From assembly GCF_000741215.1 (NCBI RefSeq), contig NZ_JGYX01000003.1, forward strand, positions 62,345 through 126,344: 64,000 bases of DNA, written 5' to 3'. The DNA comes from Bifidobacterium pullorum subsp. gallinarum. GTDB lineage: Bacteria > Actinomycetota > Actinomycetes > Actinomycetales > Bifidobacteriaceae. Shown piece after piece: positions 1 to 64,000 of this stretch. The first letter of the stretch is position 1. Every line of letters starts with the position of its first letter. Below the pieces are notes generated by a model. The model was given only the letters and a program-made list of their open reading frames with translations. It was not told where the DNA came from and searched no databases. A program made the position numbers and the translations under genes.

Positions 1-1352
1 TTGCCGACGATGTTCGTCACGACCTGGCGCAGGCGCGATGCATCCCCATGCAGGGTGATCGCGGGCAGATCCTTGAGTTCGAACATCAGACGCGACGGTT
101 CGTCCCCCTGACGCGGCATGAATCCCACCGCACCGCAGGTGATGCCGCGTTCCGGATCCAGCGCGTGCAGGTCATCGGCAGCGTCCTTGACGATTGCGGT
201 CAGGTTCACCTGCTGCGTGATATCGATGCCACGGCCTTCATCCAGCCTGGCCAATGACAGCAGATCCTCCACCAGCACGGTCATGCGGGAGCTCGACGCC
301 TCGATATGCGCGATGGATTCGTCGGCGCGTTCCAGGGCGCCGGGCATGTCGCGCTGCATCTTGTACAGTTCGGCGTACCCGTGGATGGCGGCCAACGGCG
401 TGCGCAGCTCATGGCTGGCGTCGGAGACGAACCGTTTCATCTTGTCGGTGGTCTCCTGCTGTTCATGGAAACTTCGTTCGATCCGCGCCAGCATGGCGTT
501 CAATGATGCCGACAGCGAGCCGATCTCCGTGTTCTCCGGCATGGCCGGGATGCGCTGCTTCAGATCGCCCGCGGCGATTTTGGCGGCGGTCTTCTCGATG
601 CGCTTGAGCGGGGCGAGCGTGCCCTGCACCACCAGCATGCCGAGCACGCCGCCGAGCAGGACGACCGCCGTGCCGACCATGATGCAGTACCGTGTCAGGC
701 TGGATATGGTGTCGATGGAATCGCCCAGCGGCAGTCCGATGAAGACGATATTGACGAAGTTGTCGTTCTGCATGACGCGCATCGCCACCACGCGCCAGGG
801 GGCACGGGCCGTCGACAGCGTGGAACGGCTGGGGATCTCCCCGCTCAGGTGGACAATGGCCGAGGTGGTGAACGGTTCGCCGAACACCACGTCGCCCATG
901 GTGCCGCTGGCCGGCAGGATCGGTTCCGACACCACGCCTTCGGCGATGGTCGGCTTCAGCGGCGTGGTCAGGATGTTGGCGTCGGTGTCCCTGATCTGCA
1001 GGAAATAGCTCGTCATGCCGGACGAATTCGTATCGCTGTCACGCAACGAGTTGATGTTCTGGAACACCAGGTTGGCCTGCTGGACGATCTGGGCGTCCAC
1101 CTTCTCCAGCAGGTAGTTGCTCACCAGCTGGCGGATCGAGAACGAGATGCCGGCCACGCCGATGGTCAGCAGCACCAGCAGGGTGGTGACCAGCTTGGTG
1201 CTCAATGAGATGGCGTTCCACCGCTCCCTGACGATCCGCCTGATCGCGGACTCCTTGCCCGGGGTCTTGGAAGGTTTGCCGCTCCCCGGCACGGTCGGCG
1301 GCACGGAGGTGTCCGCCCCGGTGCCGTGGGCCGCAGTGCCTTCCTTGACCAT
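1..1352 (-). CDS. Sensor histidine kinase (C-terminal part beyond window edge)
   Basis: Membrane sensor kinase that would phosphorylate the response regulator encoded just upstream. Reading the minus strand from the ATG at 1352 gives a charged cytoplasmic N-terminus, a membrane segment near residues 52-75, an extracytoplasmic sensor region of about 145 residues, a second membrane segment near 222-243, a HAMP linker, and an H-box SHELRTPLAAI with the phospho-acceptor His near residue 314. The ATPase domain begins (DASRLRQVVTNIVG) and then the window ends. The start overlaps the regulator's stop by one base (TGATG), which indicates translational coupling. It belongs to the actinobacterial MprB/TrcS-like HAMP kinase type; the signal sensed is unknown. 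Confidence 0.9.
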   Translation of the reverse strand, partial: MVKEGTAAHGTGADTSVPPTVPGSGKPSKTPGKESAIRRIVRERWNAISLSTKLVTTLLVLLTIGVAGISFSIRQLVSNYLLEKVDAQIVQQANLVFQNINSLRDSDTNSSGMTSYFLQIRDTDANILTTPLKPTIAEGVVSEPILPASGTMGDVVFGEPFTTSAIVHLSGEIPSRSTLSTARAPWRVVAMRVMQNDNFVNIVFIGLPLGDSIDTISSLTRYCIMVGTAVVLLGGVLGMLVVQGTLAPLKRIEKTAAKIAAGDLKQRIPAMPENTEIGSLSASLNAMLARIERSFHEQQETTDKMKRFVSDASHELRTPLAAIHGYAELYKMQRDMPGALERADESIAHIEASSSRMTVLVEDLLSLARLDEGRGIDITQQVNLTAIVKDAADDLHALDPERGITCGAVGFMPRQGDEPSRLMFELKDLPAITLHGDASRLRQVVTNIVG

Positions 1353-2095
1353 CAGGCCCCCTGAACGGTCTTGGGAGCGCGGATCATATAGCCGATGCCG
1401 CGCTTGGTCTCGATCAGCGGCGCGACCTTATGCTGTTCACCGTTCTCGTCGGTGACCATGATGCCGTCGACCTTCTTGCGCAGATAGGAGATGTAGGACT
1501 CCACGATGGCGGCGTCCCCGCCCCAGTCGTACTGCCAGACGTGGTCGAGGATCTGCGCCTTGGACAGCACGCGGCCCTCGTTGTCCATCAGGTAGCGCAG
1601 CAGCTTGTATTCGGTCGGGCTCAGGTCGATCGACTGGCCGGCACGGGAGACGTCGTGCGAATCCTCGTTGATCTCCAGATCGCCGACGCGGATGATCGGG
1701 TCATCCTCCACCTGCTCGCGGGTACGCCGCAGGATGGCACGGATGCGGGCCACGACCTCCTCCAGGCTGAACGGCTTGGTCACATAATCGTCCCCGCCCA
1801 CGGTCAGGCCCATCACCTTGTCCTGGGTGTCATCCCGAGCGGTCAGGAACAGCACCGGGGCGTCGATGCCCTCCTGGCGGATGCGACGGGTGACGGTGAA
1901 TCCGTCGATATCCGGCAGCATGACATCCAACACGATCAGATCCGGCTGGGCCTTTTCGATGACCTCGATGGCCTCGGACCCGGAAGCGGCGGTCTGCACC
2001 TCGAATCCGGCGAAATGCAGCGACGCCACCAGCAATTCCCGGATGGACGGCTCATCATCCACAACAACAATCGATGCTTCAATGGTTTTGCTCAT
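1352..2095 (-). CDS. OmpR/PhoB-family response regulator
   Basis: 247-residue DNA-binding response regulator. The N-terminal receiver domain has the acidic pair D13/D14, the phospho-acceptor Asp57 in LIVLDVMLPD, and the conserved Lys107 in TKPFS. The C-terminal part is a winged-helix effector (from about residue 135: LSPTEYKLLRYLMDN). It is the first gene of a two-gene operon with the overlapping histidine kinase, so the pair forms one phosphorelay. Its target genes cannot be read from the sequence. Confidence 0.95.
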   Translation of the reverse strand: MSKTIEASIVVVDDEPSIRELLVASLHFAGFEVQTAASGSEAIEVIEKAQPDLIVLDVMLPDIDGFTVTRRIRQEGIDAPVLFLTARDDTQDKVMGLTVGGDDYVTKPFSLEEVVARIRAILRRTREQVEDDPIIRVGDLEINEDSHDVSRAGQSIDLSPTEYKLLRYLMDNEGRVLSKAQILDHVWQYDWGGDAAIVESYISYLRKKVDGIMVTDENGEQHKVAPLIETKRGIGYMIRAPKTVQGA

Positions 2096-2152
2096 GCTTC
2101 CAGCTTCATCCCTTTGACTGACGTTTTCCTGAATGTTCGCTGTAGGTTGAGG

Positions 2153-3124
2153 TCAGGCGCTGTGACGGCCACGCGGTTTCCTGCGCAACGGCCAACGGGA
2201 TTTCCGGGAAGCCGGCTCGGGTTCCCCAATCGGTTCCGATTCTTCGACCGGTTCCGTCTCGATCGGCTTCGTCTCCTCCACCGGTTCCGATTCGGCCGGT
2301 TCCGTCATCGCCTCGGTCGGTTCTGCTTCTGCCTCGGACAGTCCCGTGTCCTCGGCAACGGTTTCGGTCGTCTCCGCGGGTTCCGTCTCGTCGGACGGCT
2401 GCCGCCGACGGCGGCGCCGAACCAGCATGACGACCACGACGATCGCCAGAATCACCACCACGCCACCGAGCGCCGCCGCACCGATCACGATGACCGACGG
2501 CGAGGTGGCGGTGCGGTACACCACATTGATCTGTTCGATCATGTCCAGCGCCGAAGCGGACCAGTCGGGGGTGTCGTTCTCCACCAGCGGATCGAGTGCG
2601 GCCTGGGAGAGTTCATCCACCGTGCTCTGACGATGCAGCCATTCATCGGAGTTGGCCGACACCGCAACCACCAGGTTGCCGTCGTGCGAGGCCACGGCCA
2701 GCAGCACGGTATTGGGTTCCGGGTCGGTGGATTCCAGCACATCGCTGGCCCATTGATCGACCTGTCCCTCCCCTGCGCTGAACGACGACAGGTACAGCAG
2801 ACGGACCGATACGCCCGTCTGTTCATGCAACTGGTCGATGGCATCGGTCACCTCGGTCACGTTGGATCCCAGCAGGTTCTCCGTATCCGTGATGGAGCTG
2901 GTGAGCGCACCGCCGTCCAGGTCCGGATCCGTGTCCTCCCCGGTCTCGTCCGCAAGGCCGACGGGAGTTATCCACATGATCAGCGCAAGTGTCGCAGCAA
3001 GTGCGGAAACCAGCCATTTGCAAGGATTGGACACCGCAGCGGACAGCCTGCGCGCCGTCAACCGTTCGACCACAATACCCGTTTTCCCATCCGCGTTATT
3101 CGATTCCGACATACCCTCCACCAT
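2153..3124 (-). CDS. TPM-domain membrane protein with Glu/Pro-rich tail
   Basis: About 323 residues. A hydrophobic stretch after about 40 residues (WLVSALAATLALIMWITPVG) acts as a signal or anchor. It is followed by an extracytoplasmic domain resembling the TPM fold (TGVSVRLLYLSSF, NTVLLAVASHDGNLVVAVS), then a second membrane segment (VIVIGAAALGGVVVILAIVV), a run of arginines, and a tail of imperfect Glu-Pro/Thr repeats ending in a basic segment. TPM proteins occur in envelope contexts; the biochemical role here is unknown. The longer frame reaching 3193 would overlap the divergent WXG100 gene and is rejected. Start codons at 3124 and 3112 are both possible, because the GGAGGG lies only one base from the 3112 ATG. 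Confidence 0.75.
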   Translation of the reverse strand: MVEGMSESNNADGKTGIVVERLTARRLSAAVSNPCKWLVSALAATLALIMWITPVGLADETGEDTDPDLDGGALTSSITDTENLLGSNVTEVTDAIDQLHEQTGVSVRLLYLSSFSAGEGQVDQWASDVLESTDPEPNTVLLAVASHDGNLVVAVSANSDEWLHRQSTVDELSQAALDPLVENDTPDWSASALDMIEQINVVYRTATSPSVIVIGAAALGGVVVILAIVVVVMLVRRRRRRQPSDETEPAETTETVAEDTGLSEAEAEPTEAMTEPAESEPVEETKPIETEPVEESEPIGEPEPASRKSRWPLRRKPRGRHSA

Positions 3125-3191
3125 AGCGGTCGGCTGAGTCAATGTCGTCCGCCCACGGCAGCCAGCAACCCCGAATACGGAAAGGAACATC

Positions 3192-3485
3192 ATGGCACAG
3201 TATCAAGTGGATCCGGAACGCATCCAATCCTCCAGCGCGGCGGTCTCGGCATCGATCGCCTCGATCAGGGAGGCCACCGGCGGCATGGTCGCCAATCTCA
3301 ACGCGCTGCAGGACGCCTGGCGCGGCACAGCGGCCACCCAGTTCGCATCGGTGTTCACCCAATGGCATGCGGCGCAGCAACAGATGGAGGCCTCGTTGGA
3401 ATCCATCCAGAACGCGCTGACCCAAGCCTCCATGGTCTATGCCGATGCGGAGATGCAGGCCTCCCGGCTGTTCGCGGCCGGATGA
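3192..3485 (+). CDS. WXG100-family small protein (ESAT-6-like)
   Basis: 97-residue, all-helical protein with the central W-x-G turn (DAWRGTAATQF, around residue 43) between two amphipathic helices, the hallmark of WXG100 proteins exported by type VII secretion systems. The start is supported by AAAGGA five bases upstream. It is transcribed divergently from the TPM-domain gene and ends at a strong terminator, so it appears monocistronic. No EccC/EssC-type motor ATPase is in the window, so export is an inference from the family. Confidence 0.88.
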   Translation: MAQYQVDPERIQSSSAAVSASIASIREATGGMVANLNALQDAWRGTAATQFASVFTQWHAAQQQMEASLESIQNALTQASMVYADAEMQASRLFAAG

Positions 3486-3534
3486 TGGGCGGCGCCCGCC
3501 CCGGAACGCACACCCGCGAACGCACATAATGCAG

Positions 3535-3566
3535 AAGGGAGACACCCGTTACGGGGTGTCTCCCTT
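3535..3566. terminator. Bidirectional terminator between WXG100 gene and groEL
   Basis: Perfect 13-bp inverted repeat (AAGGGAGACACCC / GGGTGTCTCCCTT) with a 6-base loop, lying between the converging WXG100 gene and groEL. Confidence 0.85.
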
Positions 3567-3611
3567 CCGTTACGCTATGCGCATCCGCTGCCCCTTACCG
3601 GGACGGCCGGA

Positions 3612-5337
<1,726 letters not shown>

Positions 5338-5342
5338 TTGGG

Positions 5343-5372
5343 ACATTAGCACTCTCGGGGCCCGAGTGCCAA
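5343..5372 (-). promoter_or_regulatory. groEL promoter
   Basis: Minus-strand -35 TTGGCA (5372-5367) and -10 TAATGT (5348-5343) separated by 18 bases. The first CIRCE element covers this promoter almost exactly, so HrcA would block RNA polymerase binding. Confidence 0.65.
5346..5372. promoter_or_regulatory. CIRCE operator, promoter-overlapping copy
   Basis: TTAGCACTC-N9-GAGTGCCAA, one mismatch from consensus. Its centre lies 35 bp from the centre of the second copy. Two tandem CIRCE sites imply tight HrcA repression of groEL. Confidence 0.93.
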
Positions 5373-5408
5373 CCTCGCCACGGCGATTGCGCTGTTGGCA
5401 TGAAAAGA

Positions 5409-6113
5409 TCACTGTGCGGCGATGTACACCACCACAATCGGATCGGCGATGCCGGTGGCCTGCTCCACCGTAGCGATGCCCAGGGTGTCGGCGATGTTCT
5501 GCGCGGTGGCCAGATCGGTTTCGTTCTGGTACCACACCACGTTCATGGACGGCAACGCGCCGCCGGAGGGATTGGCCGCGATGACGCTCGTGTACCCCAC
5601 CGACTGCAGGACGCCCGACTGCTGGGCGGCGTACCCGTTGACGCCGGTGGCGTTGATGACACGCACGGACGTGTTGTAGTTCACGGTCTGTTCGGGCTGG
5701 GTCTCGGGCTCGGTCTGCGGCTCCTGCGTGGCCGCGTCATCCGACTGCGCATCGCCCTCGCCGACGTCCTGCCCCTCATTCTCGCCCTGATTGGCGGCGT
5801 CGTCCTGATCGTCCGCATCAGCCTGCGCGTCATCGCCATTATCCGCGGCGGCATCATCCTGGCCGCCCTTACTGTCCTGCGCGGTCTGCGCGGACTGCTG
5901 CGCCCACGGCCAAGGCACCTTGTTCAGCTCTCCCGAGGCGATACCCCATGCCAGCAATCCGGCGAGCGCCGCCACCACGATCACCACGACGAACGGCGCC
6001 ACACGCACCGCCAGCGACCGGCGGCCGCGGTGCACCCCCACAGGTCCGCTCGGCGGGTTGTCAAAGGCGTCGGTCGAGTACGATCCGTAGGTTTCCTTCT
6101 CAGTGTGCGCCAT
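5409..6113 (-). CDS. LytR C-terminal (LytR_C) domain membrane protein
   Basis: 234 residues. The N-terminal cytoplasmic segment of about 35 residues is followed by one membrane helix ([20 protein letters not shown]), then a long low-complexity linker rich in Asp, Gln, Ala and Glu (residues about 70-145), and a C-terminal domain of about 85 residues ([17 protein letters not shown] ... IVVVYIAAQ) of the LytR_C type. Such domains are found on actinobacterial envelope proteins, with or without the LytR-CpsA-Psr catalytic domain, which is absent here. A role at the cell wall is inferred. It is divergent from ung. Confidence 0.8.
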
Positions 6114-6227
6114 CAGAGCTCCCTTTCATCCGCATTCCAAGCACGAGTGTAGCCGTCGCCATCGCCAGAGCGTGGCAATGGCCGGCAGCATGTGCCGGAT
6201 GTGCACAGGATCATCGTATGGGCCTCC

Positions 6228-6233
6228 TACAGT
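6228..6233 (+). promoter_or_regulatory. -10 element giving a probable leaderless ung mRNA
   Basis: TACAGT ends 7 bases before the ung ATG and there is no Shine-Dalgarno sequence between them. A start site 7 bases after the -10 would be the A of the ATG. The same arrangement is seen at purB. Confidence 0.5.
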
Positions 6234-6240
6234 GGGATCC

Positions 6241-6975
6241 ATGAGTACCGCACATGTCAAGCCGCTATCCGAACTGATCGACCCGGGTTGGGCCGCCGCG
6301 CTGGCGGATGTGGAGCCCGTGGTGCACGCCATGGGTGATTTCCTGCGCGCGGAGTTGGCGGCGGGCAGGCATTACCTGCCGGCCAGCCGCAATATCCTTC
6401 GCGCGTTCACGATTCCGTTCGACTCGATCAAGGTGCTGATCGTGGGACAGGACCCCTACCCGACGCCGGGGCATCCGGTGGGATTGAGTTTCTGCGTGGC
6501 TCCCGACGTGCGGCCGCTGCCCAAGAGCCTAATCAACATCTACAAGGAGCTGGTCAGCGATCTGGGTGTGCCGGCTCCCGCCAACGGCGACCTGACCCCG
6601 TGGACCGAGCAGGGCGTCATGCTGCTCAACAGGTGTCTGACCGTGCAGGTCGGCCGTCCGAACAGTCATCAGGGCAAGGGCTGGGAGCAGGTCACCGACG
6701 CCGCCATTCGCGCGTTGAACGCGCGCACGGATGAGCAGGGACGTCCCAAACCGCTGGTCGCTATCCTGTGGGGGCGCAACGCGCAGACGCTGGAGCCGCT
6801 GCTGACCAACGCGTTCATCATCAAATCCCCCCATCCCAGTCCCCTGTCGGCATCACGGGGGTTCTTCGGCTCCCGTCCGTTCTCCCGGACCAACCAGGCG
6901 TTGGTCTCCATGGGCGCGAAACCGGTAGATTGGGCGCTTCCCGCAGCCGACGTTCCCAACCAGCCGCTACAATAA
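6241..6975 (+). CDS. ung: Uracil-DNA glycosylase
   Basis: 244-residue family-1 UDG that excises uracil from DNA to start base-excision repair. It has the water-activating motif [10 protein letters not shown] (catalytic Asp), the NRCLTVQ segment, and the C-terminal [11 protein letters not shown] loop with the catalytic His that inserts into DNA. The frame is open upstream to 6103, but the ATG at 6241 gives the conserved family length and sits next to a -10 element. Monocistronic, divergent from the LytR_C gene and followed by the moxR operon after about 40 bases. Confidence 0.95.
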
Positions 6976-7017
6976 CTGACCTAAGCGAGTACAACCAGCC
7001 GATCGGAAGATATCATC

Positions 7018-8082
7018 ATGCCGCTTTTCCCCATCCACCAGTCCGTCCCGCAGCAACCGACGCCCCCCGCAACGCCACCCACCACCGGCCTGCTGGCCAA
7101 GGACGACGTAACGCGGGCCCGTCAGCTCGCCGACCTGCTGCGTGCACGGTTCGCCCAGACCTTGGTCGGCCAGGACAATCTGCGCGAATCGCTGATCGTC
7201 ACGCTGGTGGCCGGCGGCCATATCCTCATCGAATCGGTGCCGGGCCTGGCCAAGACCACAGCGGCGCAGACGCTGGCCACCGCGGTGTCCGGCACGTTCA
7301 AGCGCGTGCAGTGCACGCCGGACCTCATGCCTTCGGATCTGGTCGGCACGCAGGTCTTCGATTTCGCATCCCAGCGCTTCGCCACGCAGATCGGCCCGAT
7401 CCACGCGAACTTCGTGCTGCTCGACGAGATCAACCGTTCCAACGCCAAAACCCAGTCGGCGATGCTGGAGGCCATGGCGGAGGGCGCCACCACCATCGGT
7501 GGCGAGCGGATCGAACTGCCCAAGCCGTTCATGGTCATCGCCACGCAGAACCCGATCGAGGAGGAGGGCACGTTCAACCTGCCCGAGGCCCAGATGGACC
7601 GTTTCATGATGAAGGCGGTCATGACCTACCCGTCCGCGGATGAGGAGCGCCGCATGCTGGCGTTGCTCACGCAGCGCGGCTCGGACGTGGTCGACGTCAA
7701 CGCGCTGAGCCACGACGTGCTGTCCATCGCCGATGTGGAGTTCCTGCGCAAGTCGGCGCGACGCGTCCATGTCTCCGATGCGATCATGCGGTATGCGGTC
7801 GATCTGGCCGCCACCACGCGCGGCGCCGGCTCCCATCCGTTGCAGGGGCTCGATTCGCTGGTCCGTCTGGGGGCCAGCCCCCGTGCCTCGATCGCGCTGA
7901 TCCGCATCGGACAGGCGTACGCGCTGCTGTCCGGCCGCGACTATGTGGTGCCGGAGGATATCAAGGCCTTCGTGCACGAGGTGATGCGCCACCGCATCAT
8001 GCTCACGTTCGAGGCGCTGGCCGACGGCGTCTCCACCGACCAGGTCATCGATTCGGTGGTCAAGGCGGTTCCCGTCCCATGA
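7018..8082 (+). CDS. MoxR-family AAA+ ATPase
   Basis: 354-residue AAA+ ATPase. The Walker A-like loop ESVPGLAKTTAAQ lies near residue 80, Walker B FVLLDEINRSN near 140, and sensor 1 ATQNPIEEEGTFNLPEAQMDRF follows. The C-terminal lid helices (GASPRASIALIRIGQAYALL) are characteristic of MoxR. These ATPases act as chaperones for VWA-domain partners, and two such partners are encoded in this operon. The stop overlaps the next start (ATGA). The N-terminal about 20 residues are Pro/Gln-rich and variable, so the exact start is less certain. Confidence 0.92.
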   Translation: MPLFPIHQSVPQQPTPPATPPTTGLLAKDDVTRARQLADLLRARFAQTLVGQDNLRESLIVTLVAGGHILIESVPGLAKTTAAQTLATAVSGTFKRVQCTPDLMPSDLVGTQVFDFASQRFATQIGPIHANFVLLDEINRSNAKTQSAMLEAMAEGATTIGGERIELPKPFMVIATQNPIEEEGTFNLPEAQMDRFMMKAVMTYPSADEERRMLALLTQRGSDVVDVNALSHDVLSIADVEFLRKSARRVHVSDAIMRYAVDLAATTRGAGSHPLQGLDSLVRLGASPRASIALIRIGQAYALLSGRDYVVPEDIKAFVHEVMRHRIMLTFEALADGVSTDQVIDSVVKAVPVP

Positions 8083-9038
8083 TCCAAGGCGCCCGTTCCA
8101 ACGATTCGATCCGCGCTAGGATCGAGGCGCTGGGCACTTCGCTGAGCCTGCCCACCGTGCGCAAGGCACTCGGGGTGCTGGAAGGCGAGCATGCCTCGCA
8201 ACGCCGCGGCGGCGTGGACGAGCTGATGGATATCCGCGTCTACGAGCCGGGCGACGAGGCGCGCCATATCGATTGGCGCACCAGCGCCCGTGTGGGCCGC
8301 CCGATGGTGGTCCAGCGCGAACGGCCATCCACCAGCCGGGTCTGGCTGCTGCTCGACGTCGGCCGGGAGATGACCGGTTCCTGCCCGTCCGGCGAGCCCG
8401 CCTATGAGGTGGCGGCCAACGCGCTGCGCATGTTCGCCGCGCTGAGTCTGCGCCGCTCCGATGATGTGTCGCTGGTGTTCGGCGATGCCGCCAGCATCAC
8501 CCGCGTGCCGTTCAACGGCGGATTCGCCCAGTTCGAGCGCACGCTCGACCAGGCGTTGCAGCGCTCATGGGATCGGCCGCGCAACATCGATGCGCTGCTG
8601 GACTACGCCCGGCGCATACGGGACCGTCAGGCGCTGATCGTGCTGGCCACCGACGAGCACGCGTTGCGGCAGCGTCATCTGGAGGCGATTCGCCGTCTGG
8701 CGCAGACGCATCCGATGGTGTTCATCGATGTGGCCACGCTCAATCCGTTCGATTCGCGGACCGGGCGGAACTGTCCCGTATATGACGGCACGTCGCGCCG
8801 CGCGGTGCCGGCGTTCCTGTCGAACGCGCGTTCCCGTGACGAGGTCGCCACCCATCGCGCCTATCTGGCGGCCGCGCTGAACCGCGAGCTGACCCGCTGC
8901 GGATCGCATATGATCCGTTCGGATTCCAGCGCCGCCATGTTCGAGGCCTTCGTCCGTCTGGTGTCCGTGACGTTGGCGCGGTCGGGTCGGAACCAGTTGC
9001 GTTCCGCCGCCATGCCGGAATTGCGGATCGGAGGTTGA
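8079..9038 (+). CDS. DUF58 domain protein of the MoxR operon
   Basis: 319 residues. The DUF58 core is clear (DELMDIRVYEPGDEARHIDWRTSAR then RVWLLLDVGREM), followed by a degenerate VWA-like fold. DUF58 proteins regularly follow moxR and are thought to work with it on envelope or complex-assembly tasks. Unlike many family members it lacks obvious N-terminal membrane helices and is probably cytosolic. It overlaps moxR by four bases and is followed one base later by the next gene. Confidence 0.9.
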   Translation: MIQGARSNDSIRARIEALGTSLSLPTVRKALGVLEGEHASQRRGGVDELMDIRVYEPGDEARHIDWRTSARVGRPMVVQRERPSTSRVWLLLDVGREMTGSCPSGEPAYEVAANALRMFAALSLRRSDDVSLVFGDAASITRVPFNGGFAQFERTLDQALQRSWDRPRNIDALLDYARRIRDRQALIVLATDEHALRQRHLEAIRRLAQTHPMVFIDVATLNPFDSRTGRNCPVYDGTSRRAVPAFLSNARSRDEVATHRAYLAAALNRELTRCGSHMIRSDSSAAMFEAFVRLVSVTLARSGRNQLRSAAMPELRIGG

Positions 9039-9039
9039 T

Positions 9040-9564
9040 ATGACGTCATCCCTGAACACGGATGATCTGACCGTCATCCCCCAGCTCGATCTGACCGTGC
9101 CGCTGGTTGCGGCGCTGCTGGTATGTCTGGCGGTGATGATTGCCGCGATCGTACTGGCCGTGGTGTTGTCCCGTCCCAGGCGCAAGCCGCGTGTCTCGGC
9201 TGCGCGGGGCGTCCACGCCGCCGCAACCGGCAAGTCCGTCTGGCGCAACCGCATCAACGCCATCGTCGAGGATCACGACAACAACGTCATCGACCGCGAG
9301 GAGGCGTTCCTGCGTCTGGCCGCCGTCGCCCGCGACTACGCCTCCGCCGTCAGCGGCCGGGATATGAGCGCCCAGACGCTGTCCGATCTGCACCGCGGCG
9401 ACCGGGACGCGCGCCACCGCGACGGACTGAACCTGTTGCGGCAGACCATCGAAGCCCTCTACCCCGCGGAGTTCGCCGACCCGCAGTTCAATAGCGCCGC
9501 TCGGCAGACCGATGTGAGGCAGGCCGCCGAATGGGTGTCGACGTTGGTGGAAAGGTGGCGGTAA
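9040..9564 (+). CDS. Small membrane protein of the MoxR-VWA operon
   Basis: 174 residues. One membrane helix near residues 22-43 (LVAALLVCLAVMIAAIVLAVVL), then a soluble helical region of about 120 residues. In position and layout it matches the DUF4381-like membrane proteins of MoxR/Bat operons, but I cannot assign the family from sequence alone. GGAGG five bases upstream supports the start. Its stop overlaps the next start (TAATG). Confidence 0.8.
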   Translation: MTSSLNTDDLTVIPQLDLTVPLVAALLVCLAVMIAAIVLAVVLSRPRRKPRVSAARGVHAAATGKSVWRNRINAIVEDHDNNVIDREEAFLRLAAVARDYASAVSGRDMSAQTLSDLHRGDRDARHRDGLNLLRQTIEALYPAEFADPQFNSAARQTDVRQAAEWVSTLVERWR

Positions 9565-10628
9565 TGACATTGGCTTGGCTATGGCCTTGGGCCGCCGTGG
9601 CGCTGCTGGTGGCTGCGGTGGCGCTGGTAGTGGTGATCGTGGCGGTTTCCGTCCGGCGGCACCGCCATGACGAGGGGCTTCGTGTATTCAGCCTTGACGA
9701 TGACCTGGAGACGGAGCACGCCTCGAAGCTGTTCCATCAGTGGCGGCTGCTCAACCGCGGCGCCGTGGCGCTGCTGACGGTCGCGCTGCTGTTGGCGGTC
9801 GCGCTGTCGGCCCGCCCCGCCCAGGTGGATGCGGACAGCGAGCGGGCAAGCAGCCGCGACATCGTGCTGTGCCTGGATGTCTCCGGCTCCGCGTTGCCGT
9901 ATGACCGCCAGGTGATCGGCACCTACCGGGATCTGGTGCGCAGCTTCGAGGGCGAGCGCATCGGTCTGAGCATCTTCAATTCCACGTCGCGCACGGTGTT
10001 CCCGCTCACCGATGACTACGAGCTGGTGACCGCCCAGTTGGACGAGGCCGAGCGTCTGCTGCGCGGCGTGCAGTCGCAGGACGATATCGAGGCGATGAGC
10101 GACGAGGATTACCAGCGCATCTCCGACTGGCTGGACGGCACGCAGAACCGCACGAACGCCACGTCGCTGATCGGCGACGGCCTGGTCAGCTGCGCCGCCA
10201 TGCTGCCGGGATTCGCCTACGGTTCGGCCCCGCAGACCGACGGTGAGCGCAACCGCGCCGCATCGATCGTGCTGGCCACCGATAACGTGGTGTCCGGCGA
10301 TCCCACATACACGCTTGGCGAGGCGTTGGACCTGACGGCCGCGGTCGGCATCGGCGTGGACGGCCTGTATTCCGGCCCGCGGGAAAGCGAGGACGGCGCC
10401 GAATCCTCGGATATGCGCACGTTGGTGGAATCGCACGGGGGCGTGTTCCTGACCCAGTCGAGCGGCGATTCCGTCAACGATCTGGTCCGCAGGATCGACC
10501 AGCGCAGAAGCGACGAGCAGGATGAGCATACGCGCTCGGCGCTGGTGGATGCGCCCGGTTGGTGGACGTTGGCGCTGGCCATCGCCGCGGGCGCATGGCT
10601 GGTGGTGTCTTGGAGGTTGCGGCGATGA
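9564..10628 (+). CDS. VWA-domain membrane protein 1 (BatA-like)
   Basis: 354 residues. Two N-terminal membrane helices (near residues 5-28 and 65-85), a von Willebrand A domain with an intact MIDAS start DVSGS in DIVLCLDVSGSALPYD, and a C-terminal membrane helix (WWTLALAIAAGAWLVVSW). The helices place the VWA domain outside the membrane. VWA domains bind metal and partner proteins and are typical MoxR clients. The start is fixed by the TAATG overlap and AAAGGTGG upstream. The stop overlaps the next gene (ATGA). Confidence 0.88.
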   Translation: MTLAWLWPWAAVALLVAAVALVVVIVAVSVRRHRHDEGLRVFSLDDDLETEHASKLFHQWRLLNRGAVALLTVALLLAVALSARPAQVDADSERASSRDIVLCLDVSGSALPYDRQVIGTYRDLVRSFEGERIGLSIFNSTSRTVFPLTDDYELVTAQLDEAERLLRGVQSQDDIEAMSDEDYQRISDWLDGTQNRTNATSLIGDGLVSCAAMLPGFAYGSAPQTDGERNRAASIVLATDNVVSGDPTYTLGEALDLTAAVGIGVDGLYSGPRESEDGAESSDMRTLVESHGGVFLTQSSGDSVNDLVRRIDQRRSDEQDEHTRSALVDAPGWWTLALAIAAGAWLVVSWRLRR

Positions 10629-11647
10629 ATGCACTGACGTTCTCCCCCGCGCTGGGTTGGCCGGTCGGCGGCGCGATCGCCGCGGTCATGGCGGTGTTGG
10701 CCGTGCTGGAGGTGGCGCTGTATGTCCGGCGCCGTGGTTCGAGTGACGAAACGTTGACGGCCTGCATCCGACGGACGGTGATAGCGCTGCTGGTGGGGGT
10801 CATGGCGCTGACGCCGAGTGTGGTGACGCCGACCACCAGTCGGGCGGTGAACGCCACCGATGTGGTGATTGCGGTGGACGTCACCGGTTCGATGGCCGTC
10901 GCTGACGCCCGGTACGGTTCCGATGAGCCGGTCAGCCGGATGGACGCCGCCAAGCAGGCGGTGCACGGGCTGACCGCGATGTATCCCGACGCCAGTTTTG
11001 CGGCCGTGCGCTTCGGCGCTTCGGGCACGTTGGATGTGCCGCTGACGCCGGACAGCATCGCCATCGGCAACTGGGCCGATACGCTGGCCGTGGAGGCCAC
11101 GTCGGTGTCGTCGGGTTCGAGTCTCGACGCCCCGCTCGTCCAGCTGCTGCTGACGTTGAGGGACATCCGCGAGCAGCATCCGGACGACGCGCTGCTGCTG
11201 TACATGATCACCGATGGCGAACAGACCTCGAACCGCACGCGGCGCACGTTCTCCACGCTGCGTCGGTATCTTGACGACGCGTTCGTCATCGGCGTGGGAT
11301 CCGCCGAGGGCGGGAACATCCCGGTTGTCGCCGATGGCGTGGGCGATTCGCCGGACGGCGAGTGGGTGATCGATCCGGCCACCGGGCAACCCGGGGTATC
11401 CGTGATGGATACGGGCAATCTGGAGGATCTGGCCGACGAGATGAGCGGCACGGCGCTGCTGATGGACGCCACGCGCACCATCGACTCCGGCGCCTCCGAG
11501 GAGGCCTCCCACCGTTGGAGGGTGACCGAAACCGCCAAGGAACGTACGCGACTGACGCCGTTGGTCTGGCCGCTGGCCATGGTGCTGGTGCCGCTGCTGG
11601 TCTGGGAGCTCGGCGCGTGGCTGGCCCTGTCGAGGAGGCTGATATGA
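10625..11647 (+). CDS. VWA-domain membrane protein 2 (BatB-like)
   Basis: 340 residues, with the same architecture as the preceding gene: two N-terminal membrane helices (GWPVGGAIAAVMAVLAVLEV; VIALLVGVMALTPSVV), a VWA domain with MIDAS motif DVTGS (DVVIAVDVTGSMAVAD), and a C-terminal helix before the end. The two VWA proteins probably form a pair, with assembly driven by the MoxR ATPase. The start at 10625 is chosen because of the ATGA overlap. The stop also overlaps the following start. Confidence 0.88.
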   Translation: MNALTFSPALGWPVGGAIAAVMAVLAVLEVALYVRRRGSSDETLTACIRRTVIALLVGVMALTPSVVTPTTSRAVNATDVVIAVDVTGSMAVADARYGSDEPVSRMDAAKQAVHGLTAMYPDASFAAVRFGASGTLDVPLTPDSIAIGNWADTLAVEATSVSSGSSLDAPLVQLLLTLRDIREQHPDDALLLYMITDGEQTSNRTRRTFSTLRRYLDDAFVIGVGSAEGGNIPVVADGVGDSPDGEWVIDPATGQPGVSVMDTGNLEDLADEMSGTALLMDATRTIDSGASEEASHRWRVTETAKERTRLTPLVWPLAMVLVPLLVWELGAWLALSRRLI

Positions 11648-12219
11648 GTCCGAAGTCCGGAAACGCCCGCGCCCCGCTTGCCGTCCGTGTGGCGATGGTG
11701 GTGATTGCCGTGGTCATGGCTGCCGCCACCGCATGGGCCGCCATCAACCTGTACGCGGCGGTGTCCTGCAACGATGCCGCCCGAACGCTGGAACAGAACG
11801 TGTCCGATGCCTCGCAGGACGCCGCGGATCTGGAGATGCTGCGCATCCGGCAGCAACAGGTCGATGACCAATTAGATGACATGCAACTGTTCTCCGCGCT
11901 GCTGTTGCCGCAGATCCGGCATGCCGTGGAGGGCAACCTGAACACCTCCCGGCAGTTGACGCAGCGTACTCAGGAGGAGATCGACCGGCAGCAACAGGGC
12001 GGTACGGACGATCAGCAGGCCGACCAGCCGATTGACGGTCAGGATGCCGAGGAACTGCTGTCCGGCGGCGGTCTGACCGAGGAGCAGCGCCAACGCATCG
12101 AGGAACTGCTGCAGTCCAACCAGTCGTCGACCCCGTCCGAGTCCACGGAAACCTCCGAGGCGGAGGATTCGGACGCCACCGGCGACGGCAACGAGCAGAC
12201 CGAGGTCAAACCCTGGTGA
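11644..12219 (+). CDS. Membrane-anchored Gln/Glu-rich protein ending the MoxR operon
   Basis: 191 residues with one N-terminal membrane helix (VRVAMVVIAVVMAAATAWAAINLY), then a predicted coiled-coil or helical extracytoplasmic region rich in Gln, Glu and Asp (residues about 45-140) and an acidic Ser/Thr tail ending EVKPW. I do not recognise the family. It is the last of six overlapping or near-overlapping genes, so it is probably made in stoichiometry with the VWA proteins. Confidence 0.78.
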   Translation: MSPKSGNARAPLAVRVAMVVIAVVMAAATAWAAINLYAAVSCNDAARTLEQNVSDASQDAADLEMLRIRQQQVDDQLDDMQLFSALLLPQIRHAVEGNLNTSRQLTQRTQEEIDRQQQGGTDDQQADQPIDGQDAEELLSGGGLTEEQRQRIEELLQSNQSSTPSESTETSEAEDSDATGDGNEQTEVKPW

Positions 12220-12351
12220 CGGTGACGGTGATGCTCGCCGCACAAGCGCCGCTCCGGGACGACACGCCCGAATGTGGATAACCGGGCATCGTTCGACCAC
12301 ATTGCTTCCCCGCGCTGGACTGTCCGCATCTCCGGCGCGTTCAATGGGGAT

Positions 12352-14301
12352 ATGAACACCACCACATTGCTCAGTACCCCGGTGCCTGCGGATGGCCTGC
12401 CGGCCTCGCCATCGCTTCATGCCCTGGCCCCGGCCGATGCCTCGCCGTTGGGCACACTGCCGATGGCATCGATCACCCCGTTCGCCGCCCAGGTCTGCCG
12501 GTGCCGGCAGGCGGCGGCGGACACCTACACGCTGGTGCGCACCGCGGCCCAGTCCAGCGCCAACGCGGCCCAGTCCACCGCGGTGACGGTGGCCACAGCC
12601 GAGCGTCTGGACTGGATCGGCAATGCGGCCACGATGTTCCGCCAGCGGCTGCGTGAGCTGAATGCCCGGGCCGGACTGTTCGCGGACCGTGCACAAGCAC
12701 GCTGCTCGAGTGTCGGCAGGTGCGCCATGAACTGGCAGGTCACATCCACGATCAGCGGCGGGCATGCGCACTCCGCCGCCACACTGGAGGAGTACTCGGG
12801 CTGCGCCGCCGCATTGAACGACGCCGCGCGACAGTGGAGCACCCTGGCCGCCACGTGGAACACCACGATGATGCAGGTCGGCGGACTGCGCATGAGCGCG
12901 CCGTTGTGTCCGGCACTGCAGTCGGGGAACGTCGCGGCCGCGGGACATGTCACGTTGCCGTTCCAACGCATCGTTGACGACTGCGGCGATCATATCCGCC
13001 AATGCCGGTTGTTCTCCGACGAGCTCACCGAGATGGCCGAACTGTTGATCCGCGCATACTCGCTGTATTCCGAGGCCGAGCGCACCACGCAACGAGTGGT
13101 GACCGAGCTCATCCAAGTCGGCGCGGCGCTTTTCCCCGGTCATGCGGCGGCCGCCACCGCGGCCATCGCGGTCGGCGGGTTCATCGGCGGGTCACTGGCG
13201 GAGGGAGGGACGAACGGCATCCATGCGCTCGATGCCACGGCCTGGGCCCAGGAAGGGCTGATGTCGGGGTTGGCGTCGAAGGTCGCCGGCATCGGCGGCT
13301 TGAAGGGTGCGCTGTCCACCGACGAGGTCAACCGGGCGGCGGGAGGCATCGCCTCGGTGACGGCACCGTTGTATGGAGCGTTGCAGGGTGACGCCCTGCA
13401 GGTGAAACAGGTGTACTCGCGCACCGAAGTAGTCCGCGAATCGCACTCAGTGGCCGAGGCGATGGAGAACCTGCGCCGGTTGGGCGAGGAACGGTTGGGC
13501 AAGATCGATCTGAACAGCGGGCTCGAATATGGCACGATCGCCATCCAGGAATACCGGAAGGCCGACGGCTCGTCGTCATGGCTGGTCACGATCCCCGGCA
13601 CCGACGGCAAGCTCGATTCGCCGTTCGGCTGGCCGCAGAACGTGGAGTTGATGAGCAGCGACCCGGAACAGCGGATGCATGCCGACAGCGCCCGCATGGT
13701 GCTGGAGGCCATGGAGCGGGCCGGCATCGGCAAGGACGAGCCGGTGGCGCTGATCGGGCATTCGCAGGGCGGCATCGTCGCCGCAGCGATCGCCTCCGAT
13801 ATGGCCGACCAGTACACGTTCGAGCATGTGGTAACCTGCGGCTCGCCCGTCGCCAACCATCCGATCCCGGAGAGGACCTGGGTCACCAGCGTTGAGATCG
13901 ACGACGAGCTGGTGGCCGCGTTGGATGGCGCGGCCAATCCGGCGACCGAGAACTGGCTGACCGTCACCGGCACCGTGCACAAGGCGCCCGGCAACCTGAC
14001 CACCAGCGTCAGCGAAGAGGGGTACTGTGTGCCGGGCATCGGGCCAGGCGCCGAGGACCCGTTCACGGCGGCCAGCGTGCGCGATACCGGCGAGGACAAG
14101 GAGATCACCCACTGGCTCAAATACCATCAGGCCGCCTACCAAAACGCCACCGATCTGGGCTCTCCCGCCGTGCAACGCCATGAGGCGCACTTCCAGGAGG
14201 TCCTGGACGGCGAGCTGGTCTCCACCACCTACTGGCAGGGCCGTATGACCGCATACGCCACCATGGCGCCGGGCGAGCCGGTCAATCCACCCCGCCTGTG
14301 A
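12352..14301 (+). CDS. WXG-like N-terminus plus alpha/beta-hydrolase C-terminus protein
   Basis: About 649 residues. The first about 45 residues are Pro/Ala-rich. Residues about 46-120 form a helical hairpin with a W-x-G turn (ERLDWIGNAATMF, WIG at 88-90), resembling WXG100 domains, and further helices follow. After a Gly/Ala-rich segment (AAATAAIAVGGFIGGSLAEGG) comes a hydrolase domain: VTIPGTDGK for the oxyanion region and the nucleophile elbow GHSQGG with Ser471. A lipase or esterase activity is inferred. No signal peptide is evident, so if the protein leaves the cell a type VII-like route through the WXG domain is plausible. The frame is open to a GTG at 12274; the ATG at 12352 is preferred but not certain. 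Confidence 0.75.
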   Translation: MNTTTLLSTPVPADGLPASPSLHALAPADASPLGTLPMASITPFAAQVCRCRQAAADTYTLVRTAAQSSANAAQSTAVTVATAERLDWIGNAATMFRQRLRELNARAGLFADRAQARCSSVGRCAMNWQVTSTISGGHAHSAATLEEYSGCAAALNDAARQWSTLAATWNTTMMQVGGLRMSAPLCPALQSGNVAAAGHVTLPFQRIVDDCGDHIRQCRLFSDELTEMAELLIRAYSLYSEAERTTQRVVTELIQVGAALFPGHAAAATAAIAVGGFIGGSLAEGGTNGIHALDATAWAQEGLMSGLASKVAGIGGLKGALSTDEVNRAAGGIASVTAPLYGALQGDALQVKQVYSRTEVVRESHSVAEAMENLRRLGEERLGKIDLNSGLEYGTIAIQEYRKADGSSSWLVTIPGTDGKLDSPFGWPQNVELMSSDPEQRMHADSARMVLEAMERAGIGKDEPVALIGHSQGGIVAAAIASDMADQYTFEHVVTCGSPVANHPIPERTWVTSVEIDDELVAALDGAANPATENWLTVTGTVHKAPGNLTTSVSEEGYCVPGIGPGAEDPFTAASVRDTGEDKEITHWLKYHQAAYQNATDLGSPAVQRHEAHFQEVLDGELVSTTYWQGRMTAYATMAPGEPVNPPRL

Positions 14302-14324
14302 TTGCCGTTCCCGATCAGGAGTGG

Positions 14325-14342
14325 TTTCTTGTATACAAGAAA
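14325..14342. promoter_or_regulatory. 18-bp perfect palindrome, copy 1
   Basis: TTTCTTGTATACAAGAAA. The core TTGTATACAA is the kind of operator bound by GntR-family repressors. The identity of the regulator is unknown. Confidence 0.6.
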
Positions 14343-14365
14343 CTGGCGGCCATTTCCGCAATGCC

Positions 14366-14381
14366 TTCTTGTATACAAGAA
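14366..14381. promoter_or_regulatory. 16-bp palindrome, copy 2
   Basis: TTCTTGTATACAAGAA, identical to the core of the copy at 14325, with centres 40 bp apart (about four helical turns). No intact gene starts next to either copy. Confidence 0.6.
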
Positions 14382-14429
14382 ATCAAAGCAGCCGCCGCAG
14401 TATCGCGAGGTGGTGAGGGTGCACGGCCG

Positions 14430-14805
14430 CTAGGTCTTGCTTGTGCCGGGACCGGTGCCGTCATGAACCGTAGGTCCCATATCGAGGGTGATGGACAGTG
14501 TCATGCCATCCATGGCGGCATATAGCCGCATGCCCATCGATTCTGCCAGGGAACTGACCGCCCCGCTGGCGACGAACACGGCGATGATGACGCCGGCCAC
14601 CTTGCTGCGGACGATGGTGTGCAGCGCCGTCACGATGAACGTCACGGCGACGACGCCGAGGATGTTCAGTCCGGCCAGCCGCCAGCACGATCCTCCCGCG
14701 CCACGGCCGTGCCGCGTCCCTCCGGACCCGGTGACTGCCAGACTACGGAGCCGTTCTTGCCCAACACTCGCGCAAATCTTGCGAATTCGTGACGTTCCGT
14801 CCCGC
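14430..14805 (-). pseudogene. Probable remnant of a membrane (permease-like) protein
   Basis: The minus strand from about 14690 to 14430 reads WRLAGLNILGVVAVTFIV followed by two further hydrophobic stretches (VAGVIIAVFVASGAVSSLA), like the C-terminus of a small permease. It has no convincing start or Shine-Dalgarno. Upstream, in another frame, HEFARFARVLGKNG (around 14760-14800) looks like the N-terminus of an ABC-type permease, followed by a stop. Together they suggest a gene reduced by an internal deletion and a frameshift. A short real gene starting at a GTG at 14645 (71 residues) cannot be excluded. Confidence 0.35.
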
Positions 14806-14865
14806 CCGCGCCCTCATGCTCCGGCGGGCGGGCTGAACCACCCGTGCCGGGGCCGGGACCCGCGT

Positions 14866-15615
14866 TCAGCGGGGCACGGTGAGCTTGACGCCCAGCCCCC
14901 ATACCGTGCGGATGTATCCGTCGGTGCCGCTCGCCCTGAGTTTGGCGCGAATCTTGGAGATATGCGCGGTCACGGTGTTGTCGTCGACCGTGTACGGCTC
15001 GCCCCAGCACAGCTCGTACACCTGCCGTTTGGAGAACACCGTGTCCGGGTGGTTCATCAGTAGTTCGATGATGGCGAATTCGATGTTAGTCAGCGACACC
15101 GGCCCATCGTCGATCCGGAACGTGTGAGCATCGATGTCCAGGCGCCACCGACCGATCTCGAGCACCGTATGCCCGTCGTCGGGCGCCGCCGCACGGGCAC
15201 CGCCACCCGCGGGTTCCGCCCCGTCGGCGTACCCTCGACCGCGCAGCTGCGCCCCGATGCGGGCGGACAGTTCATCCAGGTCGAAGGGTTTGACCAGATA
15301 GTCGTCGGCACCCAGGCGGAGCAGCCCGATACGATCGTCGACCGCGCCGCGGGCGGAGATCACGACGACCGGCACGCCGGAGCCGGACTCACGCAGCCCG
15401 GCCACCAATCGATCGCCGGAGATCCCGGGCAGCATCAGGTCGGTGACGACCAGGTCATACGGCTTGCCGGCGTCGGTAGCCCGTTCCAGGGCCATCCGCG
15501 CCTCCGACCCCGAATAGGCGGACACGCAAGCATATCCGTCCCGTCCCAACCGCTCGCACACCACCTCGTTGATGTCGGCGTCGTCCTCCACGACGAGAAT
15601 CCGCGTGTCGTCCAT
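14866..15615 (-). CDS. OmpR-family response regulator without adjacent kinase
   Basis: 249 residues. Receiver domain with the acidic cluster E10-D11-D12 and phospho-acceptor Asp59 (LVVTDLMLPG), the conserved Lys in VKPFD, and a winged-helix domain (LTNIEFAIIELLMNHPDTVFSK ... VTAHISKIRAKL). A short Gly/Ala-rich linker joins the domains. The start at 15615 is fixed by GGAGGGAGG four bases upstream; the longer frame to 15702 crosses the purB promoter. A kinase or transporter gene would be expected downstream, but only eroded sequence is found there. Confidence 0.92.
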   Translation of the reverse strand: MDDTRILVVEDDADINEVVCERLGRDGYACVSAYSGSEARMALERATDAGKPYDLVVTDLMLPGISGDRLVAGLRESGSGVPVVVISARGAVDDRIGLLRLGADDYLVKPFDLDELSARIGAQLRGRGYADGAEPAGGGARAAAPDDGHTVLEIGRWRLDIDAHTFRIDDGPVSLTNIEFAIIELLMNHPDTVFSKRQVYELCWGEPYTVDDNTVTAHISKIRAKLRASGTDGYIRTVWGLGVKLTVPR

Positions 15616-15687
15616 CGTCCTCCCTCCGGTCGTCCCGGACCGGTTCCGGGTCCGCGCACCCATCCATGCCGTTTCGCGGGGTGCAAG

Positions 15688-15693
15688 TACTCT
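15688..15693 (+). promoter_or_regulatory. -10 element giving a probable leaderless purB mRNA
   Basis: TACTCT ends exactly 7 bases before the purB ATG at 15701 and there is no Shine-Dalgarno sequence, the same geometry as upstream of ung. Confidence 0.45.
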
Positions 15694-15700
15694 GGTAAGC

Positions 15701-17146
15701 ATGAAGCTTACCGATATCTCCCCCGCAATCGCATTGACCCCCCTGGATGGCCGTTACCACAAGCAGACCGCCGACCTCGTCGAATATCTGAGCGAACCGG
15801 CGCTCAACCGCGAGCGCATCCACGTCGAGGTCGAATGGATGATCCTGCTGGCCAACGGATTCGACGGCAACGGCAACCAGCCGATCGTCGAGGGCGTCCA
15901 GCCGTTCACCGAAGCCGAGATCGCGTTCCTGCGCGCCATCCCCGAACAGTTCGGCGCCGAGGGCATCGCCGCGCACGCCGCGCACGAGGCCGTCACCCAT
16001 CATGACGTGAAGGCCGTGGAGTACTACATCGACGACCAGATCGACAAGGCCGCCGCCGTACTCGGCCCGGACACGCAGCTCAACGAGCGCATCAAGACGC
16101 TGGTTCACTTCGCGTGCACCTCCGAGGACATCAACAACCTGTCCACGGCGCTGTGCGTCAAGCAGGCGATGGAACAGGTCTGGCTGCCCGCGTTCCGAGC
16201 GATCGTCGACCATCTGGCCGCCAAGGCCGAGGAGTATCGGGACATGCCGCTGCTCTCGCTGACGCACGGCCAGCCGGCCACGCCGACCACGCTGGGCAAG
16301 GAGCTCGCCGTCTACGTGTACCGCCTGAACCGTCAGCTGAAGCATCTGGAGTCCCAGGAGTACCTGGGCAAGATCAACGGCGCCACCGGCACCTTCGGCG
16401 CGCATCTGGCCGCGCTGCCCGAGGTCGACTGGATCGCGGTGTCCCGCGAATTCGTGGCCAACCGCATGGGACTGACCTGGAACCCGCTGACCACGCAGAT
16501 CGAAAGCCACGACTGGCAGGCCGAGCTGTACTCGACCGTCTCGCATGCGAACCGCATCATGCACAACCTGTGCGTGGATGTCTGGATGTACATCTCGCGC
16601 GGCGTGTTCGCGCAGGTGCCGGTCAAGGGCGCCACCGGCTCCTCCACCATGCCGCATAAGGTCAACCCGATCCGCTTCGAGAACGCCGAAGCGAACTTCG
16701 AGCTGTCCTGCTCGCTGCTGGACACGCTCTCGGCCACGCTGGTGGAATCCCGCTGGCAGCGCGACCTGACCGATTCGACCACGCAGCGCAACATCGGCTC
16801 CGCGCTCGGCTATTCGCTGCTGGCGCTGAACAACCTGCTCGGTGGCCTGAACTCCATCCATCCGAACGCGGCCGTGATGGAGCATGAGCTCGACGCCAAT
16901 TGGGAGGTGCTGGGCGAGCCGATCCAGACCGCCATGCGCGCCTGCGAGCTCAAGGGCCTGCCCGGCATGGACAAACCCTACGAGAAGGTCAAGGAGCTGA
17001 TGCGCGGCCACGAGATCAGCCGGCAGGACGTGGAGCGGTTCATCGACGGCCTGGCGTTCGACGATGAGACCGCCGCCCGCTTGAAGGCCCTGACCCCCGC
17101 CACCTATACGGGCGTGGCGGGCACGCTGGTCGATCTCGACCGCTGA
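15701..17146 (+). CDS. purB: Adenylosuccinate lyase
   Basis: 481 residues. Cleaves SAICAR to AICAR plus fumarate and adenylosuccinate to AMP plus fumarate, so it acts twice in purine synthesis. It has the fumarase/aspartase superfamily signature GSSTMPHKVNPIRFENAE with the flexible catalytic loop, the TSEDINN motif with the substrate-binding region, and the THGQPATPTTLGKE block with a catalytic His. The length matches the long E. coli-type PurB. Start MKLTDISPAIALTPLDGRY is conserved in the family. Monocistronic, with a hairpin terminator 20 bases after the stop. Confidence 0.97.
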   Translation: MKLTDISPAIALTPLDGRYHKQTADLVEYLSEPALNRERIHVEVEWMILLANGFDGNGNQPIVEGVQPFTEAEIAFLRAIPEQFGAEGIAAHAAHEAVTHHDVKAVEYYIDDQIDKAAAVLGPDTQLNERIKTLVHFACTSEDINNLSTALCVKQAMEQVWLPAFRAIVDHLAAKAEEYRDMPLLSLTHGQPATPTTLGKELAVYVYRLNRQLKHLESQEYLGKINGATGTFGAHLAALPEVDWIAVSREFVANRMGLTWNPLTTQIESHDWQAELYSTVSHANRIMHNLCVDVWMYISRGVFAQVPVKGATGSSTMPHKVNPIRFENAEANFELSCSLLDTLSATLVESRWQRDLTDSTTQRNIGSALGYSLLALNNLLGGLNSIHPNAAVMEHELDANWEVLGEPIQTAMRACELKGLPGMDKPYEKVKELMRGHEISRQDVERFIDGLAFDDETAARLKALTPATYTGVAGTLVDLDR

Positions 17147-17166
17147 TTCGAATCCGTTCGATAACC

Positions 17167-17202
17167 ACCGACCTCCCGGCATTGCAACACCGGGAGGTCG
17201 GT
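17167..17202 (+). terminator. purB terminator hairpin
   Basis: 13-bp perfect inverted repeat (ACCGACCTCCCGG / CCGGGAGGTCGGT) with a 10-base loop, 20 bases after the purB stop. Confidence 0.75.
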
Positions 17203-17224
17203 CCGTCCCAAGGTAGGTGGATGG

Positions 17225-19687
17225 ATGAGCGAGGAACACACGAAGCGCGGCAATACGGAACCGGATGTCACAACCGATGGGGATGTTTTCATCGACGACA
17301 TCCCCCCTCGGCGCACCCGGGATTTCGCCGATCTGATGCACGCCGCCGGGGCATTGGTCGTCGCCGCGCTCATGCTGCTGGCCGCGGTGTATCTGCGGGG
17401 GCTCACGGCGGGCGTGGAATCCGACGTGCACAACGCCGGACAGGCGATCGGCTGGGTGATGGATGTACCGGCCTCGCTGCTGCAGCAGATCGTCACCATC
17501 GCCATCGTGGTCAGCGTGCTCTTCCAGCTGCTGGCCAACCGGGAATGGCTGCAATCCGCGGTCTCACTGGTCGCCATGTTCGGCGGGTACGCGGCCGTGT
17601 GGGCCTTGTCGTCCGTGATCACGTTCATCGGCTTCGAACCCCTGATCCAGGGTCTGGAATCCCCCGGTGCGCTCAGCGGTTCGGGGCTCATCCCGGATTT
17701 CTATGCGGGGTTCGCCGCCTTCCTGACCATGGCCGGCCCGCGCCGCATGCGCTCCGCCGTGAAATGGAGCTGGAACACGCTGTATATGCTGGCCATCCTG
17801 CTGGTGGTGCTGTCCTGGAATTCGGTGCCGGGCGTGGTGTTCTCGTTCGCCGTGGGACGGATCGTCGGTATGGTGTTCCGTTTCGCCATAGGCACGCGCA
17901 ACCAGGGTGTCTGGGGACAGCGAATCGTGGAGGCGCTGCGGAGCATCGGTCTCGACGTGGCCTCGCTGGTGCGCCGTCCCGAGGCGCACGCCGAGTCGGG
18001 GGTGCTTCGGACCACGCTGGATGACGACCTGTCGGAGAACTCGCGCATCTATGACATGCTCGACGGGCGCGGCCGGCGCTTCACCGTTTCCGTCATCGAC
18101 GGGCAGTCGCATAACGCCGGGTATCTCAACCAGCTGTGGGAGTGGCTGCGGCTGACCGGCGTCACCATGCGCCGCGACCGGTCCGCGTCCGACGCCGTCC
18201 ATCATCATCTGACGATGCTGCTCGGTCTGAACAACATCGGGCTGTCCGCGCCGCGGCCGTACGGCATCGTGGACAGCGGCGAATCGTCCCTGCTCGTGCT
18301 GGACGCCGATTCCACCGCCCTGCCCTGCAATCTCAACACGTTGAGCGACGACGATGCGATCGCGCTGATGCGCTATCTCGACGTGGCGCACCGGCGGGGA
18401 TTCTCCCATCACCGCATCACACCGGATACGCTGGGCCGGCTGCCGATCGGCACGCCGATCATCGCCGGATGGCATAACGGCGACTGCACCAGCACCAACG
18501 CGAATATGGACATCGACAAGGTGCAGCTGCTGGCGCTGTTGTCGGCACTGATCGGCGTGGACCGCACGGTGTCGGCCGGCAGACGGGTATGGGGCGACGA
18601 GACGTTGGTCTCCCTGCTACCGTTCGTGCAGAAGGCGGCCATACCGGCGGCCACGCGCGCCCTGAACCCGTGGAGCAAGCAGCTGCTGGACTCGCTGCGG
18701 GAGGCGCTGCGGGCCCTGGCCCCGCAGGAGGTGTCCGAGGCGATGGAACCGGTGACGATCTCCAGGTTCAACATCCGGTCGTTCGTCACCATCGTGCTGC
18801 TGATCATCGCCGTGTCGGTGATCTTCACCCAGCTGCGCCCGGATGAGGTCATCGATGCGGTGTCGAACGCGAACCCGGTGATGGCGGTGCTGTGCGTGGT
18901 GTTCGGGCTGATCGCCTGGGCGGGTTCGGCGGTCACGCTGGGGGCGTTCATGGATCCCGAGCGGCGCGATGTCCTCGGCCTGTTCTGCTCGCAGGCGGCC
19001 TCCGGCTTCACCGCGGTCTCCATGCCCGCCGGCGTGGGCCCCGCGTTCGTGAACCTGCAGTTCCTGAGGAAAAGCGGGTACCGCAATACGGCGGCCACGG
19101 CCATCATGAGCGCGGTCTGGGCGATTCAGGGCGGCACCACCATAGCGATGGTGCTGCTGATCGGCATCTTCACCGGACGCAACATGCTCTCGGGCATGAT
19201 TCCGACGAATACGCTGATCATCGCGATCGCCACGGTGGCGCTGCTGGCGTCGGCGGCCATGGCCATTCCCCCGGTGAGGCGTCTGCTGGCCGAACGCTAT
19301 CTGCCGATCGTCAGGTCATACGCGCGGCAGCTGGTCAACGTGCTGACGCAGCCCAAGCAGCTGGCGATCGGACTGGCCGGCGCGCTGGTGCTGAACATCG
19401 CCACCGGATTGGGGTTCTGGGCGGCTCTGCTCGCGTTCGGCCATGCCACCAACCCGGTGGAGACCACGTTCGTGTTCCTGCTCGCCAACGCCCTGGGCTC
19501 CGCGGTGCCCACGCCGGGCGGTCTGGGCGCGGTGGAGGCCGCGCTGACGTTCGCGTTCACCTCGGTCGGGGTGCCACCCGCCGTGGCCCTGTCGGCCACG
19601 CTGGTCTACCGTGTGGCGTTCTACTGGCTGCGCATCCCGATGGGCGCCCTGGCCATGAAATGGTTGGACCGGCACAATCTGATCTGA
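17225..19687 (+). CDS. Large membrane protein: kinase-like centre with LPG-synthase-type (UPF0104) transmembrane domain
   Basis: 820 residues. N-terminal hydrophobic domain with several helices (residues about 35-230), a soluble middle (about 240-510) that resembles a degenerate protein-kinase/APH-like fold in the way actinobacterial relatives do, and a C-terminal multi-helix domain (about 520-815) of the lysylphosphatidylglycerol synthase/flippase transmembrane type (NALGSAVPTPGGLGAVEAAL is the clearest block). The family is linked to lipid modification or flipping. No aminoacyl-transferase domain like that of MprF is visible, so lysyl-PG synthesis is not implied. AGGTGG upstream supports the ATG at 17225. 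It ends in DRHNLI before the hup region. Confidence 0.82.
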   Translation: MSEEHTKRGNTEPDVTTDGDVFIDDIPPRRTRDFADLMHAAGALVVAALMLLAAVYLRGLTAGVESDVHNAGQAIGWVMDVPASLLQQIVTIAIVVSVLFQLLANREWLQSAVSLVAMFGGYAAVWALSSVITFIGFEPLIQGLESPGALSGSGLIPDFYAGFAAFLTMAGPRRMRSAVKWSWNTLYMLAILLVVLSWNSVPGVVFSFAVGRIVGMVFRFAIGTRNQGVWGQRIVEALRSIGLDVASLVRRPEAHAESGVLRTTLDDDLSENSRIYDMLDGRGRRFTVSVIDGQSHNAGYLNQLWEWLRLTGVTMRRDRSASDAVHHHLTMLLGLNNIGLSAPRPYGIVDSGESSLLVLDADSTALPCNLNTLSDDDAIALMRYLDVAHRRGFSHHRITPDTLGRLPIGTPIIAGWHNGDCTSTNANMDIDKVQLLALLSALIGVDRTVSAGRRVWGDETLVSLLPFVQKAAIPAATRALNPWSKQLLDSLREALRALAPQEVSEAMEPVTISRFNIRSFVTIVLLIIAVSVIFTQLRPDEVIDAVSNANPVMAVLCVVFGLIAWAGSAVTLGAFMDPERRDVLGLFCSQAASGFTAVSMPAGVGPAFVNLQFLRKSGYRNTAATAIMSAVWAIQGGTTIAMVLLIGIFTGRNMLSGMIPTNTLIIAIATVALLASAAMAIPPVRRLLAERYLPIVRSYARQLVNVLTQPKQLAIGLAGALVLNIATGLGFWAALLAFGHATNPVETTFVFLLANALGSAVPTPGGLGAVEAALTFAFTSVGVPPAVALSATLVYRVAFYWLRIPMGALAMKWLDRHNLI

Positions 19688-19825
19688 AATTGTGTCCCTT
19701 TTTGTGCAAAGTATGGCGAAAACCCCTGAAATATGCGGTTCCTGCCAGTTTTCTGCGCTATCATCGGTGATGAACGTTGGATGCCGTATCAGTATCGGCA
19801 TCCCCTGACCCAAGAAGGATGCTGT

Positions 19826-20107
19826 ATGGCATACAACAAGTCTGATCTCGTGTCGAAGATCGCCCAGAAGTCGAACCTGACCAAGGCTCAGGCTGAGGCT
19901 GCTGTCAACGCTTTCCAGGATGTGTTCGTCGAGGCCATGGAGTCTGGCGAAGGCCTGAAGCTCACCGGCCTGTTCTCCGCCGAGCGCGTCAAGCGCGCCG
20001 AGCGCACCGGCCGTAACCCGCGCACCGGCGAGACCATCAAGATCCCCGCCTCCTATGGCGTGCGCATCTCCGCCGGCTCGTTGCTGAAGAAGGCCGTCAC
20101 CAAGTAA
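19826..20107 (+). CDS. hup: HU-family nucleoid protein
   Basis: 93 residues. Dimeric DNA-bending protein. MAYNKSDLVSKIAQKSNLTKAQAE forms the helical dimer base, and the DNA-embracing arm carries RTGRNPRTGETIKIPAS (the HU signature, including the Pro that intercalates). It lacks the long Lys/Ala tail of mycobacterial HupB. AAGAAGGA lies seven bases before the ATG. The mRNA leader is short, with a -10-like TATCAT at 19759, and a strong terminator follows. Confidence 0.96.
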   Translation: MAYNKSDLVSKIAQKSNLTKAQAEAAVNAFQDVFVEAMESGEGLKLTGLFSAERVKRAERTGRNPRTGETIKIPASYGVRISAGSLLKKAVTK

Positions 20108-20132
20108 TCGTCCTTTTCGAAAACACTGGTGC

Positions 20133-20170
20133 CATGTGGGCCCCGACCATTGACGGTCGGGGCCCACATG
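20133..20170. terminator. Bidirectional terminator between hup and pafA
   Basis: 16-bp perfect inverted repeat (CATGTGGGCCCCGACC and its complement) with the loop ATTGAC, between the converging hup and pup-pafA transcripts. Confidence 0.88.
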
Positions 20171-20182
20171 CGTGTTATCGGG

Positions 20183-21721
20183 CTATTGCAACGCCTCCAT
20201 CAGGGACCGGAAATCAGCCGTCGGCGAATCGTCGAAGGGGTCGAGCAGCACCGATTCCCTCCGCACCGGAGCGGTCAGCGTCAGTCTGGTCCAATCGCAG
20301 GCGTAATGCGCCCCCGCGGCCTGCGCCGCATGCACGAACCGTCCGCGCAACGCGGCACGCGTACCCGCCGGCGGTTCCATCACCGCCTGCTGGACGGCGT
20401 CGTCATCCAGCAACGTCCGCATCGCCCCATGGGACACCAAAGCATCGTATGTCCCGCCGTTGGCGATGTCGTGATAGTCCAGATCGATCTGGGCCAGACG
20501 GGCCTGCGATACATCCGGACGCCGCGAGGTCAACGCCTCCAGCAGACGGCGCTTGGCCACCCAATCCACCCGGTCGGCCAATGCGTCGAACGCCCCGGCC
20601 GCCACGGCGTCGAGGATCCCCCGCCACTGCCTGACCACCATACGGGCACGGGTGCGTCCCAGCGAACGGTCCACGGCATCGCCATGCGTCTCCAGCCAGC
20701 GTTCCACCACCGTGCAATACCGGTATTGCAGGGCCAGCGCGCTCACGCCGTAATCCGCTCCCCCGTCCGCACGCGCGGCGTCGCAGCGGAATGCCGCGGG
20801 ATCCGCCAGTTGGAGCCGTGCACCGCGGCAGCTCAGGTCACGGCTGACGGCGCGGTTGGCGGCGTTCGGATCCGCCATCGCGCAGGATTCGAATCCGGTG
20901 GGCCTGCCATGCCGGAGCGCCGATTCCATCACGCACAGCACCAGATGCGTGGTGGCCAGCTTCATCCAGGTGGCGAACTGGGAGCGGTTCGAATCCCCGA
21001 TGATCACATGCAGACGGCGGTAGGCATCCGGATCGGCATGCGGTTCGTCACGCGTGTTGACCATCGGACGGGCACGCGTGGTGGCCGACGAGACCCCCTC
21101 GTCGAGGAAATCCGCACGCTGCGTGATCTGGAATCCCTCGGATGTCATCCGTCCCGCACCGGTGAAGATCTGGCGGGTGATCAGGAACGGCAGCAGCTGC
21201 TGTTCGATCATCGTCAGCGGCACATACCGGCGCACCAGATAGTTCTCGTGGCAACCGAAGGAATGTCCGGCGGAATCGGCGTTGTTCTTGTACAGATGCA
21301 CATGCAGGTCGGTCCCATGCCGCTCACGGAGACGTTCCTGGGCGCGCAGCGCCAGCCGGCGCATCACCCTCTCCCCGGCCAGGTCCTGCGCCAGCGCGTC
21401 CATGGGGTCGCGGGCTTCGGCCGTGGCGTACTCGGGGTGCGAGCCGACGTCCAGATACAGCCGGGACCCATTGCCCAGATAGGTGTTGGTGGACCGTGTG
21501 CGGGACACCACCGGCGCGAACATCTCCATGGCCACCAGGCCCGCGTCGTCGGGGGCGTCGTCTCCGGTCATGCTGACGCCGTATTCGGTTTCGATGCCGA
21601 AGATCCGGTCGAACCGGTCCGGACGGCCGGACGCGATGCCCGACTCCTCCGCGCTCCGGGTCGGCGCCGTCCCCGAGGTGTCCGATATCGGATGATTGCC
21701 GCTGTCGCGCAGCTGGGGCAT
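20183..21721 (-). CDS. pafA: Pup--protein ligase PafA
   Basis: 512 residues. Uses ATP to form an isopeptide bond between the C-terminal glutamate of Pup and lysines of target proteins. It has IETEYGV (residues 43-49, Mg-ATP binding), the catalytic Asp91 in LYLDVGSHPEYATAE, and KNNADSAGHSFGCHENYL, all typical of the carboxylate-amine ligase fold shared by PafA and Dop. The NTYLGNGSRLYLDVG wording marks it as PafA rather than Dop. About 40 extra residues precede the usual start. The ATG overlaps the pup stop by one base (TGATG), so ligase and tag are translationally coupled. Confidence 0.95.
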   Translation of the reverse strand: MPQLRDSGNHPISDTSGTAPTRSAEESGIASGRPDRFDRIFGIETEYGVSMTGDDAPDDAGLVAMEMFAPVVSRTRSTNTYLGNGSRLYLDVGSHPEYATAEARDPMDALAQDLAGERVMRRLALRAQERLRERHGTDLHVHLYKNNADSAGHSFGCHENYLVRRYVPLTMIEQQLLPFLITRQIFTGAGRMTSEGFQITQRADFLDEGVSSATTRARPMVNTRDEPHADPDAYRRLHVIIGDSNRSQFATWMKLATTHLVLCVMESALRHGRPTGFESCAMADPNAANRAVSRDLSCRGARLQLADPAAFRCDAARADGGADYGVSALALQYRYCTVVERWLETHGDAVDRSLGRTRARMVVRQWRGILDAVAAGAFDALADRVDWVAKRRLLEALTSRRPDVSQARLAQIDLDYHDIANGGTYDALVSHGAMRTLLDDDAVQQAVMEPPAGTRAALRGRFVHAAQAAGAHYACDWTRLTLTAPVRRESVLLDPFDDSPTADFRSLMEALQ

Positions 21722-21912
21722 CACTCGCCGCCTTTTTGCACGAAGCTGTTCACGTATTCCTGCGCGTTCTGCTCCAGCACGCTCTCGATGTCGTCCAGCA
21801 CCGCATCCAAGGCGTCCACGGTCCCGTCCGTCTGCGACGTGTCGACGGCGACCGCCTGCTCCTGCGGCTGCTGGGCCGCCTGCTCCTGCTGCTGTGCGAA
21901 TTCCTGCGGCAT
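21721..21912 (-). CDS. pup: Prokaryotic ubiquitin-like protein Pup
   Basis: 63 residues. Disordered Gln/Ala-rich N-terminal half, then the conserved helical segment [20 protein letters not shown] that docks on the ARC coiled coil, and the C-terminus FVQKGGE. It already ends in glutamate, whereas mycobacterial Pup ends in glutamine and must be deamidated by Dop. Pup here is therefore ligation-ready as translated. The start at 21912 is set by GGAAAGGGG six bases upstream; the frame runs to 21951 without Shine-Dalgarno support. The stop is shared with the pafA start. Confidence 0.96.
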
Positions 21913-21974
21913 TTGTGCCCCTTTCCGCGTCCGTGCCCGCGCCGGACCCACCGGCGCACGATTCAGGCGACTGC

Positions 21975-22817
21975 TCAGTTCTCGATCAGGTACGGTCGCA
22001 ATTCGTTGATGATGATGCCGTTCGAGGCGACCACGTCATTATCGCTGCGCCAATGGATGTCGGTGCCGTTCCACTGGCGCAGCTTGGCCTGCGACTCCCA
22101 CACCACCACGGCGCCCGCCGACACGGCCGGCACATCCCAGGTGTGCAGATGCGGCTCGAAATAGGCGTCATAGGTGCCGTCGGCCACCTTGCACAGGTCC
22201 AGCGACACCGGCCCCACGCGCTTGATGTCGGTCGGCCGGCCCGCGATCGCCGACACCACCTGCAGGGCGCGCATCGATTCCTCCTGCACGTACGACATGC
22301 CGAAGCTGACCACCGACCCGTCCAGCGAGGGGGTGGTCGAGGGGATGATCTTCTCACGCTTGTCCCCGATCGGCGTCTTGCGCACACGGATCGCGCCCAT
22401 GCCGCGCACGGCCATATACGTCATGTCCAGCGCCGGGGCATGGACCACGCCGAGGATCGGCTGGGCGGAACCGTACTCGTTGACCTCGAACAGCGAGATG
22501 GTGATCGACCATTCCGGCATATTGCGGATGAAGTTCACGGCGCCGTCGATATTGCCGGGGCACCAGTAGCGTTCACCGGGGCGGCACTCCTCCGGACGGT
22601 CGTTCCACAGGCCGTTGAACGGTTCGAGCTGCGTCAGCCTCTGGCCGAGGAAATTCATCAGCTTGTAGTTGATGTCCAGGTCGAACTGGGTGGATTCCTT
22701 CGGCACCTTCAACCGGTTCAGCTTCCGGGGCGTGGTCTGTTCGCTCAGCACGTGCTTGCCCGCGTCCACCGCGATGCGGGCCACGGCCAACGTCATTTCC
22801 TGCAGTTCCATCGTCAT
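21975..22817 (-). CDS. Inositol-monophosphatase-family protein with altered metal site
   Basis: 280 residues of the IMPase/FBPase-like fold. The family motif normally DPIDGTTNF appears as GNIDGAVNF (residues 88-96), so the first metal-binding Asp is Gly and the Pro is Asn. The C-terminal motif WDVPA is kept. The Glu-Glu of the first metal site is not clearly recognisable (candidate PEEC at 75-78). The protein may be catalytically impaired or have changed function. It lies between dop and pup in the pupylation operon, about 68 and 62 bases from each. The start at 22817 follows CAGGACG at a suitable distance. Confidence 0.8.
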
Positions 22818-22885
22818 CTCGTTTCGTCCTGCGCCGTGTTCCTGATTCCGGCGGTTTCTCATTCGTTACTTCCAGTGGGGCGATT

Positions 22886-24532
22886 CTACCGGGTATTCCC
22901 GGTATCCGCACACAACGCGCCGAACAGTCCGGCCGCATCACACGATTCCTCCACGGCCTGTTCGCATCGATCACGGGTATGCGCCAACGGGTCCGCACAA
23001 TCCAGTGTACGCAATCCCGAGGGCAGGCTCGCATCGCGGACCGTCAGCCGGGACCACGATGCGGCCACCGTCTGTTCGGGGTAGCGCCGCACCAGCGCGG
23101 CGCGCAGCCATGCACGGGTGTCGGCGGGCGGTTCGTCCGCCGCCCGCGCCACCTGTTCCCGTCCGTCCAGATGCGCCATGGATGCCGACAGTCGTTCCGT
23201 CAGCGATGTGCCGGGGTCCAGCGCCGCCCAGGCCAGGTCCAGCGCCGCCAGCCGCGGATCGTCCCAACCGGCGGCCGCGCCCGCCATGCCGGAGCGCGCG
23301 GCCGCCGCACCCGCCGGGGCGCCGCCCGTATGCCGCTTACGGCGGTAGCGTTCCATCAGCTGCCATTTGAGCAGCCATTCCAACCGCGACGCCTCGTCGC
23401 GCATCGTCAGGCGGGCGTCGTCATCGGCGTGGCGCACGGCGGCCACGTCGGCCAGGGCCTGCCCCCACATCGCCATGACCCGCGCTGTCGATTCGTCCGG
23501 CCACAACGGCTCCCCACGGTTGTCGGTGCCGTACACCGTGGCGGCGAGCGCGTACACCGCGCCGCGCAGGCGCACCTGCATATTCCACGCGTCGGTCGAC
23601 TCCCCCGATTCCAGCGCCAACGGGGCGGCGCATGTCAGGTCACGGGAGACCGTATGCAGCGCATCGACCGGATTGGCCAGCGCCAGCCCGTCCATCAGCG
23701 CCTCGAAGTCGAGGCCGCCCTCCTCCGCGTGTTCGAGCAGCCACAGCAGCATGGAGGTGGTGCCGAGCTTGAGCAGCTGCGGCACGTCCATCCGGTTCGC
23801 GTCGCCGACGATGACGTGCAGGCGGCGGTATCGCGCCGTGCTGTGCGATTCGTCACGGGTGTTGATGATCGGACGGTCGAAGGTGGTCTGCAGTCCCACG
23901 CGCATATGGATGTAATCGGCGCGCTGGCTGAGCTGGAAGCCCGCCTCCCCGCTGTGCTCGCCCAGGCCCACGCGCCCGGAGCCGGCGTAGATCTGGCGGC
24001 TGACCAGGTGGGCGGTCATCAGCGCCGTGACCCGGTCGAACGGCACCGCGCGGTCCATCATATAGTTCTCATGCGTGCCCCAACTGGCGCCCTTGCCGTC
24101 CACGTTGTTGCGGTGCAGCTCGATGACGGTGCCGGTGTGCGCGCTGGCGCGGCGCGCCGCCGCGGCCATGATCAGATCGCCGGCGTGGTCGTAGCGCACC
24201 GCGTCGAACGGGTCCGTGGTCTCGGGCGACGAGTATTCGGGGTGGGCGTGGTCGACGTAGACGCGCCCGCCGTTGGGCGCGATCACGTTGACGATGTGCA
24301 GCTGCGGCTCGTCGGTCAGCATATCCGGGTGCGCGGCGGCACGCGGCAGGCGGTGGCCGCGCGCGTCGTTGACCGGATCCTCGCCCCGGTAGTCCCATCG
24401 GATATGCGAGGTGCGGGGGTCGGCCGCGGCCGCCACCACGTCGAAGGACAGGCGCACCGGATTGTACCGGTCCACGCCGCGTTGGGAGACGGCGTACTCG
24501 GTTTCCGTGCCCATCACACGACGTACACTCAT
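22886..24532 (-). CDS. dop: Depupylase/Pup deamidase Dop
   Basis: 548 residues. Hydrolyses the Pup-substrate isopeptide bond and, where Pup ends in Gln, deamidates it. Paralogue of PafA with GTETEYAVS at residues 8-16, the catalytic Asp in VYVDHAHPEYSSPETTDP (the Dop-type wording), and LHRNNVDGKGASWGTHENY. It is somewhat longer than mycobacterial Dop. AGGAAAGG lies about seven bases before the ATG at 24532; the frame extends upstream into arc but without support. Because Pup here ends in Glu, its main role should be depupylation. Confidence 0.94.
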   Translation of the reverse strand: MSVRRVMGTETEYAVSQRGVDRYNPVRLSFDVVAAAADPRTSHIRWDYRGEDPVNDARGHRLPRAAAHPDMLTDEPQLHIVNVIAPNGGRVYVDHAHPEYSSPETTDPFDAVRYDHAGDLIMAAAARRASAHTGTVIELHRNNVDGKGASWGTHENYMMDRAVPFDRVTALMTAHLVSRQIYAGSGRVGLGEHSGEAGFQLSQRADYIHMRVGLQTTFDRPIINTRDESHSTARYRRLHVIVGDANRMDVPQLLKLGTTSMLLWLLEHAEEGGLDFEALMDGLALANPVDALHTVSRDLTCAAPLALESGESTDAWNMQVRLRGAVYALAATVYGTDNRGEPLWPDESTARVMAMWGQALADVAAVRHADDDARLTMRDEASRLEWLLKWQLMERYRRKRHTGGAPAGAAAARSGMAGAAAGWDDPRLAALDLAWAALDPGTSLTERLSASMAHLDGREQVARAADEPPADTRAWLRAALVRRYPEQTVAASWSRLTVRDASLPSGLRTLDCADPLAHTRDRCEQAVEESCDAAGLFGALCADTGNTR

Positions 24533-24546
24533 ATCGACTGCCTTTC

Positions 24547-26103
24547 CTACGCGGTCCGTGCGTCGCCGGCCGGACGGATGCGGGTCACGCTGCCGGATTC
24601 GAATCCGGCGATCCGCGACCATTGCACCGGGTCCGCGTCCAGGATGGCGTCCACGCTCTCCCGGAACTCCTCCTGCGCGGCCATGGCCAGCATGTCCACG
24701 CTCAGCGCGGCGGCCGCGCCGGTTTCGATCGAGGCCTTGACCGCACGGGTTTTGGCGCGGTCCACGATGTTCTTCAGCATGGCGCCGGAGACCACGTCGG
24801 ACATGTGGATGGCACGCCATTGGCCGTGCTCGTCGCACACGTCGCACACATGCCGGTGCTCGTCCTGCGCGTAGATGTCGCCCACCAGCACACGGGCCAG
24901 GGCATGCGCGTCCACGCCGTGCTCCAGCGGCAGGTCGTCGGTCAGGTAGTGGCGGATGATGTCGTCCGCCTGGCGTGGTCCGGGCCGGTCCACGCGGATC
25001 TTCACGTCCAGACGGCCCGGGCGCAGCACGGCGGGGTCGATCATGTCCACACGGTTCGAGGCACCGATGACCATGACGTTGTCCAGCTGTTCCACACCGT
25101 CGAGTTCGGCGAGGAACTGCGGCACGATGGTGGTCTCCACGTCGCTGGAGACGCCAGAGCCTCGGGTGCGCAGCAGCGAATCCATCTCGTCGATGAACAC
25201 GATGACGGGGCGCCCCGAGGCGGCGCGTTCGCGGGCGCGCGCGAAGATCAGGCGAATCAGACGCTCGGATTCGCCGACGAATTTGTTGAGCAGTTCGGGG
25301 CCTTTGACCGACAGGAACACGCCGCCGGATTCGGTGCCTTCGGCCAGCATGTGGGCCACCGCCTTGGCGATCAGCGTCTTGCCGTTGCCCGGAGGACCGT
25401 ACAGCAGCACGCCCTTGGGCGGGTTCAGATTGTAGCGTTCGAACAGTTCGCGGTGCAGGAACGGCAGCTGCACGGCATCACGGATGCGTTCGATCTGCTC
25501 GTCGAGGCCGCCGATGTCCGCGAACGTGACGTCGGGGGTCTCCTCCAGCACCAGGTCGGCGTCGTCCTCGCCGGGCAGCAGTTCCAGCGCCAGACGGCAG
25601 GAGGGATCCACCGTCACCCGGTCCGAGGGGCCCAGGCTCACGCCGGCGAGCGCCGTCGCACGGCGGACCACTGTGGGATTGCCGGCGTTGTCCTCGACGA
25701 TCAGGCGACCGTCGTCCAGGACCTGCGCCACGCGCCGTACCGTTCCAACGCCGTCCACGTCACGCTGGTCGACGAGCACCATGTTCTCGTTGAGCAGCAC
25801 GGTCCGGCCCGGTTCGAGTCCGGCGGGGTTCAGCGACGCGGCGATGGGCACGATCATGCGGCGCGTTCCGGCGATGACCTCCGCGCTGGCGTGGCGTACG
25901 CCCTCGTCGTCGATATGGCTGCCGTCCACGCGCACCATGGTGGCGAAGGTCAGCGGCGGCCGGGTGATCTGACTGATCTGCGCCTTGGCCTTCGCCAGCT
26001 CCTTACCCGCCCGGTTCAACGCTTCGGCCAACGCATGGTTGCGAGCCATGAGCCGGTCGTTCAGGGCCGCCAGATCCTGTAGCGACTGCGCATCCTGCGT
26101 CAT
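24547..26103 (-). CDS. arc: ARC AAA+ ATPase (Mpa/proteasome-ATPase family)
   Basis: 518 residues. Hexameric unfoldase that recognises pupylated proteins. The N-terminal coiled coil (residues about 1-50: ALNDRLMARNHALAEALNRAGKELAKAKAQ) binds Pup, tandem OB domains follow, and then the AAA+ module with Walker A GPPGNGKT, Walker B VIVFIDEMDSLL and the arginine-finger region DPAVLRPGRLD. Proteasome-activating Mpa ends in GQYL; this protein ends GDARTA, so the docking tyrosine motif is absent. Its ATG overlaps the dedA stop (ATGA), and dop follows 14 bases after its stop. Confidence 0.95.
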   Translation of the reverse strand: MTQDAQSLQDLAALNDRLMARNHALAEALNRAGKELAKAKAQISQITRPPLTFATMVRVDGSHIDDEGVRHASAEVIAGTRRMIVPIAASLNPAGLEPGRTVLLNENMVLVDQRDVDGVGTVRRVAQVLDDGRLIVEDNAGNPTVVRRATALAGVSLGPSDRVTVDPSCRLALELLPGEDDADLVLEETPDVTFADIGGLDEQIERIRDAVQLPFLHRELFERYNLNPPKGVLLYGPPGNGKTLIAKAVAHMLAEGTESGGVFLSVKGPELLNKFVGESERLIRLIFARARERAASGRPVIVFIDEMDSLLRTRGSGVSSDVETTIVPQFLAELDGVEQLDNVMVIGASNRVDMIDPAVLRPGRLDVKIRVDRPGPRQADDIIRHYLTDDLPLEHGVDAHALARVLVGDIYAQDEHRHVCDVCDEHGQWRAIHMSDVVSGAMLKNIVDRAKTRAVKASIETGAAAALSVDMLAMAAQEEFRESVDAILDADPVQWSRIAGFESGSVTRIRPAGDARTA

Positions 26104-26807
26104 TCGGACTGTTCGCCTCCGTTCCGTTTGCCCTTCATCAGGTTGCGGACCCAGCGGATGAGCAGCAGGATGACGGCCACGACGACGATGACGATGACGA
26201 TGTTCTCGAAGGCGTCAAGCACGCCGAGGATGGAGCACCATTGGTCGCCGAGCAGATAGCCGGCGCAGATCAGGATGGTGTTCCAGACGGCGGAGCCCAG
26301 CAGGGTCCAGCCGCTGAACGTCAGGAAGCTCATCTTGTTGAAGCCTGCCGGTATCGAGATCAGCGAGCGGACCACCGGGATCACGCGCCCGATCAGCACC
26401 GACCAGTGGCCGTATCGGGTGAACCACCGGTCGGCCTTGGCCACGTCATCACGATCGACGCCGGGGATTCGGTCGACGATGCGCTGGATGCGTTCCAATC
26501 CGATCCATCGGGCGATGCCGTACAGGGCCCACGCGCCGAGCAGGGAGCCCACGGTGGCCCAGATGATCGCCTCGATCACGCCGAAGCTGCCGCGCGCCGC
26601 CGTGAAGCCGGCCAGGGGCAGGATGACCTCGCTGGGGATCGGGGGGAAGATCGATTCCAATGCGATGGCCAGCGATACGCCGATGCCGCCGACCGCATCC
26701 ATGATCGACACCAGCCAATCCGTAATGGATCCGATGATGCCCCCCTCGTTGGTCTCGCACAACGGGGCGGCTGCGGATAGTAGAACAGAAAAACCCATAC
26801 CTGACAT
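26100..26807 (-). CDS. DedA-family membrane protein
   Basis: 235 residues. DedA/SNARE-associated-type membrane protein with the conserved start ALESIFPPIPSEVILPLAGF, the RWFTRYGHWSVLIGRVIPVVRSLISIPAG block (conserved Arg residues) and several membrane helices. Relatives act in undecaprenyl-phosphate or phospholipid recycling. It heads the pupylation operon and its stop overlaps the arc start. The intergenic gap to the divergent serB is under 40 bases, so both promoters are compact. Confidence 0.9.
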   Translation of the reverse strand: MSGMGFSVLLSAAAPLCETNEGGIIGSITDWLVSIMDAVGGIGVSLAIALESIFPPIPSEVILPLAGFTAARGSFGVIEAIIWATVGSLLGAWALYGIARWIGLERIQRIVDRIPGVDRDDVAKADRWFTRYGHWSVLIGRVIPVVRSLISIPAGFNKMSFLTFSGWTLLGSAVWNTILICAGYLLGDQWCSILGVLDAFENIVIVIVVVAVILLLIRWVRNLMKGKRNGGEQSE

Positions 26808-26846
26808 TGTTCCATATTGTCCCAGCGATTACCGAAAATCAACGGT

Positions 26847-27518
26847 ATGCCCGAAGAAACTTCGCAGCCCCTTGACAAGCCGACGCTGACGCGGCCCGGA
26901 TTGCTGGTCATGGACGTGGACTCCACGCTGATCGACGAGGAGGTCATCGACCTGTTGGGCGAGGCCGCGGGAGTGGGCGACCGCGTGGCGCGGATCACGG
27001 CCCGCGCCATGGCGGGGGAACTGGATTTCGCCGAGGCGCTGCGCGCCCGTGTGGCGTTGCTGCAGGGCCTGCCGGCATCCGTGTTCGCCAGGACCCGCGC
27101 CGCCGTTCATTTCACCACCGGCGCCTTGGAACTGATCGACGCATTGCACGGCCACGGGTGGACGGTCGGCGTGGTCTCCGGCGGCTTCCATGAGGTGGTG
27201 GATGATCTGGTGGCCGACGCCGGCATCGACCATGCGTTGGCGAACCGTCTGGAGGTCGTCGACGGCGTGCTGACCGGCCGGATCGTCGGTCCGATCGTGA
27301 CCCGCGACCTCAAGCGGCAGTCGCTGGTCACCTGGGCGCAGGCCGACGGCGTGCCGATGAGCCAGACCGTGGCCCTGGGCGACGGCGCGAACGACATCCC
27401 GATGATCCTGACGGCCGGGCTCGGCGTGGCGTTCTGCGCCAAACCGGCCGTACGGGCCGCGGCACCCCACGCCATCGACGAGCGCGATCTGACGCGCGTG
27501 CTGGAGCTGCTGCGCTGA
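26847..27518 (+). CDS. serB: Phosphoserine phosphatase
   Basis: 223-residue HAD hydrolase for the last step of serine synthesis. It has the nucleophile motif DVDSTLI (residues about 24-30), VVSGGFHEVVDD with the conserved Ser, a motif III Lys in DLKRQ, and motif IV GDGANDIPMI. The N-terminal ACT domain of longer SerB proteins is missing, as in other short forms. The ATG at 26847 is chosen for family length; an in-frame TTG at 26817 is less likely. Shine-Dalgarno support is weak. Confidence 0.92.
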   Translation: MPEETSQPLDKPTLTRPGLLVMDVDSTLIDEEVIDLLGEAAGVGDRVARITARAMAGELDFAEALRARVALLQGLPASVFARTRAAVHFTTGALELIDALHGHGWTVGVVSGGFHEVVDDLVADAGIDHALANRLEVVDGVLTGRIVGPIVTRDLKRQSLVTWAQADGVPMSQTVALGDGANDIPMILTAGLGVAFCAKPAVRAAAPHAIDERDLTRVLELLR

Positions 27519-27574
27519 ACCGTGACACCGCCCGCTACCGCTGCACAATGCCGGTGACGGACGGTCGGGTCCCC

Positions 27575-28540
27575 TCAGTCGCAGTATGCGGCCTCGCCCA
27601 GGCGGGCGCCGCGCGCCCAGTCCGCGGCGCGCATCGCCTTCTTGCCCTGCGCCTTGACCTCGGTCAGTTCCAGCGGGTCGCTGGCGGTGCCGACCCAGAC
27701 GTTCTTCTTGCCGACGCGCAGCATGCCCGGCTTGAGGTCCGTCGGCACGGCGGGATGCGTCATATCGGCCGGGCGGGCGGACAGCACATGCAGGACGACC
27801 GGCTCGGCATCGTCCTGCGCATGCAGTTCGCACCAGGCGCCCGGGTTGGGCGTGCAGGCGCGGATTTGCCGGTCCACGGCGAACACCGGCACGTCGAAAC
27901 GGATGCGGGCGTCCTCCACGGTGATCTTCTCGGCCTTCTCATAGGCGCCCTGCGGCTGTTCGACCGGCACGATCCGGCCCTCCGCCATGCCCAGCAGCGC
28001 GGAGGCCAGCAGATGCGAGCCGTCCTCGGCCAGACGGGCCAGCAGTTCGCCCGAGGTCTCATGGGCGCCGATCGAGACCGTGGATTGGGCCAGGATCGGG
28101 CCGGCGTCCATGCCGCGGGTGATGCGGAACACCGTGGCGCCGGTCACGTCGTCACCCGCCCAGATGGCGCGCTGCACCGGTGCGGCGCCACGCCACTGCG
28201 GCAGCAACGAGAAATGCAGGTTGTACCAGCCCATCGGCAACGCGTCGAGCACATCCTGCTTGAGCAGTCTGCCGTACGCCACCACCGCGGCGGCTTCGGC
28301 GCCGGTGGCGGCCAGTTCGGCGATGAAGGTCTCCTCGCCCGGATCGGATTCGATAACCGGCAGCCCCAGTTCCATGGCCGCCTGCTTGACCGGGCTGGGC
28401 ATCAGCCTGCGTCCGCGCCCGGTCGGCGCGTCCGGACGCGTCAGCACGGCCACCACCTCGAAATGCTCGGCATCCCCGGCCAACGCCCGCAAGGCGGGCA
28501 CCGCCACATCGGGGGTGCCGGCGAACAGCACCTTCACCAT
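27575..28540 (-). CDS. fmt: Methionyl-tRNA formyltransferase
   Basis: 321 residues. Formylates initiator Met-tRNA using 10-formyl-THF. Rossmann start [17 protein letters not shown] and the signature [18 protein letters not shown] with the catalytic Asn/His/Asp region. The C-terminal OB-like domain is present. AAGGAG precedes two adjacent ATGs; the second (28540) is at the better distance. It is the last gene of priA-HAD-fmt. def is not next to it, unlike in many bacteria. Confidence 0.95.
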
Positions 28541-28614
28541 CATCGACTCCTTAATCATGCTCCACTTCGCTGCCGCTGCACGCCATCAGGACGTGCCGCC
28601 GAAGCCTTCGGTCA

Positions 28615-29319
28615 CTAGGCCACCGCGGGGATGTTGACGCCCGCCTCGATCAGCAGTTCGCGCAGCCGGCGCGGGTCGCTGAACCGGACGCCGCGGATGC
28701 CCGCGGCGTTCGCCCCGACGATGTTCATGGCCTTGTCGTCGATGAACACGGCGGTTGACGGGTCGATGCCGAACTCGCGCAGCGCATACTCGTAGATGTC
28801 GCGGTGCGGCTTGCGCAGCCTCACGTATCCGGAGACCACCTTGCCGTCCAGCTGCTGCAGGATCGGGCAGCATTCCTCGGCGATCGGGTAGAGCTCCCTC
28901 TCCCAGTTCGACAGCCCCCACACGCCGACGCCCGCGGCCTTCAGATCGTTGACCAGCACACGCGCGCCGGGCACGACGCCGACCAGCGAATCGCGGAAGT
29001 TCGCCACGTAGTATTCCAGGATGTCGGCCCATTCGTCCCCATGCGTGCGGCGCATCCACGCGATGGCCTCCTCGTGAGAGGCACCGCCGTCCATCATGTC
29101 GTTGGCGTCATAGAATCCCGAGATGTCGTTGTCGAGGAATTGCTCCACGGTCCGTTCGCTGTACCGGGGCACCAGCACGGCGGCCGGATCCCAGTAGATC
29201 AGCACATTGCCGAAATCGAAGATCACGTTCTCGATCGGCCTGCCCGCGGCCGCGGCCGCCGCATCGTCGGCCACCATCACGTCGTAATCCATCTCCGGCT
29301 CGCCCGGCCATCCCTTCAC
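28615..29319 (-). CDS. HAD-superfamily hydrolase (subfamily IA)
   Basis: 234 residues. HAD motif I IFDFGNVLIYWDP (residues about 34-46), motif II VWGLSNWE, and motifs III/IV RKPHRDIYEYAL and AVFIDDKAMNIVGANAAG. The second Asp of motif I is Asn, as in YihX-like phosphatases, so the general acid differs from that of classical phosphatases. The substrate is unknown, perhaps a sugar phosphate. The GTG start at 29319 is supported by AAGGAGG five bases upstream. It lies between priA and fmt on the same strand. Confidence 0.88.
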   Translation of the reverse strand: MKGWPGEPEMDYDVMVADDAAAAAAGRPIENVIFDFGNVLIYWDPAAVLVPRYSERTVEQFLDNDISGFYDANDMMDGGASHEEAIAWMRRTHGDEWADILEYYVANFRDSLVGVVPGARVLVNDLKAAGVGVWGLSNWERELYPIAEECCPILQQLDGKVVSGYVRLRKPHRDIYEYALREFGIDPSTAVFIDDKAMNIVGANAAGIRGVRFSDPRRLRELLIEAGVNIPAVA

Positions 29320-29406
29320 GGCGTCCTCCTTGCCATCGGTCTGCGTCGTCGTCCGGCTGAGGCCGCACGGCGGTATCCGTCCCCAGTCTAGCCGAGACGG
29401 CTCCCG

Positions 29407-31632
29407 TCAGATCAGATCCTTGGGGTCGAGTTGGAACCGCAGCTCCCCCGGCTCGCGTGCGGCCACATGCCGTGCGACCTCCGCACGCAGTCGTCTCGCC
29501 AGTTCGGCGCGTTCGGACAACGGCACCCGCACCACCGCCTTGACCCGGTCCTGCGTGGCCTCAAGCTCGCGGGCGTCGATCGTGCGCGGCTGTGCGATCG
29601 GCACGGGCCCCCATACCGCCGGCACACCCCCCTGACCGGTATCGATGACGGCGAGGTCGCCGGTGAACGCGCCGATATGCTCCAAGGCCGCACGCACCAC
29701 ATCGCGTCGTCCCCACACGCATGCGGCGCCGACGACGGGCGGCAGCCCGGTCTCCGCGCGTTCGGCGAGCTCCTGCGCCGCCAGGACCCGGCCGTCCCAC
29801 AATGCCAGCGACCGGGCGATCACCGGGTCCGTCTCCCCCAGCAGCAGCGCCTGCCCGCCCCGGGAGCGCGGCGCGCACATCGATACCACGCGCATCCACG
29901 CCGTCAACGTGTCCTCGCGGGCGTCCACCCCGGTGCCGTACAGGCTGGTCCAGGCGTCCAGAATCGCCACGGCGCGGTATTCCGTATTGCCGGCGCCATC
30001 CCCGCGGACCCGCGGCTCGGCGCCCAGCGAGGCGATCACGATCATCGGGGCGCAGGCCACGTCCTCCACGATGCCGCGCGGCTGGCTGGGGCTGGACACC
30101 ACGATCGGCACATGACGGAACAGCCCGCGCAATTCCTGCGCGGTGCCGGCGGCGCCGATGCGCACCACGCGCATCCGTTCGCCGCCGCATCCCGGGCACC
30201 GCCACTGCACCGCCGCCGCACCGCACCACAGACAACGGGGCGTGCCCTGCCGCAGTCCGGCCAACGGCCCCGTACAGCGGGGGCAGCGGGCGCGGCGATG
30301 GCAGGCGGCGCAGCTCAGCGTCTCGTCGATGCCGTCATGGGGCACCGACAGGAGCACCGGCCCGCTTTCCAACGCCTTGGACAGGATTGCGACGGCGGTA
30401 TGCGGCACGCGGGCGCCCAGCGTCGTATCCCCCAGTCGCCCCAGCTCCTCGCGGTTGAGCCAGCGCACCCAGGGCATCCGTTCCTTGATCACCGACGGCA
30501 ATGGCCTGATGGACGTGCTGAACCCGCTCACCGGGGTCTGCGCCACATGGTTCGCGCCGCATTCCCATTGGCTGAACGGGCTGCGCGCCTGCGCCATCGC
30601 CACGAACACGCCGTCATGGCTGCGGGCGCGCAGCCGCAGCACGCCGCGGGCGTGGGCGTATGGCATCATCCCGTCGGCATACTGGTAATCGATATCCTCC
30701 AGGATCATGAACAGCGCCGGGCCCTCGACCGGCGCATACATCGCCGCCCGCGTGCCGATCACGCAACGGACCGTGCCCGACGCCACCGCAAGATACGCCC
30801 GATACCGTTCCGCCGGTGCCAGCGAGGCGTTCAGCACGGCCACGTCGCCGTCGTATCCGCCGTTCGCGGCACCGGTCCGCTCGAACATCCGCAGCCCCAA
30901 GCCGGTCAGCTCACGGGACAGATCGTTCACCTCGCGCATCGTGGGCAGCACGATGACCACGGCCTTGCCCGCCGACATCGCGGTCAGCGCCATCCAGCCG
31001 GCCAGACGGCACCATTCCCCCACCCCGGGCAGCGGATCAACGGCGAATGCACGGAACCGACCGCCGTGCAGCGCATCGTCGAGTCCCTGCAACCCGTCAT
31101 AGGAGGACGCCAATACCCGCCGGTATTCATCCGGCATCCGCCGCAGCGCCTCGGCGGCGGCACCGCGGCGGGTGAACGGCGCCACCATCTGCTGTTCCTG
31201 CTCCACACGAGCCACGCGCGGCGGCACCGCCAGCCGCAGGATGTTGGCGCGGGTCCCCCCGTAGGCGTCCGCGATCCGGGTGATGTCCTCGCGCATCGAG
31301 GCGGGTACCACCACCTGGGGGCCGAGCACGCGCTCCAGATAGCGCAGCGACGAGGACGGCGTATCGCTGTGGTCGGCCCGTTCCCAGACCACGCCGTTGA
31401 CGCGCCGGCCGCCGAACCTGACACGGACCAGAACGCCGGGGCGGACCGATTCCGACTGCCGTTCGTCGATCAGGTAGTCGAAGGTCTGGCCCAGATGGGT
31501 GGCCTGCACATCGAGCACCACCCGGGCGATCGGACGCTCCGACGCGGCGGTCCGTTCCGCAGGCGCGCGCTTGCGGCGCTTGCGCGGCGCCAGGCCGTCA
31601 AGCGCCAGCTGTTCGGCGTCCGGTGTACTCAT
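29407..31632 (-). CDS. priA: Primosomal protein N' (PriA), helicase-motif-deficient
   Basis: 741 residues. PriA recognises stalled forks and restarts replication. The N-terminal 3'-DNA-binding domain (RVVLDVQATHLGQTFDYLID ... GVLVRVRFGGRRVNGVV) and a cluster of eight cysteines in four CxxC pairs (CAACHRRARCPRC, CLWC, CPGC; zinc-binding) are intact. The Walker A GVTGSGKTE is absent (region reads MSAGKAVVIVLPT) and the DEEH box reads LEDIDYQY, so ATPase/helicase activity is not expected. This is the known actinobacterial pseudo-helicase form. It lies 44 bases after metK and probably shares its transcript. Confidence 0.92.
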   Translation of the reverse strand: MSTPDAEQLALDGLAPRKRRKRAPAERTAASERPIARVVLDVQATHLGQTFDYLIDERQSESVRPGVLVRVRFGGRRVNGVVWERADHSDTPSSSLRYLERVLGPQVVVPASMREDITRIADAYGGTRANILRLAVPPRVARVEQEQQMVAPFTRRGAAAEALRRMPDEYRRVLASSYDGLQGLDDALHGGRFRAFAVDPLPGVGEWCRLAGWMALTAMSAGKAVVIVLPTMREVNDLSRELTGLGLRMFERTGAANGGYDGDVAVLNASLAPAERYRAYLAVASGTVRCVIGTRAAMYAPVEGPALFMILEDIDYQYADGMMPYAHARGVLRLRARSHDGVFVAMAQARSPFSQWECGANHVAQTPVSGFSTSIRPLPSVIKERMPWVRWLNREELGRLGDTTLGARVPHTAVAILSKALESGPVLLSVPHDGIDETLSCAACHRRARCPRCTGPLAGLRQGTPRCLWCGAAAVQWRCPGCGGERMRVVRIGAAGTAQELRGLFRHVPIVVSSPSQPRGIVEDVACAPMIVIASLGAEPRVRGDGAGNTEYRAVAILDAWTSLYGTGVDAREDTLTAWMRVVSMCAPRSRGGQALLLGETDPVIARSLALWDGRVLAAQELAERAETGLPPVVGAACVWGRRDVVRAALEHIGAFTGDLAVIDTGQGGVPAVWGPVPIAQPRTIDARELEATQDRVKAVVRVPLSERAELARRLRAEVARHVAAREPGELRFQLDPKDLI

Positions 31633-31676
31633 GCACTCCAGAGTAATGCAGCAACCATGCGGATGCGACTCATGAC

Positions 31677-32888
31677 TTACCGGATGGCGGCCTGCAGCGC
31701 CTCGACCCGGTTCGCGCGCTCCCAGGTGAAGTCGGCGTCCTCGCGGCCGAAATGGCCGTAGGCGGCGGTTTTCGCATAGATCGGCCGCAGCAGGTCCAGT
31801 TCGTCGATGATGGCGGCCGGGCGCAGGTCGAACACCTCGCGCACCGCATGCTGGATCTGCTCGCGACTCACGCCGATCTCGGTGCCGTACGTGTCCACGT
31901 TGATGCTCACCGGGTCGGCCACGCCGATGGCGTAGGCCACCTGCACCTCCACCTTGTGCGCCAGGCCGGCGGCCACGATGTTCTTGGCCACCCAGCGCGC
32001 CGCGTAGGCGGCGGAACGGTCCACCTTGCTCGGGTCCTTGCCGGAGAACGCGCCGCCGCCGTGGTGCGCGGCACCGCCGTACGTGTCCACGATGATCTTG
32101 CGGCCGGTCAATCCCGCGTCGGCGGCTGGCCCGCCCAGCACGAACGAGCCGGTGGGGTTCACCAGCAGGCGGTAATCGTCATGCGCCACCGTGCCGCCGC
32201 ACACCTCGTCCAGCACCGGGCGGATCACATGCGCGGTCAGCTGGTCGGCCAGCCATTCGCGGGTGGCCTCGGGGTCGTGCTGCGTGGAGACCAGCACGGT
32301 GTCCACGCGCACCGGATGGTCATGTTCGTCGTACTCGATGGTCACCTGCGTCTTGCCGTCCGGACGCAGATGGGGCACGATGCCCTGCTTGCGCACCTGG
32401 GCCAGCCGGTACGACAGCCGGTGGGCCAGGTGGATCGGCAGCGGCATCAGCGCGTCGGTCTCGTCGCAGGCGTAGCCGAACATCACGCCCTGGTCGCCGG
32501 CGCCTTGCGCCTCGTAGCGCTCCTCGCGGCTGGCGGTCGACTCCCGTTCGCGATTCAGCCGTTCCACACCCTGGTTGATCTCCGCGCTCTGTTCGGTCAG
32601 CGACACCAGCACGCCGCAGGAGTCGGCGTCCAGACCGATCCGGGAGCTGGTGTACCCGATGCCGCGCACCGTGGAGCGCACGATGCTCTGGATGTCGCTG
32701 TAGCCCTCGCTGGTGACCTCGCCGAATACGAAGAACTGTCCGGTGGTGGCCGAGGTCTCCACGGCCACGTGGGAGTGCGGGTCCTGGCGCAGCATGTCGT
32801 CCAGGATCGCGTCCGAGATCTGGTCGCAGATCTTGTCGGGGTGGCCCTCGGTCACCGATTCCGCCGTGATCAATCTTGCTTCCCTCAT
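31677..32888 (-). CDS. metK: S-adenosylmethionine synthetase
   Basis: 403 residues. Makes SAM from methionine and ATP. It has [24 protein letters not shown] at the start, [16 protein letters not shown] (the ATP/K+ site hexapeptide), [22 protein letters not shown] (the glycine-rich P-loop nonapeptide region) and the NIVAAGLA block. The ATG at 32888 is seven bases after GAAGGAG; another ATG abuts it at 32891. It has a long structured leader of about 200 bases between rpoZ and the start, which suggests RNA-level control. Confidence 0.96.
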
Positions 32889-33087
32889 CATTGCGCTCCT
32901 TCTCGTAGTCGTCGGGGCACCCGCTCGGCACCACCGCGAGGGGGCATACGTCATCGGCACGGCCCGATACGCGACGTCCCGGCCGGTTCCCATGCCGCTG
33001 GCACGGTTCCCGGTCGGGACGTACTGGTGATGGAGGCCGGCTGCGGCGATCGGGCCGCGCATCTCGCCCGCCGGCACCTCACGAAGA
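32889..33087 (-). ncRNA. Structured metK leader, candidate SAM riboswitch
   Basis: On the minus strand the leader starts CUUCGUGAGGUGCCGGCG, contains CAGCCGGCCUCCAUCACC and ends CGGGUGCCCCGACGACUAC just before the Shine-Dalgarno. These blocks recall, in order, the CAUGAGUGCCAGCG, GGCCGGCAACCCUCC and GGGGUGCCCCGGGUGAUGAC segments of SAM-IV riboswitches. However, the AACC of the binding core is missing, and an 80-base insertion forms a strong stem (ACGTCCCG / CGGGACGT) capped by CCGTGCC / GGCATGG. The gene context fits SAM feedback. Confidence 0.4.
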
Positions 33088-33372
33088 TCAGTTGCCCTCG
33101 CTCAGATCGTCCTCGCCAAGCGTCTCCTCGAGCAGGCCGCTGTCGATCTCACGGAAGGCGATGGACAGCGGCTTCTCCTGGTTCTGGTATTCGACCAGCG
33201 GGCCGACGTTCTGCAGCAGGCCCTCGTTGAGCTGGGTGAAGTACGAATTGATCTGACGGGCGCGCTTGGCCGCGAAGATGGCGAGCGCGTACTTGGAGTC
33301 AGCATGCTCCATCAGATCGTCGACGGGCGGATCCGCCAGACCCTGCGGGGTGGGATCGGTACCGAAAGCCAT
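33088..33372 (-). CDS. rpoZ: RNA polymerase omega subunit
   Basis: 94 residues. Small subunit that folds and stabilises beta-prime. The conserved helix [20 protein letters not shown] is clear (residues about 26-45). Start [12 protein letters not shown] at 33372 with GGGAGAA six bases upstream; the very long open frame beyond is an artefact opposite ilvD. In actinobacteria rpoZ usually follows gmk directly; here ilvD lies between them in the opposite direction. Confidence 0.94.
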
Positions 33373-33504
33373 ATGATGTTCTCCCATGCTTGAGAATACG
33401 TATTCCAACCGTGTAAGTATACCCCACCGCCCCGATATAGCGGCCCGTTCCACGATGTGACCAGCGGCGGGCGGCTGTCCCCTCACCTCACTTGAATGGT
33501 GAGC

Positions 33505-35364
33505 ATGGAAATGCGTTCTGAAAAACTGATGAAGGACCGCACCTTCGCGGGTGCGCGCGCCCTGTATCGTGCCGCTGGCGTCGACGCCAAGGATTTCGGC
33601 AAGCCGATCGTGGCCATCGCCAACTCGTTCTCCGAATTCGTGCCCGGCCACGTGCACCTGCAGCAGGTGGGCCGCATCGTCTCCGAGTCCGTCAAGGCGG
33701 CCGGCGGCATCCCGCGCGAGTTCAACACCATCGCCGTGGACGACGGCATCGCGATGGGCCACACCGGCATGCTGTATTCGCTGCCGAGCCGCGACATCAT
33801 CGCCGACGCGGTGGAGTATTCGGTCAACGCGCACTGCGCGGACGCGCTGGTGTGCATTTCGAACTGCGACAAGGTGACCCCGGGCATGCTGATGGCCGCC
33901 CTGCGCCTGAACATCCCGACGATCTTCGTCTCCGGCGGCCCGATGGAGGCCGGCACCACCGTGCTGCCCGACGGCACCGTCAAGAAGAACACCGACCTGA
34001 TCGACGTCATGTACGCCACGGCGGACGACAACGTCTCCGAGGAGGACCTGCTGGCCTACGAACGGACCGTGTGCCCGACCTGCGGCTCCTGCGCCGGCAT
34101 GTTCACGGCGAACTCGATGAACTGCCTGACCGAGGCGATGGGCCTGGCCCTGCCCGGCAACGGCACCACGCTCGCCTCGCACGCGTACCGCAAGCAGCTG
34201 TTCGAGAAGGCCGGCCGCGTGATCGTGGATCTGGCCAACCGCTACTACCATGAGGACGACGCCTCGGTGCTGCCGCGCTCGATCGCCACCAAGCATGCGT
34301 TCGAGAACGCGATGACGATGGATGTGGCCATGGGCGGCTCGACCAACACCGTGCTGCATATCCTGGCCGCCGCGCAGTCCGCCGACGTGGACTTCACGCT
34401 GGACGACATCGAGCGCATCAGCCACACCGTGCCGTGCATCTGCAAGGCCAGCCCGTCCGGCGAGTGGGAGATCTCCGACGTGCACCGCGCCGGCGGCATC
34501 ACCGGCATCCTCGGCGAGCTCGACCGCGCCGGCAAGCTGCACCGCGACGTGCATTCGGTGGACTATCCCTCGCTTGAGGCCAAGCTGGACGCCTGGGACA
34601 TCATGCGGCCCACCTGCACCGACGAGGCCAAGCGGCTGTTCCATGCCGCCCCGGGTCATATCGTGTCGCCCGATCCGTTCACGCACGAGACGCTGTTCGA
34701 CTCGTTGGACACCGACCGCGTCAACGGCGCGATCCATGACATCGATCACCCTGCCGTGACCGAGGGCGGCCTGGCCGTGCTGCGCGGCAACCTGGCGCCC
34801 GACGGCTGCGTGGTCAAGACCGCGGGCGTGCCCAAGGAGATCTGGAAGTTCCATGGTCCGGCGTTGGTTGTGGAATCCCAGGAGCAGGCCATCGAGGTCA
34901 TCCTCAATGACACGCTGAAGCCCGGTCAGGCGCTGATCATCCGCTACGAGGGCCCGAAGGGCGGCCCGGGCATGCAGGAGATGCTGTATCCGACCTCGTT
35001 CGTCAAGGGCAAGGGCATCGGCAAGGAGGTGGCGTTGATCACCGACGGCCGCTACTCCGGCGGCTCCTCCGGCCTGTCGATCGGCCATGTGGCCCCTGAG
35101 GCGGCGAACAAGGGTCCGATCGCGCTGGTCAAGAACGGCGACATGATCGACATCGACATCCCCGCCCGCACGATCAACGTGGAACTGAGCGACGAGGAAC
35201 TGGACGCCCGCCGCGCCGAGATCGAGGCCGGCGACGGGTACGTGGCGCACCGCGACCGTCAGGTCTCGCAGGCGCTCAAGGCGTACGCCGCGTTCGCCCG
35301 TTCGGCGGACAAGGGCGCCACGCGCGATCCCGAGCTAATCAACAAGCTCAGCGGCCTGGCCTGA
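33505..35364 (+). CDS. ilvD: Dihydroxy-acid dehydratase
   Basis: 619 residues. Iron-sulfur enzyme of valine, isoleucine and pantothenate synthesis that dehydrates dihydroxy acids to keto acids. Cluster cysteines are in [12 protein letters not shown] and [24 protein letters not shown], and the substrate/metal segment [22 protein letters not shown] is intact. Candidate starts at 33496, 33505 and 33511; GGTGAG gives the best spacing to 33511, while the M-E-M start at 33505 fits the family. Flanked by rpoZ (divergent) and gmk (convergent, with a strong terminator). Confidence 0.95.
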
Positions 35365-35418
35365 GCGCTCAAACCGGGCGCCCGCTGAACCACAACGGGT
35401 TCCCGGTTGGCAGCAGAT

Positions 35419-35465
35419 GGGCTGGGGGCAGACGGAGTCATTGACACTCCGTCTGCCCCCAGCCC
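35419..35465. terminator. Strong terminator between ilvD and gmk
   Basis: Perfect 20-bp inverted repeat (GGGCTGGGGGCAGACGGAGT and its complement) with a 7-base loop, followed by TTATTG. It lies between the convergent ilvD and gmk genes and can serve both. Confidence 0.9.
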
Positions 35466-35556
35466 TTATTGCAACACTCCACGCCCCCATCTGTGTACCG
35501 GACAACGCCGCTCGCGTCATGTCTCAGCAACCGATGGAACCGGGCGGATTCGACGC

Positions 35557-36171
35557 TCAGTCCAAGCCGTATTCGCGGGCGATGACGGACCATAGCTCGC
35601 CGGCGGCGCGATCGACGTCGTCGTTGACGATGACGACGTCGAATTCGGATTCGGCGGCCAGTTCCACACGCGCGGTCTCCAGTCGCCGATTGCGCTGCTC
35701 CTCCGTCTCGGTGCCACGGCCGATCAGTCTGCGGACCAGTTCGTCGAAGCTAGGCGGTGCCAGGAACACCGTCACGACCTCCATGCCGAGCTCCGCGGCA
35801 CGTTCCTTGACACGGCGGGCCCCCTGCAGATCGATCTCCAGAATCGTGGGCACATTGGCGGCCAGATGATCCAGCACCGGCTGCAGTGGCGTACCGTAAT
35901 GCGCCATGCCGTGTACCACGGCGGTCTCCAGGAACCGGCCGGCCCGTTCCTCGGCGAGGAACTCCCCTTCGGAGACGAAATGGTAGTTCACGCCGTCCAC
36001 CTCGCCCGGACGCGGGGCGCGGGTGGTGGCCGACACCGACAGCCAGATCTCCGGATGATCGGCGCGCAGCTTGGCCTCCACCGTGCCCTTGCCCACGCCG
36101 GCCGGGCCGGTGAGCACGATAAGGCGACCGGCGCGCGGTCCCGCCTCAGACAGGTTGTTCATGTGGTTCAC
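35557..36171 (-). CDS. gmk: Guanylate kinase
   Basis: About 204 residues. Phosphorylates GMP to GDP. P-loop GPAGVGKGT near residue 23, the GMP-binding segment SATTRAPRPGEVDGVNYHF, EFLETAVVHG-like region, and the LID with RLIGRGTETEEQRNRRL. The GTG at 36171 overlaps the pyrF stop (GTGA) and lies about ten bases from GGAGG; an ATG at 36162 is the alternative. It is the last gene of carA-carB-pyrF-gmk. Confidence 0.95.
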   Translation of the reverse strand: MNHMNNLSEAGPRAGRLIVLTGPAGVGKGTVEAKLRADHPEIWLSVSATTRAPRPGEVDGVNYHFVSEGEFLAEERAGRFLETAVVHGMAHYGTPLQPVLDHLAANVPTILEIDLQGARRVKERAAELGMEVVTVFLAPPSFDELVRRLIGRGTETEEQRNRRLETARVELAAESEFDVVIVNDDVDRAAGELWSVIAREYGLD

Positions 36172-37111
36172 TCGGCGTCGTCCTCCGTTTCGTCGGCCCC
36201 TTCCTGCGTGGCCTCCATCAGCGCCTGGCGCACATCCAACGCGATGGCCTCGGTGGCCTGCGACAGCGAGGCGATGTCCGGGCCATGCGCCGCGATGAAC
36301 CGGGACACGGTGACCAGCACATTGCCCTTGGTGCCCTTGAACACGGTGCGCAGATCCTTGGCCTCGGCACCCTGCCAGCCGTAGCCGGGAGACAGGATCG
36401 GGCCGGTGAATTTCGCCGGGTCCACGCCGCTGTCATCGATCCACTGGCCGATGGTGGCGCCGATGATCAGGCCGACCGAGCCCATGCCGTTGATGCCCTT
36501 GTTGAACTTCTGCGCGGTGCTGGCGATGCCGTAGGCCACGGTCTTGCCCTTGTACTCGCCGCTCTGGCGGATGGCGGTCTGCATGCTCGCGCCCTCCTGG
36601 TTCGAGGTCAGCGAGGCCACGAACACGCCGCGGCTGTTGTTCAGGGCGTCGTTGATCACGCCCTGCAGGGAGCGGGCGCCGTAGTACGGCAGCAAGGTGA
36701 TGGCGTCGGCGAGCATCGGCGCCCCCGGCTTGAAATAGGCGTCGGCGATGGCCGAGATCGTGGTGGGCAGGCCGCCGTGCAGGCAGTCCACGATGGTGAT
36801 GATCTCCATCTGGCGGGCCGCATACAGCACGCGTTCGAGCGCGGCGAATCCCTTGGACCCGTACCGTTCGAACATCGGCACCTGGAACTTGACCGCGGCG
36901 GCGCGACCGTTCGCGGCCTGCAGCATGCGCATCGCGAACAGTTCGGCGCCGTCGGCGTCCACGTTGTACCCCCAGTCGGTGAGGAGTTTCCGGTGCGGAT
37001 CGATGCCCACACACAATGGACCATACTTGTCCATGGAATTCTTCAATCGCAGACCGAAATCGGACCTGCGCATCTGAATCTCTTCACTGCTGACGGTCTC
37101 GGCCATCGTCA

Positions 37112-37112
<1 letters not shown>
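36168..37112 (-). CDS. pyrF: Orotidine-5'-phosphate decarboxylase homologue (type 2) lacking two catalytic residues
   Basis: 314 residues. Overall clearly type-2 OMP decarboxylase: PLCVGIDPHRKLLTDWG, AVKFQVPMFERYG with Lys75, GVFVASLTSNQEGA, and the phosphate-gripper segment SPGYGWQGA. The catalytic D-x-K-x-x-D block, normally DAKRGDIG-x-T, reads DCLHGGLPTT at 109-118, so the catalytic Lys is Leu111 and the second Asp is Gly114. By comparison with known enzymes it should decarboxylate OMP poorly or not at all. The start at 37112 overlaps the carB stop (TGATG), with GGAAAGG five bases upstream. Confidence 0.85.
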
Positions 37113-40481
<3,369 letters not shown>

Positions 40482-40489
<8 letters not shown>

Positions 40490-41699
40490 TGCGGGTTTCC
40501 TCCTTGGACGAACGCATGAGATCGACGAAACGATCGAACAGATACGAGGCGTCATGCGGACCGGCCGCGGCCTCGGGATGGTATTGCACGGAGAACGCGG
40601 GGATGTCGACGCACTGCAGGCCTTCGACCACGTCGTCGTTCAGATCGATGTGGGAGACGAACACCCGGCCGTACCGGCCGTCACCGTACGGGGACGGAAC
40701 CGTCTCGCCGATCGGGGCGTCGACGGCGAAGCCGTGGTTGTGCGCGGTGACCTCGATCTTGCCGGTGGTCATGTCCTTGACCGGCTGGTTGATGCCGCGG
40801 TGTCCGAACTTGAGCTTGTACGTGCCGAACCCCAACGCGCGGCCCAGCAGCTGATTGCCGAAGCAGATGCCGAAGAACGGGTATCCGGCGTCCAGCACCT
40901 GGCGCAGCAGCTCCACCTCAGGCTCGGCCTGCTCCGGGTCGCCGGGGCCGTTCGAGAAGAACACGCCGTCCGGGTTCAGGGCCTGCAGCTGTTCGAAGGT
41001 GATGGTGGACGGCACCACATGCACGCGGCAGCCGCGTTCGGCCATGCGGTGCGGCGTCATGGCCTTGATGCCCAGGTCGACGGCGGCGACGGTGAACAGC
41101 GGCTCCTTGCCCTCGTACTCGCCGCACGGCTCGATGGTGTAAGTCTGCTTGGTGCTGACCTCGTCGTACAGGCTCAGCCCCTGCATCTGCGGAGTGGCCT
41201 TGACCTGGTCGAGCAGATCGTCGATGGCGCGCAGACGGCCGTTGGCGTCCTCCAGGGCCTCACCTGAAAAAACACCCGCACGCATCACGCCTGCGGAACG
41301 CAGATGGCGGACGAGCTTGCGGGTGTCGATACGGCAGATGCCGACGATGCCGTTGGCGATCAGATCATCATCCAGACTGCCGGTGGCACGCCAGTTGCTG
41401 ACGTTGGGACTGGGTTCGCGGACCACGTACCCGGCCACCCAGATCCTGGAGGATTCCGGGTCCTCGCCGTTGATGCCCGTGTCCCCGATGTGGGGGAACG
41501 TCTGCACCACGATCTGACGGTCATAACTCGGATCGGTCAGCGTCTCCTGATAGCCGGTCATGCCGGTGGCGAAGACGATCTCACCACAGGTGGAGCCACG
41601 CGCGCCGTAGGGCTCCCCCACATAGACCTGCCCGTCCTCCAACACGAGAACGGCATCGTCCTTGGAGAACATCACGGCTCCGGAATCGGTCTGGTTCAC
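40482..41699 (-). CDS. carA: Carbamoyl-phosphate synthase small subunit
   Basis: 405 residues. Glutaminase subunit delivering ammonia to CarB. N-terminal domain [21 protein letters not shown], then a class I amidotransferase with the nucleophile Cys in [16 protein letters not shown] and the His-x-Glu pair in [11 protein letters not shown]. The GTG at 41699 has AAGGGGG six bases upstream; the ATG at 41672 (MFSKDDAV) preceded by GGAG is also plausible. The long open frame beyond 41699 runs into nusB and is rejected. Confidence 0.95.
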
Positions 41700-41742
41700 C
41701 AAAACCCCCTTTATCCTTGGGTCGAATCTACCCTTTAGAGTA

Positions 41743-41771
41743 CCGGCCGGTTGGGACTCGCAACCGGCCGG
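41743..41771 (-). terminator. Hairpin between nusB and carA
   Basis: 10-bp inverted repeat CCGGCCGGTT / AACCGGCCGG with a 9-base loop in the 85-base gap between nusB and carA. No U-run follows. It may end the efp-nusB transcript or modulate carA. Confidence 0.5.
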
Positions 41772-41784
41772 AATCCTTGAAAAA

Positions 41785-42315
41785 TCACTCGTTAGCTGCG
41801 GACTCGCCGGACTGTTCGGCGGTGTCGGCATCGGACGGAGCCCCCGCGGGCCCATCGCCCTGGGCGGACGTATCGGCCACGGTCCGCTCGGCGGCGTCCT
41901 CCTGCGGCGCGATCTGCGACTTGTCGGCGCACACGGCACTCAGCAGGCCGTGGATGAACGACGGGGCGTCGTCGGCGCACAGCGTCTTGGCCAAGCCCAG
42001 GGCCTCGTCGATGGCCACCTTGTCCGGTACATCGTCGTTGAACAGGATCTCCCAGGCGGCGATACGCAGGATGTTGCGGTCCACAACACCCATGCGCTTG
42101 ACCTTCCACCGGGTGGAATGCTCGTCGAGCACGCGGTCGATCTGACGGCGGTGGTCGGCCACGCCGCGCACGATCTCGATGGCGTAATCGGGCAGCGGGG
42201 TCTGGGCGCCAGGCAGGGCGATGCGCTCAGCAAGAAGGGACAGGATGTCCTGTCCCTTCTCGTCCGCTTCGTACAACGTGTTCAGAGCCCTCTTGCGGGC
42301 GGTGGAACGTGCCAT
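41785..42315 (-). CDS. nusB: Transcription antitermination factor NusB
   Basis: 176 residues. Helical RNA-binding protein that works with S10 on rRNA antitermination. Core features: [54 protein letters not shown] and [14 protein letters not shown]. About 40 residues of acidic, low-complexity tail (from about residue 135) are extra compared with E. coli NusB. It follows efp by 26 bases, a common actinobacterial pairing. Confidence 0.95.
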
Positions 42316-42341
42316 GAAGCTCTCGGTGTCCCTTCTTCAGG

Positions 42342-42908
42342 TCAGTTGTTCTCGCGACCCAGATAGGAGCCGTCGCGGGTGTCGACCTTGACCTTCTCGC
42401 CCTCGCCGATGAACAGCGGGACCTGGATCTCGGCGCCGGTCTCCACGGTGGCCGGCTTGGTGCCGGCGTTGGAGCGGTTGCCCTGCAGACCCGGCTCGGT
42501 GTGGGTGATGGTCAGCACCACGGAGGCCGGCAGTTCCACGCTCAGCGGGGTGCCGTCATGGAAGCTGACGATGCAGTCGGTGCCTTCGAGCAGGTACTTG
42601 CTCTGGTCGCCGACCAGGGTCTTGGGGATGTAGATCTGGTCATAGGTGGTCATGTCCATGAAGACGTAGTTGTCGCCGTCCTCATAGGAGTACTGCAGGT
42701 TGCGGTTGTCGACGGTCTCGAACTCCATCTTCATGCCCGCGTTGAAGGTCTTGTCCACGATCTTGCCGGACAGCACGTTCTTGATGGTGGTGCGCACGAA
42801 GGCCGGGCCCTTGCCGGGCTTGACGTGCTGGAACTTGACGACGGTCCACAGCTGGCCGTCCAGGTTCAGGACGGATCCGTTCTTGATGTCATTGGTAGTC
42901 TGTGCCAC
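42342..42908 (-). CDS. efp: Elongation factor P
   Basis: 188 residues. Relieves ribosome stalling at polyproline. Three-domain EF-P with the tip loop [12 protein letters not shown] near residues 29-40; the Lys between two glycines is the position modified in other bacteria. C-terminal signature region [28 protein letters not shown] is complete. No poxA/yjeA-like modification gene is seen in the window. Monocistronic or co-transcribed with nusB. Confidence 0.97.
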
Positions 42909-43057
42909 TGTTGTTCACCTATTCACTCGATGGTTGTTGGCAACGTTCAAAATGAGCCTTGCCTATTATGCCACCACGTCTATACAGGAGCTTCGAATCG
43001 GCCCCTATCCGAACCGGATGACGGTATACGACCCGCCAGCGAGGGTGCCCGGATATG

Positions 43058-43094
43058 CGAATGCCCCGGAACCGCTGGGGTTCCGGGGCATTCG
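43058..43094 (-). terminator. tuf terminator hairpin
   Basis: 16-bp inverted repeat (CGAATGCCCCGGAACC / GGTTCCGGGGCATTCG) with a 5-base loop, 44 bases after the tuf stop. No U-run follows. Confidence 0.7.
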
Positions 43095-43137
43095 GTATGC
43101 GCTAGTTCAGGCGCACCGAGTCATCGACTGATCGGAA

Positions 43138-44337
<1,200 letters not shown>

Positions 44338-44401
44338 TGTGTGTTGTCCTCCTGGACGTCTCGTAGTACTCCCCGGGTTTGCGGCCCGAGGCACTCGCTA
44401 C

Positions 44402-44407
44402 ATTGTA
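44402..44407 (-). promoter_or_regulatory. Candidate tuf promoter -10
   Basis: TACAAT on the minus strand about 65 bases upstream of the tuf ATG. No good -35 hexamer is seen at the usual spacing. Confidence 0.5.
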
Positions 44408-44446
44408 CTGGGTTGCTGGGTTGTGTGCCACTTTGGTGCCCCGAAC

Positions 44447-44480
44447 CCAGTCAGCGCTACAAAATTCTAGCGCTGACTGG
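44447..44480 (-). terminator. fusA-tuf intergenic hairpin
   Basis: Perfect 13-bp inverted repeat (CCAGTCAGCGCTA / TAGCGCTGACTGG) with an 8-base A/T-rich loop, between the fusA stop and the tuf promoter. Likely a full or partial terminator of the rpsL-rpsG-fusA transcript. Confidence 0.7.
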
Positions 44481-44510
44481 AGACAGAAGCGACCATTATG
44501 GCTGCGCGTG

Positions 44511-46640
44511 TCACTCGCCGCGCTGGGCCTTGATGATCTCGTCGGAGACGTTCTTCGGAACCTCGGCGTACGAGTCCATCTGCATGGTGAACATGGCGCG
44601 GCCCTGGGTCTTCGAACGCAGATCGCCGATGTAGCCGAACATCTCGGACAGCGGGACCTTGGCGTCGATGACCTTGACGCCGGTGGCGTCGGTCATGGAC
44701 TGGATCTGGCCACGACGGGCGTTCAGATCGCCCATCACGTCGCCCATGTACTCCTCCGGGGTACGCACCTCGACGGCCATGATCGGCTCGAGGATGACCG
44801 GGTGGGCCTTCGGGGCCGCCTCCTTGAAGCACATGGAGCCGGCGATCTTGAAGGCCATTTCCGAGGAGTCGACGTCGTGGGTCTGGCCGTCGGTGACGGT
44901 GGCCTTGACGCCCACCACCGGGAAGCCGGCGAGGACGCCGGACTCCATGGCCTCCTGCACGCCCGCATCGATCGAAGGAATGAATTCCTTGGTGATGTGG
45001 CCGCCGGTGACCTCGTTGTGGAACTCGTAGGTCTCGCCGTTCTCGGTGTCGAGCGGCTCGAAGTTCATCAGGACCTTCGCGAACTGGCCGGAACCACCGG
45101 TCTGCTTCTTGTGCGTGTATTCCTGGTTCATGACGGCCTTGCGGATCGTCTCACGGTAGGCGACCTGCGGCTTGCCGACGTTGCACTCGACCTTGAACTC
45201 GCGGCGCAGACGATCGACGATGATGTCGAGCTGGAGCTCGCCCATGCCGGAGATCAGGGTCTGGCCGGACTCCTCGTCGGTCTTGACCTGGAAGGTCGGA
45301 TCCTCGTCGGAGAGCTTGGCCAGGGCGATGCCCATCTTCTCCTGGTCGCCCTTGGTCTTCGGCTCCACGGCCACCTCGATGACCGGATCCGGGAAGGTCA
45401 TGGACTCCAGGGAGATCGGGGCCTTCTCGTCGCACAGGGTGTCACCGGTGGAGACGTTCTTCAGGCCCACGAAGGTGTAGATGTTGCCTGCGGAGGCACC
45501 GTCGACCGGGTTCTCCTTGTCGGCGTGCATCTGGAAGATCTTGCCGACGCGTTCCTTCTTGCCCTTGGTGGAATCGAGCACGTTGTCGCCGGGCTTGACG
45601 GCGCCGGAGTACACGCGCACGAACACGAGCTTGCCGTAGAACGGGTGGGTCGAGATCTTGAAGACCAGAGCCGAGAACGGATCGGACACGACCGGCTTGC
45701 GGTCGATCTCGATGGACTCGTCCTTCGGGTCGAAGCCGACGATGGACGGCACGTCCTCCGGGCTCGGCAGGAAGTCGACCACGGCGTCCAGCATCGGCTG
45801 CACGCCCTTGTCCTTGAACGCGGAGCCGCACAGCACCGGGTAGGCCTCACGGGCCACGGTCAGCTTGCGGATGCCGGCGCGGATCTCGTCCTCGCTCAGC
45901 TCGCCGGACTCGAGGTACTTCTCAAGCAGCTCCTCGTCGGACTCGGCGACCATGTCCAGCAGCTCGGCGCGGTACTGCTCGGCCTTGTCCTGCAGGTCGG
46001 CCGGGATGTCCACGGTGTCGTAGTGGGCGCCCATGTCGTCCTTCACGTCGTTCCAGACGTAGGCCTTCATGCGGATCAGGTCCACGACGCCGACGAAGTC
46101 GTTCTCGGCGCCGATCGGCAGCTCGACGACCAGCGGGGTGGCGCCCAGCTTGTCCTTGATGGTCTGGACGGAGTAGTAGAAGTCAGCGCCCAGCTTGTCC
46201 ATCTTGTTGATGAAGCAGATGCGCGGGACACCGTACTTGTCGGCCTGACGCCACACGGTCTCGGACTGCGGCTCCACGCCCTCCTTGCCGTCGAACACGG
46301 CGACGGCGCCGTCGAGGACGCGCAGCGAACGCTCGACCTCGGCGGTGAAGTCCACGTGGCCCGGGGTATCGATGATGTTGATCTGATACTTGTCCTCGGT
46401 GTCGTGGGTCTGACGGTTCCAGAAGCAGGTGGTGGCGGCGGACTGGATGGTGATGCCGCGCTCCTGCTCCTGCGCCATGAAGTCCATGGTCGAGGCGCCG
46501 TCATGGGTCTCGCCGATCTTGTAGTTCTTGCCGGTGTAGTACAGGATACGCTCGGTGGTGGTGGTCTTACCGGCATCGATGTGGGCCATGATGCCGATGT
46601 TGCGGACCTTGTTCAGGTCAGTGAGCACGTCTTGTGCCAT
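44511..46640 (-). CDS. fusA: Elongation factor G
   Basis: 709 residues. Translocase GTPase. G1 [15 protein letters not shown], switch [34 protein letters not shown], and domains III-V complete ([30 protein letters not shown]). Third gene of the str operon after rpsL and rpsG, with tuf downstream under a separate promoter. Confidence 0.98.
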
Positions 46641-46672
46641 GAGTGTTTTCCTTAGCTCTCGTTATCGAGTGA

Positions 46673-47143
46673 TTACCAGCGGTAATGAGCGAACGCCTTG
46701 TTGGCCTCCGCCATCTTATGAGTATCCTCGCGGCGCTTGACAGAGGCGCCCAGGCCGTTGGAGGCGTCGAGGATCTCGTTGGCGAGACGCTCGGCCATGG
46801 TCTTCTCACGACGGGCACGGGAGAAGTCGGTCAGCCAGCGCAGCGACAGCGTGTTGGCGCGGGCCGGCTTGACCTCGACCGGCACCTGGTAGGTGGCGCC
46901 ACCGACGCGGCGGGAACGCACCTCAAGGCTCGGACGGATGTTGTCCAGGGCGCGCTTCAAAACGGCGACCGGCTCCTGGTCGGTCTTCTCCTTGACCATA
47001 TCGAGCGCGGAGTAGACGATGTCCTCGGCGATCGACTTCTTACCGTCCAGGAGGATCTTGTTGATGAGCTGGGCCACGACGGTCGAGCCGTAGATCGGAT
47101 CGGGCAGCAGCTGATGCTTCTTGGCAGGTCCTTTACGCGACAT
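46673..47143 (-). CDS. rpsG: 30S ribosomal protein S7
   Basis: 156 residues. Primary 16S rRNA-binding protein that organises the 30S head. [22 protein letters not shown] and [21 protein letters not shown] are the conserved signature segments. It starts six bases after the rpsL stop and is followed by fusA after 32 bases. Confidence 0.98.
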
Positions 47144-47148
47144 ATCTC

Positions 47149-47520
47149 TTACTTCGCCTTCTTTGCTCCATACAGGGAACGACCCTGCTTACGGTCCTTG
47201 ACACCCTGGGTATCCAGCGCGCCACGCACGATGTGGTAGCGCACGCCCGGCAGATCCTTCACACGGCCGCCGCGCACGAGCACGATGGAGTGCTCCTGCA
47301 GGTTGTGGCCCTCACCGGGGATGTAGGCGGTGACTTCAACGCCCGAGCTCAGGCGCACACGAGCGACCTTACGCAGAGCCGAGTTCGGCTTCTTCGGGGT
47401 GGTGGTATACACACGGGTGCACACGCCGCGGCGCAGCGGGCTGCCCTTCAGGGCCAAAGTCTTCGACTTCTTCGGCTTGGCCTGGCGTCCCTTACGGACG
47501 AGCTGTTCAATCGTAGGCAA
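47149..47520 (-). CDS. rpsL: 30S ribosomal protein S12 (TTG start)
   Basis: 123 residues. Decoding-centre protein. Conserved [19 protein letters not shown] and [17 protein letters not shown]; the lysines of PKKPNS and RVKDLPG, where streptomycin-resistance mutations occur, are wild type. The conserved start [13 protein letters not shown] coincides with a TTG at 47520, with GGAGA seven bases upstream; no ATG or GTG is available in frame nearby. First gene of the rpsL-rpsG-fusA operon. Confidence 0.97.
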
Positions 47521-47801
47521 CTGAATTCTCCGATTCGTTGGTTGTTCTTCATCTGTGGAGCCGCCACACTGCGCCCACACTTCCCTTGAATCGGAAAGAC
47601 AGCCCAGTCCACCGGCCCGATGGCCCCTTGTCCTCCTGCCGCCGCATTACTGCGCGCATTCCCGCGGACTCGGGGATGTCCCGCCCGCCCACGCCTGTCA
47701 CATAAGGCATGCCGGCGGCACACACAAATATCTAGGATAGCAGCACACCGGACAGCGCCCTGGCCTGCGTGTCGTGACCAGACCCGGATAGTGCTATGAC
47801 A
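47521..47801 (-). other. Leader and promoter region of the ribosomal str operon
   Basis: No gene. A possible -10, TATCCT (minus strand, 47739-47734), lies about 215 bases before rpsL, which would give a long leader; the -35 region is poor. The leader is GC-rich and can fold, but I see no recognisable r-protein binding element. Confidence 0.4.
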
Positions 47802-47825
47802 AAGGCCCCGCCGAAGCGGGGCCTT
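47802..47825 (-). terminator. tRNA-His terminator
   Basis: 10-bp stem AAGGCCCCGC / GCGGGGCCTT with a tetraloop, directly after the tRNA 3' end and followed on the minus strand by TTTGTC. Confidence 0.85.
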
Positions 47826-47827
47826 GC

Positions 47828-47904
47828 TGGGGTGGATAACGCGGCTCGAACGCGCGACCTGCTGAACCACAATCAGCTGCTCTACCGACTGAGCTATATC
47901 CACC
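47828..47904 (-). tRNA. tRNA-His (anticodon GTG)
   Basis: Full cloverleaf on the minus strand: acceptor GTGGATA / TATCCAC, D-stem GCTC / GAGC, anticodon stem GCTGA / TCAGC with loop TTGTGGT (anticodon GTG), T-stem GCGCG / CGCGT with loop TTCGAGC. The extra G at position -1 (47904) facing C73, specific to tRNA-His, is encoded, and so is the CCA end. Confidence 0.96.
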
Positions 47905-47946
47905 ATGTGTGTCATCCGGTCTCCCGGATTCGCACAACAGATGGAT

Positions 47947-47952
47947 ACTATA
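47947..47952 (-). promoter_or_regulatory. tRNA-His promoter -10
   Basis: TATAGT on the minus strand, about 43 bases upstream of the tRNA 5' end. Confidence 0.55.
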
Positions 47953-48137
47953 CAGGATTTTCCCGACAACGCGAATTCGGCGCGTCGCGCCGGTCCCGCA
48001 CGACGGGAAACGGGGTCGATCACCCAGCCGCGTACACCAGAAACGCACACCATCAACCAAGACATGTGCTGTTTCGTTCGCTGCAACCGTATGCAATGAG
48101 CGCTACGAAACATTGGGTTTTCGCGGCACGAACAGGG

Positions 48138-48166
48138 TGGACAATGTGCGTTTTGCCGGGTATACT
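48138..48166 (+). promoter_or_regulatory. Near-consensus promoter with no adjacent gene
   Basis: TGGACA (48138-48143), 17-base spacer, TATACT (48161-48166). Five of six matches in each hexamer. The nearest conserved ORF starts almost 500 bases later. Confidence 0.7.
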
Positions 48167-48172
48167 GAAAGC

Positions 48173-48480
48173 GGAGGCCGGAGTTATGGTCGGATGGGAA
48201 TCCATCAGGCGGTAACGAAGCACCGATTCCTTAAGGTTCGTGCAACGCCTCCAATAACGCAACAGGCAGTGCCGGCGGACACGATGGAGATGGACGAGCA
48301 GGCAAGGTGACAGCAACGGCAAGGTGGCCGGAACGTCTGCCGGATGATGTGGATGGATAGTGGTATCGAGTGATGGTATTGGTTCCGCGCAGGGCGGCGC
48401 GGCAGAACTGAAGATGATGACCTCCTTTCGCGGTGAGGGCCCGGATCCCAAGGCAGGGACCCGGGCCCTCACCGTATATG
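48173..48480 (+). ncRNA. Candidate non-coding RNA or long leader
   Basis: The stretch from the promoter at 48138 to the hairpin at 48431-48474 has no conserved ORF. It begins with a possible leader peptide (ATG at 48186, nine residues MVGWESIRR, GGAGG eight bases upstream). Just before the hairpin it carries CCTCCTTTC, identical to the anti-Shine-Dalgarno end of 16S rRNA. I do not recognise RNase P, SRP, tmRNA or a known riboswitch in it. It could be an sRNA or an attenuated leader of the aldolase gene. Confidence 0.35.
48431..48474 (+). terminator. Large GC-rich hairpin upstream of the aldolase gene
   Basis: 14-bp perfect inverted repeat CGGTGAGGGCCCGG / CCGGGCCCTCACCG with a 16-base loop. 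It has no U-run, like several other hairpins in this window. Terminator or attenuator. Confidence 0.55.
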
Positions 48481-48656
48481 CCGGGCGCATCGGAGGTCAT
48501 AGACCGGCTTGAGTCAGGGAATATAGACCGGCACATAGGCCAGAGTCATAGGCACAGATCGTGCATCCGGAGTCGGCCGCCCTATTGGCGCTCGGTGGCG
48601 ATACACTGCACCTCGGTACCGCTTCCACCCACCGTTCAATCGACAAGGAGTCGACC

Positions 48657-49682
48657 ATGCTGTCCTTCGAAAACGACTACTGCTGCGGCGCGCACCCCTC
48701 CATCCTGGAGCGCCTCGCCGCCACCAACGCCACCCAGCATCCCGGATACGGTTCCGACGACGTCTGCGCCGCCGCCGCGGAGAAGATCCGCCGAGCCTGC
48801 GCCAGCCCCGAGGCCGACGTACGGTTCCTGGTCGGCGGCACCCAGACCAACCAGACCGTCATCGACGCCATCACCCCGCCCTACGCCGGCGTGGTGGCTG
48901 CGGACACCGGCCACGTCAACGTGCATGAGGCCGGCGCCATCGAGGCCACCAGACACAAGGTGCTCACGCTTCCCCACCACAACGGCAAGATCGACGCGGC
49001 TGAGCTGCGCGACTACTGCACCACGTTCTATGCGGACGGCAACTATGAGCATATGGTCTTCCCCGGCACCGTCTACATCTCCCACCCCACGGAATACGGC
49101 ACGCTGTATACGCTAAACGAGCTGGAGGCGCTGCGCGCGGTCTGCGACCGCTTCGGCATGAAGCTGTTCCTCGACGGCGCGCGTCTCGGCTACGGCCTGA
49201 CCGCCGATGGCACCGATGTCACGCTGCAGGACATCGGCCGCCTGACCGACGTCTTCTACATCGGCGGCACCAAGGTCGGCGCGCTGTTCGGCGAGGCCGT
49301 GGTCTTCCCGAAGAACGATGCGCCGGCGCATTTCCTGACCCTGATCAAGCAGCACGGCGCGCTGCTGGCCAAGGGCTGGCTGCTCGGCCTGCAGTTCGAC
49401 ACGCTGTTCGAGAACGACCGCTACATGACCATCGCCCGCCATGCCAACGAGGCCGCCGCCCGCATCCGCACGGTGCTGCGCGAGCGCGGTTACACGCTGA
49501 CGATGGAGACGCCGACCAACCAGATCTTCATCACCATGGACAACGAGACGATCGCCCGTCTGCAGGAACACGTTCGCCTCGGCTTCATGGAGAAGGCCGA
49601 CGACACGCACACGGTGATGCGCATCTGCACCGCCTGGTCCACCACCGACGAGCAGGTCGACGAGCTGATCGCCCTGCTGTGA
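48657..49682 (+). CDS. Threonine-aldolase-like PLP enzyme
   Basis: 341 residues of the beta-eliminating lyase/threonine aldolase family (PLP fold type I), expected to split threonine or allo-threonine into glycine and acetaldehyde. N-terminal SFENDYCCGAHPSILERLA, the cofactor-stacking region around HVNVHEAGAIEATRHKV, the PLP Asp in LFLDGARLGYGL, and the Schiff-base Lys in YIGGTKVGALFGEA. AAGGAG lies six bases before the ATG at 48657. Preceded by the hairpin region described above; convergent with the glycosyltransferase. Confidence 0.9.
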   Translation: MLSFENDYCCGAHPSILERLAATNATQHPGYGSDDVCAAAAEKIRRACASPEADVRFLVGGTQTNQTVIDAITPPYAGVVAADTGHVNVHEAGAIEATRHKVLTLPHHNGKIDAAELRDYCTTFYADGNYEHMVFPGTVYISHPTEYGTLYTLNELEALRAVCDRFGMKLFLDGARLGYGLTADGTDVTLQDIGRLTDVFYIGGTKVGALFGEAVVFPKNDAPAHFLTLIKQHGALLAKGWLLGLQFDTLFENDRYMTIARHANEAAARIRTVLRERGYTLTMETPTNQIFITMDNETIARLQEHVRLGFMEKADDTHTVMRICTAWSTTDEQVDELIALL

Positions 49683-49756
49683 CGCTGCCATGACTCCGCC
49701 GTGGCACCGCCGAACGGTGCACGGGCACTGGGCCGGTGACGGATCCGTCGCCGGCC

Positions 49757-50935
49757 CTACGCGTTCCGTGCCCCGGAACGTCCGGCGATGACCTCGCGCT
49801 CCATCGCCACGAACCGGCGGACGCTCGCCTCCACCGAATAATGCGTCCTGGTGTGTTCGGCGTACCGCGCACCCCATGCGGACAGCTCGTCCGGGTGATC
49901 GATCCACCAGTCGATGCGCTGGGCGAGCGCCGCCACATCCCCCACCGGGAACAGCGACTCGTCCAACAGCGAGAACTGTCCGGCCGCGCTCAGACGCGAC
50001 GCGGCGATCACCGGCACCAGGCCGCTGGCCATGCCCTCGATCACGCTCACCGATTCCAGGTCGGCGATGGACGGGTGCACGAACAGGTCGCCGGACCGCA
50101 GCAGCTCCGGCATCTCGGTATTGCGGTGGAAGCCGATCTCCACCTGTCCCGGCAGCAGACGATCCGCCGTCCGCTGCAGTCGCCTCTTCAACGGTCCGGT
50201 GCCGGCGATCGTCAGCCGGATGGAGGAGGCGTGCCGGCACATCGCCGCCGCACGGATCAGCGTGATCTGGTCCTTCTCATTGCTCAGTCGGCCCGAGGCC
50301 ACGATATGGAACGGCGTCGGCGCCGGAACGCCGCCGGCACGCTGAGACTTGGGCGTGAACCGCGGCTCGTAGCCGTTCGAGATCACCGTGATCGGGGTCT
50401 TGTACCCATGCGAGCGCAGCAGGCTCGCACCGAGTTCCGTGGGTACGTGGATGCGGTCGACCTTGGAGAACAGCCACCAGTCGAACAGACGGTAGATGAT
50501 CGCGTCGATGCCGGGCACATGCTTGAGCGGCCCGGCGGAGTAGGTGATGTTCTCGGGCTGCACGTGGTACCCGGCGGTGACGGGGATGCCCATCTGCCGG
50601 GCCATCCGGCAGGCGTGCTGGCAGAACCGGAACGGCGTGTACAGGTGTACCACGTCCACGCCGAGGAACGCGGCACGGAACAGGGTGTCGCTCGGTTCGG
50701 CGAACTGCATCTGCTGCTTCTTGGCCACCCAGCTGACCAACGGCACATGATTGACCCGCGCGGGGAAGTCGGGGGCGCCGATGCCCACCAGACGGACGCG
50801 ATGCCCCTGCCGTTCGAGTTCATCGGCCCATTGCAACGCCGAATTCGACGTGCCGTTGCCGCGGTTGCCTGAGGTGTCAACCACCATGGCGATGGTCAGC
50901 GGCCGTTCGCCGTCCCCATACCTTTGCTCGTTCAT
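49757..50935 (-). CDS. GT4-family glycosyltransferase
   Basis: 392 residues, GT-B fold. N-terminal domain AMVVDTSGNRGNGTSNSALQWADELERQGH, an inter-domain hinge, and the C-terminal nucleotide-sugar site HIVASGRLSNEKDQITLIRAA plus the EX7E-like ESVSVIEGMASGLVPV. The closest described relatives by motif are diacylglycerol glucosyltransferases making membrane glycolipids; the acceptor is not proven by sequence. No membrane helix is evident; probably peripheral. Convergent with the aldolase gene and divergent from purT. Confidence 0.85.
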   Translation of the reverse strand: MNEQRYGDGERPLTIAMVVDTSGNRGNGTSNSALQWADELERQGHRVRLVGIGAPDFPARVNHVPLVSWVAKKQQMQFAEPSDTLFRAAFLGVDVVHLYTPFRFCQHACRMARQMGIPVTAGYHVQPENITYSAGPLKHVPGIDAIIYRLFDWWLFSKVDRIHVPTELGASLLRSHGYKTPITVISNGYEPRFTPKSQRAGGVPAPTPFHIVASGRLSNEKDQITLIRAAAMCRHASSIRLTIAGTGPLKRRLQRTADRLLPGQVEIGFHRNTEMPELLRSGDLFVHPSIADLESVSVIEGMASGLVPVIAASRLSAAGQFSLLDESLFPVGDVAALAQRIDWWIDHPDELSAWGARYAEHTRTHYSVEASVRRFVAMEREVIAGRSGARNA

Positions 50936-51000
50936 CCCCTCATTCTATCGCCGCGCGCCGCTACCGCCGCAACATCGCCGGACGATGGCAGAATGTGAGT

Positions 51001-52320
51001 ATGACGCACAACACGATCGACCAATCCGCCAACCAGTCCACCGCCGCCGTTCCCGTTCCCAACGCCGGGAATGGGACGGACCATCCGCTTGGCACGCCGC
51101 TGGGCAGCCGCGCCACCCGCGTGCTGTTCCTAGGCGCCGGCGAGTTGGGCAAGGAGGTGGTGATCGAGCTGATGCGGCTCGGCGCGTGGGTGTGCGCCGC
51201 CGACTCGTACGCCGGCGCCCCCGCCCAGCAGGTGGCGCATGAGGCGCGCGTGCTGGATATGGCCGACGCCGCGCAGCTGCGCGTGTTGTTCGACGAGGTG
51301 CGCCCCGACATCATCGTGCCGGAGGTGGAGGCCATCGCCACCGGCGAGCTGGCCGAGGCCGCGGCCGCGGGGATGCAGGTGGTGCCGAGCGCCGAAATTG
51401 CGGCGATCTGCATGGACCGCGAACGGCTGCGGGTGATTGCCCATGAGGAGCTGGGGCTGCCGACCACGCCGTACCGTTTTGCCGGCACATTGGAGGAGCT
51501 GCGCGCCGGCGCCGAGGCCGTGGGGTATCCGTGCGTGGTCAAGCCGGTGATGAGCTCGTCCGGACACGGCCAGTCGGTGGTGCGATCCGCCGACGGCATC
51601 GACGCGGCGTGGGTGGAGGCGCAGACCGGACGCCGCGCCGCGGGCGAGGGCGACGTCTCACGCGTGATCGTGGAGGCGCTGGCCCCGTTGGATTACGAGC
51701 TGACCGTGCTGACCGTGAGCTCGTCCGCAGGCATTGTGACCTGCGCGCCGATCGGACAGCGCCAGGAAAGCGGCGACTACCGCGAGTCCTGGCAGCCGGC
51801 GGCCACCGATGCCGCGGTGCTGGAGCAGGCCCGCCGCATCGCGCGGACCGCCGTCGAAGGGCTGGTCGGCAAGGCCCAAGCGACAGGCGAGCACGGATGG
51901 GGCGTGTTCGGCGTGGAGCTGTTCGTGCTGACCGACGGTTCGGTGCTGTTCAATGAGGTCTCCCCGCGCCCGCACGATACGGGCATGGTGACGATGGCCT
52001 CGCAGCGGCTGAGCGAGTTCGCATTGCATGCGCGCGCGATCCTGGGCATGCCGGTGACCGAAGCGCATGCGGCACTCTCGATTCCGCAGGGGGCGGCCGC
52101 GGCCAGCCATGCGATCGTGGTCGAGGGCGAGGGCGAAGCCGTGTTCTCGAACACGGCCGAGGCACTGGCGGAGCCGAACACCGACCTGCGCATCTTCGCC
52201 AAGCCCGAGGTGCATGGACACCGGCGCATGGCGGTGGCGCTGGCGATCGGTTCGAACGCCGACGACGCGCGCGCACGGGCCGGACATGTGGCCGATACGC
52301 TGCGCGTGGACGTGCGCTGA
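51001..52320 (+). CDS. purT: Formate-dependent GAR transformylase PurT
   Basis: 439 residues. ATP-grasp enzyme using formate and ATP to formylate GAR, step 3 of purine synthesis, in place of folate-dependent PurN. RVLFLGAGELGKEVVIELMRLG, PEVEAIATGEL, VVKPVMSSSGHGQSVV, and GVFGVELFVLTDGSVLFNEVSPRPHDTGMVTM are all PurT-type. About 30 extra residues precede the core. The ATG at 51001 has no Shine-Dalgarno and sits 6 bases after a CAGAAT -10-like hexamer, so a leaderless mRNA is possible. Confidence 0.95.
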   Translation: MTHNTIDQSANQSTAAVPVPNAGNGTDHPLGTPLGSRATRVLFLGAGELGKEVVIELMRLGAWVCAADSYAGAPAQQVAHEARVLDMADAAQLRVLFDEVRPDIIVPEVEAIATGELAEAAAAGMQVVPSAEIAAICMDRERLRVIAHEELGLPTTPYRFAGTLEELRAGAEAVGYPCVVKPVMSSSGHGQSVVRSADGIDAAWVEAQTGRRAAGEGDVSRVIVEALAPLDYELTVLTVSSSAGIVTCAPIGQRQESGDYRESWQPAATDAAVLEQARRIARTAVEGLVGKAQATGEHGWGVFGVELFVLTDGSVLFNEVSPRPHDTGMVTMASQRLSEFALHARAILGMPVTEAHAALSIPQGAAAASHAIVVEGEGEAVFSNTAEALAEPNTDLRIFAKPEVHGHRRMAVALAIGSNADDARARAGHVADTLRVDVR

Positions 52321-52339
52321 ATCTTCTGAATTGATTTCC

Positions 52340-52378
52340 GGACCGTGACGCATCCCGGTTGTGGATGTGTCACGGTCC
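52340..52378 (+). terminator. purT terminator hairpin
   Basis: 16-bp stem GGACCGTGACGCATCC / GGATGTGTCACGGTCC with one G-U pair and a 7-base loop, 20 bases after the purT stop. Confidence 0.75.
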
Positions 52379-52505
52379 GTGGCATCGATGCGGGAGTGCG
52401 GCATGTCCTGAGCCGTGTCGGATGTAGTCGGCGCTTGGTAGCCTGTACCTCGTACCATTCACCCTTGATATCCCGCGATTTGTCGCGGTTTGCGAAAGGT
52501 AGACC

Positions 52506-53258
52506 ATGGAGAAGCTGGAGAAGCTCTACGAGGGCAAGGCCAAGAAACTGTATGCCACGGATGACCCGGACGTGCTCTGGGTCGAGTACATGAACCAGGC
52601 CACTGCGGGCAACGGCGAGAAGAAGGCCCAGATCGAAGGCAAGGGCTCGCTGAACAACCGCATCACCTCCGTGATCTTCGACCTGCTCAAGGCCCGTGGT
52701 GTGGACAGCCACTTCGTGCGCCGCATCTCCGAAACCGAGCAGCTGGTCAAGAAGATGGACATGTATCCGTTGGAGATCATCATGCGCAACACGGCCGCCG
52801 GCTCCTTCGCGAAGCGCTACGGCGTCGAGGAGGGCACCGAGCTGAAGAAGCCGATCCTGGAGTTCTGCCTGAAGTCCGATGCGTTAGGCGACCCATTCAT
52901 CAACGAGGACGGCATCGTGGCCCTCGGCCTGGCCGATGAGGATGAGATCGCGGAGATCTCCCGTCAGGCCCGCGCCGTCAACGCCGCCCTGCTGGACATC
53001 TTCGCCAAGATCGACGTCAAACTCGTCGATTTCAAGATCGAGGAGGGCAAGACCTCGGACGGCGCGATCCTGCTCGCCGACGAGATCACCCCCGACACCT
53101 GCCGCCTGTGGGACCAGAAGGATCACAGCGGCAAGATCGAGCATCTGGACAAGGACCTGTTCCGCCGGGATCTGGGCAATATCATCCCCGCGTATGAGGA
53201 GATCTACGACCGTCTGATGGCCCTGGCCGCCACCGAGGGCGTCGATTCCGCCGAGTGA
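52506..53258 (+). CDS. purC: SAICAR synthetase
   Basis: 250 residues. Joins CAIR with aspartate. [78 protein letters not shown] are the family signatures. The length fits the short bacterial form. GAAAGG lies seven bases before the ATG. purL follows after 62 bases, across a small hairpin. Confidence 0.96.
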
Positions 53259-53267
53259 CATCCGCAA

Positions 53268-53293
53268 GGCCCGCATTCGCAAGGATGCGGGCC
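53268..53293 (+). terminator. purC-purL intercistronic hairpin
   Basis: 9-bp perfect stem GGCCCGCAT / ATGCGGGCC with an 8-base loop, 10 bases after the purC stop. More likely a processing or partial-termination element, since purL follows at once. Confidence 0.5.
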
Positions 53294-53320
53294 GTATTGA
53301 CTATCAAGGAGCAACCAATC

Positions 53321-56300
53321 GTGGTTTTTCGCGTATATGTGGAGAAGAAGCCCGGATTCGACGTCGAGGCGCAGCAGCTGTGCGGCGAGTTGAGGACCAT
53401 CCTGGGCGTCGAGGCGCTGGAGGGCGTGCGCATCGTCAACCGGTATGACGTGGAGGGCATCAGCCAGGAGCTGTTCGACCAGGCCACGCCCACCGTCTTC
53501 AGCGAGCCCCAGGTCGACACGGTGAGCGCCGATCTGCCGGACTTCGGCGGTGCCGCCGTGTTCGCCGTCGAATACCTGCCCGGCCAGTTCGACCAGCGCG
53601 CCGATTCGGCCAGCGAATGCATCCAGCTCATCAGCCAGGGCGAACGCCCGACCGTGCGTTCCGCCAAGGTGTATGCCCTCTCCGGGGCGCTGAACGACGC
53701 CGACATCGAGGCCGTCAAGCACTACGTCATCAACCCGGTCGAGGCGCGCGAGGCATCGTTGGAGACGAAGACCACGCTGAGGATGGAAGTCGCCCAGCCG
53801 GGCAAGGTGGAGGTCATCGCCGGCTTCAATGATCTGGACGACGCAGGCCTGCAGGCGTTCATCGATGAACGCGGCCTGGCGATGGATCTGGCCGACGCCC
53901 GATTCTGCCAGCAGTATTTCCGCGGTGAGCGCCGCAACCCGACGATCACCGAAATCAAGGTCATCGACACCTACTGGTCGGACCATTGCCGCCACACGAC
54001 CTTCGGCACCCGCCTGGAGCATATCGAGATCGATGACGCCGTGGTCAAGGCGGCCTTCGACCGGTATCTGGCCATGCGCCGTGAGCTGGGGCGCGACGAG
54101 CGCCCGGTCACGCTGATGGACATGGGCACGATCGGCGCCAAGTGGCTCAAGTCCAACGGCATCCTGAAGAATCTGGACGAATCCGACGAGATCAACGCCT
54201 GCACGGTGAAGGTCAAGGTGGACGTGGACGGCGAGATGCAGGACTGGCTGTTCCTGTTCAAGAACGAGACCCACAACCACCCCACCGAGATCGAACCGTT
54301 CGGCGGTGCGGCCACCTGCATCGGCGGCTGCATCCGCGACCCGCTGTCGGGCCGCTCCTACGTGTACCAGGCGATGCGCGTGACCGGCGCGGCCGACCCC
54401 ACCGTGCCCGTCTCGCAGACGCTGGAGGGCAAGCTCCCCCAGCGCAAGCTCGTCACCACGGCCGCGGCCGGCTATTCGTCCTACGGCAACCAGATCGGCC
54501 TGGCCACCGGCCAGGTGGACGAGATCTACCACCCCGGCTACGTGGCCAAGCGCATGGAGGTCGGCGCCGTGGTGGGCGCCACCCCGGCCGACCATGTCCG
54601 CCGCGAGGAGCCCGCCCCCGGCGACAAGATCATCCTGCTCGGCGGCCGCACCGGCCGTGACGGCATCGGCGGCGCCACCGGCGCCTCCAAGTCGCAGAAT
54701 GTGGAGAGCCTGGAGGATTGCGGCGCCGAGGTGCAGAAGGGCAACGCCCCGATCGAGCGCAAGCTGCAGCGTCTGTTCCGCCGCGGCGACGCCTGCCGTC
54801 TGATCAAGCGCTGCAACGACTTCGGCGCCGGCGGCGTGTCCGTGGCCACCGGTGAGATCGCCGACGGCCTGGACATCGATCTGAACACCGTGCCCAAGAA
54901 GTACGAGGGCCTGGACGGCACCGAGCTGGCGATCTCCGAATCCCAGGAGCGCATGGCCGTGGCCATCGCCGCCGAGGATGTGGACGAATTCCTGGGCTAC
55001 GCCCGTGAGGAGAACCTGGAGGCCACCGTCATCGCCACCGTCACCGAGGAGAAGACCCTCAAGATGACCTGGAACGGCGACGTGATCGTGAGCCTGTCCC
55101 GCGAGTTCCTCAACTCGAACGGCGCGCCCAAGCATATGGACGTGCATGTGGAGTCCGGGGCCGGCTACACCAGCCCGTGGATGTCCGGCTCGCTGGCGGA
55201 GCGCATGCACACGCTGGTCACCGACATCAACGTGGCCTCGAACAAGGGCCTGTCCGAGCGTTTCGACTCCACGATCGGCGCGGCGACCGTGCTAATGCCG
55301 TTCGGCGGCCGCAGGCAGCTGACCCCGAATATGGCGATGGTCGCCAAGTTCCCGGTGTTCGGCGAGACCACCACCGCCTCCGCGATGGCCTGGGGTTTCA
55401 ACCCGTACATCTCCGAGAGGAACCAGTTCACCGGCGCGTATCTGTCGGTTGTCGAATCGCTCTCCAAGCTGGTGGCCGCCGGTTTCGAGCATGAGAAGGC
55501 GTACCTGAGCTTCCAAGAGTATTTCGGCAAGCTCAAGGATGATCCGACCCGCTGGGGCAAGCCGGTGGCCTCGGTGCTCGGCGCGCTGATGGCGCAGGCC
55601 GACCTGGGCGTCGGCGCGATCGGAGGCAAGGATTCGATGAGCGGCAGCTTCGAGGATCTCGACGTGCCGCCGACGCTGATCTCCTTCGCCGTGGCGGTGG
55701 GCGACATGCGCCACGCCACCTCCCCCGAGTTCAAGAAGGCCGGCCACCGCATCGTGCGCATCGCGCCGCGCTATCTGGACGACGGCCTGACCCCGGACAA
55801 GGACGGTCTGCTGGCCGCGATGACGATGGTCGAATACCTCGTCGACTTCCATGACGCGGTCGCCGTCTCCACGCCGGGCTACGGCGCGACGGCCGAGGCG
55901 CTGTTCAAGATGACGCTCGGCAACGGCATCGGTGTGAGGCTCGATCCGTCGATCGCGATCGACGACCTGTTCACCCCGGCCTATGGCTCGTTCCTCGTCG
56001 AACTCGACGACTACGCCGAACTGCCCAAGGTCACGAACCTGGTGGAGGTCGGTCAGATCGGCGTGACCTGCGAGGATTACGTGTTCGAGGCCTGCGGCGA
56101 GACGTTGAACCTGAACGACCTGCAGGACGCGTGGGAGGGCGGCATCGAGTCCGTGTTCCCGTACCGCAGCAAGGACGACGCGGCCAAGGCCCCGGTCGAG
56201 ACCGTGTCGTTCGAGGCGGCGAAGAAGACCGTGTACACAGGTGCGCCGGTGGCCAAGCCGCATGTCATCATCCCGGTGTTCCCCGGCAACAACTGCGAGT

Positions 56301-57055
56301 ACGATTCCGCCGCCGCCTTCGAGCGTGCGGGCGCGGATGTGACGACGCTGGTCATCAACAACCTGACGCCGGCGGCCGTGGCCGAATCGACGCAGGCGCT
56401 GGTCGATGAGATCCGCAGGAGCCAGATCGTCATGATTCCGGGCGGCTTCTCGGGCGGCGACGAACCGGACGGTTCCGCCAAGTTCATCACCGCGTTCTTC
56501 CGCGCCCCGGCCGTCACCGAGGCGGTGCGCGATCTGCTCAAGAACCGCGACGGTCTGATGCTGGGCATCTGCAACGGTTTCCAGGCGCTCATCAAGCTGG
56601 GTCTGGTGCCGTTCGGCGACATCGTGCCGATGACCGCGGACTGCCCGACGCTGACGTTCAACACGATCGGCCGTCACCAGAGCCGTCTGGTGCGCACCCG
56701 CGTGGCCTCGAACCTTTCGCCGTGGCTGGCCAAGACCGCGGTCGGCGATGTGCACACGGTGGCCATCTCCCACGGCGAGGGCCGTTTCGTGGCCTCCGAT
56801 GAGGTGCTGGCGCAGCTCAAGGCCAACGGCCAGATCGCCACGCAGTACGTGGATGAGTCCGGCGTGCCGTCGATGGACCTGGGCGCGAACCCGAACGGCT
56901 CGCTGCTGGCCATTGAGGGCATCACCAGCCCGGATGGCCGCGTGTTCGGCAAGATGGGCCATTCGGAGCGCTCCGGCAACGGCCTGTACGTCAATGTGCC
57001 GGGCAACAAGTACCAGCCGATCTTCGAGGCCGGCGTGGAGTACTTCACCGCTTGA
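53321..57055 (+). CDS. purL: FGAM synthase, single-chain PurL
   Basis: 1244 residues. Converts FGAR to FGAM with glutamine and ATP. Single large chain: an N-terminal PurS-like domain (RVYVEKKPGFDVEAQQL), the linker and synthetase core (TYWSDHCRHTTFGT; KNETHNHPTEIEPFGGAATCIGG; GIGGATGASKSQ; GGKDSMSGSFED), and a C-terminal glutaminase with the nucleophile in GLMLGICNGFQALIKLG and the HGEGRF/GHSER His region. The start is a GTG at 53321 with AAGGAG nine bases upstream; the earlier frame overlaps purC. A terminator follows. Confidence 0.96.
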   Translation: MVFRVYVEKKPGFDVEAQQLCGELRTILGVEALEGVRIVNRYDVEGISQELFDQATPTVFSEPQVDTVSADLPDFGGAAVFAVEYLPGQFDQRADSASECIQLISQGERPTVRSAKVYALSGALNDADIEAVKHYVINPVEAREASLETKTTLRMEVAQPGKVEVIAGFNDLDDAGLQAFIDERGLAMDLADARFCQQYFRGERRNPTITEIKVIDTYWSDHCRHTTFGTRLEHIEIDDAVVKAAFDRYLAMRRELGRDERPVTLMDMGTIGAKWLKSNGILKNLDESDEINACTVKVKVDVDGEMQDWLFLFKNETHNHPTEIEPFGGAATCIGGCIRDPLSGRSYVYQAMRVTGAADPTVPVSQTLEGKLPQRKLVTTAAAGYSSYGNQIGLATGQVDEIYHPGYVAKRMEVGAVVGATPADHVRREEPAPGDKIILLGGRTGRDGIGGATGASKSQNVESLEDCGAEVQKGNAPIERKLQRLFRRGDACRLIKRCNDFGAGGVSVATGEIADGLDIDLNTVPKKYEGLDGTELAISESQERMAVAIAAEDVDEFLGYAREENLEATVIATVTEEKTLKMTWNGDVIVSLSREFLNSNGAPKHMDVHVESGAGYTSPWMSGSLAERMHTLVTDINVASNKGLSERFDSTIGAATVLMPFGGRRQLTPNMAMVAKFPVFGETTTASAMAWGFNPYISERNQFTGAYLSVVESLSKLVAAGFEHEKAYLSFQEYFGKLKDDPTRWGKPVASVLGALMAQADLGVGAIGGKDSMSGSFEDLDVPPTLISFAVAVGDMRHATSPEFKKAGHRIVRIAPRYLDDGLTPDKDGLLAAMTMVEYLVDFHDAVAVSTPGYGATAEALFKMTLGNGIGVRLDPSIAIDDLFTPAYGSFLVELDDYAELPKVTNLVEVGQIGVTCEDYVFEACGETLNLNDLQDAWEGGIESVFPYRSKDDAAKAPVETVSFEAAKKTVYTGAPVAKPHVIIPVFPGNNCEYDSAAAFERAGADVTTLVINNLTPAAVAESTQALVDEIRRSQIVMIPGGFSGGDEPDGSAKFITAFFRAPAVTEAVRDLLKNRDGLMLGICNGFQALIKLGLVPFGDIVPMTADCPTLTFNTIGRHQSRLVRTRVASNLSPWLAKTAVGDVHTVAISHGEGRFVASDEVLAQLKANGQIATQYVDESGVPSMDLGANPNGSLLAIEGITSPDGRVFGKMGHSERSGNGLYVNVPGNKYQPIFEAGVEYFTA

Positions 57056-57073
57056 TCTCGGTCAACCGGTCAT

Positions 57074-57110
57074 ATGGAGGGGCGGACGCTGACGGCGTCC
57101 GCCCCTCCAT
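57074..57110 (+). terminator. purL terminator
   Basis: Perfect 16-bp stem ATGGAGGGGCGGACGC / GCGTCCGCCCCTCCAT with a 5-base loop, followed by TCATATTC. Confidence 0.85.
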
Positions 57111-57219
57111 TCATATTCCGGGTGCCGCAGTACCCCTCCTCCGTGTCCGTGTCGTCATCCCCATGTCGTCGTCGCCCCGCGACAACACGCCGGGCAGGAT
57201 ACCAGAAATCAACGGAAAT

Positions 57220-57230
57220 ACAAGTCTTGT
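57220..57230. promoter_or_regulatory. Small palindrome upstream of feoA
   Basis: ACAAGTCTTGT, an 11-base palindrome in the 207-base gap between purL and feoA. It does not match the DtxR/IdeR iron box. Possible operator. Confidence 0.25.
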
Positions 57231-57262
57231 TTTTCGGTCATGCCGCTCATATGTTGGGAGGC

Positions 57263-57571
57263 ATGACCGTTATGGACACCACACCGCCGGCCGGCCCCGG
57301 CACCGCGACCCCAACACGCGGCCCACGCACGCTGGCCGGCTGCCGGGCAGGCGACACCGTCATCGTGGACGGCATCGACCTGGATGAACGGCATCGTTTC
57401 CGGTTGATGGAACTGGGGTTGCGCGCCGGTGTCGTCATACGGGTCGTGCAGCGCAGCGGCTTCGGTGGCCGCGTCGTGGCGCGGGGTCCCGAGCGCATCG
57501 CGCTGGACGGCGGCACCGCACGCGCCATCCGCGTGAGAATATCCGACGACACCGAGGAGACGACGCGATGA
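57263..57571 (+). CDS. feoA: Ferrous iron transport protein A
   Basis: 102 residues. SH3-like cytosolic partner of FeoB. Core TLAGCRAGDTVIVDGIDLDERHRFRLMELGLRAGVVIRVV is typical; the N-terminal about 25 residues are Pro/Thr-rich. In-frame ATGs exist at 57251, 57263 and 57272, with GGGAGG just upstream of 57263. The stop overlaps the feoB start (ATGA), so the two are coupled. Confidence 0.88.
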   Translation: MTVMDTTPPAGPGTATPTRGPRTLAGCRAGDTVIVDGIDLDERHRFRLMELGLRAGVVIRVVQRSGFGGRVVARGPERIALDGGTARAIRVRISDDTEETTR

Positions 57572-59710
57572 CCGCACCCATGAACGGCCTTCCGCCTCAC
57601 ACGGCCGAACACGGCGATCATGCCCACCGGCGCGGGTTCGGCGCACTGTTCGCCGGCCGCGGCGACCAGACCGTGCGCTTCGACCGACGGGATACGGACC
57701 GCATGAGCGTTGTCGGGCGCGATGGCGGTGCACGCACGGAGGCCACGGACGGCGAGCACGAAGCGGATGCGCTGCGGCATGTCGTGTTCGTCGGCAATCC
57801 GAATGTCGGCAAATCCTCGCTGTTCAACACGCTGCTGGGCGCCCGCACGAAGGTGATGAACGCCCCGGGCACCACCGTGCTGCTGGAGACCGGACGGCTG
57901 CATTATCGGGGTCCGGATGGCAACGGTCCCGCCGAGGTCTGGGACTGCACCGACACGCCCGGCACCTATTCGCTGCTGCCGCTGAGCCCCGATGAGAAGG
58001 TGGCCGCGGACGCGGTGATGGGTGCCGAGGGGCTGCCCCGTCCCGATCTGGTCGTCGCCGTGCTCGATGCGACGAACATCGCCCGCTCCCTGTACTTTCT
58101 GGCCATGGTGGTCGAGCTGGGGGCGCCCACCGTCGTCGCGCTGACGATGAATGACCTGGCCGAAGCCCAGGGTTGCGGCGTCGATGCCGAACGGTTGTCC
58201 GCACTGTTGGACGGGTTGCCGGTGGTCGCGGTCGACGGTCGCACCGGCGCGGGGACCGACCGGCTGGTCCGGGCGATCGCCGACGGGTTTCGGGGCACAC
58301 CGGTGCCCGAGGGGTTGCATCCGCTCACCGGCACGGCGAATGTGCGTGCATGGGTCGAGGATCATGCCGATGCGCGCTTCGATTGGGCGGCGCGTATCAT
58401 TCGCGGCCTTGACCTGCAGATGCGGGACCGCGTCACCCTGTCCGACCGGATCGACCGCGTGCTGCTGCATCCGGTGTTGGGCATCGTCATGTTCCTGGCG
58501 GTCATGTATCTGGTGTTCCAGGCCACCACCACGCTGGCCGGTCCGATGCAGGACTGGTTCGACGTCACCGTGCGCGGCTGGCTCGCCGCCATGGTCGATA
58601 CCGTCTTCTCATGGTTCGGTCCGGCGGCGTCCACGGGCTGGGCGCATGCGCTTGTCGTCGACGGCGTGCTGGACGGCGTGGTGACCGTACTCACGTTCAT
58701 CCCGCCGATGGGCATCATGTTCCTACTGCTGTCACTGTTGGAGGATTCGGGGTATCTGGCGCGCGCGGCGTTCGTGATGGACCGCGCGATGCGGACGATC
58801 GGTCTGGACGGCCGCGCGTTCCTGCCGATTATCGTAGGGTTCGGCTGCAATCTGCCGGCGCTGGCGGCCACCAGGACGCTGCCCGATTCCCGGCAGCGTG
58901 TGCTGACCGGCATGCTGATCCCGTTCTCCTCCTGCTCGGCGCGTCTGTCGGTGTATCTGGTGCTCGCCTACGCCTTCTTCCGCGGCCATGCCGGATCGGT
59001 GGTGTTCCTCATGTACGTGCTGTCGGTTGCGGTGATCCTGCTGGCCGGCCTGCTGCTGCGGCATACAAAGTTCCGTGGTCTGAAGCCCGAACCGTTCGCG
59101 ATGAGCCTGCCGCCATACCAATGCCCGCGGCTGGTCATGCTGATCCGTTCGGTGCTGGGGCGGCTGTGGGGCTTCGTGCGCGGGGCCAGTTCGGTTATCG
59201 TGACGATGATCGTGGCGCTGTGGGTGTTGCAGGGCATCCCGGCGACGCCCGGAGCCGGGTCGTTCGGCCAAGTCGAGGACGTGCACGATTCGGTGTACGG
59301 CGTGGTGGCCGACGCGGTCGCTCCGGTGTTCACGCCGGCGGGATTCGGCGACTGGCATGCCTCGGCCGCGCTGATCACCGGATTCGTGGCCAAGGAGGTT
59401 GTGGTCGGCTCGATGTCGCAGTCGTACAACGTCGCCGGCGGGGATGACGCAACGGAACAGCGGCAGGGCGAGGGGACGCTGGGCGCACGGCTGCGCGAAT
59501 CCTTCGACGCCTCCTCCGGCGGGCATGGCAGGGCGGCCGCGGCGGCGTTCCTGCTGTTCGTACTCGCCTATACGCCGTGTCTGGCGACGGTGGCCGAACT
59601 GAAACGCCAGTATGGGTTCCGGACGATGCTGCAGACGGTGGGGGTTGAGCCTGACCGTGGCCTATGTGCTCGCCGTCGCCACCTTTCAGCTGCTGAGGCT
59701 CGTATGGTAA
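57568..59710 (+). CDS. feoB: Ferrous iron transporter FeoB with a C-terminal frameshift
   Basis: Cytosolic GTPase domain near residues 70-245 (G1 GNPNVGKSSLFN, G3 DCTDTPGTYSLLP, G4-like TMNDLAEAQG) followed by the Fe2+ permease with Gate motifs (FGCNLPALAATRTL, CSARLSVYLVL, FVAKEVVVGSM, AYTPCLATVAELKRQYG). After QTVG the frame reads into a nonsense linker. Removing one G from the run GGGGG at 59640-59644 restores LSLTVAYVLAVATFQLLRLVW and a TAA at 59708-59710, the expected last membrane helix. As written, the open frame continues to 60162 and fuses FeoB to the next protein. The cause may be a sequencing error, a mutation or recoding. Confidence 0.85.
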
Positions 59711-60162
59711 GCGCGCAATCAAGCCGATGGCGGCGTGCCGGCGGTTCCGGCACCATGCCGCCCGACCGTAGGCATGCGGATGGCGATGCCGATGCCGTCA
59801 CGCAGGTGATCGCCGATCTGGAATCCGGCATGACGCTTGAGGCGTGCGCCCGGCACCGCGGGCTGCCCCGCGGATTCGTGGCGATGATCGCCGACCACGC
59901 GCGCAGGACCGGCAGACTGCAGGTGATGGATCTGTCCCCGCGCGCCGCCTGCGGCGAGGCCTGGTGCAACCCCGACCCCGGTTCGCTGATCTGCGCCGGT
60001 TGCCCGCTATTGCCACGGCATAAACCCACCCCGCAAAAGCGGGACCTCGACCGGGACCAAGCTGCTGGATTGCCGCACGCACTGCGGGATGGGCTCCGCG
60101 TCGGCGGCACGGGCTCGCCGCATGGCGGATTGCTCGCCCGTCTCCGCAGCCGCCGCGGCTGA
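59704..60162 (+). CDS. FeoC-like Cys-containing protein
   Basis: 152 residues from an ATG that overlaps the restored feoB stop (ATGGTAA). A helical segment (DAVTQVIADLESGMTLEACARHRGLPRGFVAMIADHARRTGRLQ) resembling a winged-helix precedes CGEAWCNPDPGSLICAGCPLL, four cysteines that could bind an Fe-S cluster or zinc as in FeoC. The last about 45 residues are low-complexity. Expected to assist or regulate FeoB. In the sequence as given it is in frame with feoB, so it can also be read as the fusion C-terminus. Confidence 0.65.
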   Translation: MVSAQSSRWRRAGGSGTMPPDRRHADGDADAVTQVIADLESGMTLEACARHRGLPRGFVAMIADHARRTGRLQVMDLSPRAACGEAWCNPDPGSLICAGCPLLPRHKPTPQKRDLDRDQAAGLPHALRDGLRVGGTGSPHGGLLARLRSRRG

Positions 60163-60171
60163 ATCCACGGC

Positions 60172-60402
60172 TCAGGCCGGCACCCAGCCTTCGGCCAGAC
60201 CGTCGACCGGGGTGTCGGCCAATGCCATGTCATGGTCATTGCTGCGGGCGGTCTCCGCAACGACCTGGTCGTAGCCGGCCACCGCGGCGAACGGCATGAA
60301 CTGGGCGGCCCGATTGTGTCGTGACATCGGCGGATGCCGCCGCGAGACGTGATGCGGCAGGTTGATGATGTCGTCATACCGGTGTGTGGTTTCAAGCGCC
60401 AT
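60172..60402 (-). CDS. Small protein paired with the Y-family polymerase (YolD-like type)
   Basis: 76 residues: YDDIINLPHHVSRRHPPMS followed by RAAQFMPFAAVAGYDQVVAETAR. This pattern recurs in small proteins encoded next to UmuC/DinB-type polymerases in Gram-positive bacteria. Function is unknown; presumably a partner in translesion synthesis. GGAGG lies five bases before the ATG, and the gene follows the polymerase by 12 bases on the same strand, so it should share the SOS promoter. Confidence 0.75.
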   Translation of the reverse strand: MALETTHRYDDIINLPHHVSRRHPPMSRHNRAAQFMPFAAVAGYDQVVAETARSNDHDMALADTPVDGLAEGWVPA

Positions 60403-60414
60403 GGCGTCCTCCGT

Positions 60415-62055
60415 TCATGCGGCGTGCCCTCCGATCTGCCGGTTGCGCTGTTGTCCGGTGGCACCGGGCTCCATGTTCATGGCCTTGATGACGGCGTTTC
60501 TGCCGAATTTGCGCTTGACGTCCAGCAGCGTCTGTTGGATGTCTCGTTCACGGGTCACCGCCGATTCCCCCGCATTGCCAGGCTGTCCGCCGGAATCGTC
60601 CGTGCCCCGCCGCACCCCGTCGTTCCGATGATCGCCGACCTGGCCCACGGCAACGGCGTCCTGCGGTTCCCCATCCGCAGCCAGCGCGGAGAACAAGTCG
60701 GGTTGTTCATACCCAACATCCCCCGTCCTCGATTCCTCCGCCGGATGCAGATCGTCAGCGACCACGGTGATCCGACGCACCATCAGCGAGGGATCGACCA
60801 GCCGGTTGAACAGCTCCGTCATCGCCTCACGCAGCCGGCTCGCCGAATCCGTCCGCTTCCCCAACGGTATGGAGCCGTTCGCGGGTTTGGGGACCGTGCG
60901 TCCGTATCGGTCCTTCTTCACCGGTCCGGCGTATGCATGCGTTCCCCCGCTCTTACCCGATGGCGAGCATTTCAGTTTGGACGGGTCCACATTGCCGATG
61001 TCATACCCCACGGCCAACCCCACGCGGCCGGCCAGCACCCCTTGGGCGGTCAGGTCCAGGGCCAGTGTGTCGGCCATCTCCTTGGCGATCAGCCGTGCCG
61101 TGGCGAAATCGGCCGGCCCCTGCAGCACCTGGCCGGAGCTGATGCTGTGGCCTTCCGGCCGGTACGCCTTGATGTCGGCGATCGTGCACGGCTCCCACCC
61201 CCAGGCGTGGTCGATGAGCAGTTCGGCGTTGACCCCAAACATCCGATAGAGCAGGTCCTCGTTGTAATAGTCGGAGGCGGAGCCGAGCGAGCAACGGGCG
61301 ATATCCCCCATGGTCAGCAGCCCCTGCGCCTCCAGCTTCCTGGCATACCCGTGTCCGATCCGCCAGAAATCGGTCAACGGGCGGTGATCCCACAACAGCC
61401 GCCGATAGGACATCTCATCCAACTCGGCCACACGCACGCCGTCGGCGTCGGCGGGGATGTGCTTGGCCACGATGTCCATCGCCACCTTGGCCAGATACAG
61501 ATTGGTGCCGATGCCGGCTGTGGCCGTGATGCCGGTGGCGGCCGCGACGTCGCGCACAATCGCGGCGGCCATCTGCCGCGGGGTCATGCCACGCGCGCGT
61601 AGATACCGCGTGGCGTCGATGAACACCTCATCGATCGAATACACATGGATGTCCTCGGCGGCCGCATACCGCAGATACACACGGTAGACATCACCGCTGC
61701 ACCGCAGATAGTGCGACATACGCGGCTTGGCGATGACCATCCCGACCGCACGTTCCGGATGGTCGGCCAGCTCGGCCGCATCGAACGACTCCCCCACCAG
61801 ACGCCGGCCCGGCGCCCGCAGACGGCGCTCTTCGTTGACCGCCCGCAACCGTTCACGCACTTCGAACAGCCGGCACCGCCCCGGCAGCCCATACGCCTTC
61901 AGCGACGGGGAGACGGCCAGGCAGATCGTCTTGTCCGTGCGCGACTCGTCGGCCACGACCAGATGCGTGGACAGCGGGTCGAGCCCGCGTTCGACGCATT
62001 CCTCGGAGGCGTAGAACGACTTGAGGTCGATCGCGATGCATGTGCGTTCCGCCAT
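60415..62055 (-). CDS. Y-family DNA polymerase (UmuC/DinB type)
   Basis: 546 residues. Translesion polymerase. Metal-site Asp in CIAIDLKSFYASEECVERG, the catalytic YSIDEVFIDATRYL, helix-hairpin region HRPLTDFWRIGHGYARKLEAQGL, then the little-finger domain (PEGHSISSGQVLQGPADFATARLI). The C-terminal about 110 residues are extra and partly low-complexity. AAGGAGG lies four bases before the ATG at 62055; an adjacent GTG at 62058 is possible. A LexA-like box lies about 80 bases upstream, so SOS induction is expected. Confidence 0.92.
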   Translation of the reverse strand: MAERTCIAIDLKSFYASEECVERGLDPLSTHLVVADESRTDKTICLAVSPSLKAYGLPGRCRLFEVRERLRAVNEERRLRAPGRRLVGESFDAAELADHPERAVGMVIAKPRMSHYLRCSGDVYRVYLRYAAAEDIHVYSIDEVFIDATRYLRARGMTPRQMAAAIVRDVAAATGITATAGIGTNLYLAKVAMDIVAKHIPADADGVRVAELDEMSYRRLLWDHRPLTDFWRIGHGYARKLEAQGLLTMGDIARCSLGSASDYYNEDLLYRMFGVNAELLIDHAWGWEPCTIADIKAYRPEGHSISSGQVLQGPADFATARLIAKEMADTLALDLTAQGVLAGRVGLAVGYDIGNVDPSKLKCSPSGKSGGTHAYAGPVKKDRYGRTVPKPANGSIPLGKRTDSASRLREAMTELFNRLVDPSLMVRRITVVADDLHPAEESRTGDVGYEQPDLFSALAADGEPQDAVAVGQVGDHRNDGVRRGTDDSGGQPGNAGESAVTRERDIQQTLLDVKRKFGRNAVIKAMNMEPGATGQQRNRQIGGHAA

Positions 62056-62120
62056 CACGCCTCCTTCCGCCGTACCGATGCGTGTCCCGCGGCGGCGCCC
62101 TACCGCCCGCCGTACCGTCC

Positions 62121-62126
62121 AGCATA
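62121..62126 (-). promoter_or_regulatory. Y-family polymerase promoter -10
   Basis: TATGCT on the minus strand about 65 bases before the start codon; the LexA-like box lies just upstream, over the spacer and -35 region. Confidence 0.5.
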
Positions 62127-62134
62127 GCAGATAA

Positions 62135-62152
62135 TTCGAACATTTGTACGAA
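62135..62152. promoter_or_regulatory. LexA-like SOS box
   Basis: TTCGAACATTTGTACGAA, near-palindromic (one A/T swap per arm) and close to the Gram-positive/actinobacterial LexA consensus CGAAC-N4-GTTCG. Confidence 0.7.
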
Positions 62153-62305
62153 CGTCTGCCGACGCATCCCGACCCCATGCGAACGCGGCGTGTACGCCGG
62201 GTGAACTTCCGGAACCGCGCGGGGCCCCGCAACACCCCGGTATGTAGCCCTGCGTTGGTATCGTTGTGATGTAATGCTCCACGCCTTGACAAGGAGGCAT
62301 CAGGC

Positions 62306-63838
62306 TTGTCCGCCGAACTTGAAGACATCCACGAGGAATGCGGCATCTTCGGCGTCTGGGGGCACCCGGACGCAGCCCGACTGACGTACTTCGGCCTGCA
62401 CGCGCTGCAGCACCGCGGACAGGAGGGCGCCGGCATCGTCTCGAACGACCATGGCCATCTCATCGGGCACCGCGGGCTCGGCCTGCTCACGCAGGTGTTC
62501 TCCGACGAACGCGAGATCCAGCGGCTCAGGGGCGACCGCGCGATCGGCCACGTGCGCTACGCCACCGCCGGCTCCGGTTCCACCGACAACATCCAGCCGT
62601 TCATCTTCCGCTTCTCGGATGGCGACATGGCGCTGGCCCACAACGGCAACCTGACCAACTGCCCCACGCTGCGGCGCGAACTCGAATCCCAGGGCGCGAT
62701 CTTCCGCTCGAACTCGGATACCGAGGTGCTCATGCACCTGATCCGCCGCTCCGAGCAGCCCACGTTCGTGGACAAGCTCAAGGAGGCGCTCAACACCGTC
62801 CACGGCGGGTTCGCCTACCTGCTGATGACCGAGAACGCCATGATCGGCGCCCTCGACCCGAACGGGTTCCGACCGCTCTCCCTGGGCCGGATGACCAACG
62901 GCGCCTATGTGCTCGCCTCCGAGACCTGCGCGCTGGACATCGTCGGCGCCGAGCTCGTGCGTGACATCCGTCCCGGCGAGATCGTGGTGGTGGACGACGA
63001 CGGCTACCGCATCGACACCTACACCGACCAGACCCAGCTGGCGATCTGCTCGATGGAGTTCATCTACTTCGCACGCCCCGATTCCAACATCTACGGCGTG
63101 AACGTGCATTCGGCCCGCAAGCGCATGGGCGCCCGGCTGGCGCAGGAGTCGCCGGTGGACGCCGACATGGTCATCGCCGTGCCGAACTCCTCCCTGTCCG
63201 CCGCCTCCGGCTATTCCGAGGCCGCCCATCTGCCGAACGAGATGGGCCTGATCAAGAACCAGTACGTGGCACGCACCTTCATCCAGCCCACGCAGGAGCT
63301 GCGCGAGCAGGGCGTGCGCATGAAGCTCGCCGCCGTGCGCGGCGTGGTCAGCGGCAAGCGCGTGGTCGTCGTCGACGATTCGATTGTGCGCGGCACCACC
63401 TCCAAGCGTCTGGTCCAGCTGCTGCGCGAGGCCGGCGCCTCCGAGGTGCATATGCGCATCTCCTCGCCGCCGCTGAAGTACCCCTGCTTCTACGGCATCG
63501 ACATCTCCACCACCAAGGAGCTGATCGCCGCCAAGAAGTCGGTGGAGGAGATCCGTGAGTTCATCGGCGCCGATACGTTGGCGTTCCTCAGCCTCGACGG
63601 CCTGATCGAGTCGATCGGACTGAACGCCGACGCCCCGTACGGCGGCCTGTGCGTGGCCTATTTCAACGGCGACTACCCGACCGCGCTGGATGACTACGAG
63701 CAGGAGTTCCTGGCGTCCCTGACCCCGGAGGACCGTGTGCGCCTCCCGAAGTTCGCACTGGACAAGAGCGACTACCAGGGCAACGAGTTCTCCTGCCAGA
63801 AGGGGCTCAAGCCCGGCGAGTGGCCGCCCAAGCAGTAA
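62306..63838 (+). CDS. purF: Amidophosphoribosyltransferase
   Basis: 510 residues. First committed step of purine synthesis (PRPP plus glutamine to phosphoribosylamine). An 11-residue propeptide ([11 protein letters not shown]) precedes the N-terminal nucleophile Cys of [15 protein letters not shown]. The glutaminase domain ([14 protein letters not shown]) and the PRPP site [19 protein letters not shown] are intact. The Cys residues of the Bacillus-type 4Fe-4S site appear partly present (CSMEF, CFYGID). The start is TTG at 62306, eight bases after AAGGAGG. purM follows after about 90 bases. Confidence 0.96.
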
Positions 63839-63927
63839 TCCGCGGCACACCCCGTCATCATCATCCCATCGTCTATCCGCAACCCAACCAACCATCGCAG
63901 CGGCAGCTGCACCAAGAAAGGGAGATC

Positions 63928-64000
63928 ATGCCCAAAGCGTATGAGAACGCTGGAGTCAGCGTCGAAGCCGGCTATGAGGTCGTCAAGCGCATCAAATCCC
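63928..64000 (+). CDS. purM: AIR synthetase PurM (start only)
   Basis: The first 24 codons read MPKAYENAGVSVEAGYEVVK and onward, the conserved start of phosphoribosylformylglycinamidine cyclo-ligase. AAAGGGAG lies about four bases before the ATG. The gene runs off the window. It completes a purF-purM pair. Confidence 0.85.
   Translation, partial: MPKAYENAGVSVEAGYEVVKRIKS

What the first reader, a model, noticed from the sequence alone, without database searches (positions are those of the whole stretch)
12352..14301. WXG-like domain joined to a serine-hydrolase domain
A helical N-terminus with a W-I-G turn and a C-terminal GHSQGG hydrolase on one chain resembles polymorphic toxin/effector layouts that use a WXG or LXG domain for type VII export, in a genus not noted for full ESX systems. 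A separate WXG100 protein lies 9 kb away. No immunity-type gene is obvious next to it.
Basis: partly seen in the sequence, partly recalled or inferred. Interest (0 to 1): 0.6.

Follow-up and report, generated by a model that had tools for sequence, protein, structure and literature searches.

The report
Type VII-style hydrolase and partner pair
In this bifidobacterium the long gene looks like two genes run together, a small WXG helper and an enzyme with its own export signal; in relatives they are separate, and they come and go together with a lone secretion motor, which points to a stripped-down protein-export system.

Summary
The ORF, W-I-G turn and GHSQGG (Ser471) are real, but the single chain is not typical: in 15 of 15 Bifidobacterium loci found, residues 1-125 correspond to a separate gene (85-119 aa) ending at or just before the hydrolase ATG. 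The small protein is predicted as a helical hairpin with WxG in its turn; 15 of 45 members hit Pfam WXG100, the window's own none. The hydrolase carries Y-x-x-x-[DE], the type VII export motif, in 16 of 16. In 112 Bifidobacterium genomes the hydrolase (95) and a short EccC-like ATPase (94) agree in 111; the 17 without both also lack the groEL-side WXG100, while neighbour DUF6466 is in 112. This rests on few loss events (3 independent pairs, p 0.25). No EccB, EccD/YukD or EssB match above cut-off in this genome. Best reading: a LipY-like type VII substrate pair served by a reduced, dispersed system; not a polymorphic toxin, since the enzyme is the conserved part. Pairing, export and catalysis are untested.

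The parts
12352..12726 (+). Small WXG-like partner, in frame with the hydrolase in this genome; its last residues appear to be read in a shifted frame
   Evidence: A1/A4 alignments; AF2 helices 50-84 and 91-117; separate gene in 15 of 15 related loci
12613..12621 (+). W-I-G motif of the hairpin turn
   Evidence: W88 and G90 invariant in 16 of 16 (the search for the rows had required WxGxAA); turn at 85-90 in the model
12728..12730 (+). Presumed relic stop of the small gene, in another frame; overlaps the hydrolase ATG as in relatives
   Evidence: three-frame translation
12727..14301 (+). Hydrolase gene (524 aa) as it stands alone in relatives
   Evidence: A2 alignment of 16
12781..13203 (+). 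N-terminal helical region of the hydrolase (model residues 19-159); candidate targeting domain
   Evidence: AF2 model, moderate to low confidence, under 50 at 109-135
13066..13080 (+). Y-S-E-A-E, the YxxxD/E motif
   Evidence: Y-x-x-x-[DE] in 16 of 16 aligned rows
13393..14250 (+). alpha/beta-hydrolase domain
   Evidence: PF07819 PGAP1 above cut-off in the window copy; AF2 residues 223-508
13756..13773 (+). GHSQGG nucleophile elbow (Ser346 of the hydrolase, Ser471 of the fusion)
   Evidence: invariant in 16 of 16
3192..3485 (+). Canonical WXG100 protein beside groEL, with WRG turn and YADAE
   Evidence: PF06013 9.1e-20; absent where the hydrolase is absent
11641..12219 (+). DUF6466 neighbour, used as control gene
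   Evidence: PF20070 in 112 of 112 genomes

Best explanation
The locus encodes a type VII substrate pair: a small WXG100-like helical partner and a serine hydrolase whose N-terminal helices carry YxxxE. The two helical parts pair and form a composite signal (WxG from the partner, YxxxE from the enzyme). That signal is recognised by a short EccC-like membrane ATPase encoded elsewhere (G000:C2), which exports the enzyme, and the groEL-side WXG100, to the envelope or beyond, where the enzyme acts as an esterase or lipase. Shown here: sequences, gene order, predicted hairpin of the partner, motif conservation, joint presence and loss. Inferred: pairing, export, enzyme activity and location. In this genome the pair happens to be read as one frame.
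For: Separate genes, overlapping or nearly so, in 15 of 15 related loci. Partner modelled as a hairpin; PF06013 hits 15 of 45 members, one small gene above the curated cut-off in the genome search (G028); four of six PDB profile hits are named ESAT-6/EsxA-type proteins, E 0.097-0.41. YxxxD/E in 16 of 16. EccC-like ATPase: EssC model 3.2e-52, EccCa 2.2e-45, matches to EccC5 and YukB structures, two Walker A motifs, hydrophobic N-terminus. Hydrolase and ATPase agree in 111 of 112 genomes; in the 17 negatives the groEL-side WXG100 is missing too while the run between it and DUF6466 is kept; DUF6466 control 112 of 112.
Against: The window's own small protein has no Pfam hit at E up to 0.1. hhalign of the partner family against the canonical WXG100 is weak (probability 12). 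Foldseek gives no match at E 0.001 or better for either model. The hydrolase model is under pLDDT 50 at 109-135, where the motif lies. No YukD or YukC match at E up to 1, EccB only 11.2 bits. The losses give 3 independent pairs, sign test p 0.25. One genome, G094 (74% complete), has the hydrolase without the ATPase. In the wider order 5 of the 20 listed ATPase-negative genomes have a hydrolase hit, and 5 of 13 hydrolases read outside the genus showed no small WxG gene. No secretion or enzyme data.
Confidence: 0.72

Rival explanations
1. An antibacterial polymorphic toxin of LXG type: WXG/LXG domain for export, hydrolase as the killing domain.
For: Helical N-terminus, hydrolase C-terminus, small WXG-like gene beside it; a type VII lipase toxin is known (TslA, abstract of PMC10730906).
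Against: The C-terminal enzyme is the most conserved part, 0.65 against 0.35; one match per genome in 92 of 95 positives, the other three look like split copies; PurB lies downstream in 18 of 23 fetched positive stretches and I recognised no immunity gene by reading the ORFs; no LXG hit.
Confidence: 0.1
2. A cytosolic housekeeping hydrolase complex; the WXG and YxxxE likeness is coincidental or a leftover.
For: No export was measured; the genes follow the MoxR-DUF58-vWA run; other type VII membrane parts were not found.
Against: Joint absence with a distant EccC-like ATPase and WXG100 while the run up to DUF6466 stays.
Confidence: 0.13
3. The fused ORF is itself a new functional architecture (WXG domain on the enzyme), not an accident.
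For: Open frame without stop over 649 aa, hairpin predicted intact.
Against: Seen only in the window copy among the loci examined; the fusion tail does not match the family's C-terminus.
Confidence: 0.05

Closest known systems
LipY of mycobacteria (PE domain plus lipase, ESX-5 substrate)
   Same: N-terminal helical targeting region with YxxxD/E, C-terminal lipase (abstract of PMC4536007; LipY motif in passages of PMC3935865)
   Different: No PE match at E up to 0.5 in ten hydrolase N-termini; partner is a WXG-like gene directly upstream; short ATPase, no EccB/EccD match above cut-off
TslA of Staphylococcus aureus
   Same: Type VII lipase with small helical partners (abstract of PMC10730906)
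   Different: TslA has its helical domain at the C-terminus and an immunity lipoprotein; here the helices are N-terminal and no immunity gene was recognised
Lap1/Lap2 (DUF3130/DUF3958) with LXG effectors
   Same: Small WXG100-like targeting partners next to the effector (passages of PMC9600955)
   Different: There the FxxxD motif is on the partner; here YxxxE is on the enzyme and WxG on the partner
T7SSd (Olsenella, Bifidobacterium)
   Same: EccC-type ATPase and WXG100, no ubiquitin-like protein found (abstract, passages and section 15 of PMC11217815)
   Different: The T7SSd ATPase bears FHA domains and sits in a cluster with a kinase, TsdH and TsdI; here the ATPase is 608 aa with two Walker A motifs, between LCP and WhiB genes, and the parts are dispersed

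Membership tests
WXG100 (PF06013), small partner | helical hairpin with WxG in the turn | tested here: met
   AF2 helices 50-84 and 91-117, block pLDDT 95-98 over 51-118; WxG invariant in 16 of 16 (the row search had required WxGxAA)
WXG100 (PF06013), small partner | profile match | tested here: inconclusive
   15 of 45 members at E up to 0.1, best 1.5e-6; window member none; G028 above cut-off in the genome search
WXG100 (PF06013), small partner | secreted or binds a secreted partner | not testable with these tools
   needs bench work
Type VII substrate (hydrolase) | YxxxD/E motif | tested here: met
   16 of 16 aligned rows
Type VII substrate (hydrolase) | motif at the end of a helical hairpin | tested here: inconclusive
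   helices 19-57 and 79-135 in the model, but pLDDT under 50 at 109-135
Type VII substrate (hydrolase) | export depends on EccC/EssC | not testable with these tools
   only joint presence tested
T7SSa (ESX) | EccB and EccD present | tested here: not met
   EccB best 11.2 bits, below cut-off 27; no YukD-domain match
T7SSb | EssB/YukC and EsaB/YukD present | tested here: not met
   no match at E up to 1
T7SSd | FHA-bearing large ATPase in a cluster with kinase | tested here: not met
   608 aa, no FHA among Pfam matches at E up to 0.01; LCP and WhiB neighbours in 25 of 25 loci, the 25 best of 94
LXG polymorphic toxin | conserved N-terminus, variable toxin C-terminus | tested here: not met
   mean identity 0.35 for residues 1-160, 0.65 for the hydrolase
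LXG polymorphic toxin | adjacent immunity gene | tested here: inconclusive
   none recognised by reading ORFs; PurB downstream in 18 of 23 fetched positives
Serine alpha/beta hydrolase | nucleophile elbow and family match | tested here: met
   GHSQGG invariant in 16 of 16; PF07819 matched in 16 of 16 at E up to 0.01

The most novel reading that the evidence does not exclude
Most bifidobacteria run a stripped-down, dispersed type VII system in which a short EccC-like protein with two Walker A motifs is the only recognisable membrane part. It exports a WXG100 protein and a WXG-partnered serine hydrolase as a core envelope function rather than for warfare, and related enzyme-partner pairs exist outside the genus.
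Probability: 0.42. Interest if true: 0.75.

Novelty: new variant of a known kind. Interest (0 to 1): 0.58.

Why it matters
If right, 94 of 112 sampled Bifidobacterium genomes carry a type VII-like exporter reduced to one recognisable ATPase, with a defined enzyme cargo. That would make a minimal type VII machine testable in harmless gut bacteria, and would give a route by which they place an enzyme in their envelope or surroundings.

Tried and rejected
Pfam and NCBIfam scans of the fusion gave hydrolase-type and chance matches only, no WXG or LXG. A joint alignment of fusion, small and hydrolase rows was misaligned by MAFFT and dropped (A3). Foldseek of both models gave nothing at E 0.001 or better. 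hhalign of partner against canonical WXG100 was weak. Hydrolase N-termini, ten scanned of the 16 aligned: EspC in two, WXG100_2 in one, DUF4226 in one, other weak hits unrelated, all below cut-off. Rejected: polymorphic toxin; fusion as the ancestral form. The CxC motif looked universal in A4, but the script that chose its later rows required CxC; without that filter it is in 16 of 16 of A1 and missing in the Gardnerella-like loci L087, L092 and L128 ('Gardnerella-like' is my guess from small genome size).

Full report
What is there. The reported frame, 12352-14301, is open. Its last 524 residues are a serine hydrolase: PGAP1 (PF07819) above cut-off in the window copy, GHSQGG with Ser471 of the fusion.

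The fusion is local. All 15 related loci carry the N-terminal part as a separate gene of 85-119 aa (starts chosen by me), whose stop overlaps or lies just before the hydrolase ATG (the script looked for WxGxAA near that ATG). A second script, which also required CxC, collected 48 distinct small proteins with their own stop from the loci then fetched; the window copy had none. Seven Bifidobacterium loci it did not resolve were read: small genes in another frame show in six (not in L085), and in none does the hydrolase frame run into one. Not all 95 positive genomes were examined for this. From a shared CTGTTC to the hydrolase ATG the window is 2 nt shorter than L004, and a stop is still readable in the other frame at 12728-12730.

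The small protein. Its alignment of 16 keeps C49, C51, W88, G90, A92 and A93. AlphaFold2 with 45 rows gives two helices, 50-84 and 91-117, block pLDDT 95-98 over 51-118, with the WxG in the turn. PF06013 hits 15 of 45 members at E up to 0.1 (best 1.5e-6); the next families are EspA/EspE (6), T7SS_signal (5) and PPE (3), all weak; the window member has no hit. In the genome search the small gene beside the hydrolase reaches PF06013's cut-off in G028 and lies below it in six more. Of six PDB profile hits four are named EsxA or ESAT-6-like, the fifth (4lws) I recall as a WXG100 protein, the sixth is unrelated; E 0.097-0.7. Against the canonical bifidobacterial WXG100 the profile match is weak. 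Foldseek is uninformative for such a bare hairpin.

The hydrolase. AF2 (16 rows, mean pLDDT 67, pTM 0.59) shows helices 19-57 and 79-135 and an alpha/beta hydrolase at 223-508; confidence is under 50 at 109-135. Foldseek finds lipases without significance. Residues 114-118 read Y-x-x-x-[DE] in 16 of 16 aligned rows; by pattern search in a 200-residue stretch, 54 of 58 distinct Bifidobacterium frames match LYxxx[DE] and the other four have I or V before the Y. This is the type VII export motif of Daleke and co-workers as reported in PMC3935865 (passages read), which lists LipY, EspC, EspB and PE25 with the same pattern. I would place the acid and histidine of the triad at D393/E394 and H462 from conservation and strand order; this is inference.

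A motor. PF01580 finds three stretches in two frames of the genome: one in a 1038-aa frame that I take for FtsK, two in the frame of a 608-aa protein. The latter matches EssC (3.2e-52), EccCa (2.2e-45) and EccCb models, below their full-length cut-offs, and EccC5, YukB and other FtsK/EccC-type structures. It has two Walker A motifs and a hydrophobic N-terminus, and lies between LCP and WhiB genes in 25 of 25 loci looked at, the window's own and the 24 next best of the 94. In the window's genome no match to YukD or YukC was found at E up to 1, EccB gave 11.2 bits (cut-off 27), and there is one subtilase. Distant versions of these parts could be missed.

Joint presence. Among 112 Bifidobacterium genomes the short ATPase (my threshold: E below 1e-70) is in 94, the hydrolase in 95, any WXG100 in 101 and the neighbour DUF6466 in 112. 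The 17 genomes without hydrolase all lack the short ATPase; the one further ATPase-negative genome, G094, is 74% complete. Eleven of the 17 have no WXG100; in the other six the strong WXG100 hit lies 2-3 kb from a large (1,542-1,596 aa) EssC-type frame, and G089 has a second, weak hit elsewhere. I fetched the locus from 17 of 17 negative and 23 of 95 positive genomes: groEL-side WXG100 and hydrolase are found in 23 of 23 and in 0 of 17, while the run from GroEL to DUF6466 is kept (exceptions by tblastn: no GroEL hit in the G013 stretch, no DUF6466 hit in G092 and G080, which have it by profile). Fisher p 3.3e-19 ignores descent. On a tree of 41 genomes the pattern needs three changes; if only losses are allowed I count four. 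Independent pairs number 3, sign test p 0.25. So the pattern is strong but rests on few events.

Beyond the genus. The hydrolase profile hits 328 of 396 genomes of the order, 35 of them from the family; in the rows shown the outside hits are mostly to the core, so some may be ordinary hydrolases (only up to three candidates per genome were scored). EccC-like hits occur in 371 of 396, in the rows shown mostly in frames over 1,000 aa. Of the 20 ATPase-negative genomes listed (of 25), 15 are missing from the hydrolase-positive rows; G123, G142, G298, G312 and G355 have a hydrolase hit. Of 16 fetched loci outside the genus (four from the family) the hydrolase was recognised in 13; a small WxG gene overlaps its start in seven (L130, L134, L140, L142-L145), L131 is probable, and five show none. 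YxxxE was not found in L130 and L133.

Mechanism. Most likely the small protein and the enzyme's helices pair, the pair is recognised by the short ATPase, and the enzyme is exported. Shown: gene order, partner fold (predicted), motif, joint loss. Inferred: binding, export, activity, location. A toxin is unlikely: the enzyme part is conserved (0.65) and the N-terminus diverges (0.35), the reverse of what I know of LXG toxins, and I recognised no immunity gene.

Compared with print. Type VII clusters in bifidobacteria are reported in PMC4965825 and PMC5758520 (passages), a WXG100 gene raised 31-fold in stationary phase in B. longum in PMC9415070 (passage), and T7SSd in PMC11217815 (abstract, passages, section 15). 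PMC5720513 (passages) reports in Actinotignum schaalii a second eccC away from the esx genes, a partial precedent. PMC4791881 and PMC8477406 (passages) gave nothing direct. None of what I read describes a short dispersed ATPase with this pair; the searches were made, in open-licence papers only, and supplements could not be read. LipY (PMC4536007, abstract) and TslA (PMC10730906, abstract) are the nearest known enzymes. PMC3935865 says actinobacterial WXG100 genes are bicistronic without exception; the groEL-side gene here stands alone.

Noticed in passing
window 14326-14341 and 14366-14381: Two exact copies of the palindrome TTCTTGTATACAAGAA, starts 40 bp apart, just after the hydrolase stop; none in 100 shuffles of the window. 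Possibly a regulator site.
   Followed up: partly
window 3192-3485: A lone WXG100 gene beside groEL in an actinobacterium, unlike the bicistronic rule stated in PMC3935865.
   Followed up: partly
L020:9434-11260 (G000:C2): Short EccC-like ATPase diverges fast (42-61% identity to the window genome's copy in the 24 other loci compared) while the adjacent WhiB stays at 93-99%.
   Followed up: partly
G008, G024, G028, G043, G061, G071, G097 and others: Some genomes also carry a large EssC-type frame (about 1,300-1,850 aa), in several with further WXG100 genes, perhaps the published accessory type VII clusters.
   Followed up: no
L084 (G023): Small and hydrolase genes lie together on the opposite strand between DUF6466 and PurB, as if inverted as a unit.
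   Followed up: no
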